A DNA stretch of 64,000 nucleotides from positions 26,694,740 through 26,758,739 of the forward strand of contig CAIIXF020000009.1 of assembly GCA_903813345.2 (NCBI GenBank). Direction: 5' to 3'. The stretch is from Owenia fusiformis. Taxonomy: Eukaryota > Annelida > Polychaeta > Sabellida > Oweniidae. The position numbers and the translations under genes are program-made. The notes below the pieces were generated by a model that was not told the origin of the DNA, searched no databases, and was given only the letters and a program-made list of their open reading frames with translations. This document shows, piece after piece, positions 1-64,000 of this stretch. Numbering within the stretch: position 1 is the first letter of the stretch; every line of letters starts with the position of its first letter.

Positions 1-38
1 ATCACCCCCCCCCCTCCCCTTTTCACACACACACACAC
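1..38. repeat. C-rich and CA microsatellite at window edge
   Basis: A run of C residues broken by T is followed by a (CA)n tract. It is simple low-complexity sequence with no gene evidence. Confidence 0.9.
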
Positions 39-3000
39 CTTGGATCCATATGTTTGTATCATTTGATTCTCCCATCTCTCAAAGCTAATTCTATTGTAGC
101 GATATTTTCCTCTTAAAAACCACAGAAACAATGAGAGCGACACAAAATTACTTACTTTATAGCAGTAATTGACACAATTAACTGAAGAACGGCTCTTAAA
201 CTATAGCACACGTCAAAATACTCGAAACAAGGCATCAACACTAATTTCTTTGACGAGCAGAATCGTAGACTAAGTTTCTCCAGTTGTTGATGCATCACTG
301 ATTGTGTCAGTTAAACGTTCCAAGGATTGACGCTTGCCAGAGATAGTGTGTTGTGTTTGTCATGTTTGATTTTTGTAGTCTGGCAGCCTCTTCTTTACAC
401 TTCTTTGATTCCCCTGATAAAAAGGGAAAGCACTTTTCCATTGTTATTAATTTAAGACTGGGGTTAGTGTAACCATTGTTATATTCATCAGAAAATGATG
501 TAAAAACAACGCTAGAGAAATAGATGATGGGAGATGATAACGAAAACAAAGTTGTTGTTCACGGATTTTCATTAACTTGATGTACAAGCGGTTTTGTTCA
601 TTTAAGATATAGTCTACTATTGGGATTTTAATTTAACAGTGAAATGAGGCATTTATTTTGAATCTTAGAAATTTAGCGTCCGTGTAACAACCGATCACGT
701 AATAAAACCATATATTTAACTTAATTTGATAGGAATCCCATATTTCTGATCTGTATGCCATGATATATCATGTCATCTATGGCTTTGATGAAGGACATAA
801 AGATCATCTGATGAGTTTCAAAAAGCACTCAAATAGATAGAAAACTGCATACTTGTAGCTAAATGTCCAAGTCGATTCTTTTCTCTGTTTTCTATATACG
901 TCTGTAGTATGGTAGGGAATGATACGAGTGATTTAAGTTCTCTTTTGGGATTTTTACCATTAAAACAAATCCCAGTGCATGCAATAACATTCGAGAAGTT
1001 GTTTCCATATTTATACCGGGTTTACTCGAATCTACTTACAGAGTTTCGCAATGTGTAATACATAAATGCCTCATAAACAGGAAACATGCGAAGAATAATA
1101 TGACCGTATCTAAGCCCAATGTCCAATCATTGTATTGGTCATTCCTCTTCTTTTCTTTCTCAAGAATGAACTTTCTCATTTTTGAATGTTTTGTTAAAAA
1201 TGATTAACATAATATGTGTTTTCATTCGTTTTTCATAGCGCGTTCCCAAGATTTTCACCCATTTTGTATTTTAAGTCGTAATAGCTATGGCATTTTGCGT
1301 GCGAGTCATCGTAAAGAATTATTACAAATAGGACTAAATAGGACAAATCAAAACAATAAATCTGCAATAAAAGGACACATAACTTGATGGTAATGCTAAT
1401 ATGATTTGTAGGAGCTTGGATTTCCTCGATAATAAATAAAACATAATACTCAAATGACAAATGGCGTATTTCCTTCAATTGTTTCTCTGATGTCGATTTT
1501 ACTAAAAAGCCAGCGGTTCGGTTGACTTGTCATTCTTTCTAAATTATATTGTACGTATGGTCGGGCAGCAGGCAGTGGCATCACCGGGAACAATGTCATC
1601 ACCTTCCTTCATAAGTTCTGCAATTTTGAGCTTATCTCGCGGAAGGTGTGATTGCCATCAGAATACAATAAGGCCAGGTATTTATATTTATCAAATCATT
1701 CTAGCATGCAGCCTGAACATGAGAAGAGGTTTTTTCATTATCATGATGAATTGTCCTCATCACATTTCTTGTTACGTATAGGGTCTTTGGACATATATCT
1801 ACATTTCCTATCATAATTATAAGCACTTCTCAGCTACTAAAGAATAAGCACTTGCTTATTAAGGCTGAGCTTTCGATTCGAACAACACATCGGCACAGTC
1901 TTTGTATCATTCTCTGAAAAGTTCTGTAAATCCCCTGACATACGGTTATTCTATGCCTGGATCATCTCCTGGGGACTGGTCCTATTAGTAAATAAATTAG
2001 TATGAATATCACGTTTCACAGATCACTAATTCATTGGGTTTGATTGGGCGACATTGTGAAAAATAGGACCATAAAATATCGTCATTATTGGTTTTTAACT
2101 AAATTGAGCTTGAATCACATCGTGTAAAGAATTTTTATGTCTTATTGAAGATAGAAAGGTCACTAATCAGAAGAATGACGTAAACACGTTTAGACAGTTT
2201 CTAACATGAAATATCACCATCCCCATAAAATAATTTCAAGAGGGTTTTACGATACCTAATATATCTATTACTTTCTTATGGATGTATTTGTTATCGGAGG
2301 ATCCAGGATATCTATTAAAAGAGGGATTAAAGGACATTTATATGAACAATTTGCTGTCAACTGTTCTCTTAGAATCTAAGAGGATGGCGAACCCCAGAGC
2401 TTCTAAGAGTGATCTCACATTTACTTCCTTTGCCTACCACGTTTGTTTCTTCGTTTGTCCGAATTTCCATCATCTAGATTCTGGATGCCATATGTCGATG
2501 TGATGTTTTAATCGATCATATTCCTTACTTCTTTCTTTATCTTGACGTGAAATAATAACAAGCTATAATATTGGTAATCACACAAGAAATGAACATAATA
2601 GTGTTAGCGTATTTGAAGCGTTTTACAAAATTTTGAATCCACCATTTTGTTTTCGTCAGCTGCTCATTTGACCAATCAGCGACGATTCATTCCTGCTTTT
2701 ATGATCCTAAAAAATTCTTGAGTCTCGGTCTTGAATTCAGTTCTGAAATTACGTTTCTAGAATGCAAGGAATATATTGGTTGGTGGTTATTCTAGGCTAA
2801 ATACATGTACGTATCGTATACGTGCCACTTGATCTCTAACAGATAGCTAAAGATGAACCAAACGGTTATTATGAAATGAAAACTGAAATAAACAACAGTT
2901 TTACCTTCCTTGTTGAAATAACAAACTATTTAACAATTTTAAAATGTTACTTAGATGACTTCTTAATTATTTTGTAACTGTGCATCAGTTTAAATAAATA

Positions 3001-5929
3001 TATGAAATGAAATTAAAAATTAAAAAAAATAATCAGGCATCGAGTGCGTTTAGTTCAAAAACAAATGTGACATTAATTTTTAATTAAAAAAGACCAAGCT
3101 TTTTTCTTTCTTTGATACAATATTATTATAACATCAACTTTAAATTCACACTAAATCACTTGAACGATTTTCTTAAAGGAGAAGGTCAAGATGTCTACGA
3201 AAGTCAAGACAGTGGTCTATCTGAGTATTGGGAAATAAAGTGCTCTAATGTTCGTTCTAAAAGACCCTTTTGATGTATTGTATAATTTTTGCCAATCAGA
3301 TTGGCCAATGGTACCTGGAAATTAAACTGCTAAGCAAATACTCCTACTTCTAATGACACAATAAGAGGGCACAATGAGCAACAGATTCAATTTTCTGTTA
3401 AAATAGAACGAATCATTCATAATGGCTGCCAAAACTGCTATTATCCTGAAATGACGTTCAAAAATAGAGCTAAATTACTTATTCACTCCGTAGTTTAATA
3501 ATTGAGCAATCATGGACCAGAAATAATTTCTTATTTGAAAGGATTCGGTTTTATTCGTTGGAATATGCGGAATAGATCTCTAAAAGGAATCGTGGAATGT
3601 AAAACACAATCAATATCTACAATAATGCCTCGATTTAAAGCTTTAATGGACTCGCTGTATTATTTTAGGGGCACAATTTCTAAACGTAATGACGTCATAC
3701 GGTATTGCAATTTTGTTAAACACCCCACCTAAGATCAATAGTACAAAAGTATCATATTTGGTTTTTATCCATCTTCTACTTCCAATGTGAAGCAACTGAA
3801 ACCTTGTAAATCAACATGACTTTAATTAACGACGATCAGTCCAAATATGTTCTTAAAAATATATGTGTTTCCGTACGATACCATTGTCAAATGAAGATCC
3901 ATTGCCATTCTGATTTATCAGAGTCTCTCTTGATCTAAAACTGGTGATAAAAACAGATCTATTCCAAGAGATAGTATCCCACAATGCTATGTTGCAAATA
4001 TACTGAAAAGACCTTAAACGACTAGGCGTAAAACAAAAACAAAAAGTTGGTGACGATACCATAAATCGCTATGTACAAGGTTATGGTATATTTATGTCTC
4101 TCAAGGTCCTCTTGATGCCGTCCAACTCCTGCAGCTACGTCAACATTGAAAGAAATCCTTAAAGTGCCAATTCGGTAATTTCCATTTATTTTTCTTTACA
4201 CAAATAGATTCAATGGGTATTGGTTGGTAGAAACAGTATACCAACAGACTCACATCTTCATCTGATTGTCTTTCAGTGCCAAAATAAGATTTCCCGGAAA
4301 AAAACATGACGTCACGATCAGAACCGTTATGGATTTTAATCGGCAATGCGTTATGCAACTCGAATGTAAATTCAAAAGTGTTCATGTTATACTGTGTTCT
4401 GATTGGCCAGAAAGGAGTAACGCTTCTCAAAATCATCTCATGGTTCAATGCCTTTTAGTTGTAAGATTTTAAACAGCACTGAGTTATGTAACAGGATCAA
4501 CTCAACGTGCATTGTTGCTATACTGTATTCTGACTGGCCAGAATGTAATTCTGCATGACTAGCTTTGTGTAAACGCACCACAGGTTCGGAAGCTCTAATT
4601 GAGGTATTATATTTTTCGCTCATCGGAGGAAAAATCGTGGCTCCAAAGTAGTCAAAGTTGAATCATTTCCGTACTGCATTGAATGCAGTGGCAATCAATT
4701 ACACTGACACTTTATAAGCACGTTCGGAGATCATACACTCTAGCAAAATGTTCAAAACCTGTTCTGATCGTGATGTCAAAATTGGCACTTGACATTGGGT
4801 TCCCGATTTTGAACATCAAATTTCACATTTATAGAAAGATTTACAAGAACGGTACATGGTTTGACTTTTATGTGGTATTTACTTCATTTAAAACATGTAT
4901 AAATTGAATTTTGACTCCATGAGCATCGCACAGACACTTTAATGTGCTATGTTTAGTACGTATGTCATAATGGTCCGGTTGTTGCATGATGTATTTCGAA
5001 ATCACATCGTTTGTTCCCTCAGCATACTCTAGTGCCTACTTATCAACGAGAACAAGCTTTTCTATTCTCCGTAAAACCAGCAGGCACTTTATTATAAATG
5101 AATACTTCAATGCTTCGCTCAATTGAATTTGGTACTTTCGGGTGTACTTTTAGATTGAATTAATGAGGTTAATTCCAATATAAGTTTGACCTAGATAAAA
5201 TCAACCAGAACAGATACCCTGACAACTCATTTTGTAGATCTCTCGGATGAATATAGCTGCTGAAGTTTGCTAAAGTTTGTTATTGTTGTTTAGTAGTAGA
5301 AGAAGTTAAAATATGGGACTTCCAAGATATGGTCCAATGCAATAAGTATTACTTGTAAGTTTACGAATTCTGAAATGATATTTGGTAAAATATGGGTGAT
5401 TAGGGCTTAATTTCAAGTCAAACTAGTTTACCCTAACTTTCTTTTTAGCAAAAACAATATTTTCCATGCATCTACGCTCCCCTCAAGAAGTTTGGAAACT
5501 TCCTCTCCCCATTGGATACCATGTGAAAAAAATTGAATTTGACTTCTTTCCCCTTATTTACAATGTAAAAATGCATGTAAGACGCAGGGATAATTATGGA
5601 ATCCTTAAGTGACGGGTATCGTCCAGGAGAGAACGTGGTATGATAATGCATATGATTTAAGAGTTTAGTGGCGACAATACTGTATTGTAATGAACGTCTT
5701 TTAATTCTCAATCTCACCAGCGGAAATTTGAATGTGTGGACTACATTTTCCATATAAATATTATATCATCTACAATATCAAGTAATTAGGCAATCATTCA
5801 TAGAATTTGCCACTAAACTAATTATCACACCATAATGGACAATTATTGGACGTATGTCACTCAGGTATGCCCATTTTGTGCTATATGTTTAGGATTAGTC
5901 TAATCGCATTAGAATAATTAACAAAGACA
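39..5929. other. Gene-poor intergenic DNA
   Basis: No open frame here exceeds about 100 codons, and none shows recognisable domains, codon bias or paired splice sites. The stretch is AT-rich. It contains dispersed repeat fragments: 2561-2640 resembles 9736-9815 in the same orientation; 3905-3990 shares a patch with 35758-35855; 4385-4430 and 4512-4556 are two diverged copies of one segment. I see no promoter or RNA gene that I can support. Confidence 0.5.
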
Positions 5930-6722
5930 CACACGGGAATTTCGCGTCATAATTATTCCTCTGCTTGGTGCGCTGTTGTGCATAGCAACGTCCTATGCAA
6001 CGTGTATAAACATCGCGCGGACGTATAAGTACAACCCGTCAGTTTTTCATGTTTGCAATGAAATTTTCTATTCAGTTCAGATAGGTGTTACATTATAAAC
6101 TATGATTTTCTTTCATAATATATATTGTTAGATAGGCATGATACATATCATCGTGTTTCTAAAGAATTGCTTATTTTAATCCTGTTTATTTCAAGTTGAT
6201 AGGTTCAATATTAGTAAAGTTACGGCTTCACTATGGAGGGGCAATTTCTTCGTAAACTAAAAACCGCATCGTCAGCAAAGATTTGACGAAAACACAACAT
6301 TTTTTGCGCCGGTGGCATTTTTTCATTTATGGATGAATCTTTATCAAATTTGAAACATGTTTGAGCTAAATATACAAATTGTGTCTTGGCCGAGGCGGAA
6401 TTTTAAAATTCAAATTACAATTAGAGAAAAAATAGCTAACATGTGTCAAGTTTTACCGCTGATTTTCGAAAAAAATATGATGTAATTACTTATAGAGTTG
6501 GAAGAAAACGAATTGTTTAAACTGCACAGGATAAAAATATATTAATCCAGATACATGTATGCTTTATATACAAATCATTACATACGTTAAGGGGCATCAT
6601 CAACTACTAGAAAATCGTGTGTAAAGTTGGACAATATTTGACCCGAATTGACCGGCAAAATGGCCGCGCGCTCGCAGCGCCTCTAGCGGAGGAATAATTA
6701 TGACGCGAAATTCCCGGGTGTG
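5930..6722. mobile_element. MITE-like element with ~33-bp terminal inverted repeats
   Basis: The left end (5930-5964) and right end (6686-6722) are near-perfect reverse complements. Both carry GGGAATTTCGCGTCATAATT near the outer end. The 793-bp interior has no ORF of note, so this looks like a non-autonomous DNA transposon. Target-site duplication is not clear. Superfamily is unassigned. Confidence 0.7.
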
Positions 6723-7299
6723 GAATTGAATGCTTACGCAAAATAATTAAGCCTGGCCGATTAATTGCAATTATTTCAATCAATTAAGGCTTAATGTAAG
6801 TAAGACATCTAGATTCATTCTTTTTGTCTAAATATCAGACTAAATGAGCAATTCAGAGAAATATTCCAAAGACATCACATTATCATCAGAAGAAGTCTGC
6901 CTTTACGTAAGTTGTTAAATTGAGAACACGTACGTTATTGGGGAAATTCTATAATGAGAGCAGGAACAGCAAAAAACACTTCATTTGATTCAAATAAAAA
7001 AGATCCGCTAGATTAGATCAGAGCATATAGACCGAAAGTTGAATATCAATACATCATAAAATAATGTGCGAATGGTCTACCTGAGAATAGGAGTTTACCA
7101 ATAATGTCCACCTTTTTTCAAATGATAAAAGCAAAATTAAAAACCAACATTTTACCCGATTCAGACACACAAAATTGGATGAAAGTCATCTCATCTCGTG
7201 ATTGTGCCTGTTAAGAAGTACCTCTTTCACCTAAAAACCATAAAAGGCCAGCTGAAAAGGCCCCATGTAAAGTTTAAACTGTCCAGTAAATCGTAACGG

Positions 7300-7711
7300 T
7301 CGCAATTCGATTTTTTTACATGGACGCTTTTTTTATTAAATGTTCGAAAATGTGTGAGGTTTCGAAGGAAACGAGGGGTAAGTTTATCTTTATCTAACCT
7401 TCTAATTTAGGTCTAATTTGAAAAAAAATTAACTGAACAACTTATTGTCTTGGCGAAATTTGCAAAACAATAAATAATTGATTATTGATTTTACAAATAA
7501 GATTGAAATAAGGCGGATGACCCGACCATTTAGAAAAATCCAAAAACATTTTGGAAATACTGTCCTCGAGATCTTGTAATTTTTGTAACGATTGACTAGG
7601 CTGAAAAAATTTAACGCTCGTCGTTTTTAACGCTATAATTGCGCAATATTCTACCATTTTGCCATTTTGACGCCATAATGTTACGCTAATTGTCCCCAAT
7701 TTCGTTCGACC
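7300..7711 (+). mobile_element. Truncated copy of the 0.9-kb MITE family
   Basis: The segment matches the right half of the full element at 45118-46027, in the same orientation. It includes the shared GACGCCATAATGTTACGCTA and the end motif AATTGTCCCC. The left half, including the left terminal repeat, is missing or unrecognisable. An open frame on the minus strand here (7442-7744) follows from low stop density and is not in the frame conserved between the other copies. Confidence 0.65.
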
Positions 7712-9224
7712 TAAAAAGTACATTGTTTCATTTTCTTTCAACATTTATGTTTGAGACTTGTCAGTCCAGACAAGTCTTGCTTATTTAATTGCTTATCAAC
7801 TGTTTTGCATTTTATTCTAAATGTTTGAATCTTTATTTTGTGCCCTTATTACAATAGTTTGGAAAATTATTGGATTGGATGAGATTTTATTGAAATCGCC
7901 AAACATAAATAGACATTACCACGCTTTCAAGAAAGTACTTCCGGTTGCTAAACTTTTGGAGGGGGTGTACGTACTTTTTTAAGGTAGGGTGGCTCTAATC
8001 AGCTCAGATTGAGCTCTTCCTTGCTTGAAGACATAAACAGAGTCATCATCGACAAACAGCAGGTCAAAACGACGTCTTAAATTGAAATCATGAGAACTCC
8101 CTTCAATTATTTCCACCATGATAGCAAGCCATAATTGATATTAAATGTTACCTAATGGCTGTTTTCAAAAGAATAGACGTATAGCCACCGCGTGGATTCT
8201 AGATAATATTCTTAGTACGTGTCTTTTTTATAATTACATTTTTAGCCAAGTTGATTTCCCACTTAACTCACTCTAATTCCATGTAGTAGAACCGTCATTA
8301 TCAACGTTGACAGGCCTAAGTGCCTGACTCTATTACCAAGCTAGACGGATAAATAATTAATAAGATAATACGGCTCCAAAGAATACGTGGCTGCGTATGT
8401 GTGTCCTCTTGAATTTTCAAGATATGAATTTTCATTGATTGAAAAACATACTCAAAAGCGAGTTTGAGTGAGTTTCTTTGTCATATGGCAACCGTTACCA
8501 TAGCAACATGGTAATACCTCACTGCAGTTTATTCATTACGAGTTTCAAATCTAGCACTTCGGAAAACTATGCAAAAATAGTGCGAGCTCAAATTCTCAAA
8601 ATTAAAATTTCCGTAAGAAGAATAAAAACGAAATAATGATACATGTACCCCAGGGCATTCATACATGAGGGATAAAGAGCTCTTTGAATGCAAGAAGTCA
8701 AAGTAATTGTGAAAATATTTTGATTGAGCGTCCAAGTGTCCAACAGACTAAACGCAACAGAATACTGCAGCTTGTAAGCTGCATATTAAGGACTACTTAG
8801 CCTTAATCTTACGCTAAGTTTGAAATGCATCATGTACAAATGAGCATTAATTACCCAAAGAGCTTGTTACCAACTCAGATTAATTTTGACAAAAGATTTG
8901 GGATTATGTGATCTGTGAGCCTAACAAATGAGCCTTAATGCCCGCCTTAATGTTAAATAATTTACATTGCATAGTTGTCCAAACCAGTATTAGGGGATGT
9001 GGGATCTGGCATATTTTTTAACTTGCAAGGTAAATTATATTTGGGTGTCGCGTCGTACAATTACACGTAGCTATGGCTGAGCTAAGAGGAGAGAAAGCCC
9101 TAAAGCTTTAGAAATAACAGACATAATTACGTATCTTGCTCCAATTTTTGAATTTTGAATTTTTATCGGATAGTTTAAAACTACTACACTTCGATCTGAT
9201 GTTTCAATTGATGTATTATCAGTT
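7712..9224. other. Non-coding intergenic DNA
   Basis: Only short open frames without family resemblance are present. I see no splice-paired exons, RNA gene or long repeat in this stretch. Confidence 0.45.
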
Positions 9225-9362
9225 ATCACACGTTTCAGCATGTGATACAGGAAATATTCCACGAAAGGTAATACTGTATCATCCACGAAAGCGAAGCTTG
9301 AGTGGTGATACATTGTTACCCGAGTGGAATATTTCCTGTATCACATAAGCTGAAACGTGTGA
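9225..9362. repeat. Imperfect inverted repeat (about 38-bp arms)
   Basis: ATCACACGTTTCAGC at 9225 pairs with its reverse complement ending at 9362. The arms continue through a shared GATACAGGAAATATTCCAC and enclose a ~60-nt centre. It probably belongs to a larger degraded element of about 9.0-9.7 kb. Short open frames on both strands here are products of the repeat. Confidence 0.75.
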
Positions 9363-10423
9363 TGACGATTTTATCACATGTCTAGGAATTTTGAAGCATT
9401 TTGATTTGGTCAGTTATGATTGTGTTCAGTACCCCGTGTACTTCTGGTAACTATTATAATTTTTGATTTCGCTTTGAAACAATATGACGTCATACCGTTG
9501 TATTCGTACTTGTTTGTGAAATAGTATGACGTCATATTGTTTTCCTTAGTTAGAAGTGATATAATCAGTGACGTCACATCGTTGCTATTGATCATCACTG
9601 GTTGCCTCTAGTAACGTGTGAGACGGCCGTGTGAGACGGGAAAACTCACACGGTAATCAACCAATCAGATTACTGGAATTTTACAGAGCATGTGATAAAG
9701 GCATATTCCGCACACCTTTCTTTATCTTGGGTGTGAAATAAGAAGCTATGATATTGGTTAACACGCCAGAAATGAACATAATTATTATTCAAAGCGTATA
9801 TCGACAATTTTGAAACCCCCCATTCCTGACGTCATTTGTTTGTCGATGAGGTCCTTTCCTTGAGAGTGTAACATTTTTTAATATGCTAAAACATTGAAGT
9901 GGCACATTTTATTATTGAAATGGCATGTCCTTTGTTCAATCTTCGCAATAGTGTTAAAAATAATATGTTTTGCACTGGATAATGGAATATTTTATGATTA
10001 AAAAATCTCAACTTTTATTTGAAAAATGGCGGGAGATTTCAACATTTGAGAAATAAGAGCTGATAACTTTTTCCCCAAAATAACTTTTAAAATCATGAAA
10101 ATGGTAAATGAATGGTAAAAACATATTTTCAAATTTTACATTGGGCCTCTAATAATATGTAAGTTAATATGTGTTCAAAATTGACTATGTGATAGAAATA
10201 ACATGATATCGATATAAATTACATCTTTTTATGACGTAATGAACGCTTCGCGACTTCACACATTCAGTTTGTGATCATTAGACTGTTTAAGCTCGGGCGT
10301 CATATTTTACCAAGACGTGTGTATTTTATGATTTATCAAAAAGTGTTGGTTGTTGAACGAATAAATAGAATAACTTAAAAGAATTTTAAAATTGTATAAA
10401 TGGTAACTGGCCCAGACTTTTTA

Positions 10424-12653
10424 ACAAATCGTCGCATGAGAATAACTTTGTACTATCTCACATTTTTACGGAACTGAGAAATCAAGGTTTGAAAGTTTAG
10501 AGGTCTGTATCTTACCTAGTATTGCTATGTGAAACTTGATTTTTTGTATGTCACCTGGTCTCACCCTAGAGATATCTTATATGAAATATCATACCTTGAA
10601 ACAATTTACAAGATCCTTTTTTAAAACTATGGAAATGGAGTTGATACAATTTCTCACTGGAATAACAGCTTATTTCTAATTTCAAACTGTCATATCTGAT
10701 ATCAACTGTTTCAACCAATCAGCTCTCTAAGAATTGGTCATGTGACTTGCAAAACTTGGAGTTATAACAATCTTATATTAAAACAAAGTATGCCAATACG
10801 CATGTTATTGTATCTAGAATGAAAAATAATGTTTTGCTTTGTAAAAATTCTTCAAAAAACCAAAGAATATTATTTAATAAAATAAAGAAAATCAATTTAT
10901 AAAACTTTAAAATCAATTTCTCAAATAAGTACAATTATTTCTTAATTTTGGAATCTCAGGACACCCTTCAAAAATAATTTATTGCCTTTGAAACTAAGGC
11001 AGAAGTACAATGCCTTGAAACAAATGATGCCAATACGGTCCCCCACATATTTCCCTCAGTATAAACCCTGTAGCCTAAACCTCCCAGCACATTACAATGT
11101 AGGCCCTAAGGGCCGGTCCGCTGGTCATTATCAGGTTATTTTTGATACAGACCAGTTGATTTTTTCACTGGGTATAGGAGAATAACATTGCAACTGGTCC
11201 GTAATTCCATTTTGACCAGCAGGTTTCAGATCCTTAGGGCCTAAGACATTTTTATTACATGCACATGGAAGAAATTTGAAAATAGAAAAATAATTTCTAA
11301 TTAATTTTAGGTTAATGAAAGTGATGAAACATCGATTTAGGTAATCACATTTTGTTCATTGGGATGCAGCTATCATTATCCAATCATTTTCTGTTGTTTG
11401 CTACTCTGTGGAGTACAATTGGGAATTGAAGCAATTGAGGAAGTGGAGACTAAGAGTGGCTCTTTGGAAAGAAATTGAACCAATTTGTTACTTTTCCAAA
11501 ATAAAATGTAGATGATCTAAAAACAATGATCCCAAAAAATGCAAAAGAAAGGACAAATCTGAAAAACATACTAGTAAATAACTAAAAAGATCCCAGTTGT
11601 TCAGTGAAAATTTCAAAGTAAATCATAGATGAAGAGAAAATAAAATAAGTGTTTTAAGGGACTATACTAATATAAAGATAACTCCTTATTGATATAGTGT
11701 ATGGTCAGTAAAAGTTAAAGCTAGTTTAAATAGATTTAGCTTTTTTCCACAAACTATAAAACATCATTTTGAAAGAGATTTCAATAGTATACAGACAGTG
11801 ATTGCCTTTGAGCGATGTAGTGCAAAATATGACAGTTACTAATTTGTTTTGATTACTATATCTAGTATATAACCTATTATTATGTACTCTATTTGAAGAA
11901 ACAAATAAGTAGTCTTTCATTTTCAACATTTAATGATGACAGCTTCGTATATGCATTTCTATTGCATTTGACCATTCAAACCCCTATAAGACCTGGTAGC
12001 AAGGAAGATAAAGGGTACTTTTGACTACTCACATGATCTAATTAACTTTTCATTTGTACTTTTCATCTTCCCTGGTAGCAAGGATTTAGGTTTTCGAGGA
12101 AATTAGTAATTCTATTTCATATCATGTGGCCATGAATATCAATAATCCAATGAGCATCCATAATACAAAGAGTAATTGAGGGCATATAATTTGAATATGC
12201 ATGGGATTACACATACTGTATCATTTTATTTTTTGATCTACTTGTAATAGTTCTAAAACAAAAACATGAAAGGCCAGGCATGCAAACTGGCATGGTATTG
12301 TGTTACAAAACATTATTTCATTCTAGATACAATAACATGCATATTGGCATACTTCGTTTTAATATAAGATTGTTATAACTCCAAGTTTTGCAAGTCACAT
12401 GACCAATTCTTAGAGAGTTGATTGGTTGAAACAGTTGATATCAGATATGACAATTTGAAATTAGAAATAAGCTGTTTGTCTGGAGATGGTACAATTTCAC
12501 ATTGAATTCTAGCTTAATGAGAGGGAATTGAGATGGGGCATGTATCTGAGATGAAAGCCTGTGCTTCAAATAGTAAAATTCCATGTCTATCTCAATTTTT
12601 TTGAAAATGGCAGTTAGTACAAAGTTATTCTCACGTGACGAAATGTTGACAAA
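10424..12653. mobile_element. 2.2-kb element with long (~400 bp) inverted arms
   Basis: The left arm (about 10424-10850) and right arm (about 12295-12653) are reverse complements with scattered differences and small indels. The best-conserved part is around 10661-10843 against 12300-12480. The interior of about 1.45 kb has no transposase-like ORF, so this is a foldback-like or long-TIR non-autonomous element. The 28-bp minisatellite begins directly beyond its right end. Confidence 0.7.
11100..11243. mobile_element. Short hairpin MITE nested in the 2.2-kb element
   Basis: The ends TAGGCCCTAAGG and CCTTAGGGCCTA are inverted. Internal pairs (CTGGTCA/TGACCAG) extend the fold. At about 144 bp it is typical of a hairpin MITE and lies inside the spacer of the larger inverted-arm element. 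Confidence 0.65.
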
Positions 12654-12670
12654 GTCATAAAAAATCAGAC

Positions 12671-14101
12671 GCATGACAGATGTAGTCAGAGATTGTTGAT
12701 GTCAAAGGTTGTTAACATGGCAGGTGTATTCAGAAATTGTTAACATAATAAATGAAGTCAGACGTTATTTACATGACAAGTGTAGTCAGAGGCTGTTAAC
12801 ATGGCAGATAGAGTCAGAGATTGTTAACATGACAGATGTAGTCAGAGGTTGTTAATATGACAGATGTAGTCAGAGATTGTTAACATGACAGATGTAGTCA
12901 GAGGTTGTTAATATGACAGATGAAGTGAGAGGTTGTTAACATGGCAGATGTAATCAGAGGTTGTTAACACTGCAGATGTAGTCAGAGGATGTTACCATGG
13001 CAGATGTAGTTAGAGGTTGTTAACATAACAGATGTAGTCAGAGGTTGTTACCATGACAGATGTAGTCAGAGATTTTTAACATGGCAGATGTAGTTATTGG
13101 TTGTTAACATAACAGATGTAGTCAGAGGTTGTTACCATGACAGATGTAGTGAGAGGTTGTTAACATGGCAGATGTAGTCAGAGGTTTTTAACATGGCAGA
13201 TGTAGTTATTGGCTGTTAACATAACAGATGTAGTCAGAGGTTGTTACCATGACAGATGTAGTGAGAGGTTGTTAACATGGCAGATGTAGTCAGAGGTTGT
13301 TACCATGACAGATGTAGTGAGAGGTTGTTACCATGACAGATGTAGTTAGAGGTTTTTAACATGGCAGATGTAGTTAGAGGTTTAACATAACAGATGTAGT
13401 CAGAGGTTGTTACCATGACAGATGTAGTGAGAGGTTGTTACCATGACAGATGTAGTGAGAGGTTGTTAACATGGCAGATGTAGTCAGAGGTTTTTAACAT
13501 GGCAGATGTAGTTAGAGGTTGTTAACATAACAGATGTAGTCAGAGGTTGTTACCATGACAGATGTAGTCAGAGGTTGTTAACATGGCAGATGTAGTCAGA
13601 GGTTTTAAACATGGCAGATGTAGTTATTGGTTGTTAACATAACATATGTAGTCAGAGGTTGTTACCATGACAGATGTAGTGAGAGGTTGTTAACATGGCA
13701 GATGTAGTCAGAGGTTGTTACCATGGCAGATGTAGTTACAGGTTGTTAACATAACAGATGTAGTCAGAGGTTGTTACCATGACAGATGTAGTGAGAGGTT
13801 GTTACCATGACAGATGTAGTCAGAGGTTTTAACATGGCAGATGTAGTTAGAGGTTGTTAACATAACAGATGTAGTCAGAGGTTGTTACCATGACAGATGT
13901 AGTGAGAGGTTGTTACCATGACAGATGTAGTGAGAGGTTGTTAACATGGCAGATGTAGTCAGAGGTTTTTAACATGGCAGATGTAGTTAGAGGTTGTTAA
14001 CATAACAGATGTAGTCAGAGGTTGTTACCATGACAGATGTAGTGAGAGGTTGTTAACATGGCAGATGTAGTCGGAGGTTGTTAACATGGCAGATGTAGTC
14101 A
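12671..14101 (+). repeat. 28-bp minisatellite array (~50 copies)
   Basis: The consensus unit has a GTTGTTA core, then CATGRCAGATGTAGTCAGAG. Unit variants differ mainly at ACCATGACAG, AACATGGCAG and AACATAACAG and alternate in a partly regular order. A GTTATTGG-bearing variant recurs 112 bp apart (13093 and 13205), which is four units, so higher-order amplification has occurred. Left-hand units are more diverged than central ones, as expected for an array homogenised from its middle. Confidence 0.95.
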
Positions 14102-15047
14102 CAAGTTTCTGCACTGTGGGATAAACTTTTGTTTATTTCATTGTTAAATGTTGCATTGTGTTGATTAAAAAGGGAAAACACAAGCTTCAAAACAAACCTA
14201 TTGTATTACAAACTCCTGATAAATCAGACAATGAAACAAAATACGGGATAATAGGTATTTACAGTCAAATGGTCATCGAATCATTACGCCTCTCTTGTTC
14301 CAGTATTCTCTCCCATTTGTCTTGCTTTATTGCTTTCTAAACTGTTGAGATAATGTGTTGTTATTGTTACATTGTAGGTCTTCAATTGAATCTAAGGTCA
14401 GAAAGACTCACGTATCCAGATTTTTTTATTTATTATCGGATTTTTACATTTGAAGTTAACATACACACATGTTATATTTGTAGTAAAAAGGCGCCTGGTG
14501 ATATAGATCTATAGGTCTCCCTTAGTTCCATCCTTTGATTACCCCGCAACGTCAGATTTTCTTCAAAGTTTACCTCTCACAAAAGTAAGACTTAATACTC
14601 ATCAATTCATATATACTTATGTATATTATATACATGTATGTAATACATTCTCACGTGTACATTTGGCTATCTAACCATGATAATGAAGTCTGAAAATCAC
14701 AACACTACATTCTGCCCATCATGAGAAACTATGCCTTTCTCATTAGCTGCTTTCCAGTTCACCGTTACTGCACTCGATTACGCTAGATCAGTCCCGGTAA
14801 CAAGATGGCGGTTACGATTAGAAAGTTCGGTAAGATTTTTCTTTTTTCCTTATTTCTCAAGATGTCGGCACAAACATAAATTAGCTTCATATGTTTCTGA
14901 AAGTTCAAGTAATTTCGCATATCTAGCTGCCACACCAGACTCCATAACATCTCAATGAAAACAAAAGATGGTTATCACCATCAAAAATCCAAAATCATTC
15001 GTAAAGTCAAAAGGCCTACACTAACCGAAGCCGCAATGCGACACTCT
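14102..15047. other. Spacer between two minisatellites
   Basis: Short open frames at 14158-14340 and 14731-14958 have no recognisable domain. I see no supported gene. Confidence 0.45.
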
Positions 15048-15926
15048 ATGGGCTCTGGGAAGATCAGTCTGCACTCTAGGAATATCAACCTGCACTCTAG
15101 GAAGATCAACTTGCACTCTAGAAAGATCAACCTGCACTCTAGGAAAATCAACTTGCACTCTAGGAAGATCATCCTGCACTCTAGGAAGATCATCCTGCAC
15201 TCTGGAAACATCAACCTTCACTCATCACAAACATCAACCTTCACTCTAGGAAGATCAACCTGCACTCTGGGAAGATCAAGCTGCACTCTGGGAAGATCAA
15301 TCTGCACTCTAGGAAGATCAACCTGCACTCTAGGAAGATCACCCTGCACTCTAGGAAAATCAACTTGCACTCTAGGAAGATCAACCTGCACTCTAGGAAG
15401 ATCATCCTGCACTCTGGAAAGATCAACCTTCGCTCTAGGAAGATTAACCTTCACTCTAGGAAGATCAATCTGTACTCTAGGAAGATCATTTTGCACTCTA
15501 GGAAGATAACCTGCACTCTAGGAAGATAAACCTACACTCTGGGAAGATCAACCTGCACTCTGGGAAGATCAACTTGCACTCTAGGAAGATTAACCTTCAC
15601 TCTAGGAAGATCAATGCACTCCAGGAAGATAAACCTGTATTCTAGGAGGATCAACTTGCACTCTAGGAAGTTCAACCTGCACTCTTGGAAAATCAACTTG
15701 CACTCTAGGAAGTTCAACCTGCACTCTAGGAAGATCAACTTGCACTCTAGGAAGATCAACCTGCGCGCTAGGAAGATCAACTTGCACTCTAGGAAGATCA
15801 ACCTGCGCGCTAGGAAGATAAATCTGTACTCTGGGAAGATCAATCTGCACTCTAAAAAGATAAACCCGCGCTCTTGGAATATCAATCTGCATTTCAGGAA
15901 GATCAACCTTCACTCTATGAAGGTCA
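15048..15926 (+). repeat. 21-bp minisatellite array (~40 copies)
   Basis: The consensus is CTGCACTCTAGGAAGATCAA plus one base. The unit length is a multiple of three and lacks stops in most frames, so open frames of 60-184 codons appear on both strands (for example 14955-15509 and 15614-16114 on plus, 15532-15906 on minus). On plus they read as heptads such as LHSRKIN. Openness in several frames at once and the lack of a conserved start argue against coding. Confidence 0.95.
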
Positions 15927-17360
15927 CCAAATATAGATCAAACGTTGAGAGCTTTCCAACCTCTCGACTTCCAAGCTTATTGAATTGGGACTACCAATAT
16001 ATGGCTTCTCAATTAAATATTAGGGGATGGCTGTCACAAATCACAAAACATCACTACTTACAAGCTAAGCTTTTTTATCGATCTGAAAATTATCAAAGAT
16101 GTTCGTGGTATTAACATTGATTTTGCACTACCCTGGGTCATACAACTTGTATGGTGATACCCTCTGAGTTATTTTAAAGATATAACAATGATGATCGGGT
16201 AAGATATTTACGAATATGACCTTAAAAGCTTCTAAAGTATTTGTGGGTGTTTAATAAATATGTGAACTTTTCAACAGTTACGTATCGGTGGATGACAATG
16301 CGTTGCATTGATTGGTTGGTCGTTTTTGGACTATTTCATCTTATTTGATGACATTGGAAACACGAAGACATGCTCTCAAACAGTGTATTTGAAAATACCA
16401 TCCCCTGAAAGTTTTTGCCAGTACAAAACATAGCCGAACGCAGAAATCAAATTGTCTGGCATAATACAAAATAATCATCCTCAGGCTGTCCGAAAAATCA
16501 GATAGAAATACCATACTAAAGTGAATTAAATACAGAAAATGAAAGATTTCCTCTAGGGACCTTTACCACAGATCCTGATTTAGTGACATGTGAAATCGAC
16601 CTGCAGTCCGTGTAGCATTCAGTTACATCCATGTTACAAAATAGCGGAATAACCATCATTAATTTTCTATGAAATATTACAAGTCAGAAAGGAAAGGATT
16701 AAATGTCGCAAGGGTGCATGTTTCGTTCCTTTTATCTCTCTAAAGCCGACAGCAAATTTTTCATTTTTGCCATTTGAAGGCTTTGAGTCTATTATGGTGT
16801 GTACCAGTTCATATTACATCCTACCCTCTGCTAGAGTTTGACATCGTAGACACACGAAAAATTCAGTGATGAATGTTTGGTTTGGGCAGTGTTCAATAAG
16901 AATATGTGGGCAAGAACTAAATTAAGTTTTCTGTAGATTTACAAACATGACTTCACGTTACGAGGACATATACTTCTAATATGGATGGTTTGGATAAGGT
17001 CAAGTGGTAAAACCATCAGTTTTTTTCGAGTAGATCCCATTTTGATCCATCAAGGTATTACATATGACTGAAGGAATACTGTACACTGGGTAGTATGGGT
17101 AGATCTAGTTTGAAATAATTGTTATACATAGCCAGATTATTCTCAGGTTCAAGTTCAACATGAAGACAATGTATGTAAGCTAGTAAGTAGTATGCCGAAA
17201 AGTATTCTGTTGTATCTTGATTAAGTAAAACAATATAAATACGTTGTTAAGAAACTTAAAAGAACTTCAGAATTAGCAAGTTTTCGAAACTAACATGTAA
17301 CGTTTACGATGTACCATAACAGGTTTACATGTTAATTGCTTATTGCTCGTTAATAATATT
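15927..17360. other. Non-coding DNA after the 21-bp array
   Basis: No open frame with recognisable features, no paired splice sites and no strong repeat were found. Confidence 0.45.
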
Positions 17361-17730
17361 TTCACACATAGCTAGGCAAGGTGTGTCCGATTCCGGCCAA
17401 TCCGAACAGAGTAGTCACATAATGAACAGTGTGTGAAATATCAATAACACATGCAAGGTCGCTAGCTAGTAAAACAGTTGTCATGGTGATGAATGAATTT
17501 TTCACATTGGATTTGATGACTTGCCAACTTGACCTTTGCAAAAAATGCCATTGAAAATGTGTTCTTTTAGTGATTTCGTTCCTTTTAGATGATTTTATAG
17601 AAAAAATGTGCAATGTATGAAAAGAATTTAACCCCACTCAATGCATTGTGCCTGCTTCATTCCACTCAGGCGTTGTTTTTGCGCTGTCATGCAAAGGTCT
17701 TAGTGGAAACAACACCTTAATAACATAACA
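17361..17730 (-). repeat. Dispersed repeat, copy 1
   Basis: This segment is the reverse complement of 22466-22835 with scattered substitutions. Shared landmarks include CACATAGCTAGGCAAGGTGT and the segment around AATGCATTG. A more diverged third copy lies at about 32115-32430. It is probably an old interspersed element of unknown class. Confidence 0.7.
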
Positions 17731-17936
17731 TATCACTTGTACAGATTCGATGTCCATTCGGGGATTAAGATCATAAATCATAGATAACCTCTATTAGTAC
17801 ATTGAATGTGAACTTCATGAAACTCAATAGATGGTGTAAAGGTAGACATATTATTTTGTGATCTTTACGTTGTGATCTTGAAGCATTTGTTTACCAATTA
17901 CAGGGTCAATCTGTTACATGTTGCACAAGTTTAAGG

Positions 17937-18035
17937 GTTATGTACTGGGAGGTTTTGGATACAGGTTTTATCCCAAGGGATATACACATATTTCCCGAGG
18001 GATAAACCCTGTATCCAAAACCGACCGTACATAAC
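17937..18035. repeat. Hairpin element, copy A
   Basis: GGTTTTGGATACAGG on the left pairs with CCTGTATCCAAAACC on the right, and GTTATGTAC with GTACATAAC. A related hairpin lies at 20023-20152. Outside it, 18049-18070 and 18399-18434 form another inverted pair, so the full element may be about 0.5 kb. Confidence 0.7.
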
Positions 18036-18189
18036 AGATGTATTTCATACCTACTGATGTTCTAGGTACGTCATATACCTTATAAAGTTCCAAAATTCAA
18101 AAATATATTTAGGATACGCATTTTCTTGGTGTTATAAAGTGTTTTTTTAAGTTTCTGAGATTTTCAAACTCATACAACTCATATAACTC

Positions 18190-18325
18190 ATAACTCGTTT
18201 GAAAAATAATGTAAAATTTTTTTGGGGAAAAATGGGACAAAAAATGTTTTGAAAAAAAAATTTGAAAAAAATTGAAAAAAAAATTGAAAAAAAAAATTTG
18301 AAAAAATTGTGAAAAAATTTCAGGA
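18190..18325. repeat. A-rich low-complexity tract
   Basis: Runs of A and T with TTTGAAAAAA spacing dominate. The Phe-rich open frame read on the minus strand (18109-18357) is an artefact of this composition. Confidence 0.85.
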
Positions 18326-18434
18326 GCGGGACCGGGATGGATACAGCGTGTATCCATCCCGCCCCGGGCCTTGGCTAGATACAGTATATATTCCCTCTCG
18401 TTATGTACCTAGAACCTCAGTAGGTATGAAATAC

Positions 18435-20022
18435 TAGAAATTATGGTATAAATATCGCTTATACACCATGGTTCACGTAACGTGTTAGAAACAATACGTT
18501 CAACAATTTTGTGACAAATAACACATCTGTTCCAAACAAAGACTGCAAGTTAACTTCAGATATAAGTAAGTGACCAGCTATATGCAGGATTGAAATTCAA
18601 CTGCGCTAAAAATAAGAAACTGTTTTAAACCTTGTAATATTCATTTTCGAACTTTCTCTGGTGGGATGATCCTTCCTGTTCACAGTTGGCTTATCCGAAC
18701 CTCATTCATATTAACCTAAGCTCTTCAGAATCAGATATTGCCTTGAGCCATTCACGTTCACACCTCTGAAAAACAATTTTTCCATGTGAATAGTAAAGTT
18801 TTTTTAAATTTCCCTAAAACAGTGTCCCTTGTTCCCAGTTGTTCCTGACAGAGAGGGTCCGTAAACAGTGAGTCAATAAAAAAGTATTTTGAAAACTGTT
18901 CCTTGTTAAAAGGCGTTCCGTACAGAAAGGTGTTTAACCGGACAGGTCTCGCTGTACGGGGAAACTGTTAAAATCATTTATTCACAACTATTGACAAATT
19001 GATGCCATTCCCTAAGGCAGTTCTTTCATATAACAAATTTGAAAAAATGGAAAAACATTATTATAACATTAACTTTAATTTGATTTTGAATTTGAACGAA
19101 ATACCTTTTTTGAGTCAGAATTTTCAGAATTTTGATGATAAAATACTCATCTGTTTTTCATATTCTAGAAGTGAAACCTTCAGAAAATGAACAATTGCAT
19201 TTCAAATAATCTGATGTTATGATTTATGTTCTTTTAACATCAAATCCTTTTAGAGGGAAATAGACCCAACGCAGAGTTGATAACAAAACTATTTCATGAA
19301 TCAAATCGGCCAACGTATCCAATACATAACAACCACACTGAGCTGTAATCGATCTATGAAAACAGTACATCTAGTGCCGGATGGTTTTCTGCACTTCTCA
19401 TCACCCGTGATTCCAAGACCTGGTAGTGCATTGAAAGTTAGTTTAACCCCTTTCCAGCTATTTATGTTACCAAAAATTGGCTTGAATACTTACAGAGCAA
19501 CTTTATTCAAATAGCATACAGAAGTTAGAGTAAGAATCATACCCGTGTAACCAATAAAACTTCGCTTAAGGTTGACAGAGCGGAATGAACAAGTTGGCTT
19601 AAAATTAATTTGATGTTACGTTACGCTAACATTTAATTACAAACATACGACGTGCACTGGATCTAAAAATCACCCAAGCAAGATACATCTTAATTAGAAT
19701 TCACATATGAGTAGGGAGAAGCGAATTATCTTACAGTACATGTGCCATCATTAATTAATTTAAGTATAATCGTAGCACTTCTCACTGAATAGGTTGGACT
19801 CCGTTATACTCATCCAGATAAAAAAGGTGTAACCTCTTTAACCATATATACAACCTTACACTCCCCTCCATAAGTTTGGCAACCTTAGCTCCCCCATTGA
19901 ACTACGTGTTAAAGCCTCTTTACCTTTGAATTTCTATTTACAGGTATGTTCTCATATGCATTACAAATAAGGTATATCTTGACATGGAGGGAGTGTACAT
20001 ATATATAAACATAATGCATATA
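18435..20022. other. Non-coding intergenic DNA
   Basis: Short open frames only (18999-19190, 19296-19514), without family resemblance or splice partners. Confidence 0.45.
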
Positions 20023-20152
20023 AGGGTTATGTTCTGGATGGTTTTGGATATGGGGTTTATCGTGTTAGTACCGCGGTCGTCTTTACCTACGGTCCCTCGG
20101 GTAGATATGCATATCTCAAGAGGGATAAAGCCCATATCCAATCCGACCTGAC
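20023..20152. repeat. Hairpin element, copy B
   Basis: Terminal segments related to the hairpin at 17937-18035 (GGTTTTGGATATGG against CCATATCCAATCCGA). The centre differs, with a second inverted patch around 20070-20120. Confidence 0.6.
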
Positions 20153-20679
20153 ACAATTGCTTTATCCTATAGTCAGAAGAGTTTTCTAAAATATTCTTTT
20201 TTATTTTTGTAAATTAATTCAGTTTTTTTTATCAAATTTGTTTTCAAAGCGGGAAGATATGCTCTGGAGCGTGAGATATGGCGGGAGATTTGGAGGTTCT
20301 GGATATGGAAACCTCAAAATCAGGATACGGGCTATATCTTACAAACTTATATCTCCCTAAAACTCGAATGGGCATAGGATAAATAAGCTTATGCAATATA
20401 TGTGTACAAATGCACTAAGACCCGTTTGGACAAAGATGTACATCAGATTAAAAGCAACAACATACTCGTGATATGCTAAACATGAAAACACCATAATGTG
20501 TTATTCACAAAATCTGTTATATTACTATATACAGCATATCCTTCCTTGGAATCACATTTAATAGATCTTACGAGAAAGTATTTTTCAGTGAGAAAAAAAC
20601 GTTATTCGAATTACACAAAGTACCTATCGAAATTAAAAATGGAATTGCCTGTTACGCAGTAAACACGATAGAAATATAT

Positions 20680-21115
20680 GTCATATTCCGCAACGAACAT
20701 GGCGTATTCACTTGCGGTGTATGGTAGATTCTGCAGTATATGGCATACTTACATGTACCTATGAGAACGCGATGTGGAAGTAAATTACATCGTTTGAACG
20801 AATGGGCAAACGTATAAATTATTATACTGATTACTGAATCAACAGGTCAGTGCATTGAATATATCAATTAATACAATTGAATAACTCGAAGGGCTAACAA
20901 TTTTGACAATCTTGCGTTTTACATTTGGAATTGATTGTTTTGATCAAACAAATCGAGACTCTGTATCGCGCTTTCATCTGCGACATATGGCATATTCCGC
21001 AAGTGATTATGACATATTCCGCAGGTGAGTATTGGGTATTTGCTGAAATCAATGTATCACATATTCACTACGGAATATGCCATACTCACATGCGGAATAT
21101 GCCATTTATATACCA
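20680..21115. repeat. Cluster of direct and inverted GGCATATTCCGCA-type motifs
   Basis: The motif and its reverse complement TGCGGAATATGCC, or close variants, recur at least seven times: near 20684, 20698, 20738, 20984, 21007, 21071 and 21093. The cluster explains the long open frame at 20925-21275. It could be a degraded minisatellite or a site array for a binding protein; nothing here decides between these. Confidence 0.6.
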
Positions 21116-22259
21116 CATTCGAGTATGGCTTTATTCACCCGTATCACAACTACCGCACAACCATGAATATCTCATCATGTCGAAAGGCCTGGCGGTGAGA
21201 GTGGACAAGGTATGCACAATAACGAAAGAAATTAAATGTTTGTTTTTTATATATTGTACTCTGAAAGGATTGTAAAACTGTGAACTGACTGAAATGAGAA
21301 AAAATGCAAAAAAAGGTTTTTCAGTCTAATATTCCTAATAGTCCTAATGATTGTTCAATACAACAGTCGTGTTACCCTGCTCTTCCAATGATTCCTGATT
21401 ATAAACACATTCATCCACATCACTACATAAATCAAACGTAGTTTCGGAACCATGGTGTTCTGTCAAACAGTTTTAAAGAAATCAATAAAAATCACAGCGG
21501 AGATGGTCCATTTATCATTTAAAGTAATGTCATAATTCAAATTTTCTTGGAGCAATTTCATTCCACGTCTAATAAAGTCACTGACCCCATTACTATATAT
21601 AGTGCATGACAGTAATAAAGAATTAGCATTTCGATTTGTTCAGAAAATGAACCTGTCCGATTGTTGATGACTTTGAAACAAAAATAATTTACTTTCACAT
21701 AGTTGATTTGTTCGAAATAATGTTGGATGAAGACGTTTAAAGACTGGAAATTTGGAATTATGTACATAGTTATCAAACTGTACTAACTATAAATTTCTAA
21801 ACAGCTTCTGGCGAAACATAATGAGTCTTAATGGAAAAACGTTTAGCTGCCGTCATGGGAAACATTCGAATAACAAGACGAACATATCCTATGCAAAATT
21901 AATGAAAATGAATTGGTCTAGGGCATAATTTGATACCATTAGTGATTGATAATTGAATGCTTTCTCATAAACGACTCTCTGTCCTTTTTATTGTCATGGC
22001 TCAAGATTAGAAATCAATACATTTAAAGATTAGATATTCTAAGTGCTTCATAATCATAAATACGAACATGATTAACTTCATAATGAAAGCATATTGTTTG
22101 AACTTCAATGGCAGATCAGTAAATGATAGGGTTCTTCATAGGTGGGACGTGTTGTTTTATAAATATGCGGAAAGGCTGATCTGATTGAAACACAGGAACA
22201 ATTATTGTTGCTGAATAATCAGAGCTGATCTAAGTCCTTACTGATGTATCAAAAGCATA

Positions 22260-22405
22260 TCAAAGTCAAGCTTTGCCGATATTTCAAAGGCTTATCAAAG
22301 TCATGATTTCCTAGTATATCAAAAGCTTATAAAAGCCCTGCAAGTTCATGTTTCCTGGTTTATCAAAAGCTTATCTTATTAAAGTCATGCTTTACTAAGG
22401 TTATG
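22260..22405 (+). repeat. Short tandem repeat of ~45-bp units
   Basis: TATCAAAAGCTTAT and AAAGTCATG motifs recur in three or four imperfect units. Confidence 0.6.
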
Positions 22406-22465
22406 CCCCGGTGCCATGCTTTACTTAAGAATTTAAGCCCTGGACTCAGTGCATTGTTTGCTGAA

Positions 22466-22835
22466 TCATACCATGAAGGTGCTGTTTCCAAACCTTTGCC
22501 ATGACCGCGCAGCGGGCAAATTTAGGGAACAACGCCTGAGCGGAATGAAGCAACTACAATGCATTGAGGCTTTGGCTTAAATTCTTCCCACACATTGCAA
22601 TTTTTCTTCAAAATCATCCAAAAGGAACGAAATCACTAAAAGAATATATTTTCAATGAAATTTTTTGAAAGGGTCAAGTTGGTCAAATCCAATGTGAAAA
22701 GTCCATTCTTCACCATGGCAAGTGTTTAACTAGTGACTTTGCATGTGTTATTGATATTTCACACACTGTTCATTATGTGAAATACTGTGTTCGGATTGGT
22801 TGGAATCGGACACACCTTGCCTAGCTATGTGTTAA
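22466..22835 (+). repeat. Dispersed repeat, copy 2
   Basis: Inverted relative to the copy at 17361-17730. It shares the CCTTGCCTAGCTATGTG end and the AACGCCTGAGCGGAATGAAG segment. Confidence 0.7.
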
Positions 22836-25469
22836 TTGTGTATCAGAAAAGCTCATGAAACGTATGCGTCACAAGATGCTCAAAACTTTGCCTCGGATTT
22901 ATCAATCTAGCTGATTTCAATTATGGCATTTCTAATAACTTTTCTAAGAGACTCAGACCGACATTTGTCAAACGTAAATTAATAAAATTCCATGGAATTT
23001 AGAATATTGGAGCATAACAAGATAAGTGTACAAAAACTCGCGGTACTTGTCAGAAAATGTGACTCTCAAAAAGTCAATTTGGACTACTAATTGCATTATC
23101 AGACTTTGGTATTAATTTCCACTTCATATTGTCGTAATTTACTGAACTTGGGAAAGATTGATGAGCTTAGCGAAACCTATGTAACTGTTTTCTTTTCAAA
23201 TATTCAAGTGAGGAGGAAGGCTTTGCCAAGATTACCTCGTGAGCAAGAACAACTAAGCCCATGTATAATTCCAATTTCTGCTTATTTGACTTGATCTCAA
23301 AGTTATCAAGCTGTGACATCTTGACATTTCTAGGAATCTGTTTCCAGAGAAAGAAAGAAAGTTTACTTTGGTCCAAAATCACTTGAAGACCTCGACCCCC
23401 TGGCTTCAGTAAAAGTATGTATGTTTCCAAAATGGTCTTTTCTGCTGTTGTGGGTCCCTCGTATCACAAGAGAACACAGAATATATTCAAGTAATACGAC
23501 TGCTATTGGTAGAGTCAATATATTGGTACATCAAAACATTATTAAATAAATTTTTAATTTAACTGTTTTTGAAAAATTGTTCAAAAAATAATGAAGACAC
23601 TGGACAAAATATTTTTCTGCCATCATAGTTATAAAAAATACGTTGATGACATATATAATTTTGTTACGCTGGCTTTAATTCTGTACAGCTAATATGGCCA
23701 ATAACGCATAGCGTCATTCAGAAATTCTGCGTCTACGTCATGTGATCAATTTACACGGATTATGAATAACAAATGGTTTATTTAACTAATTGAAGAATTA
23801 CTTATGGACAATAATAAAGATAAATCTCACTTTATTAGATATGAAAACATTCACTTTACAATCATTACAGATATACAGTCACAATGATGGTAGCCAATCT
23901 ATAAGATAAATATTTATCGAGTATTGACCATTTTTTCTGAAGGCTGGTATATAGTACTCAATTTAGTGTAGAAAATAAGAGACTACTTACCATTTGTGAT
24001 TCCTAAATTGATTTCTTGCCTCGGAACAAAATAGCAAATCAGGAAATCCCATAATATGTAGCAGATCATGTAATTCAACCATTAATCCCACTTAATAAAA
24101 TTTTAATAAGGTGCGTTTCTTGTGTAACATCCCGATAGCGTTAGTAATTTATCAAACATAAATAAGTACCTATTCTGCCATAGCATTCATACGAGTTTAT
24201 TATTGTATCAATGCATCTACTTTTAAACACTACAGTTAAGATAAGCCATGATGGAACCTGGGGGATAGGAACATAGTACTTGAATTCTAAGCACCAAGTA
24301 GGCTTCAATTCACTCGATACACGTACGCAACAAACACTGAGTAAAGCCATGTACTGGGCAAAATCATGGAAAGCAGGAAAAGAGAATGCAATGCACATTG
24401 ACCATATCTTCCAACTATCTGATTAGAGACAAATATCGAGTTACACAATTCAATGAAGCGTTGATGTGTAGAAATACGTTGCTCACTTAGATGTACCTAT
24501 ATCGATTCCAATTAGCACCTCGAGATAACGTACCTGTACTAGATATTTAAGTAATAAGCAAAAATTAGCGATTGTATTGTTTCACGGATTTAAACACTTA
24601 GCAGAAACGTTACGGAATCCATGAAGTTAAGAAGGATATCCCGAACTACAATGAAATGGCAAAAGCGGGAAAGGGGATCGATTGGAGCCATTAATAGATT
24701 TTTGTTTGAAGTTTAGGGCTCTGGATTTCTAGAAGTGCCTTGACTCATTGTGCAGGGAAACGTAACGTCACGTAAATCGTACAGGTAGACACTCTCGGTG
24801 TGTTTAGCGTAATTCTATCTACTTTAAAGATTAAAAACCGTTTGGTTAGGTTAAACTTCATGTGGCATATTGAAGAACTTGAACATGACTAAAAGATAGA
24901 TCTAGCAGATGACGTAGCTTCAGCTCAGGTATACGTTTAGATACAAATTGATCAGACAGACAACCACATCACATTGCGCACCTGAGATTATACCAACAAA
25001 AACGCATTTAAAGATCACTCTAAAAAATTGACTGCAAAGTGTACAATTTGACTTTAGAAACAATGTCAACGTGATATTCGGATCACATTTTACGATCAGA
25101 TTCTGATCGATTGAGAGATTGAGTTGACTTATGGTATACTGGCTAAATCACTTGATTATACCAGCAATAGTATTGTATAACTTTTGGTAAGAGATATGAT
25201 GAAGACGTAGCCATAATATACTATTAACTTTCGAATTGCAAAATGCTTAGTGCTTGCTAGTCGTTCGATGTTCCTTTACAATATAAATATTTAGATGATG
25301 TAATAGGACAGAAACTAGCTCAAACAGCAATAAAAACAATTCTGCTCAAGTTGAATCATATGCCATGGAAAAGAGTTAATCGAAGTAATGGAAGCAAATT
25401 GAAAAGAGACTTTGTTATGTATGGAGTTTCGGAATTGTCATTTCCATCATTTCCACATAAGTTTGATAC
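22836..25469. other. Non-coding intergenic DNA upstream of the candidate receptor exon
   Basis: Open frames are all under 90 codons. The minus-strand frame at 24141-24398 has several cysteines but no usable splice donor and no family match by eye, so it is not called. Confidence 0.4.
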
Positions 25470-25524
25470 ATGGGACTACTAAAGGACGCTGGGTTTATGT
25501 TGATCATCTGGATGTTACATATAA
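25470..25524 (+). CDS. Candidate signal-peptide exon of the nicotinic receptor subunit
   Basis: An ATG directly follows an in-frame stop (25464-25466) and opens MGLLKDAGFMLIIWMLHI, a short N-region with a hydrophobic core suited to a signal peptide. A consensus donor GTAAGT sits at 25525. The exon ends in phase 1, exactly what the receptor exon at 36899 needs (A plus GG gives Arg). Joining it to the six downstream exons gives 1482 nt, or 493 codons plus a stop. The implied intron is about 11.4 kb. Position and phase are seen in the sequence; the link to the receptor is inference. A different exon inside the interval could be the true one. Confidence 0.5.
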
Positions 25525-26487
25525 GTAAGTATTTATTTATCGCTCTAAAAGATGTGTCTCTAAATTTTCATAGCTCTCAATATGCCAATAAAGGCAACTG
25601 TGCACACTGTTATCGAATTCCCAATACAGTTTTGCATGTTAACCAATTTTTATGAGATCATTTATTTTGTATTTTCAAGATAGAGTACATTTTCCTAGTG
25701 TTCGATGATATGGTGGCATACATAATGGTTGAATTTTCCTGATAAAACGAGAACAAGTGACTGGTTTATGTTCCGAAGATTAAGTGCATAATCCTTGTTT
25801 TGGTATATTAAGAAATACTAGCAGTATCTCAATTCGTTTTCTTGGGTCAATTTCATTGTAACTAAGTATATGCCGACTTCTGCAAATACACATCGTTATC
25901 TACCAAGTTTCGGGTTCATCTCAAGCTTTCTCAATTTGAGAAGTTGAAGATGCAAAATAGTTTAAAACACAGACAAATTAAATTTTTACTATACTTGCTG
26001 AGTTTCATTATCTCTTTAATTTGTGGTCAAGTTTCAACTTTTTGTACTCGCCTCGGATTCTTTGGCTTTTACCTATCGTTTCACAAATGATTCCCTGGCC
26101 CTTTTAGTCATTTTTGAGCGAATTTAATTTCCTGACTTAATTTCTCTCTTGGGGAAAACCAATTTGGTTCCACACTTTTCTGGCCGTGGTAAACCAGTTT
26201 TAATGCCCTTTGAGTTTTCTTCTCGATAATCACCAAATTGTCTTAATTGTTAATCCACACACAATGACACCCTTGATTCGAATCTTTCTTAGCACAACCC
26301 ATGTATTATTGATGAATCGTATTATTTACTTAGCCTACAACTGTCAAGGAAACACATTTCTTTCATATATAATTTAAGATAATAGAAAATCTTATATATA
26401 TAGTCAGTTGCTCATTAATAACGCTAATTACGCTGTGACATGAAAGTAAGGGGTCTTATGGATTTTAAAAAATATACAATCGTTTTC

Positions 26488-26580
26488 AGTCTTGCTTCGA
26501 GACTGTGGACATGGCTCTCTTTCTAAACATCACCCAGTTATTAAACTAGGTACTCCAGGCCGAGTCTTGAAGCAAGACTA
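26488..26580. mobile_element. Short hairpin MITE, AGTCTTGC family, copy 1
   Basis: The ends AGTCTTGCTTCGAGAC and GTCTTGAAGCAAGACT are inverted. Two further copies lie at 56185-56294 and 60020-60122 with the same ends and different centres. Confidence 0.75.
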
Positions 26581-29500
26581 CATCATCTAAGTATTTGATA
26601 TAATTGTTTTTCTGTATCCTAAATATTAGTGATGGCATGTAAGCGTATTCATTGTTCAATCGTGAATTTTATAGATGTATTTATGTATATAATAAAGAAT
26701 TAGAATATATTTATGAAGTCGATCGCAAATCTGAACCCAGGGTTAATGTAAAGAACAATTATTTCGTCATCTATTGTGCCTTGCGCCTGTAGGTTATTGT
26801 ACTTGCTCGTATCGGATGATGAATGAAAACGCAAGGCTACTTCATGGAGAGGTATAATGTAAAATTGATCTCTTCGTTATAGCAAGTGACTTTGTATCAA
26901 CCACCATGGTCACTCCTCAACATTTTTCGAATTGTCATATATTGGTTGGATGGTGTTTGGGCTACAGACTTAGGACAAAACTGATACTACCTGTTTTTCT
27001 TTAATTACGACTTATGTCTATTGTAAATGACTTATTTATTGACCGCTGGTACACATCAAGTCCTCGTATTAACATCCGCGCAATCGACTCACCACAGGTG
27101 ATGCTCATCTTGAGAAATTATCGGCCTTTTGTCAGTTCCTTTCTATTCTATTTGTAAAAATAGTAAGATATGATGCGTATCAGAATGGGATGCTGATGTG
27201 ACGGAAGTATCAGTGTGGATGATTATTCTGTACATGTATCTATGATGGCAAAAAGTGTACACAGTATGATATATGATATATTTTGATCAGTCAGCATTAT
27301 TTCGCTATCATTTGAATCAATCTGACATTTGATCGAACCCGAAACATTCCAATGGTCTGGATAGAATTTTCAAGCTGAAATGAGGAAGGGAAACCAAAAA
27401 TATAAAGTTTAATGTTACTTTGTCTAGGGTGCTATAGTTTTCTTAGATTTGTTGATGCTTGTTTCCCATTAGTTCTAGAGAAACATACATCAACGTCAAT
27501 TTCGGACATATGTGATCTGAATTAAATATGTTTCTTTCTACAAACTTAGTCAATGAAAGATCATCATACACTCGCTGCGTACTACATTATTCCCATACAT
27601 TATCAACTTCCACTATTCTTAATTGTTGGAGAACATTCAAAATAGACCCAGTTTATTCCTCCTTAATTGTTTTGATTGGCCTATGCCTCGAGAGAGGCTG
27701 TCAAAGACAGAGTTGGAGGCCAGTACATTTTTGAAGCTTTTGACAGTTAATTGTTACTTGCATTATGCATACAGATGGAGGTTGATCAAGTCTTATTCTG
27801 AAGAGCTCTTCAGTGTAGAGGGAGGGGATTCTACTGGGTCATTGCCTTGTCTTGTGATGCATGAAAATCGCATCGACACGTCAAACATTTAGTGCAGCGT
27901 CAAACTAAAATTACTGGCTCACATTGCACGTATGTCTTCTGTTCTCTTAGTAATTTTCATTTTACAACTAGTTCAATCTTAAGAGCTCTTAAGGTAAGCA
28001 AGTTGAATTGTGTGGTTTTAGAAATCGCGTGGGGCCTCTTTAATATGCTCATTCGGAGAACGTTTATTAAAATACATATCCCGGTAATCCGATCATGTCA
28101 CACGTGTTAAACATTTGTTGCAGCACTTGTTATACACCTGCTAGAAAACATCCTGTTTACTATGTCATAACATATTTCTGTTATACAAATTACACAAAAC
28201 AGCAAAATTCATCCGATAGAACCAACTTTTAATATTTCAAACAATTATATATGTGCTAAGTAAGTACACGCTAGCTTTGCATATGTTAAATAGGTGGTCC
28301 GTATTGCCGGTTATATGCCCGGTTTAAAAGACTTAACATTTATAAAAATCAAAGATTTTCAAACATCTGACAAAACATATAATACATGTTAGCAAAAGTT
28401 TACTTATACTTTGGAAAACAAGTGCCAGGAATTTGAACACTCAAATGTCCTTTTAGTGAAGTTGTATGGAAATTCAACTGTTTTTTCAATGTATTGGTAC
28501 TTAGTGTATTTCAAATGTACTCGACTCCAATCCTGGAATCAAAATTGTGTCAGTGAATGTCACAAAGTGCTTATTCATATCACACTTCTGACGCACTCGT
28601 TCCTTTGAAGCCTCCTTTGAATAAGCAATCAAATAGTTTCCTTCGTTCTGGACCATCTATTTTTAGTATATATCTTGCTAAATTTAACCAGTTTTGTTTT
28701 TTCTAATATTCCAGAATTCCTAACCATAAAGAATTATGTCCAAATTAAAAATTTGCTAGATGTTGGTACTCACGGTACGTACTCACTACGCAGCGTATTG
28801 AATCGTTAAATAAGTAGACCATTGTATTATGATATCAATAACTCAATGTAAGAACCCGATGCTCACATCTCAGGTACTGAGCACAAAAAGAAAACAAACG
28901 GATCCAGATGTAATAATACCTAATTCAAATGAAAATAAAGATCCGTATGCATCTTTATCAAATATGTGCACTCGTTCATAGCAAATGGAAAACGTTTTCA
29001 CAAAGTTAGGTGTACTAGATATCATAGTAGAGTTTCGATTTAGAATGGTTGTGCTTAAGCGACTCTTTCGATCTATAAAACGGCTTCTGAAATCCGGAAG
29101 AAAAGAGCATAAAAGTACTATCATCCCTGGAGGCAAAACTAACAAGATAACTACAAATCCTGACAAGTTCAATATAAATATACTATACTAGTTGCAACAA
29201 CATTCTAAATACACATTGTATTATTTTTATATGATTTTATTGATCATATTGTAGAATGGCGACCATTGTATTCTCTAAGGAAGGCCTGTGGTGCTCGTTT
29301 TGAAATTAAGTGAATTTAGGGTCATGCCTTTTTTAATTTGAGTATGATGAGATTTTATCTCATGTGCACTGCACAAGTAAATGCGTTTGGATTGTTTGAA
29401 GAACACCATGAATTACTAATTCTTATTAAGTGCACTATTGTACATGTATTTTGGGGCAACCTAACAAATACACTGTCCATAACGTGTTTTAAATAATGCA

Positions 29501-32114
29501 TACAGACAGGACCAGAGATAGAGGGCTGGCGAAATTGGAAGCAATATTTGCGTATATTTATAAAGCATAGTACTAAGATTCGGATCCATATTTTCAAATG
29601 ATTTCACATGTAATAAATTATTCAAAATAATGAATTGTTCAGAGGATATCCATATACCTATAGAAAATGAACAGATAGTACCAAAATCCATTCTTTTCTA
29701 AACGGTATGCAGTTAAGGCAATGAAGGCAATGTATATTAAGATATTATAAGATGATGCATTGGTTCAAAGTATTTAGCACACAAAGTAGTAAAATCTATA
29801 AGTATGTCAAAACACTAATTATATGCTACTTAGGATGCCCATCAAACTAAAAGTTGGAAACAAAAGCAGTTATTAACATACATACATATTGCATGTTATA
29901 AAAATTTACAATGTAGTATTAATAAGGGTTAATTATAAATAATTTAGAAAGGTAGTCAATCTGACATTTTGGTTGAATATATGGGGATTGACAAAAGGGA
30001 AAAATATCGAATCAATTTATAAAAAAAATAAAAATGGAATACGTGAAACCTGAATCAGACCCAACCAATCATCTGTTGTATATATACAATTGAGAATCCA
30101 TTATCACAATCTAAAATCACAAGACATGAACTGTTCTAGAATTTGATAATGGAATGTCCCTATCAATTATGATAGTAGTGTATTTTTATCCTTATACATT
30201 GTGGAGAAAAAGTCAAACAACATTTCTCTATAAATCTATTAGTTAAGGAAGCGTCCTGGCTCTGGTTACAGACGAGACCATAGATTTTTATATCTATGAG
30301 TATACTTGAGAGACAAAAAATAAAGTCGTATGAGCCCATGTATAAAATGTAAATTGACTAAAGTTCAAGGCGAATAGATACCATTGATTCCAATATCCCT
30401 TGCATAGATATCCTTTTGGAATTTTAAAAAATTACAAAAAAATAGTTTAATGTCCGTGTGAGTTTCTCACAAAAAAATGTCATATTTATGTACGTTTCCT
30501 TGGAGTAAATTTAAGTATTGATGTTGCTGTACTCTACAATATAAAACATAAATATATTAATATATAGCATGCACACATATCACTTAAAATCAGATTGTTC
30601 TGTACGTCGCCACTATTCTAATCTATTTGATATATGATCAGTTAATCGATTGTGTATATATTATTTTATAGTTTGACAATGAAGACTAATGTCACTGGTA
30701 CTATACTAAATCCACTTGTCGTATGTTATATAATGGATTAGTTAGTATCCTATCGTAAAATCGCTTAATAGATAATTAGAACAGAACAGTGTGGCAGTTG
30801 CTATTTTTGATTTTACAATACCACGTATCGGAGTTAACAGGACAGGATGTTCACCCATATCGAACTTATTCAGCCTTCACAAGATATATTTGTATTGGGA
30901 ATTAACGAGATCGATTAATGTCTGCTTAATGTAGATGTCACTAAACAGCTGACGTCATTAAAATTAGGTTTAAAGGTACGACCAAAGATAGATTTTGTCG
31001 AAATCAGCAATAGATTCCTCATTGTGGAAAAGTTGTCGAAATCCCCAATAGTTTCCTCCTGATGAGTTAACGCAAAGAGCGGTATCTATTAGCTTTAATC
31101 CTGAATTACCTCGAAAATTATTTCAATTTAATATTGCGAAGATCTGCAACCTGAACCATCAATAGAATTATGACTATTATATAAGCACGAAGTCAATTGG
31201 AATGTAACCATTAATAATGAAAACAAGTCCTCAATATCCTCGATTATGATATAGCGTAAAGATAAACAAAGTCTCACTACCCCACTCTTTTCTGTACATA
31301 CTAAAGCTTGAAAGAATAACTTGAGTATGATGTGTTATAATATGTCTAGGGAAGCTATTGCACTTCTGTGCTCATTCGTTAATGAATGTAATACCTCACT
31401 TGCATTTGACAATAGCAAATAAGAAAAATCGAAAGAAAAAACATAGGGAATGATAACTCCAACTATTTAACCTCATTCGGGTAATTTGATAAATGAACAT
31501 ATTTACAAATAGTTAGTTTATATTGTTTTTATAATTATTGAGTTTTTATTTCCAAGATAATATGGAATATTATGCAGATTATATTTTGTTCCGTGGTCAT
31601 ATATTGAAATGATTACTATAGTGGTCAGCATACTATTTGTATAATAACATATCTTGTCTGAAATATCTGAAAATATTACATCTTGTTTTAATGATTTCAC
31701 CAAGTGGGGCTGACAGTAATATCAGAATGTTTCTGATTTCACAACAAAATTGTTATAAACTAAAAAAATGAAATGAGACTTATCGCCTACGTTTGCTTTC
31801 AAATATAAAGATTTTGATATACCGGTAAACATTTTTCTGTAACTTAATTTTAACTCTGGAGTAGGTTTCACGATCTTAACAAATGTCATTTTGCTGCCGT
31901 AGGTTATGCTTTTACACATTTGTTGCATATATTGGTTTGCAATTGAGAAAATAACCAAAACATGAACAATGTCATTTTGACCAATTTCAATTTACAAATG
32001 TATTATCTGATTATTCCTGTCACGTGTCATCCATGACGTAAAATATACTTTCCTTTTTTTAAAAGAACGAGTGTCATTTGTGACAAGACGGATAAGACCC
32101 TGACTCGTAAATAT

Positions 32115-32430
32115 ATATTCACATAGCTAGGTGAATAACCACCGCAACCAAGGTCATAGGTTGCCAAGGTAACAACTTTACAGAAACTTTGCCACATTGA
32201 CCATTGTAAAACAAAAAGTTACATTGAAATTCTGTTCTTTTATTGATTTTGTAACGTTTAAGTGACATGGTAGAAAATATATTGCAATGGGTGAAAAGAA
32301 TTCAAACCCAAGACTCTTGTGAAATGACCATTCCACAACGTTGTTTCTTAACATTAACAGTCGATGCTGCGCTTCTCGTGCAAAATTTGCAAAGCAACAC
32401 CTTCAAGGAATGGTCATTTCACATTGTACT
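32115..32430 (-). repeat. Dispersed repeat, diverged copy 3
   Basis: It has the same order of segments as 17361-17730: CACATAGCTAGG, a C-to-A-rich middle, then TTTATTGATTTTGTAACG and the TGCAATGGGTGAAAAGAATT block. Identity is clearly lower than between the other two copies. Confidence 0.5.
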
Positions 32431-32487
32431 GAGTCTAGGGCTTAAATCCTTAACTAAATCAAAATATATGTAGGTGATAAAGGCTAA

Positions 32488-33395
32488 TACACGTCGCACG
32501 AAACTGGGGACAATTAGAGTAACATTATGGCGTCAAAATACCAAAACAATACAATGGGCAGTATAGGGCGCAATCAGCATTATAACGTCAAAAACGACAA
32601 GCGTTACATTTTGTCAAGTTTAGTCAACATAAAAATAAGATGCTTTATTCTTATTCAATCCTGGTAAAATTAACAGAGTAACAAGATCTCGAGGACAATA
32701 TTTCTAAAATGTTTTTGATTTTTGAAAAACGGTCAGGAAGTCCACTCGGGGCGTTAGTAAAAATTGATGTGTATGGGATTTGTGGTAAATAATCGATGCG
32801 TTACATTTTTTCAAGTCTCTAAAAGCAACTCTTATTCTCTTATTATTTGAAAAATAAAGAAATCGGTTATTGTTTTGTAAATTTCGCCATGACAATATTG
32901 TGCAGTTAAATTTTTTTTGAAATCAGACCTAAATTAGAAGGTTAAATAAAGGTAAACTTATTGCTAGTCTCCTTCGCCTTCAAAACCTTACACAATTTTG
33001 AAAATCTTAAAAGCGTTCATATAAGACGATTTGAACTGTAGCCGCTAGGCAATTGTGACGTCATAAAAGCACATGTTTCAATGAATAAAATGTGAAATTT
33101 TAGTAAAATTCTGATCAGTATTACAAAAGTTATCCCGATTTCAACGAACCGTGCAAGCGTGAAATGTTACGTCTTACAGCGTATTTGACGATGTCGGAGT
33201 ACATTTAACTTCAAAATTATGGTAGATCCTATCACACTTTCTATTGAAAAATAATTTCAGTGAAATGCGAATAAAAAATACTTCAAAATGATATATAATG
33301 CACATAGTTAGCTTTTTAAATAAGGCAGATATTAACGCTTAAAGCTGAGATTACCCCGTATTTCCCGAATTGTCCCCAGGTCCGTGCACGTCATA
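32488..33395 (-). mobile_element. 0.9-kb MITE, copy 1 (inverted)
   Basis: This is the reverse complement of 45118-46027 over its whole length (908 against 910 bp). The ~28-bp imperfect terminal inverted repeats end in TGGGGACAATT. The outermost bases of both copies are TA, so a TA target duplication is possible, as in Tc1/mariner-type elements. A 63-codon frame (32704-32895, minus) is also open in the other full copy; see findings. Confidence 0.8.
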
Positions 33396-33718
33396 TAACG
33401 TTATTACTTTGAAATTATTCTTATGGATGTTTTTACTGCTATAGCTACTTTTAATGGGCATATATGAATTATTTATTCTCAAAATAGAATTGTACATATA
33501 GGAAATACTTTGATGCGTGATTTGTCATATTGCACCAAATTGAAAAGCCAGTCAGTCAATATCTCGACTATTATGTACAAATCCAGACGTCTTGCATCTG
33601 TCAGCTTGTTTGATCTCAATTGGAACTGGCAATACGTACATATTAAATGAGAGCGCACTATGGATAACATCGAGAAAATAAATTATTTATAATAGTTCAA
33701 AAATATATTGCTAACTTA

Positions 33719-33832
33719 TGCCTGGGTCACATTTGCTCCAATGTGTTTTGCTCAATATTGTATTCAATTTTGAACAAAATGCTCAATCGGCCGGGCGATT
33801 TAGTAAAAATCGAAGCAAATGTGACCAAGGCA
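33719..33832. mobile_element. Short MITE-like inverted repeat
   Basis: TGCCTGGGTCACATTTGC at the left end pairs with GCAAATGTGACCAAGGCA at the right. The length is 114 bp and the interior is non-coding. Confidence 0.7.
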
Positions 33833-34944
33833 TTAGGGAATAATTTCTCATTTGGCATTTTCAGTTTGACATTTGTCGTATATTTGGTCAACTCCAGGAA
33901 GATCACACTGTCCTGGTAATTAACACTACTAGTACTGGGTATTGTCGATGCGATCCACAGCTTTTTCTATTCTAGTATTCTTTTCTCAACATAAGATCAT
34001 TTTAACCAATTTACAATGATAAAGATTGATGTGCTCCAGGTACAATGTTTCCGAGATTAAACAGTTAAAAGATCTGAGATGACTTCTGATCCGAATGGCT
34101 CATGGGGCACTTTTAACATTGTTTAACTAGTTTAAACATCATTCTCCACGATTAATTGAATCGAAATACCGATATTCTTTGAGTTGATGTGATATATCAC
34201 TTGGTCCTCATCAATGCTAAAACCCCTGAGATCAATCCACCTCTCAAGTTTCAGTAATAAATATTTGATTAGAACGGTGCCTGTATAACATAGAAATAAC
34301 ATAGTAGACCACATATGCAGGTGTACTTCCCATTGACACTTATCGTGATGAAGCTGTGCAACCGTTCAGATTTTATCTTGGCTTATCTGGTGAATTAATT
34401 ACTCTGCATGTTGCAGTGTAAGACGTACTCAATGAAACTGCTAAAGGATTCAATGAACTCAAAGCTTTTCGTTCAATTCTTCAAGTAAAACAATGATAAA
34501 TATACAACTTTAATCAATGTATTTTCTTTATGATCTGTCACAAATCTCGGCATAAACAGAACTGTTTGTTTATCTGAAGCAATTCGTGTTTGTTGGTTCG
34601 TGAAACTGCTGGTAGTTTTTGATGCAAGTCATACATGTCCATGGTCACGTTGTATTATCTATGTCACTTATTCAGACATGAATGGCCCTTAACTCGTTTT
34701 CGAATATGAGAGCTGCTGTTGCCAAAGATTTGGAGGGGAGAGTATATGAACATGATGCCTGAATATTTCTCTGTTTGGGATCATGTAAAAGCATCATGAT
34801 TGAGTAAGCAAAGTGTGGGAATGAAGATGTTATCATAACACAAATATAGCATATTTCAAACAGTGTTTTAGCGTTTATTTTCATGAACTGAGCTTTTCTA
34901 CGTTTGAGCCTCACGTGGTATGAATCTCTAGTTGTGTATTGCCG

Positions 34945-35150
34945 TCGTCACTTGATAACATCATAACCATGTTAATACCATATGTAATATCGAGCTATAA
35001 AAACAAAAATTAGAATGACATCATAACCATGTTAATACCATATGTAACATCGAGCTATAAAACAAAGATTACAAAACGATACGTCAGCACTTGATGACAT
35101 CATAACCATGTTAATACCATATGTAACATCGAGCCATAAAGCAGATATAA
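34945..35150 (+). repeat. Three-copy tandem repeat, ~65-75 bp
   Basis: GACATCATAACCATGTTAAT followed by ACCATATGTAACATCGAG recurs three times at about 34958, 35016 and 35095. A partial fourth copy lies near 35527. The unit may be a dispersed segment amplified locally. Confidence 0.85.
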
Positions 35151-35639
35151 CAAAATATGATAAAGTCCAAATATCATCTAAATATCAACGACGCAGGTAA
35201 CAATTGTTCATATTATAACTAATCTATATGCTATGGTATTACAATTAGTAGCATAGTATGTAGAGTAAGTTATACAAAAACAAGTTCATTTTCCCATCAT
35301 CGATTCCCGGTGGAATCTTTTAGGCTAATTTGTATTTCTGATTTTTCTATTCACCAGGCAGATGGCAAAAGGAACTTGTTTATAAGGAATCGATTCTTGT
35401 TTATGCCAACATGTATTACGGCACAAGCAAATGTTTGCAAAAGTCAATTGATATACAAAAATATATTGATTTGTAATATGGAACAGGTTTAAATTACTAC
35501 AGGTCATGTACACGTGAGTGGCCCATCACTTGATGACAACATAACCATGTTTAGGGACAGGAACACCTCATGATGTCACACTTCTTGACGTAAACTCAGT
35601 TGATTTTCTATATGAATTAACTTTCAAAGTGCATTTAGT

Positions 35640-36150
35640 TTGTGTTAGGAATCCTATTTGTTTTCCGGGTCAACTGGTAGTTTGATTTGTATATCATACG
35701 GAGTTCTGATTACTATTGTGGTTAACTTGTAGCTTCCTGTACACACCATATAAGGCATTCTGATTTATCAGAGTCCCTCTTTACCTAACGTTTTTGAGAG
35801 AACTATTCTGAACTATTCCAAAAGGATAGTAAAGGCTGTGGATCCCACAATGCATATAAGGAGTTCTTATTGTTATCGTGGTCAGCCGGTTACTTGATTT
35901 GTATACCATAGAAGGAGTTCTAATTGTTATTGTGTGTGCTCGACTTGATTGTAGATTGATATGTAGACCATATAAGGAGTTCTCATTGTTATCAGTGTCA
36001 GCAGGCAATTTGATATGTATACCATAGAAGGAGTTATGATTATCTTTGCGGTCAACTTGTAGCGTGATGTGTATCCCATATAAGGAGTTCTTATTGTTAT
36101 TGTGGTCGACTCGTAGCTTGATGTGCATACCATATAAGGAATTCTCATTG
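35640..36150 (-). repeat. 54-bp minisatellite
   Basis: At least seven imperfect units carry ACCATATAAGGAGTTCTCAT and a GTCRACTNGTAGCTTGAT block. The period of 54 bp is 18 codons, so a repetitive 115-codon frame appears on the minus strand (35781-36128). A second repetitive minus frame overlaps it in another phase, which favours a non-coding repeat. Confidence 0.8.
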
Positions 36151-36898
36151 TAATATACTAGATGCGAGTAGAAATAATCTTGATTTACGTCATTAAAAAT
36201 TCACAATTCAGTCAAACTGGTGTCATATTTGGAATCTACGTATAAAATTACATCTAAAAATGTGGTTTTGAAAAGAGTTTATCAACTTTGAAAATTTAAT
36301 TTTCTTTGAAAATGTGACTTCTAGGTCGGGGAGATTCCCCATAGACCCCATGTTGTAAAACTAAAAAACGAAGTGAAATATCTGTTCTTGTGTTGGGCAG
36401 ATAATATTTTCTTTTACTGGACATATTTGAATTTATATAACTATCACATACATAGGAGTAATTTGAAAAGTGAACCACTAAAACTGATGCATATTCAAGT
36501 TTAAGGGGATTTTGTAGTATCCTGCCATGTTATTTCCCCCGAATCGGCCACCTGGTGGCGAAACTGGTAACTACCTACTCGTATCTGAGTAATTGGAGTC
36601 ATGCATATTAGTTATTTATTAACATGCACCTCTGTATTGTCTATTCATTAAACTAGAATCCTTCTGAATTTATTTGACAGTAGATTATTTAGATTCTTTC
36701 AATTTCCTTGACGGATTGTTTTGAGTGGTATCTCTTGGAATTGGAAATATTCAATTTTGAAGAAATGTTATGTGCCATGAACAGATGAGAAAACATTTTC
36801 TGTGCCTATTTGATCCCTGATAATGAGGTTTTCAATGTTACTTACAGGATCAAGTCTTGAATCAACATTTCTATAAATTCCTATTTGTATTGTTTCAG

Positions 36899-39800
36899 GG
36901 GGAATCGCAGTGTCTGACGAAAAAAAGCTGATAAAAGATCTTCTCGAGAAGTATGAAGATATCGGCAAGGTGGGACGGCCCGTCCATAATCAAACCTCCG
37001 TGATACAGGTTCAGTTCGGCATCGCTCTCGTTCAAATACTGGACCTGGACGAAAAGAATCAAGTTCTAACAACAAATGTTTGGGGAAGATACGTACGTAT
37101 GAATTGCTATTTAGTTATCTAATAAGCGCCAATATACTTTTAAAAAGCTATGAATGTACTAAATCAACATTTGAGATTGAAATATATACAGTGTCTATAT
37201 ACAAGTAAAAACTTCCTCAGAAAGAATGTAATCAAATGTCCCCTGTGAACTGATCCCTAGACGCTTATAGTATCACCATATTTGTATATACCAGTGGAAA
37301 TTGAATAGTATCATACATATCATTATCATGCAAGTGTGTCAAACTATAAACTATTTTCACATGGGTGTCATTTTTCAGTTTCTTGAATCTCAATACAATG
37401 CAACATCACGAAAATGCATTTTCATTAAATGTCTCATCGTTAAATACATTTTAATTACATTTTTCTAAAAACTCGTTTTATAGAACTGGCACGACATCCT
37501 TTTAGTGTGGGACCCTAAAGACTATGGAGGTGTTGAACATGTTAGAATACCTACAGAGTATATCTGGACACCTGATATTGTACTTTATAACTAGTGAGTA
37601 TGTAACGGTGGCCCCAGAATAATGTTCAAAGAAACGTTTTTACGATTCTATTCCTTACAAATCAGTGAAATGTTGTAATGTAGAGTTAGTAAGTTTACAT
37701 GATTGCTGTGTTCAATTACGTTCATTCTTGAATAGATTTTGTGTTAATATTGTCTTGGATTATAGCCACAATTTATTAGAGTATAATTATGCATTACATT
37801 TAACATAAAAACATAAGTTGAAATATTGTTTTAAGCATTGTTTTGGTTGGTCCTGTCAACGAATCTGGTTAAGAAAGACTAGGTCATACTGTCAATTTGA
37901 TTTGATTTTTTATATTTGTCCTGTTTGACATCTTTCTTATAGTGACTTACAGTAATTGTAATTATTATCTTATCAAATGAATTATAGGAAATATTATGCA
38001 CACAATGTTATATTTTATTTTACAGTGCAGACGACAGATTGGAAGAGAAACGCAAGGCCCTTGCGGTAGTGTCTTACAAGGGGGAGATAATATGGATTCC
38101 TCAAGCTATATACAAGAGCACATGCTCTATAGACATCACACACTTTCCATTCGATGTTCAAAACTGTACCATGAAATTCGGATCATGGACATATGATGGA
38201 TTTAAACTTGACATTATTTTCTTCAACAATGATGAAAAAGTTGATCTGAACGACTATATACCCAGTAATGAATGGGATGTGGTTCAGAGTCCAGCGAGGA
38301 GGAATGTCAAGAAATATCCGTGCTGTGTTGAACCGTATCCAGATCTGACATTTACTCTGATTATTAGAAGAAAAGTAGCATTTTATAACTACATTTTGAT
38401 ACTGCCGTGTGTCCTGCTGTCTTCACTTACACTCGTGTTGTTTTGGCTTCCACCAGAGAGCCCTGCAAAAATGGTGTTAGGTATGTTAATTGACTCCATT
38501 TTGCCTCGACCCTCTGAAGCCACCCCCCTCGTTCATTTTCTCTCAAACTGCCGAATGATATAAACAATGACTAGGTATGCTAATTGACCCCTTTTTGCCT
38601 CGACCCTCCGAAGCCCCCTCCCCCCCCCCGTTCATTTTCTCTCTCCGTAGTGGTGATATGATGCTTACGCTTGATGGATAATTCAATATTTCATATCATC
38701 AAGAGATGTTCTTGACAATACTCATGGTCAGAGAAGGTTTGGGGGCTAAAGTCGACAAAGATTTGAGGCAAGATAAAATAAAGTCCTCAAATTCTGTAAT
38801 ATGCAAGAGAAATCCATCCATCCCTTGCTAGACAATACTGTGCAATAGATATATGTATGCAATGTATTATTTCAGGAATGAATATATTTGTGGCCTTCTT
38901 TGTATTGTTGCTTCTTCTGGCTGAGTCTACTCCCCCTGCTGCCTCGAGTATACCGCTCATTGGTAAGTTCACCTTTAAATCCAAACCAAAATATACACTG
39001 TAGGTCCACAACACAATCAAAATAGTCTTTGATCATCTACCTTAACAGAATACACGTTGCCATCCCACGAGAAGGTATATCAAGGTGCTCAACATATATA
39101 TTGTTCTTGTCATATATTTTAGGTGCATATTATTGTCTGAATATGATAATGATAACGCTTTCAACGTTTCTGTCCGTCATCGTCATCAACCTGTACTTCC
39201 GAGGGGATAGGAGAAATAGGGTACCAAAATTTGTCAAAACGGTAGGTCAGAAAAGATGAAAAAATGTCAGATCATCTTAACATTATCGCAACTCACTTGC
39301 ATACATGCTAATGATGTATACTTCCACAGATAGAGTATTTCAGTCATTGTTTTCGAAAAATAAACTTTGTAAGAATTGTTGGGATGTTGCAATCGATACA
39401 CAACAGTACAAGTGACAAATGTTTTTCTTTATCTTAACTGCAACAGAACACGAACTCCAAACCAACTAATAAACACATCAATAATCAGTACACATTTAAC
39501 AGAAATATATCATGCTTTCCAAAGCAAAACAGTGCCAACACCAGACATAGTTCTTATTCTGCGTGTTCCGTAAATCTTAATTAGAAACACAGCAAACTAA
39601 AACACATTGTCACTTATTGGAAAATAGTATCACAGAGAAAATCATAGTTTTGGTAATAAATCTTCATCAGTGCGACCGAACGTTTACAAACGCTTCTAAG
39701 GTATAATTATGAAGAAACATCATTTTATTAAGATTAATTATATAGTTCAGGTATGATTATCTAGAAGCATCTTTTTGTTCACATCTCTTATAAATTTCAG

Positions 39801-40262
39801 CTTATGATAGATTGGGTGGCCCGGATTTTGTGTATGCGCGGTGAACTAAATCTTCCACCACCCGGTCCAAAAGAACACAAACTTGACAAAGTGATTGTTA
39901 ATGAACAGAAGGAAATAAAGCGAAAACGAAAGAAAGCGGCAAAAGAAAACAATTGTAACAACGATATGAAATACAACAAGTTTCAGATGCACGAAACGTC
40001 AACATTTTCAAACCACAAAACTGAAAATACGTCACCAGATAAATCTCCAATACTAATGCACCAGTCAATGGAGAATGACATTCGAGAAATACGAAAATAT
40101 CTAAGACATGTAGCAATGAAAATGATGGAGAAGGAATCAGTGGGGAAAATCACAATTGAATGGCGGGTAGTAGCGTTAGTGTTAGACAGAGTGTTCTTTT
40201 TTATGTATCTTCTGGCCATAATTGTTTCCTTGGCAACGATATTCCCCAAAACAGAATCATGA
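36899..40262 (+). CDS. Nicotinic acetylcholine receptor alpha-type subunit, predicted anion-selective
   Basis: Six exons, all GT-AG: 36899-37092, 37484-37593, 38026-38480, 38876-38962, 39123-39241 and 39801-40262 (stop TGA). Phases match throughout. The product is a pentameric ligand-gated channel subunit of the plasma membrane, about 475 residues without its signal exon. Visible family features: TTNVW and the loop-D Trp (NWHD) across the first junction; loop [10 protein letters not shown]; Cys-loop [15 protein letters not shown]; loop B GSWTYDG; vicinal cysteines YPCCVEPY, which make it an alpha-type (agonist-binding) subunit; TM1; TM2 ending AES; PLIG before TM3; a short basic cytoplasmic loop (about 105 aa); and TM4 at the C end. 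NQT and NCT are likely glycosylation sites. Oddity: the TM2 entry reads ESPAKM where cation channels have DSGEKM. A possible poly(A) signal AATAAA is at 40625. Subunit number cannot be assigned by eye. Confidence 0.93.
38477..38644 (+). repeat. Tandem duplication of the receptor exon-3 splice donor region
   Basis: Copy one (38477-38545) contains the exon end and real donor GTATGT at 38481. Copy two (38571-38644) repeats the donor as GTATGC at 38575 and the following CTCGACCCTC...GTTCATTTTCTCTC block. The offset is 94 bp. The second donor is in the intron and would add an in-frame stop if used. Confidence 0.85.
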
Positions 40263-41640
40263 CAACCATATAATACCATAAACACTCGCATATTTGATAG
40301 TATGAGAGGATATTACCTGAAGGATATTATAGCATCCACGTCAATCGGATGTCTTCCATATAGCGTTACACACATCTACTTGTATTATTCTTATTTCAAA
40401 GGATGGTGGACCAAGAATACTTTCCGTGTTGAACCGTGTTGAACATAACTTGCATTATTTCTCTGTATGGAAAAGAAGTGTAACACGAGAGCTTGATGCA
40501 AGACAAAACATTTGTTAGAATAATTCGAAATTCATCACAAAAATGAAATCACTTCTGTATAGAGGGCAGCACGATGCATATTCATCATACAGCATTGCTA
40601 TGTAATATAAATCAAATCATCGATAATAAATAATCATAGTCTTTGTTAAAAAAACAAAATTTGTTTTGTCACCCATGATGTAACAAATTCGGTCACCCAT
40701 GTCACCCATGATTATTTTTACTGCTTAATTCCTTTTTCCATTTATCAAGTCCTTGACCATTTATTAAAGCAGTAAAAAATTCATTTGCTTCATGGGTGAC
40801 AAAATGTTTCTACTTTCCTGGTGAATGTCGAGTCTAGTATCATACGAATATAATTTAAGGCGATCTATCTGCATGGGGTGGTTTATTCATTTTATAAAAA
40901 CATATGAATATGAATTTTCGGGCCCATTCTTCTTTTCTAGCAGTAATGAATTATCCAATATTGCCTGCATCTGGCGTACAATGTTTTTAATCGTTTTAAA
41001 AAAATCGTAGAGAGCTTGGACCATATAGAGTTTAGTGATGCCCGCGCAAATATCTAATAATCACATTTTCAAATGCATATTTTTGAAGTTTGAAATCTAT
41101 AAATGAAATCAATGTGTGTTGCAATTATTTAAATGTTGTTCTAAAGACTTATAGATCTTCCTACATTTATTCATGACCTTGGTTAAGGCATAAAACATAT
41201 ACATGTGACATCTATTATATAAAATTTTGAAATAATCAAAACTTTGCAGATGAACGGATCTCAAGATTAAAGAAATGGCCTCTGCTTTGGCCGAATACAT
41301 TTCAATAAATTAAATAAAAGTCAATATAGATTATGTCAAAAAACATTTTTGGACAAAAAGTATGTTAGAAGCACTGATAGAAATAAAGCCAACGTCACAA
41401 CAGAGGATGCAGGCTCCGAAACCCCATCTTAAATATTATATTTCGTCCCAGACCAACGGACACCAAACTGTGAATCTGCTAGTGTCCAAGGTTTACCAAC
41501 AACAAAAACTAATTAATTTCATACAAAAACTAGCCATGAAACTGATGAAAGTTTGCGTGGTAATATTGAAACTACAAAATGCCACAACACCATCTATATG
41601 TTTTGTCTACTTCAACATAGTTCGGTGTACATGTAATAAT
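40263..41640. other. Receptor 3' flank and intergenic DNA
   Basis: It includes a probable 3' UTR up to the AATAAA at 40625-40630, then an inverted repeat (next entry). Open frames at 40825 and 41362 have no family resemblance. Confidence 0.5.
40668..40805. repeat. Inverted repeat after the receptor gene
   Basis: GTCACCCATGA motifs on the left, present two or three times, face CATGGGTGAC on the right. TTTTACTGCTTAAT pairs with TAAAGCAGTAAAA inside. A small hairpin element is likely. Confidence 0.65.
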
Positions 41641-41964
41641 AGAGAGATTCCGCAACTCACTTATAGAATATTTATTATTCCCGTTTAACGTATACCTTAT
41701 GAAGCGTTTGAATACCACCCTATACAGACGGAGCCTGTGGGAAATATTTGGTGAGGTAGAAATTAACATTTGGTGCGGAGGCAAAGGTCATTTTTTATTT
41801 AAATTTGGGATATTTCTGATACTAAGCCGTTTTTCGTATAGACGAAGATTTATAAGAATCTTATATTGACGTATACAGCTGGGCAATAAATGATAACGAA
41901 ATCAAACGCTTCATAAGTTATACGGGAATAATAAGAAGCTATAAGTGATTTGCAAAATCCCTCT
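41641..41964. mobile_element. MITE-like element with ~65-bp inverted ends
   Basis: The left end (41641-41710) and right end (41902-41964) are reverse complements with some mismatches. They share CTTATAG, TTATTATTCCCGT and CTTATGAAGCGTTTGA. The interior is ~190 bp, non-coding. Confidence 0.75.
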
Positions 41965-42239
41965 AATATTGGCCATACAGCTTATTTCATCGAATAATTA
42001 TTAGTATTCCGAAGATTTTGCAAAGTGCTACCTTTGGTTCTACCCAATCAATGATGATAGTACACATCTTTTTGGGGCTGTGGGCTCTTGTTGGAAGCTT
42101 CTGATGACATTATAAAAGTAAGATACTAACAAATATGAGTATGGTTTGAATTACAGAGTGCGATGACTCAATTCAAACGTTGAAAGAATTCAGGATTAGG
42201 CCATCGCTATGACAGTTGTTAAGTGGAATTGTGCAACTT

Positions 42240-43148
42240 GAGATTTGGGCAAACTGCACCATCCCATCGTGAGAGATCACCGACAGCCATTATTTCCTTC
42301 CCTGGAAGGAAGGTGTGACGAATTCCAAAAGTACACCAACTGGCCTTTTGCATTACGCCTCACACGTCAATCAAGTATGGGCACATTTCTTGGGTTCGCG
42401 TATCGGACTGTATTAGCTTATCTTAATTGTAATATTGATCAAGTGAAAAGTAAATAGAACTATCATATTTCATGCTTTAACTGTAAAGTATGCTCTGGAC
42501 TACCAAGATAAAAGTGCAAAATTAATGAGACTCTTGTCAAGTTGTGGAATAGAATCTGGATTCATCGTTTTTTAACGAAATAAAATAAAACTCAGTAAAA
42601 ACAATAAAAAGCGCGAAGTGATCATGAAATGTCATCATATATTTTCAATTTTTCAAAGGCATCTTAAAATAAAAACAAAATAAAGAAAATGTGGAATGTC
42701 CCATTGATGACGCGTATTCAAAGGTAACGAAGGGACACGTGTAAATGATTCACTATGGAATTCATAAGGTAAGGTGTGGATCACATTTATGGGGAGATAA
42801 ACGTAATATGCACTTCACGAGTATTTACCAGATTGGTGAAAAGAATAGATACTGTCAATTATTAATATTCGTAGTACATGGTCGTTGGAATTTACACTGT
42901 TACAAGTAAATTACGGATGTGATTTGAAATTCGAATGAGAATCCAGGAATTTAAAGTTTGAGATTTCTTGATGTTTTGGACTAATGCAGCTGGATTAATT
43001 AACTCACGGACACGTAGCTATTATCATTCTGATGAGTGATGCAAATAATGTAATTTAGAGCGCATTTGAGACGGCCAGTACAAATAAGTGACTTCTAATT
43101 CTCGACGGATTTAAAGGCAAACTATATATAAGTAGACCAAGTGACAAG
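42240..43148 (+). promoter_or_regulatory. Upstream region of claudin-like gene 1, shared with gene 2
   Basis: The region matches 46640-48133 in two blocks. The near block (42792-43012 against 47831-48057) is strongly conserved and includes ATAGATACTGTCAATTATTA and TTGGAATTTACACTGTTACA. A distal block (42250-42460 against 46680-46890) is looser. An octamer ATGCAAAT is at 43039 in this copy only. A TATA-like ACTATATATAAG sits only about 25 bp before the ATG, too close to drive this start, so transcription may begin further upstream. Confidence 0.6.
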
Positions 43149-44940
43149 ATGCCTGTGATCAAGACAACAACTGTGAGTTCATCAGGCAACTCTGCATCAG
43201 TCCACACCATCAGTTTTAAGGGAATTTCCGGGGGGATATTCTTCTGTCTGGCTCTAGCCTTGGTGCTATATGTTGTCGGGTTTGCGACTACCGGTTGGAC
43301 GATCGTATTGAACTCACATTTTGGCTTGTGGGAGTCATGCGTCTGTGGTAGAGCACCATCTGGAGCAGGTTAGTACAAATAAGCAGAAATAGCCTCTAGT
43401 CGACTCGGACCATGGTCAACATGGACCCTAGTCAACTTGGACCTACATGTACATTTTATTTATTTTTATACTTTGTTAAAATGAAAAGGAATACAAAAAA
43501 ATTAATAAATTATAAATGAAAGATTAATTAGGGTCATTGTTTATCATTATTTTATGTACTATCATAATAATATAATACCAGTGACACGCATGATATGATA
43601 GATAATACTAAATTGTTGTTTCTTCTTTTGATTTTAGATTGGTTTAGAGCAGTGCAGGCTATGATTATAATTGGACTGATAGGTCTCGTAGCGTGTATGG
43701 TTTGCGTCTTCATTTACATGTGTGTCCACGCTGTCAACAAAAGCAACACTATTCTGGCCTTAACAATTATCTGCTTTGTCACCGGTGAGTTCAACAATGA
43801 GACGGGAAATAGCTCACCAACCGAGTTAAACGTGAACATAGCGTTAACTACAGCGTTTTTGTAATACTATTGAATATATTCATCTGGGGGTCATTAACAG
43901 AACTTTCGCAAAGTTACGAATTCGGAACACTTTCGTAAGTCATTCATAAGTTTTATCGTTCGTAAACGAATTTCAAATTGTGACGTCATCTTATATCATT
44001 ATTTAGCACAAATAAAAATATGATGTCATTTGATATCATTGCGCGCTGTGATCAAACCTGTCTCCGCGATTTCAAAGATTCCCAGCTCAGGAACATATTT
44101 GCTTATCATGTAAGAATAGGTAGATATTTTAGCTTGAAACTCAGCATGTATATAGAGAACAATTTCTTTTTGCCAACCTGTATACCTTACATAAGAATTG
44201 GATGAGAAATGTGCCATTCGCAAAGTTATGAAAGGGTCTGAGGTGCTATTAAAGTTACGAATGAAAGCATACGTGACGTCATTTTTTCGTAACTTTGCGA
44301 ATCGTTCGTAACTTTACGAAAGTTCTGTTAATGCACATTTTCCAAATTCGTAAAATTAACAATTGATTTGCGAATTCGTAACTTTACGAAAGTTCTGTTA
44401 ATGACCCCCTGGATAGTATTTAGTATTATAACTTATTGATATGCTTGACTTATCCATTTTGAAACTTACTTGCAACGTTTCGATGATAGACGCAACCTAT
44501 CGAAACGTTGCAAGTAAGTTTCAAAATGGATAAGTCAAGCATATCAATAAGTTATAGTTTTTGTAATACGTTTTTTGTTTACGTAACATATTTGTATACT
44601 GTACACGCGATGAGGTAAAGCGTCAAAAAGTATTGTACTTTATTGTGTATTGTATTGTGTTCGTGTGTTGTATTGTATTTTAAGTATTATGTTTTACTGG
44701 ATGATGTATTTTCGAAACAAGTGAGTGAATGACGTAACGTTTCCATTGTCTCGACGGAAATGTACCATTTATTTATATTTCTGTTCTGTTTCAGTGGTCT
44801 TCATGTTAATTGGATTCATTATCTATGGAGTGAAATCGTTCAACGTTTCCTGGTCATTCGTTCTCTGTGTCATCGGAGGCATTTTCACGCTCATCGCTGG
44901 TGTTCTCTCAGCAGTACAAATGCAGCAATCAAGAGCATAA
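43149..44940 (+). CDS. Claudin/PMP22-like four-helix membrane protein 1
   Basis: Three exons: 43149-43368, 43638-43784 and 44795-44940 (TAA), two phase-1 GT-AG introns, 170 aa. Four hydrophobic segments lie at about residues 26-48, 81-103, 113-134 and 143-165. The first extracellular loop carries the claudin-type signature W50, GLW59-61, C64 and C66, then FRAVQAM leading into TM2. NVS at the second loop is a glycosylation site conserved in the paralogs. Members of this superfamily act in cell junctions or as membrane organisers; the precise role is unknown. The first loop is much shorter than the ~50 residues of typical claudins, and its cysteines form CxC. Start chosen because the N-terminal MPV is shared with gene 3. 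No AATAAA was seen within 180 nt of the stop. Confidence 0.88.
43886..44409. mobile_element. 524-bp MITE in intron 2 of claudin-like gene 1
   Basis: GGGGGTCATTAACAGAACTT at the left is matched inverted at the right end (44387-44409). The interior repeats TTCGTAACTTTACGAA-type palindromes. Gene 2 lacks this insert in the equivalent intron, which is only about 100 bp, so it arrived after the duplication or was lost there. Confidence 0.8.
44427..44556. repeat. Perfect 58-bp-arm hairpin
   Basis: 44427-44484 and 44499-44556 are exact reverse complements, separated by a 14-nt loop. It lies in the same intron, about 17 bp past the MITE. No ORF. Confidence 0.95.
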
Positions 44941-46639
44941 CAGACAGATGAGCTAGTGATCATAACACACACTGATGTATATATTACCCAGCCAATGGAT
45001 ATAGTTTATATATCCCGCAAAAATACGATATAAATGTACATGTACATGCATCATGAAATTTGCCGATTGCTATACTGGATGTAGTGGGGTGACTTTGGAA
45101 CATATGCAATACGCATGTATGACGTGCACGGACCTGGGGACAATTCGGGAAATACGGGCTGATTTCAGCTTTGAACGTTAATCTCTGCCTTATTTAAAAA
45201 GCTAGCTATGTGTTTTATATATCATTTTGAAGTATTTTTTATTCGCATTTCAGTGGAATTATTTTTTCTTCAAAATTTTGATGGGATCCAACATATTTTT
45301 AAAGTTAAACATATCCCAAAATCGTCAAATACGCTGTAAGACGTAACACTTTACACTTACAGGGCTCGTTGAAATTGGGATAACTTTTGAAATAATGATC
45401 AAAATCCCACTAAAATTTCACAATTTATTCAATGGAACATGTTCATTTATGACGTCACAATTGCTTAACGTTCAGTTCAAATTATCATATATGAACGCTT
45501 TTAAAATTTTCAAAATTGTGTAAGGTTTTGAAGGCGAATGGACGAGCAATAAGTTTACCTTCATTTAACCTTCTAATTCAAGTCTGATTTGAAAGAAAAA
45601 TTAACTGCACAATATTGTCATGGCGAAATTTACAAAACAATAACCAGTTTGTTTATTTTGCAAATAATATTAAAATAAGAGCTGGTTTTCGAGACTTGAA
45701 AAAATGTGACGCATCGATTTTCTACCACAAATTCCATACATATCAATTTTTACCAACGCCCCAAGTGGATTTTTTGACCGTTTTCCAAAATTCAAAAACA
45801 TTTTAGAAATATTGTCCTCGAGATCTTGCTACCCTGTGAATTTTGTCATGATTAGATAAGGATAAAGTATTTTATTTTTAGGTTGACTAAACTTGACAAA
45901 AATGTGACGCTTGTCGTTTTTGACATTGTAAGGCTGTTTGCGCCCTATGCTGCTCATTGTTTTGTCTTGGTTTTTTGACGCCATAATGTTACGCTAATTG
46001 TCCCCGCCCAGTTTCGTGCGATGTGTAATGGCAAGTTTTGCATCAACCACCTCAAGCCATTGTGACCACGTCCTATCCCCCTCCCCTGCTCTATCCCTTC
46101 TTCTCCAATCTACACACCACACCCACATGCAAGGGGGTTATATGAATAGGCAGGGATAAAGTAAAGAATCGTCCTAGAGTACATGCTATACATAGGGGTG
46201 CATAAAGATGCAAAACCACCACACGTCAAGGAAGGACACATGTAAGCTAAATGAGATGAACAAACTAAAACTGATGTAATAGAATTAATCCACTCATCAA
46301 AAAAAGTTATATTATATGCACGATATTCTGTCCAATAACCATTCCTGTAAATAAAGTGTTTTATATCAATAAAATGTTTAGTAACTGTTCATTCTTCCTG
46401 TTGAAGACATCTCTCATGTATCTTATAAGCATTTGTACCACATAAATTCATCACTAGATCCGAAGGCCTATTCCATATTAAGCAATTTCTGCTGTTTTGA
46501 GCTTTCTAAGCTTTCATAAACAGTTGAAGAATGTCATTTACTTGAGTGTTACGTGACATGCTATATTCCTTGCCAGCCATCTCCATCTAGTAACATTTTC
46601 ATTTTTATCGCAGAGTGGATGTGACTACTGTCTTCTTCG
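44941..46639. other. Spacer between claudin-like genes 1 and 2
   Basis: Mostly occupied by the 0.9-kb MITE; the remainder has no gene signal. A short (ACATGT)n-like tract lies near 45037. Confidence 0.5.
45118..46027 (+). mobile_element. 0.9-kb MITE, copy 2
   Basis: Full-length partner of the inverted copy at 32488-33395, with the same TA-bounded ~28-bp terminal repeats. A 63-codon frame at 45615-45806 corresponds to that of the other copy (about 45 of 63 residues alike by eye). There is no transposase. Confidence 0.8.
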
Positions 46640-48133
46640 ATTCACATACCTTGGTAATCAATTCCTCACGATTATTGACTGGGGAGGCACGAATGTTTGA
46701 GATTGTACTATTCCATCGTGAAAGATCACCTACTAACAGCCATTGGTTCCTTCCTCTAGGAAGGTTTGTTAATTCCAGAATTACACTATCTAGCCTTCCA
46801 ACTTCAAAAGTAACCCAAACGTCAATTAATTATGGCCAGACTTTATGGTCATAATGTACTTGTCATATTGATCAAGGAAAAAGTAAATAAACTCTCGTTA
46901 ATTCCTATAAATGTATTTAAGTTTAACCCGACCTACCTACTGTAGATATACGTACAAATCCAATGTCGGGAAACTCGTGTCAAATTAAATTCAGTATTCC
47001 ATGCCTACTATATACTGAAGTCCAAGGTACATAAAGTTCAGGAATATATAGTGTATCTAGAGAGCGGCTGTTTTTTATTATTCATATTTAAACAAAATAA
47101 TTCTTTTTTTTAATTGGAAGGTTGGAGGGTAGATTGTATTCTACAGACTCAAGTAATATATTGTATATCATAATATGTATGTTTATACGTTTTGAGTTTC
47201 AGTGTAAGAAATAGAAAAAAATGTAAAACGGACCATTGATCAATTTCACAGTTCATTTTTACAGACTCACAAAATATTTATATAATACATTAATCCATTT
47301 TATCCTCTTCTAATAGATTTATAACATATTTGTTCGCAAAAAGCTAATTCAAAATTGTGCAATGGACCTCTTGAAATCTTCAATAATTGAACCATTGCCC
47401 TAATTTGTCATTTTGTGTTGCACAGCAACCAGAAACATGTTAAGGGATTTTGATTCCACCGATATGAACTTATTAAAAGAGTGATACTACAGCAGGATGA
47501 TCTTATTTACTAAAAAGAGTTTTTTAGTATGAAATACCATCCAGTATGACTCTGGTTCAATTTAAATTTTTCATTTAGTCACACTTGAACTGTTTTTCTT
47601 TCACAAATCCATAAAATATTTATGAAATATATATCAATCCGTTTTTGAGTAAAAATTCCGATAAAATGGACCCTTGTTGAAATCTCCAATAATGAATAAA
47701 TGGCGCCATTTTGTCAGGCTCCGAAACATGTTACAGGATGTTAATTCTACCAATTTGACCTAATATAAAGAATCCTGCTTTTAGGAAATTTTTGATTTTA
47801 AATAACTTTTAGGTGTGGATTTTATTTAAAGGGCGATAAAGGTACTCTCCGCGAGTGTTTACTAATTTGGTGAACAAAATAGATACTGTCAATTATTAAT
47901 ATTCGAACTACATGGGTGTTGGAATTTACACTGTTACAAGTACATTACGGATTGGATTAGATATTCTAATGACTTCCAGGAATATTGAATAATTTGTGAG
48001 ATTTTGTGATGATGTTGGACTAATTTTTCAGTTGGATTAATTAATTAACTCGCGTACATATAAATATACAGATATATCTTTAATTATTTTATGTGCTACA
48101 AATGATGTAAGACCGAATTATACAAGTAACAAG
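46640..48133 (+). promoter_or_regulatory. Upstream region of claudin-like gene 2
   Basis: Paralogous to the region before gene 1 in two blocks (46680-46890 and 47831-48057). Between them is about 0.9 kb not matched upstream of gene 1, with two loosely repeated CCATTTTGTCA/GTTGGAC-type segments. A TATA-like CATATAAATATA at 48056-48067 lies about 70 bp before the ATG, a plausible core promoter. Confidence 0.55.
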
Positions 48134-49095
48134 ATGCCAGACATCAGTTTTAAGGGCATTTCCGGGGGAATCTTTCTCTGCCTAGCCGTCGCTTTGGTGT
48201 TATATGTTGTCGGGTTTGCGTCTATCGGTTGGACGGTCGTACTGGACACACATACAGGTCTTTGGGAGTCATGCATCTGTGGTAAATCATACGTTGTAGC
48301 AGGTAAGTACAATTAAACAAAATGGCCTCTCGTCAACTTTGACGCTAGTCAACTTGGACCCCAGTCATCTCGGACCTTAGTCAACTGGTCATTTTGGACC
48401 TGTTTTCTATATGTTTTAATGATTTAATCACTAAAATGAAAAGTGATACTAAAAGAAACATTAATTAAATAAAATGTAAAATAAAATAATAGTTAGTAAT
48501 GCATGGTGAAAATAAATGTGACGTCATTTTGTGTTTAGTCTGCTAAAATCAAAGGATTAAAAACAAGACACAGAGTACAGAATCGCATCCTAACAGTTCT
48601 GGGGACGGAAATCCTAGATCCTAAATGTACACAGAATTATACACAGAAATAATATATTTCAAATTAAAATTGAACTGGTATTTTTTATTTTAGATTGGTT
48701 TCGTGCAGTGCAGGCTATGATTATAATTGGACATGTAGGTCTTGTAGCGTGTATGATTTGCGTCTTCATTTATATGTGTGTCCACGCTGTCAATAAAACC
48801 AACACTATTCTGGCCTTAACAATAATCTGCTTTGTCACTGGTGAGTTATAATATGAGACGTCAACCGAAAACCTAGCGTGGGCCATTTAGAATTTTTGAA
48901 ATTGGTTTCACGTAAACATTATATTTCTGTTCTGTTTTAGTTTTATTCATGTTGGTTGGATTCATCGTCTACGGGGCTAAAGCGACCAATGTTTCCTGGT
49001 CATTTGTTCTCTGTGTCGTCGGAGGTATTTTCACGCTCATCGCTGGTGTTCTATCTGTGGTACAAATGCGACAATCACGAGGCATAACAGACTGA
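48134..49095 (+). CDS. Claudin/PMP22-like four-helix membrane protein 2
   Basis: Exons 48134-48302, 48694-48840 and 48941-49095 (TGA), both introns phase 1, 156 aa. It is the closest relative of gene 1; exon 2 is nearly identical. Signature residues are W33, GLW42-44, C47 and C49, then FRAVQAM. It lacks about 17 residues of the N-terminal tail found in genes 1 and 3 (MPDISFKG against the longer Ser/Thr-rich tail). The C end also differs, running past the point where gene 1 stops to end RGITD. AATAAA at 49229 is a likely poly(A) signal. The conserved frame and splice sites suggest a working gene. Confidence 0.87.
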
Positions 49096-51355
49096 TATGT
49101 CACACAGGCTGATATATAATAGGAGATTGGGGCAAAACGGGACACCTCTCCATTGTTTTTCAAGACAGGCAAATATGAGTGCATACTAGACTTAAAACTG
49201 GTGTTCCATATTCAAAACAATTTATTTTAATAAATACAAAGAAAAATTAAATTACATCGCTTTTTATTCTTAGTATATTCTTGAGAATTATTGAGCAGAT
49301 GGGGTACGGGTAGCAAGAGTAATACAGGACAACCCTGGGAAAGACGGGATACCCCAACACATATATGTCATTTTTAACCGTTTGATAACGTTATTTAAAA
49401 AGTTAAAAGTTACGGTTACCATAGTATAGTAAACACTTTCAAGTTGAAGTTGTCCCGTTGCGTTTTTAAAAATAAGACTGCGTTCAGGTTGATTTGTGTA
49501 AAGGATAAATAAAATGAATTTGTCACAACTGGTTTTATAATATATTCAATTTACTGTGGATATGTTCATACAAGGTGTTTTTATATCAACACCAAAAAGT
49601 GGTGACATATTGTTATGGCGTCAGCGGCGATCGATGGTTGGTGGTTGGCGATCGGCGGTTTGCGGTTGGAAGTTGGCGGTTGGTGTCTGTAACAAAGTCT
49701 TACAACTTCCAATAATTAACTCAACAAATACTGTTTTAGACTGACTCCAATTTTCTTCAAAATACAATACAATACAATACAATACAAAAAGGTTAAAAAG
49801 GTCAAAAAGGCATTTTTCAACTTGCTTCAAATTGACCATTTTTCTCAAAATCATGTGAAAGTTATCAGAGGTTCAAGTCTGACTTAAGATTTTGATTTGA
49901 CCTTCAATAAGCTTCTCAAGGTCAAAAAAGTCAAAATTGTATTTTTCAACTTGTTTCAAATTGACTATTTTTTCAAAATCTACGAGTTCTCAAAAGTTCA
50001 AATCTGACTATTGATTTTACCTTCAATGACATTCTCAAGGTCAAAAAGGGTCTTTCTTCAACTTACTTCAAATAGACCATTTTTCAAAATCATCTACAAA
50101 TTCTCAGAAATTCAAATCTGACTTAAAACTGAACTAATAATATTGTGAGCAACTAGGTGGTAACATTTTGGTATGTTAATGCCTCGTATACAAATAAAAT
50201 GTTCTCGCATTATTGATAAATGTCACCTTAAACAATTATTCTGCTACAGCCATTTCTATATAATTTCCAATCATATTTCTATATTCTCCTGGCTTTCAAG
50301 AACATTGGGAGTTTTACAAGTACGTAGAATTAACAGCTTTAATGTTACATCTGATCTTGAATGTTGTCCCACATGTGATTTTCCAGTGTTCATCAATAAT
50401 CCCTCGTTTTGTCATGAAGGGCAGGGCTACAAAAATATTTGTTTAAATCGTGACCACTTATAGTGTAATTGATTACGGTGCCCGATGTTTGTATCCGCTT
50501 ATCTCCGTTTGCAACCATTTTGTTCAAGTGCTGTACGTGGGTCATGATGACCTGATACTAACATTTCACTGTTGTTTACTACCTATTCATAGAACTTTGT
50601 TTGCTTATACTTTAACAGGTATACTAGACCTCGGTTTCGAAACCTGTTTCAATTTTGGTTTCAGTGTGATGGGCGAATTTATTGCTATCGTTATCAAACT
50701 TAAAAACAGTTTTACATAACCAATCACCTTTCCAAATTTAAACCTATTTCCTGCACAAGCGGCCCACATTTTTTCCCTGCAGTGTTCTTGGTTAGACCCA
50801 GAAGCGTGTTCTGTCGTTCCATTGGAAAATAGAAAAATATCAATAAGTGTAAAGATATCAAATATGGATTGGTCCGTTGTGTTTCGCTAAAAATCTGTTA
50901 TGAAGTATATGTTGAATGAAGTTAGTCTCTCTCATCATCATACAACGTGGACATTACGATTGTCATCCCCGTCCTGACTAGCGTTTCTCCCGGCGACATG
51001 GAGCAATTCTGAAATGTATTTCAATGTATTAATTTACGAATTGAATAACGATTATTTATTTCAGGATTAAAGCTCTGAACAAAACGTAAAAATGTCACCA
51101 CCTTCCATTTGTTACAGACACCAACCGCCGAACGCCGCGGACCACAGAACACCGAAAACCTTCCACAAAAAAATGAAGACTTCTGGTGGTGATAAATTAC
51201 AAATCATAATACAAGTATGTGACCAAGTGAATCATGGTTATTTATAATAGAGCATTTCCTATAATGAATTGGAAAAAATGTGTACGTAGCATTTTGAGAG
51301 CAAAGTTTACATGTTAAGCTGATGATAAAAACTATAAATGAACAGTACACATTGA
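49096..51355. other. Spacer between claudin-like gene 2 and the minus-strand gene
   Basis: Holds the 3' flank of gene 2, a ~120-bp tandem repeat (49790-50125) and a 20-bp inverted pair (GGCGGTTGGTGTCTGTAAC near 49675 against 51113-51131) that may bound a 1.5-kb element. Open frames at 50173 and 50450 have no recognised content. Confidence 0.45.
49790..50125 (+). repeat. ~120-bp tandem repeat, three copies
   Basis: Each unit runs CAAGGTCAAAAA, TTTTTCAACTTG, TTCAAATTGACCATTTTT, TCAAAATC, then a TCAAATCTGACT block. Copies start near 49797, 49917 and 50036. A short (AATAC)n tract precedes them. Confidence 0.85.
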
Positions 51356-52314
51356 TTATGCCCAATCATTACCTCGTTCCTTTTCCTCAGCCTGCGCCCC
51401 ATTGTGTGATTGAGGCGGAGATTGCGTCTGTGCTGCAACAAATACGCACGGAAGTGCACTGGTCCTATTTTTGTAAATGGTGTACAATATAGGGAGGGAA
51501 ACAATAAGGAGCGTGGCTATCACAATGATTGGGACGATGACTTTGTAATTTACATCCTGAGAGTCTGGATTTTTAGGATAGAGGCACTTGATGTAATCTA
51601 GAAATAATAGGAATAATGCAATGAATACTCATTTGCAACACAACACATATAAAGTGATGCACAGTACAATACAATAAAATGCATTACAATACAATACAAT
51701 ACAATACAATAAAATGCAATACAATACAATTCAATAGAATGCAATAAAATACAATACAATACAATACGAAGATTTGCATTTGCCATACATTACATTACTA
51801 TACCAGAAAATACATTAATATACATGTAATTCGATCAAAAACTATTCAATGCAATAACAAATGACATTTACAATAACATCAGGTGTATTTAATGTACATG
51901 TATCAATGAATGTTTACACAAGTCTCTATCACCTTTACTTGTCAAAATAGAAATGTTAACAGATATTGAAATAAATATCAAACAAAATATTAACAGCACG
52001 ATCAATAGAGCAAGCCACAAGGGCACTACTTTTTGTGTCTTGAAATATCTTCACAAAAATAACTAGTTGATCACTGTACCTGAGCATTTTGTCCTAACAT
52101 TTCCTATAATAGGATCGTCCCTACACACGCTTTCGAATTTTGGATACGATTGAATGCAAATATCTGAGCAATATTGTTCATAGATATTTCCGTCTAAGTT
52201 TCTCGGCACGTGGTAGTTGTACTTTGAGCATGTTTCCGCTGATATCGTAATTATGACAAATGCAAGAATTCCCAGAGTTGTCCATGTGTGAGTATGCATT
52301 GTTATAAACTGCAA
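51356..52314 (-). CDS. Small type I membrane protein with six-cysteine ectodomain
   Basis: Two exons on the minus strand: 52314-52080 and 51597-51356 (stop TAA at 51358-51356), joined across a GTACAG donor and a TTTCTAG acceptor with matching phase 1 (Gly/Asp codon), 158 aa. The N-terminus WTTLGILAFVIITISA is a signal peptide with likely cleavage before ETC. The ectodomain has six cysteines, five from exon 1 and one just after the junction. Exon 2 encodes a helix (VIVPIIVIATLLIVSLPILY), a basic stop-transfer (KNR) and a Gln/Glu-rich tail of about 35 residues. The spacing loosely recalls TNF-receptor-type repeats but does not fit them. A donor GTAATG at 51372 could extend the tail through a further exon. 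Family unknown; that it is a gene rests on agreement of the signal peptide, helix and splice phase. Confidence 0.6.
51650..51780. repeat. (CAATA)n microsatellite in the intron of the minus-strand gene
   Basis: Pentanucleotide ACAAT/ATACA repeats with AAAATGCA interruptions. It gives a Tyr/Cys/Ile-rich shadow frame on the minus strand. Confidence 0.9.
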
Positions 52315-53579
52315 CTAAAGTTCCCAAATTAAAAAATCGACTTGACGACATCCATTTTCACACCCGGCATTGGCATTCATGTATTATTCGGTTAATGGAT
52401 GCTTCCAAAGAGGTTTCCTATGCAAATGTCTTTAAACTGGTTTCAATACTTAGAAAAACATTGAAATCGTATATTCTAAAGGTGTTGGTTTCATAAAAAG
52501 TGAAGGATACATTCGCTCTGGGGCTCTCACTAAAATATAGCCAAAAAATGACTTCATAGAGCAAGAGTTACATAAAAAGATACAAATGCAGGTATTTCTT
52601 GGTTTCGAATCAAATTGATTTGATGATTCACTTTTTGTACATACTTGCTTTTGACATGGTTGAAAATAATAAGGCTGATTTAAGAATATCAAGTTTTTCA
52701 CTGAAGAAAAATATGAACAGATGATCATGAACAATTGATCATGAATTAAAGAAAAATAACTTTCTCCCTCCATTTACCTAATATATTTATGTGATGCTTG
52801 TATTTGAGACTTCTGAATCCAGACATTTTATCTGAAAATATGGGTGTTGTTGGGGTAAAATATCAATTGTCAAAATGTTGACTTCATTTGAAAATAACAT
52901 AAGCATGATACAGCAGCTAGGTGTCGTTTTAAGAACATTTATTAGTCACCTTCAACTACATAAAAAAGCGTGTTATAAAAAAGTTGTAAACAACACTTAA
53001 AAACAATTTATTTAGTCCTTGCTCTATCTGTTCAGTTCATTCTGGTTTTGGTTTCGTATAAATAAAAATTATTGTTTTCATCAGTTATCGATTATAGAAA
53101 TATCGGTATACAGGTTTTATGCGGTTTAATTTTGACGAGGGGTCAATATCGATTGAGATGCACTTCAAGTGTTCATATCCCCTGGGTAGCAATATCTGAT
53201 GCACAAAACGAAAATGCAACCTTTTTATGCCACTATGCTTTGTAATTTATAACTAAAAAGTAAATACCTTGACTCATGATCACCAATAAGATTCCCAGCA
53301 ATCATGAGATCAGAATGATCAGAATACACATAAAAAAACTAAGGCCTATGCATAGGCCAAACAGTTATTTTTATTCTTGATATTTTTTGTGAATGATAGA
53401 ATTGTATATAAATCGGGTTAAATTTTGTTTTCGTATATATGCCAATGTATCGTTACCGTCCCAAATCATGTAGTCACCAAAATATGTATCATCAATATGG
53501 AAACGTGTAGAATATTAAAATGCCAAAAATAAATAGATAAATGTCGAAACTTTAAAACTCCTAGAAAAACGGACTCGAA
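52315..53579. other. Upstream flank of the minus-strand gene
   Basis: Would hold the promoter of the minus-strand gene. I see no clear TATA element. The 107-codon minus frame at 52450-52773 has no signature. Confidence 0.4.
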
Positions 53580-54478
53580 GTAATCACCCTTGGTATACGC
53601 AGCTAACGAAAATTGACCGGTACGGGTCAAAAGCTGGACCGGTACGGGTTAACGGTTTTATTTGAATTTAAAACAGCCATAACTTGCTCAATATTGACTT
53701 CCTCGTGTCTAATTTGAAATATATGATGTCCCCCGATGCTTTTAAGTACCCCAATTTTTTACAGATTTTAAACGGACTAAAACTCTCTAAATGCGCATTT
53801 ATGCTCTTTTCTCTCGAGAACGACTGTCTCATTTTCACGATAACTTTTATTTAGTACTTCTAACATATAAGATCTATTTTTCCCCATCAAGGTATGATGT
53901 AAATGACATGCTATTTACATCTTGTGAGTTTCAATGAAGCGCGTTTGATTTTATAAAAAATGCCAAACTTTGTGACAAAGAATTTCATCCTGCTTGCAGC
54001 GAGAAGACGGACCGGTTCGGGGCAATCTGCTTGCAACGAGAAGACGGACCGGTTCGGGGCAATAGCTGATGAAATTCTTTGTCACAAAGTTTGGCATTTT
54101 TTATAAAATCAAACGCGCGTCATTGAAACTCACAAGATGTAAATAGCATGTCATTTACATCATACCTTGATGGGGAAAAATAGATCTTATATGTTTGAAG
54201 TACTAAATAAAAGTTATCGTGAAAATGAGATAGTCGTTCTCGAGAGAAAAGAGCATAAATGCGCATTTAGAGAGTTTTGGTCCGTTTAAAAATCTGTAAA
54301 AAATTGGGGTACTTAAAAGCATCGGGAGGCATCATATATTTCAAATTAGACACGAGGAAGTCAATATTGAGCAAGTTATGGCTATTTTAAATTCAAATAA
54401 AACCGTTAACCCGTACCGGTCCAGCTTTTGACCCATACCGGTCAATTTTCGTTAGCTGCGTATACCAAGGGTGGTAAT
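53580..54478. mobile_element. Long foldback palindrome with ~410-bp arms
   Basis: 53580-53989 and 54068-54478 are reverse complements with few mismatches. The 78-bp spacer is two tandem ~39-bp units (ACGGACCGGTTCGGGGCAAT in each). The outer arms carry twin GACCGGTACGGGT motifs. There is no ORF of note, so a foldback-type element is likely. Confidence 0.9.
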
Positions 54479-54898
54479 GCTATTTTTATAAAGTCCGACT
54501 CACAAACTCTATCTTAGACGACTGTAATTCATTTCTTTCCCATATTTGGTTGTACGTATGAATTCGTTTTCTACCAAAGGATGTGTTTTGTAGTAGGCGT
54601 GTATATGCTATCGTATATACTGTAGGTTGACAAGATTAATGTATGTCTGTTTAACAGACACATTTATGAATTTTGGCTGGCATGCCATTAAAGATGATAG
54701 TCGCATCTGATATCGATTTTGTGGTAAAACAGTAAACGACAATGTGGGTGTACTCTCCAATGATACAGACTTAAAGGAAGAACAGGGAATGGAGACGTGG
54801 TGATATTTTAAAAAGCTTACAAATTCACAATGTATTTTAACATCCAACTCTATTTTCGGTAAAGAAAATTAGGAAAAATTGGCATGCCTTTAATGTAC

Positions 54899-55900
54899 CC
54901 ACGGGGTACCATCGAATAATTTTGGCAACGTACCGGAGAACGACATTTTACTAAGAAATGGCAATAATTTAGCACGATATATTTTTTAACTAGAGTTCTA
55001 CTTTGATTTTGACAAAAGTAAGTATTCCATACAATAGCTATTTCATTCATGAGTTTGTAGGAATTCTGTTGGAACCCAGTTCTGATCAAGTACGAAGTTA
55101 TTGAAATCGGAGCAGTCGGACTTTACTCCGAAAGATGGTTTTTCGATTATAACATTTCACAACATTTAAGTATAGACTTTTGAAAAAAGTACAGAATAGT
55201 CCTTATACTTTTGAATAATTCTGTTATTTCTGATTCACACGACTCTGATTTGTTTAATTAAAAAAAAGTTTTAAAAATATTACTTAGGAACGTAACCGGA
55301 GCTGGGAACGTAACCGGAGCAGATCAGTTGAATTATTTAATCAAAAAAAATTAAAATATATGATTTAAAGCACATATACTAATTTAAAAACACGGGATTG
55401 TTTGAATGCGTATTTATTAATATATATGCTTTAAATCATATATTTTATTTTTTTAAATTATATAATTCAACTGATCTGCTCCGGTTACGTTCCCAGCTCC
55501 GGTTACGTTCCTAAGTAATATTTTTAAAACTTTTTTTTTAATTAAACAAATCAGAGTCGTGTGAATCAGAAATAACAGAATTATTCAAAAGTATAAGGAC
55601 TATTCTGTACTTTTTTCAAAAGTCTATACTTAAATGTTGTGAAAAGTTATAATCGAAAAACCATCTTTCGGAGTAAAGTCCGACTGCGCCGATTTCAATA
55701 ACTTCGTACTTGATCAGAACTGGGTTCCAACAGAATTCCTACAAACTCATGAATGAAATAGCCATTGCATGGAATACTTACTTTTGTCAAAATCAAAGTA
55801 GAACTCTAGTTAAAAAATATATTGTGCTAAATTATTGCCATTTCTTAGTAAAATGTCGTTCTCCGGTACGTTGCCAAAATTATTCGATGGTACCCCGTGG
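54899..55900. mobile_element. 1-kb palindrome with ~490-bp arms
   Basis: Arms 54899-55388 and 55412-55900 are near identical in reverse complement around a ~23-bp AT-rich centre. The outer end is CCACGGGGTACC, flanked on both sides by TAC, a possible 3-bp target duplication. Twin GGAACGTAACCGGAGC units lie in each arm. Each arm holds the same outward-reading 60-70-codon frame; coding is doubtful. Confidence 0.9.
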
Positions 55901-56008
55901 TACCGGAAACCATTCTGTTTAATTAAAGATACTCAGGGGACGACACAATGACGATGTAGGCTCTTTGATGTACAAACTAACAGACGGACACATATTGCTC
56001 TATATTCA

Positions 56009-56178
56009 CAGGGTGGGCCAAAACACGTTATTGATTTCAAAGTGCAATAGCTCATTCCTTATTGGCAAGATTGGTCTCAAACTTTCTGAGATGGCTAAGG
56101 GTTTTAGACAACTCAGAAAGTTTGAGACCAATCATGCCAATAATGAATAAGATCAGTAACATCTTTTGGCCCACCCTG
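56009..56178. mobile_element. 170-bp hairpin MITE
   Basis: The ends CAGGGTGGGCCAAAA and TTTTGGCCCACCCTG are perfect inverted repeats. The inner arms GATTGGTCTCAAACTTTCTGA and reverse complement extend the stem. Non-coding. Confidence 0.85.
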
Positions 56179-56184
56179 TCTGTT

Positions 56185-56294
56185 TAGTCTTGCTTCAAGA
56201 CTTTGCCCTCCCCCCCCCCTATCTACTTCTCCAACACATTACACATTACTGATGAAAAGAAGATAGGGGTGTCCAGGGTCTTGAAGCAAGACTA
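56185..56294. mobile_element. Short hairpin MITE, AGTCTTGC family, copy 2
   Basis: TAGTCTTGCTTCAAGAC and GTCTTGAAGCAAGACTA form the ends, with a C-tract and CTATCT/AGATAG inside. It lies only a few bases beyond the preceding MITE. Confidence 0.85.
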
Positions 56295-56976
56295 CATCTT
56301 TTGTGGTATTCGTAATGTAATCAACTCCCAAACATCCCAACCCACACGTCCAATCAAAGATAGGGTGTGATTCCGAAAAATGAGTGATTCATTAACGGAA
56401 CTTAAGATCATGATAAAATGAGGAAGCTAATTATAGAAAACATTTTCACTTTAAATCGGTTTGTTAATAAACACTGCAATATTCTTGAACGAGCTAGCAA
56501 GTAGATCGGAAATGAACATAAAGTTTGTTTGTAATTAGTGCAGTGTAGCTTATTCCCAGTTATCATCCCAGTAAACTTCCAGAGGGATTTCTATAGTCTA
56601 TAAAGCCTATACACTGCTAGGAGAATTTATGAGGAGAAGTTGAGCTGAAACAGAGCATACTACTTATAAGCTGCAATCTTGTGTAGCATTAGCTGGATAG
56701 CTTCTCATACACTCTGTGTTTCTTCATTTGTTGCTTGTTGGTGTGTTAGTAGAAAGCCACTGATACTGAAACTGGATATATATATATATGATTATACACA
56801 GCACTTTTGTAGCATCTTGTGGATTATCAGGAAGACAGTTCAAGGCTGTAAGAGCATTATTTTGTAATATTGGAACATTAAAAAGCTCGGATCTGCTAGC
56901 CATACAACTGAGCTATTAGTAGTATTGCTAAATATTGGATTAAAATAGTCAAGGATACACGGAAACAGTAAACGAG

Positions 56977-59900
56977 ATGCCTGTTGTAAGTAGCCGCACA
57001 ACGACCGTGACGTCCCATAGCACAGGGACTGCTGTCCATGCCATTAGCTTCCGTGGCTTGGCCGGGGGTATCTTTTTCTGCATTGCCATCGCCCTTGTAT
57101 TATATGTGGTCGGATTTTCGACCACAGCTTGGATTGTTACGCGTTATGACGATGAGGGACTTTGGGAGAGGTGTAGATGTGATTTGAACGGACGTGATGA
57201 CGGTAAGTTTAGACGCAGAGCGTGTCAGTAATAGTATTAATAAAGGGCATGTGACAACAATAGAAGACTGGGAATAAATATAATATGTTTATAAACATAT
57301 TTACACATCAACACATTGCAATAACAAACATAAGGCTAAAAACATACGTATCAATGCTATTCTAGGTCGTGAAATATAAGTACTTGAAGTCTTAATGTCA
57401 ATAATTTGCAAAATATCATTGCAATTTACAAAAAAAACTAGCATTACTGGGCATTACTTTTTTTGGGGGGGGCTATTAAGAAATTGGGCCCCCATTTTCA
57501 GATTTTGGTCCAAAATTAGGGCCCATTTTTGGCCCCTCTTGATTTTCAGATCCGCCCCGTGCTCTAGTACACAATAACACACAGTCCTGGTGTGGTGCTC
57601 GATAATACACACCACTAGTACTCAATACCACAAATCACTGGTACTCAATAACATACAGCACAGGTACTCAATAACATACAGCACTGGTACTCAATAACAC
57701 AAATCACTGGTACTCAATAACACAAATCACTGTTACTCAATAACACACAGCACTGGTACTCAATAACACACATCACTGAAACATAACACAAATCACCGGT
57801 GCTTAATAACATACAACACTGGTACTCAATAACATACAGCACTGGTACTCAATAACACGCATCACTGGTACTCAATAACACAAGTCACTGGTACTCAATA
57901 GCACACAGCACTGGTACTCAATACCACAAATCACTGGTACTCAATAACATACAGCACAGGAAAAAAATAACATACAGCACTGGTACTCAATAACACAAAT
58001 CACTGGTACTCAATAACACAAATCACTGTTACTCAATAACACACAGCACTGGTACTCAATAACACACATCACTGAAACATAACACAAATCACCGGTGCTT
58101 AATAACATACAACACTGGTACTCAATAACATACAGCACTGGTACTCAATAACACGCATCACTGGTACTCAATAACACAAGTCACTGGTACTCAATAGCAC
58201 ACAGCATTGGTACTCAATAACACACATCACTTAAACTCAATAACACAAATAACTGGTACTCTATAACATACAGCGCTAAAACTCAATAACACAAATCACT
58301 GGTACTCAATAACATACAGCACTGGTACGCAATAACACACATCAGTAGTGCTCAATAACACAAGTCACTGGTACTCAATAGCACACAGCATTGGTACTCA
58401 ATAACACACATCACTTAAACTCAATAACACAAATAACTGGTACTCTATAACATACAGCGCTAAAACTCAATAACACAAATCACTGGTACTCAATAACATA
58501 CAGCACTGGTACTCAATAACACACGACATAACACACAAGCAAAGATCAGACAGCACACCACTTACAACCGAGAAACAAAATGTGCTTATTGTAGATACAC
58601 GTAATGCTTTTTATGTACAACATGATGACTATGAATCACAAAACAATTTTCACTTTGGGAAAGTGCATGTATGCAACCCTTTAGGCAGATAGTTATCAGG
58701 TGACATATCATTTAAACTACTTTTACGTGTCACGATCTTTACACATCAACAATAGATCATTTACCTTCACTGACGTTTAGTTTCTGTTTATAAATACGTA
58801 TATTTTTATGTACATCGTGATACTCGCGCCTCCTATGCCTATTGGACTTCTTTTTTATTATACTATTAGGGTCGCCCCATTGATCCGAATACACGTCAAC
58901 TACCTTTTATATACACCAATCTTCAACAAAAGCCGGGGAGGTAGCCTATATTGCCTCTTTGCAAGTTACATTGTCTTCAATTCCTTGCCTATTTGTCTCT
59001 GACTGGCAGCACTTACCCTACTTGAATCCTCGTAGTGTTTTCTAACGTATGATTTCGGAGCCGATTGCAGAAGTACAAGATACAGTGGTATGTGTGTCAA
59101 AACGTAGTTTTGACATAAACCAGACGTAATAAAACGAGCTTAACCTAAATCTCCAAATCATTTATTTATTGTTTGTAACATGAATGTAGTGTAAACTACC
59201 CCTTCTTGGCTCTTCTTCACAGTCTATTCTAAAAAGTTAAGAAAATTGTTGATTAACTTCATCACAAGAAATCATGGCCAGCTATAAGCTTCTTTCTGGA
59301 AGCATATTTCTAGTTGAAGGCAAAAAGATGTGATGAGTATCAGAATGGAAAATTTGGATTGAGAACAACCTAGTAAGGAATTCATAATTTAAGTCTTACA
59401 CTAATGTCTCCGACCAACCCGTCTTCGATCAGAAGAGAGGCAACATGAAGATCGAAAATGCGCTCTAAACGAATCTAAAACCTATTCATCCTCCGATCAC
59501 AGGGCTTCAGAATCCAGAATACTAGACACCTGCTTAGGAGGATGAACCCTATTTAGCAAGTAAATCTATGGGTTCCAAACGAATTGATTAGCCGTATTAG
59601 CCTATTTTCCAGTTCTTTTTACGTACCGTAAAACATGTATACCAGAACACCTGGCTAATCTACTTTTCGCTTCCTTTTCACCTCCAATTGTTGACTCCTG
59701 CGTTAAAGAAACCTTGAAATGTGAACACCTCCTAAAACTAAACAGTCATAGTTGAAAGATTAACCTATGAACACTTTTCATAAAAAAAATCACAAACAAA
59801 ATTGAATGAGACAACAACCACCAGGGCACAATTCATTTACATTACCATGTTATACTAAAGCCTACCTGTATTGGCCCTATACTACCTGCTGGCAGGTATA

Positions 59901-62852
59901 ATGTTCTCTGTGATAAGCTACATGCCTTCATGATTCGTTGATGAGGATTCATTACATTAACAAGTCTAAAAATAGGGAGGTAAACATTTCTAAGGATGTT
60001 CCAATGTACGATTAGACTCTAGTCTTGCTTCAAGACCCTGCCCCCCCCCCCCTATCGTCCACATTACAACCTGTTGTTAAAGCAGATAGGGGGTCCAGGC
60101 TCCAGGGTTTGAGGCAAGACTAATTAGACTGACTCTTAATCGCAGGCCCAGGAAGAAGATTTAAATCTCCCCCAGTCACTATATAATCTTTTTTGAACTG
60201 TTGTTCTCGTGTCTGTGCTATTAATACTTATCAGCACTGCCTCATTACTAACAGACTCACCCCCCTATGGATCCTTCCCTACCACCCCTGAACGAATGAA
60301 GACAGTAGAGTTTCAATTAAAATCAAACTAGAGTGATAAATTATACCAAGAATAAAAGTAACAGACAGATAGCAAATATGAGCCAGTGTTATGCGGTTTG
60401 TTTGTAGCATCTGTTACAAGTAAATTATTTATGTTATGTACTTCACGCCTTTACTGATAAATAAATATTCCTGGAATAAGGTTACATCTATGAGATCATG
60501 AACAGAAGTAGGAAGTAGTGTATCAGGGGCGGATCTAAAAATCAATGACAATGGGTCAAGCGTTTTGTTTTTCCAAAACACCAACTTCCTAAAAAAAGTA
60601 TGCCAAATTTTGAAATCTAGTAAATCGACAGCCAAAGATTCCTGCACATTGGAAACTAAACTTACACACGTACACGATAAGACATGCTTCAGCATTCACG
60701 CCTGAAATTTTCAAGCATAAACTAGATTATCATGAATATGATGATTTTGAGACTTCAGAATGTTATCCATTGAAACTAATGAGTTGGTAAGATAAAAAGA
60801 AGAATCGCGCTGATAGAATCAAAGGCTGGTATCGAAAGATTGTCCGCTGTGACGGAGCATGTTATTTTTCATAAAAAACACTAAGAAAACCACAAAATTT
60901 GTTTTAACTCATGTTTCATTATACCAAAGAAAATTAATTACTCCATGCAATGGATATATCATTTGCAGATAACTTTCACTTCTGTTTGAAGCCCCATAAC
61001 GCTAAGAGGAAAAGCTTTTGAAAATGGCGCTGGGGTATCTTACTTCAAAATGTACATTTCTTTTTTAACTTTTTATTTGCACGATATAGTGACACGATAA
61101 TATTTACATGTTTTCACCACAACTCTGAAGGTATTTTAAATGAGATATTGATGCATTGGGTCTAATTAATTTTTTATAAAAAATAATGTTTACATTTTTT
61201 GTCCGCTGTGACAGAGCAGTTGAAAAGTGAACTGTGAAACTGCTCCGTCACAGCGGATAAAAAAATGTAAAAGAAGTGAAGGTTACCCGCAAATGATATA
61301 TCCATTGCATGGAGTAAGTAATTTTCTTTGATATGACGAAACATATGAGATAAAAAATAAATTGTCAAGTAATCTTAGTGTTTTTGTGAAAAATAGCATG
61401 CTCCGTCACAGCGGACAAATCTTTCGATACCAGACTGTGAGAATCATCAGCGAGAATTAAAATACTTCATAGAGATATTTGGATTCAAAGTGAGAGCTTC
61501 CAGGCGCAATGCGTAAGGAATAAGTTCATCATTCAAAATAAGGTGCTAAAACAAAATTACTATAGTTATTGTATTTATTTCCGTTGCAGGATGGTTTCGT
61601 GCTACACAGGCAATGATCTGCATTGGTCTCCTAGGTCTTATCATTAGTCTCATCTGTATCTTCATCTACATGTGTGTCCATTCTGTTAGCAAGAACCAAA
61701 CACTACTGGCTCTGACCATAGTCTGTTTCATCACAGGTGAGTTACCTTAGTAACGGTATATCTACACGTGGCCATTCTATTTGCAAGAACTAAACACTAC
61801 TGGATCAGACCATAGTCTGTTTCATCACAGGTGAGTTACTATAGTAACCATGTATCAACACGTAACCATTCTGATACCAAGAACCAAACAATATTGGCTA
61901 TGACCATAGTCTGTTTTATCACAGGTGAGTTACTATAGTAACGGTATATCTACATTTGTCCATTCTGTTAGCAAGAACCAAACAATATTGGCTCTAATCA
62001 TAGTCTGTTTCATCACAGGTGAGTAAGTATAGTTACAGTGTATCTACACGCAACTCCTGGCTCTGACCATAGTTGTTTTTCTCACAGGTGGATAACTATA
62101 GTAACCATATATCTACACGTGTCCATTCTCTCAACAAGAACCAAACACCCCTGGAATAGTGCTTTTCATCACAGGTAAGTTACCATAGTAACCATATAGC
62201 TACCAGTGTCCATTCACTCAGGAAGAACCAAACACTCCTGGCCATAATTTGTTTCATCACAGGTTACCATAGTAACGCTATATCTACACAAGTCCATTCT
62301 CTCATAAAGATCCAATCACTCTTGGCTCTATCAGTAATTCGTTTCATCACAGGTGAGTTACCATAGGAACAGAAGATCTAAATATGTCCATTCTCTCATC
62401 AAAATCTTAATATTCCTGGCCTTGATAAGTGTTTCATCACAGGTGAGTAACCATAGTAACAGTATATCAACACTGCATGTCTTTCAGTAAAAACTAAATA
62501 ATCCTGTCTGCTGTCTCTGACCAATCATGTATCTACACATGAACTGTATGGTGTGTTACTATGGCAACTCTATAATTGAATTCGATTCTATCAAAGCAAC
62601 TTATCTGAAGAAACATTGTATACCATAGATCACAATATTACAGCTCTTGATTTACATTACATTTGCATAATAAAAACTTTCGCCTGTTTTATTCCAGTGG
62701 CATTTATGGCTATAGGCTTTGTGGTGTTTGGAGCAAATGTGAAATCAAACGTCTCCTGGTCGTTTGTTTTGTGCGTCGTAGGTGGGATCTTCACCCTCAT
62801 TGCAGGGATCCTTTCTGCTGTCCAGATGAGACAATCTGGCGTCAGTGTCTAA
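56977..62852 (+). CDS. Claudin/PMP22-like four-helix membrane protein 3
   Basis: Exons 56977-57202, 61590-61736 and 62698-62852 (TAA), both introns phase 1, 175 aa. Same architecture as genes 1 and 2: a Ser/Thr-rich N-tail (residues 1-25), W52, GLW61-63, C66, C68, FRATQAM into TM2, NVS in the second loop and an AVQMRQS tail. It ends GVSV, which would suit a class II PDZ contact (inference). It is the most diverged of the three; its introns are expanded to 4.4 and 1.0 kb by a minisatellite, a foldback element, a MITE and amplified exon ends. The upstream region does not visibly share the conserved block of genes 1 and 2. Confidence 0.87.
57560..58545 (+). repeat. 23-bp minisatellite in intron 1 of claudin-like gene 3
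   Basis: The unit is CTGGTACTCAATAACACA plus five bases (NATCA or CAGCA types). Higher-order copies are visible: variant markers recur 296 bp apart (57730 and 58026; 57776 and 58072) and 184 bp, or eight units, apart (58231 and 58415). About 42 units. Confidence 0.95.
58546..60019. other. Intron 1 of claudin-like gene 3, unique part
   Basis: No exon, RNA gene or long repeat recognised. The short frame at 58808-59002 is not supported. Confidence 0.5.
60020..60122. mobile_element. Short hairpin MITE, AGTCTTGC family, copy 3
   Basis: TAGTCTTGCTTCAAGACC at the left and GTTTGAGGCAAGACTA at the right, with the same C-tract and CTATCG/AGATAG interior as copy 2. The right end is more diverged. Confidence 0.8.
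60826..61433. mobile_element. Asymmetric foldback element with TCCGCTGTGACGGAGCA ends
   Basis: CTGGTATCGAAAGAT at 60826 matches inverted ATCTTTCGATACCAG ending at 61433. The ~17-bp TCCGCTGTGACGGAGCA motif or its reverse occurs four times (near 60842, 61202, 61243 and 61399), at the outer and inner ends of both arms. The left arm carries about 200 bp absent from the right arm. Confidence 0.85.
61640..62470 (+). repeat. ~90-bp tandem repeats derived from exon 2 end and its donor
   Basis: Starting inside exon 2, the segment CCATTCT-GCAAGAACCAAACA-TGTTTCATCACAG-GTGAGTTAC is repeated. Donor-like sites follow the real one (61737) at 61831, 61925, 62019, 62088, 62175, 62263, 62353 and 62443. The first three steps are exactly 94 bp, then about 69-90. 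Six of the eight keep GTGAGT or GTAAGT. Confidence 0.93.
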
Positions 62853-64000
62853 ATAGAACATTTGCTAGATGACATCAAACAATACTAGAGACAGCTGGTG
62901 GAAAATGTGTGATATCAAAGATAGTGCTGACTTAGCAGGGATGATTAAAAAATACACATACACACAAAATGTCTGACATCATAAAAGGAATGCAACTTAT
63001 ACATAGCACATAAAAAATTGAATTTTTGAACTTAACATAGCTATTGAAGTCTCTAATATGTATGATTCAGTCGAAAAACTTCACCAATCCATTGGTCATC
63101 TGAATTGCATGAGAACTTGGGTAAATTGGAGTACTTCGATGTTGTAGATGCAATTATTTTAGTAAACCACTATTTGCTAAATTGAACACTCAGAAAATTC
63201 AAAAAGTAAATTAATTAAAAAATTTATTTTAGGTCACATTGTACAATTAACAATGCAGTTAATGTTGGACATTACAAACATATGTTACATATTGACTTGC
63301 ATAGGTGCATGTCGTAACATACTGCAGGCTGAGTCTACATGTATTAAACAAAATTAAAAGTGATATTAAGGCCAGTCAATTTTTAGTTTTAGACTGTGCC
63401 ATCGTTTTTATCTTTTAGAAAAGACACATTATTTACATTTAAATAGTCAATACAATATTTCCCAAATTTTGGGCAGTAATGGCGTTTGCATGAACTCCTT
63501 TTTTGTTGTGAGTTATGTGATATCCATGGTGACCAGAAACCATTATTGTCCTTGGCCTAATATACAGTAAAACCTCTACAGTGAAGCATGTGTTAATCAA
63601 CTTCTCCAATATCACTTTAGAAAAAATTGTTGTAAAATAAAACCTTTGAAGCTGTACACAGCTGTAACCCAAACACATCTGTAGGTCAAACAGATGTTGG
63701 CTCATACAAGATAATGTTAATGATATGCTGTATGCCAAATAATGAAATCAGATCACTTCTTTGGAACGGCAGTGTTCCACTTGTACAGGTTTTACCTAAT
63801 ATATATTATTTTTGCAATAACTGGTGCTTTTAACTTTTTAACTTCAGGGTTTGAAGGTTAATATATATTTACATGATATTAATCAGTTCTGGACTATATT
63901 TCATTTCAAAACAACTTACATTGTTATAAATATTTATATTCGTAAATACTTGTATGAAGGAACATTGTTTTATACTATATAACATATGAGATCTTCCATT
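62853..64000. other. 3' flank of claudin-like gene 3
   Basis: Probable 3' UTR then intergenic DNA. A variant poly(A) signal ATTAAA occurs near 62945. The 99-codon minus frame at 63439-63738 has no signature. Confidence 0.45.

Follow-up and report, generated by a model that had tools for sequence, protein, structure and literature searches.

A nicotinic receptor subunit with a Pro-Ala-Lys pore entrance, a predicted acetylcholine-gated chloride channel of the annelid Owenia fusiformis

The window, that is, the whole 64,000-nucleotide stretch of Owenia fusiformis DNA that was analysed, carries an intact nicotinic receptor subunit gene on its forward strand at positions 36899-40262. The species is borne out by published primers: of four printed for Owenia (PMC8111721), three match the genome exactly, each at a single site, namely the syt1 forward and reverse primers, which face each other 32 kb apart on C11, and the elav1 reverse primer on C1. 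The elav1 forward primer has no match, perhaps because it crosses an exon boundary. Six exons of the receptor gene were found, and together they form an open frame of 474 amino acids that runs to the stop codon. All six exons have AG acceptors and the first five have GT donors. The features of the gene are listed here, with those of its closest paralog given for comparison.

36899..37092, + strand: exon 2, the first coding exon found, encoding the N-terminal ligand-binding domain; acceptor AG TTGTTTCAG, donor GTACGT; exon 2 of the paralog is also 194 bp
37484..37593, + strand: exon 3, with loop D (Trp of YNWHD) and loop A (DIVLYN), placed by splice sites and phases; the paralog has two 110-bp copies
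38026..38480, + strand: exon 4, with the Cys-loop, loop B (FGSWTYDG), loop C, TM1, ESPAKM and TM2 as far as 4'; the paralog exon is likewise 455 bp
38456..38473, + strand: ESPAKM, the TM2 entrance, with Pro at -2', Ala at -1' and Lys at 0'
38481..38875, + strand: intron 4, 395 bp, splitting the codon of TM2 Gly 4' (phase 1); donor GTATGT, acceptor ATTTCAG; the paralog has the same break
38876..38962, + strand: exon 5, which completes TM2 (Asn 6', Val 9', Ala 10', Phe 11', Phe 12', Glu 20') and continues into the TM2-TM3 loop
39123..39241, + strand: exon 6, with TM3; the paralog exon is likewise 119 bp
39801..40262, + strand: exon 7, with the intracellular loop, TM4 and the stop codon

Exon 2 starts in phase 1, and thus an upstream exon encoding the signal peptide is absent from the gene model. 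It was not found in scans of about 21 and about 25 kb upstream of exon 2, which returned few and weak hydrophobic ATG frames. The same scan gave no candidate for the paralog in the 9.5 kb upstream of it, and a comparison of the regions upstream of the two genes yielded no convincing signal exon, the matches having the appearance of dispersed repeats. Through a 51-bp direct repeat (38478-38528 and 38572-38622, 88% identical), intron 4 contains a second copy of the exon-4 donor sequence.

Elsewhere in the window, none of ten neighbouring open reading frames reaches the Pfam cut-off. Three similar exons of the GISGGIFFCLALALVLYVVGF type lie on the + strand downstream of the receptor (43092-43370, 48041-48313 and 56944-57228). 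Their matches to TMEM37, claudin and other families are below the cut-off, and they are perhaps a tandem claudin-like cluster. Positions 14913-16114 hold a coding-like tandem array with several open frames, in which LHSRKIN is repeated on the + strand.

The protein encoded by the receptor gene contains both domains of the family, Neur_chan_LBD (PF02931, 227 bits) and Neur_chan_memb (PF02932, 139 bits), each above its cut-off. Its best matches in the Protein Data Bank are nicotinic alpha4 (3.6e-99), alpha3 and alpha7, and the best 60 of 353 matches are all named acetylcholine receptors. The residues of the acetylcholine (ACh) site are in place: the Tyr of loop A, the Trp of loop B, the Trp of loop D and the Cys-loop. 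Loop C reads YPCCVEPY, which combines Tyr-x-Cys-Cys, with its vicinal cysteines, and a second Tyr. The alpha-type vicinal cysteines and the positions of the aromatic box are assigned from vertebrate receptors. The full alpha-type site described in the initial annotation is thus borne out by loops A, B, C and D. The residues of these loops, together with the vicinal cysteines, make ACh the likely ligand and a homomer possible.

The entrance of TM2 sets the subunit apart. Its six residues ESPAKM are indeed encoded at 38456-38473, by the codons GAG AGC CCT GCA AAA ATG, followed by GTG TTA G and the GT donor at 38481. The spliced reading confirms that the Glu at -1' is replaced by Ala and that Pro stands at -2'. 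It also agrees with the unusual TM2 described earlier, with Val 2', Asn 6', Val 9' and several Phe residues. When positions are counted from Lys (0'), the pore has Pro -2', Ala -1', Val 2', Asn 6', Phe 8', Val 9', Ala 10', Phe 11', Phe 12', Val 13' and Glu 20', and there is a further acidic residue, Glu, at -4'. The span first assigned to the feature, 38456-38962, does include the motif and TM2, but it is not contiguous coding sequence, as intron 4 lies within it. The likeness to glycine and GABA-A receptors proposed at the same time holds for Pro-Ala before a basic 0' residue, but it does not extend to spacing. The Pro and Ala of the window gene substitute Gly and Glu in place, without an extra residue, so that 6 residues separate the TM1 Trp from the Pro, compared to 7 in all 13 P-A-R stretches of the Owenia genome. 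Membership of the glycine/GABA branch is ruled out by this spacing and by the nicotinic best matches in the Protein Data Bank.

A protein search of the genome found one close relative of the gene. It lies on the same chromosome as the window, at C9:37.715-37.725 Mb, and is 63% identical over exon 4. Exons 2-6 of the two genes are equal in length (194, 110, 455, 87 and 119 bp). Identity is 75/93 over TM1-TM3 and 139/214 over the ligand-binding part, 46/117 over the intracellular loop and 25/38 over TM4. The paralog encodes the same ESPAKM with the codons GAA TCT CCA GCT AAA ATG. Its TM2 shares Asn 6', Ala 10', Phe 11' and Phe 12' with the window gene but has Ile 2', Met 9' and Asp 20'. The initial annotation had raised a local error as a possible source of Pro-Ala. 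This is excluded, because the paralog has the same six residues with synonymously changed E, S, P and A codons; chance or a sequencing error at the motif is ruled out in the same way. Over 462 codons, pS between the two genes is 0.879, which is saturated, and dN is 0.335. Saturation of synonymous change means that no ratio can be given for the pair; judged from these codons, its protein is constrained and under selection. No third gene near the pair appeared when the paralog's exon 4 was searched against the genome (91 matches): identities fall from 100% and 68% to at most 52% for the following full-length matches and at most 57% for short ones. Both genes are alpha-type and have the loop-D Trp, and therefore each of them offers the two faces of a homomeric site.

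Exon 3, which carries loops D and A, is present twice in the paralog (L001 1174-1283 = C9:37715873-37715982, and L001 3874-3983 = C9:37718573-37718682). Each copy is 110 bp long and has splice sites, and the phase is the same. As 110 cannot be divided by three, a transcript with both copies would be out of frame, so that the two should be mutually exclusive. The predicted alternative use would give the ACh site different complementary faces. Mutually exclusive versions of exon 3 are described for nAChR alpha6 in most insects (PMC1919356).

Most of the loci returned by family and protein searches of the genome were fetched, from sequence that included the large contigs C1-C3 and C5-C12, and their TM1-TM2 junction was read. 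Since a genome search gives the best candidates, the counts are lower bounds. At L061, and in part at L088-L094, the junction exon lies beyond the fetched stretch. Among the candidates listed, and excluding the window gene, the junction is present in 61 stretches from 60 of 61 loci. The Glu at -1' is kept in 45 of the 61 nicotinic-type stretches read. The 16 without it comprise one PAK (the paralog), four PGK, ten GAR, GSR or GTR, and one SGK (L030). With the window gene included, PAK occurs in 2 of 62 stretches. Among the 24 loci L064-L087, where the glycine/GABA-type class was assigned by eye, P-A-R was found in 13 of 16 stretches of that class, the other three having SAR, SDR and ASR. Seven of these 24 loci are nicotinic-type with GEK, and L086 shows neither pattern. 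The junction of L095 is also GEK. Published gene numbers for annelid nAChRs range from 52 to 129 (PMC6896357).

The ten GAR, GSR or GTR genes (L002, L003, L004, L005, L007, L009, L013, L014, L027 and L045) are nicotinic-type and largely intronless, and they have no Pro at the junction. Together with L006, which keeps the Glu, they form one starred group in the tree. The 25-kb contig C155 carries five of them, among which L045 is in two frames. L090 and L091 have nicotinic-like ligand-binding exons with an unusual Cys-loop, followed by no TM1 match in the fetched DNA. They possibly encode soluble proteins resembling acetylcholine-binding protein.

The tree was built from exon-4 sequences of 58 Owenia rows (57 fetched and the window gene), with the six motif columns dropped and with no outgroup. 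Rows shorter than 110 residues, among them L054, L055, L059 and L060, were left out. The two PAK genes pair with a support of 98/89, and the pair joins three PGK rows with a moderate, unstarred support of 86/89. At 1.26, the branch of the PGK rows is long. When the three PGK rows and seven long rows were removed, the support of the PAK pair was 100/97, and the pair was joined weakly (88/54) to L057, whose row may be a mosaic because its locus contains the loop-C/TM1 exon twice and pieces were merged in row building. A grouping of the PAK pair with the alpha group of L008, L010, L011, L012 and L016 is absent from the best tree, and it is not rejected (p-AU 0.094). These trees give good support to a single origin of the PAK pair, and a common origin of the PAK and PGK genes appears likely.

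The PGK genes (L047, L053, L056 and L060, on C8 and C519) are alpha-type nicotinic, with Pro at -2' and Gly at -1'. By splice reading, TM2 of L053 continues as GLVVLLIEVIQMMMLNTT after PGKILF, and a similar exon lies next to L056 in L101. Where it could be read, the PGK TM2 is largely hydrophobic and has Glu at 11'. These genes are likely to be a divergent branch of the Pro-Ala lineage.

Taken together, these data suggest, with a probability of about 0.75, that the subunit forms an ACh-gated chloride channel in Owenia fusiformis, either alone or with the paralog or other subunits. ACh would bind the conserved aromatic box beneath the loop-C disulphide, and the pore would open. The glutamate ring at -1', which is the basis of cation passage in nicotinic receptors, is replaced by Ala preceded by Pro. 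An inner mouth lacking this negative filter and having Lys at 0' would let anions pass. The result, in cells whose internal chloride is low, would be fast cholinergic inhibition. The ligand, the anion selectivity and the inhibitory role are what we infer from the relatives of the receptor, through which ACh probably inhibits cells.

Several properties of the pore count against the anion reading, namely the in-place Pro, the acidic residues at -4' and 20', and Val 13'. The engineered anionic alpha7 is reported to combine an inserted residue with a change at 13'. The subunit could have lost its cation filter and nevertheless be weakly selective or still cationic, if an in-place Pro lacks the geometry of the glycine receptor and the rings of acidic residues at -4' and 20' prevail. 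The absence of the additional residue of the P-A-R genes is in keeping with this, as are Glu -4', Glu 20' and Val 13'. It is made unlikely, however, by the fluke Pro-Ala nicotinic subunit, which is reported to pass halide (PMC4055736), and by the prevalence of Pro-Ala with a basic 0' residue in the glycine/GABA-type stretches of Owenia itself, the SAR, SDR and ASR exceptions notwithstanding. The subunit might instead depend on partners, either cationic or likewise of the Pro-Ala type, in heteromers whose selectivity or conductance it tunes, and form no channel alone. Two different Pro-Ala genes do persist, TM2 is bulky (Phe 8', 11' and 12'), and SmACC-2 of Schistosoma, which has no vicinal cysteines, was read as non-alpha (PMC4055736). 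But the faces of a homomeric site are complete in both PAK genes, alpha-type with the loop-D Trp as they are, and SmACC-1 is reported to function as a homomer in the same work, so that an obligate partner seems decidedly unlikely.

That the gene is a pseudogene, or that the motif is an artefact of assembly or sequencing, is barely credible. The signal exon escaped the upstream scans and the 51-bp direct repeat runs across the exon-4 donor, but the frame is open through six exons with good splice sites, and the motif recurs in a second gene with different codons against a background of saturated synonymous change.

If the subunit does form a chloride channel, as we favour, the gene predicts fast inhibition by ACh through chloride in Owenia, and it represents a natural case of a charge switch by substitution without insertion. 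The nicotinic kind of chloride channel is known from snails and flukes, and it now appears in an early-branching annelid lineage, Owenia being placed within the clade that is sister to the rest of the annelids (PMC8111721). For the snail and fluke channels, common ancestry, convergence and gene transfer have all been considered (PMC4055736). The position of Owenia and its intact, duplicated Pro-Ala gene make a common spiralian ancestry testable by a tree. A tentative joint reading, somewhat more doubtful than probable, gives nicotinic chloride channels a single origin that predates the split of molluscs, flatworms and annelids, through in-place replacement of Gly-Glu with Pro-Ala and not through the lengthened loop of glycine/GABA-type genes. 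Owenia would then have come to possess a conserved PAK pair, in which one member has loop-D exons that are mutually exclusive, and a PGK branch that evolves fast; with its largely hydrophobic TM2 and Glu 11', this branch would possibly be a non-conducting or newly selective receptor.

Among the titles listed from the mostly open-access literature on ACh-gated chloride channels of molluscs and annelids, anionic nicotinic receptors, nicotinic receptors of Owenia and annelid cholinergic inhibition, none describes an anionic annelid nicotinic subunit. In the accessible text of the annelid nAChR survey (PMC6896357) the word 'anion' occurs in the reference list only, and it is absent from that of a leech receptor paper (PMC6054404). 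A nAChR tree of 649 sequences took in Owenia (PMC10338036), and the examined text of that study, on Alpo4 of Alvinella, makes no mention of anionic annelid subunits. Alpo4 is also an annelid nicotinic-type protein, but it is described as keeping the Glu at -1' and lacking the vicinal disulphide (PMC10338036).

Glycine and GABA-A receptors resemble the Owenia gene in having Pro-Ala ahead of a basic residue at the entrance of TM2, whereas in the 13 P-A-R stretches of glycine/GABA type in Owenia the Pro stands one residue further from the TM1 Trp. The ACC and LGC channels of nematodes are ACh-gated and have a PAR motif linked to anion selectivity (PMC9962794). However, the ACCs of C. elegans are described as nearer to GABA and glycine receptors (PMC4055736), whereas the best solved relatives of the Owenia protein are nicotinic.

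The closest parallels are found in flukes and snails. Schistosome GluCls and ACCs have PAR or PAK, compared to GEK in most nAChRs (PMC9874803). The Schistosoma ACCs are nicotinic-type with Pro-Ala at the M2 entrance, like the Owenia gene, and SmACC-1 is alpha-type according to its authors; it forms a homomeric channel with iodide flux upon application of ACh and nicotine (PMC4055736). By its published description, the flatworm SmACC-2 differs from both Owenia PAK genes in having no vicinal cysteines. In the gastropod mollusc Lymnaea stagnalis, the LnAChR A group (cation) is contrasted with the LnAChR B group (anion) (PMC4193815), and the anion-selective subunits, compared here by description, combine a nicotinic sequence with Pro-Ala as the Owenia gene does (PMC4055736, PMC4193815). 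The Pro-Ala nicotinic subunits of Schistosoma and Lymnaea are reported to form one clade inside the nicotinic tree (PMC4055736). The Owenia gene is best read as a putative ACh-gated chloride channel subunit of this Lymnaea and Schistosoma kind.
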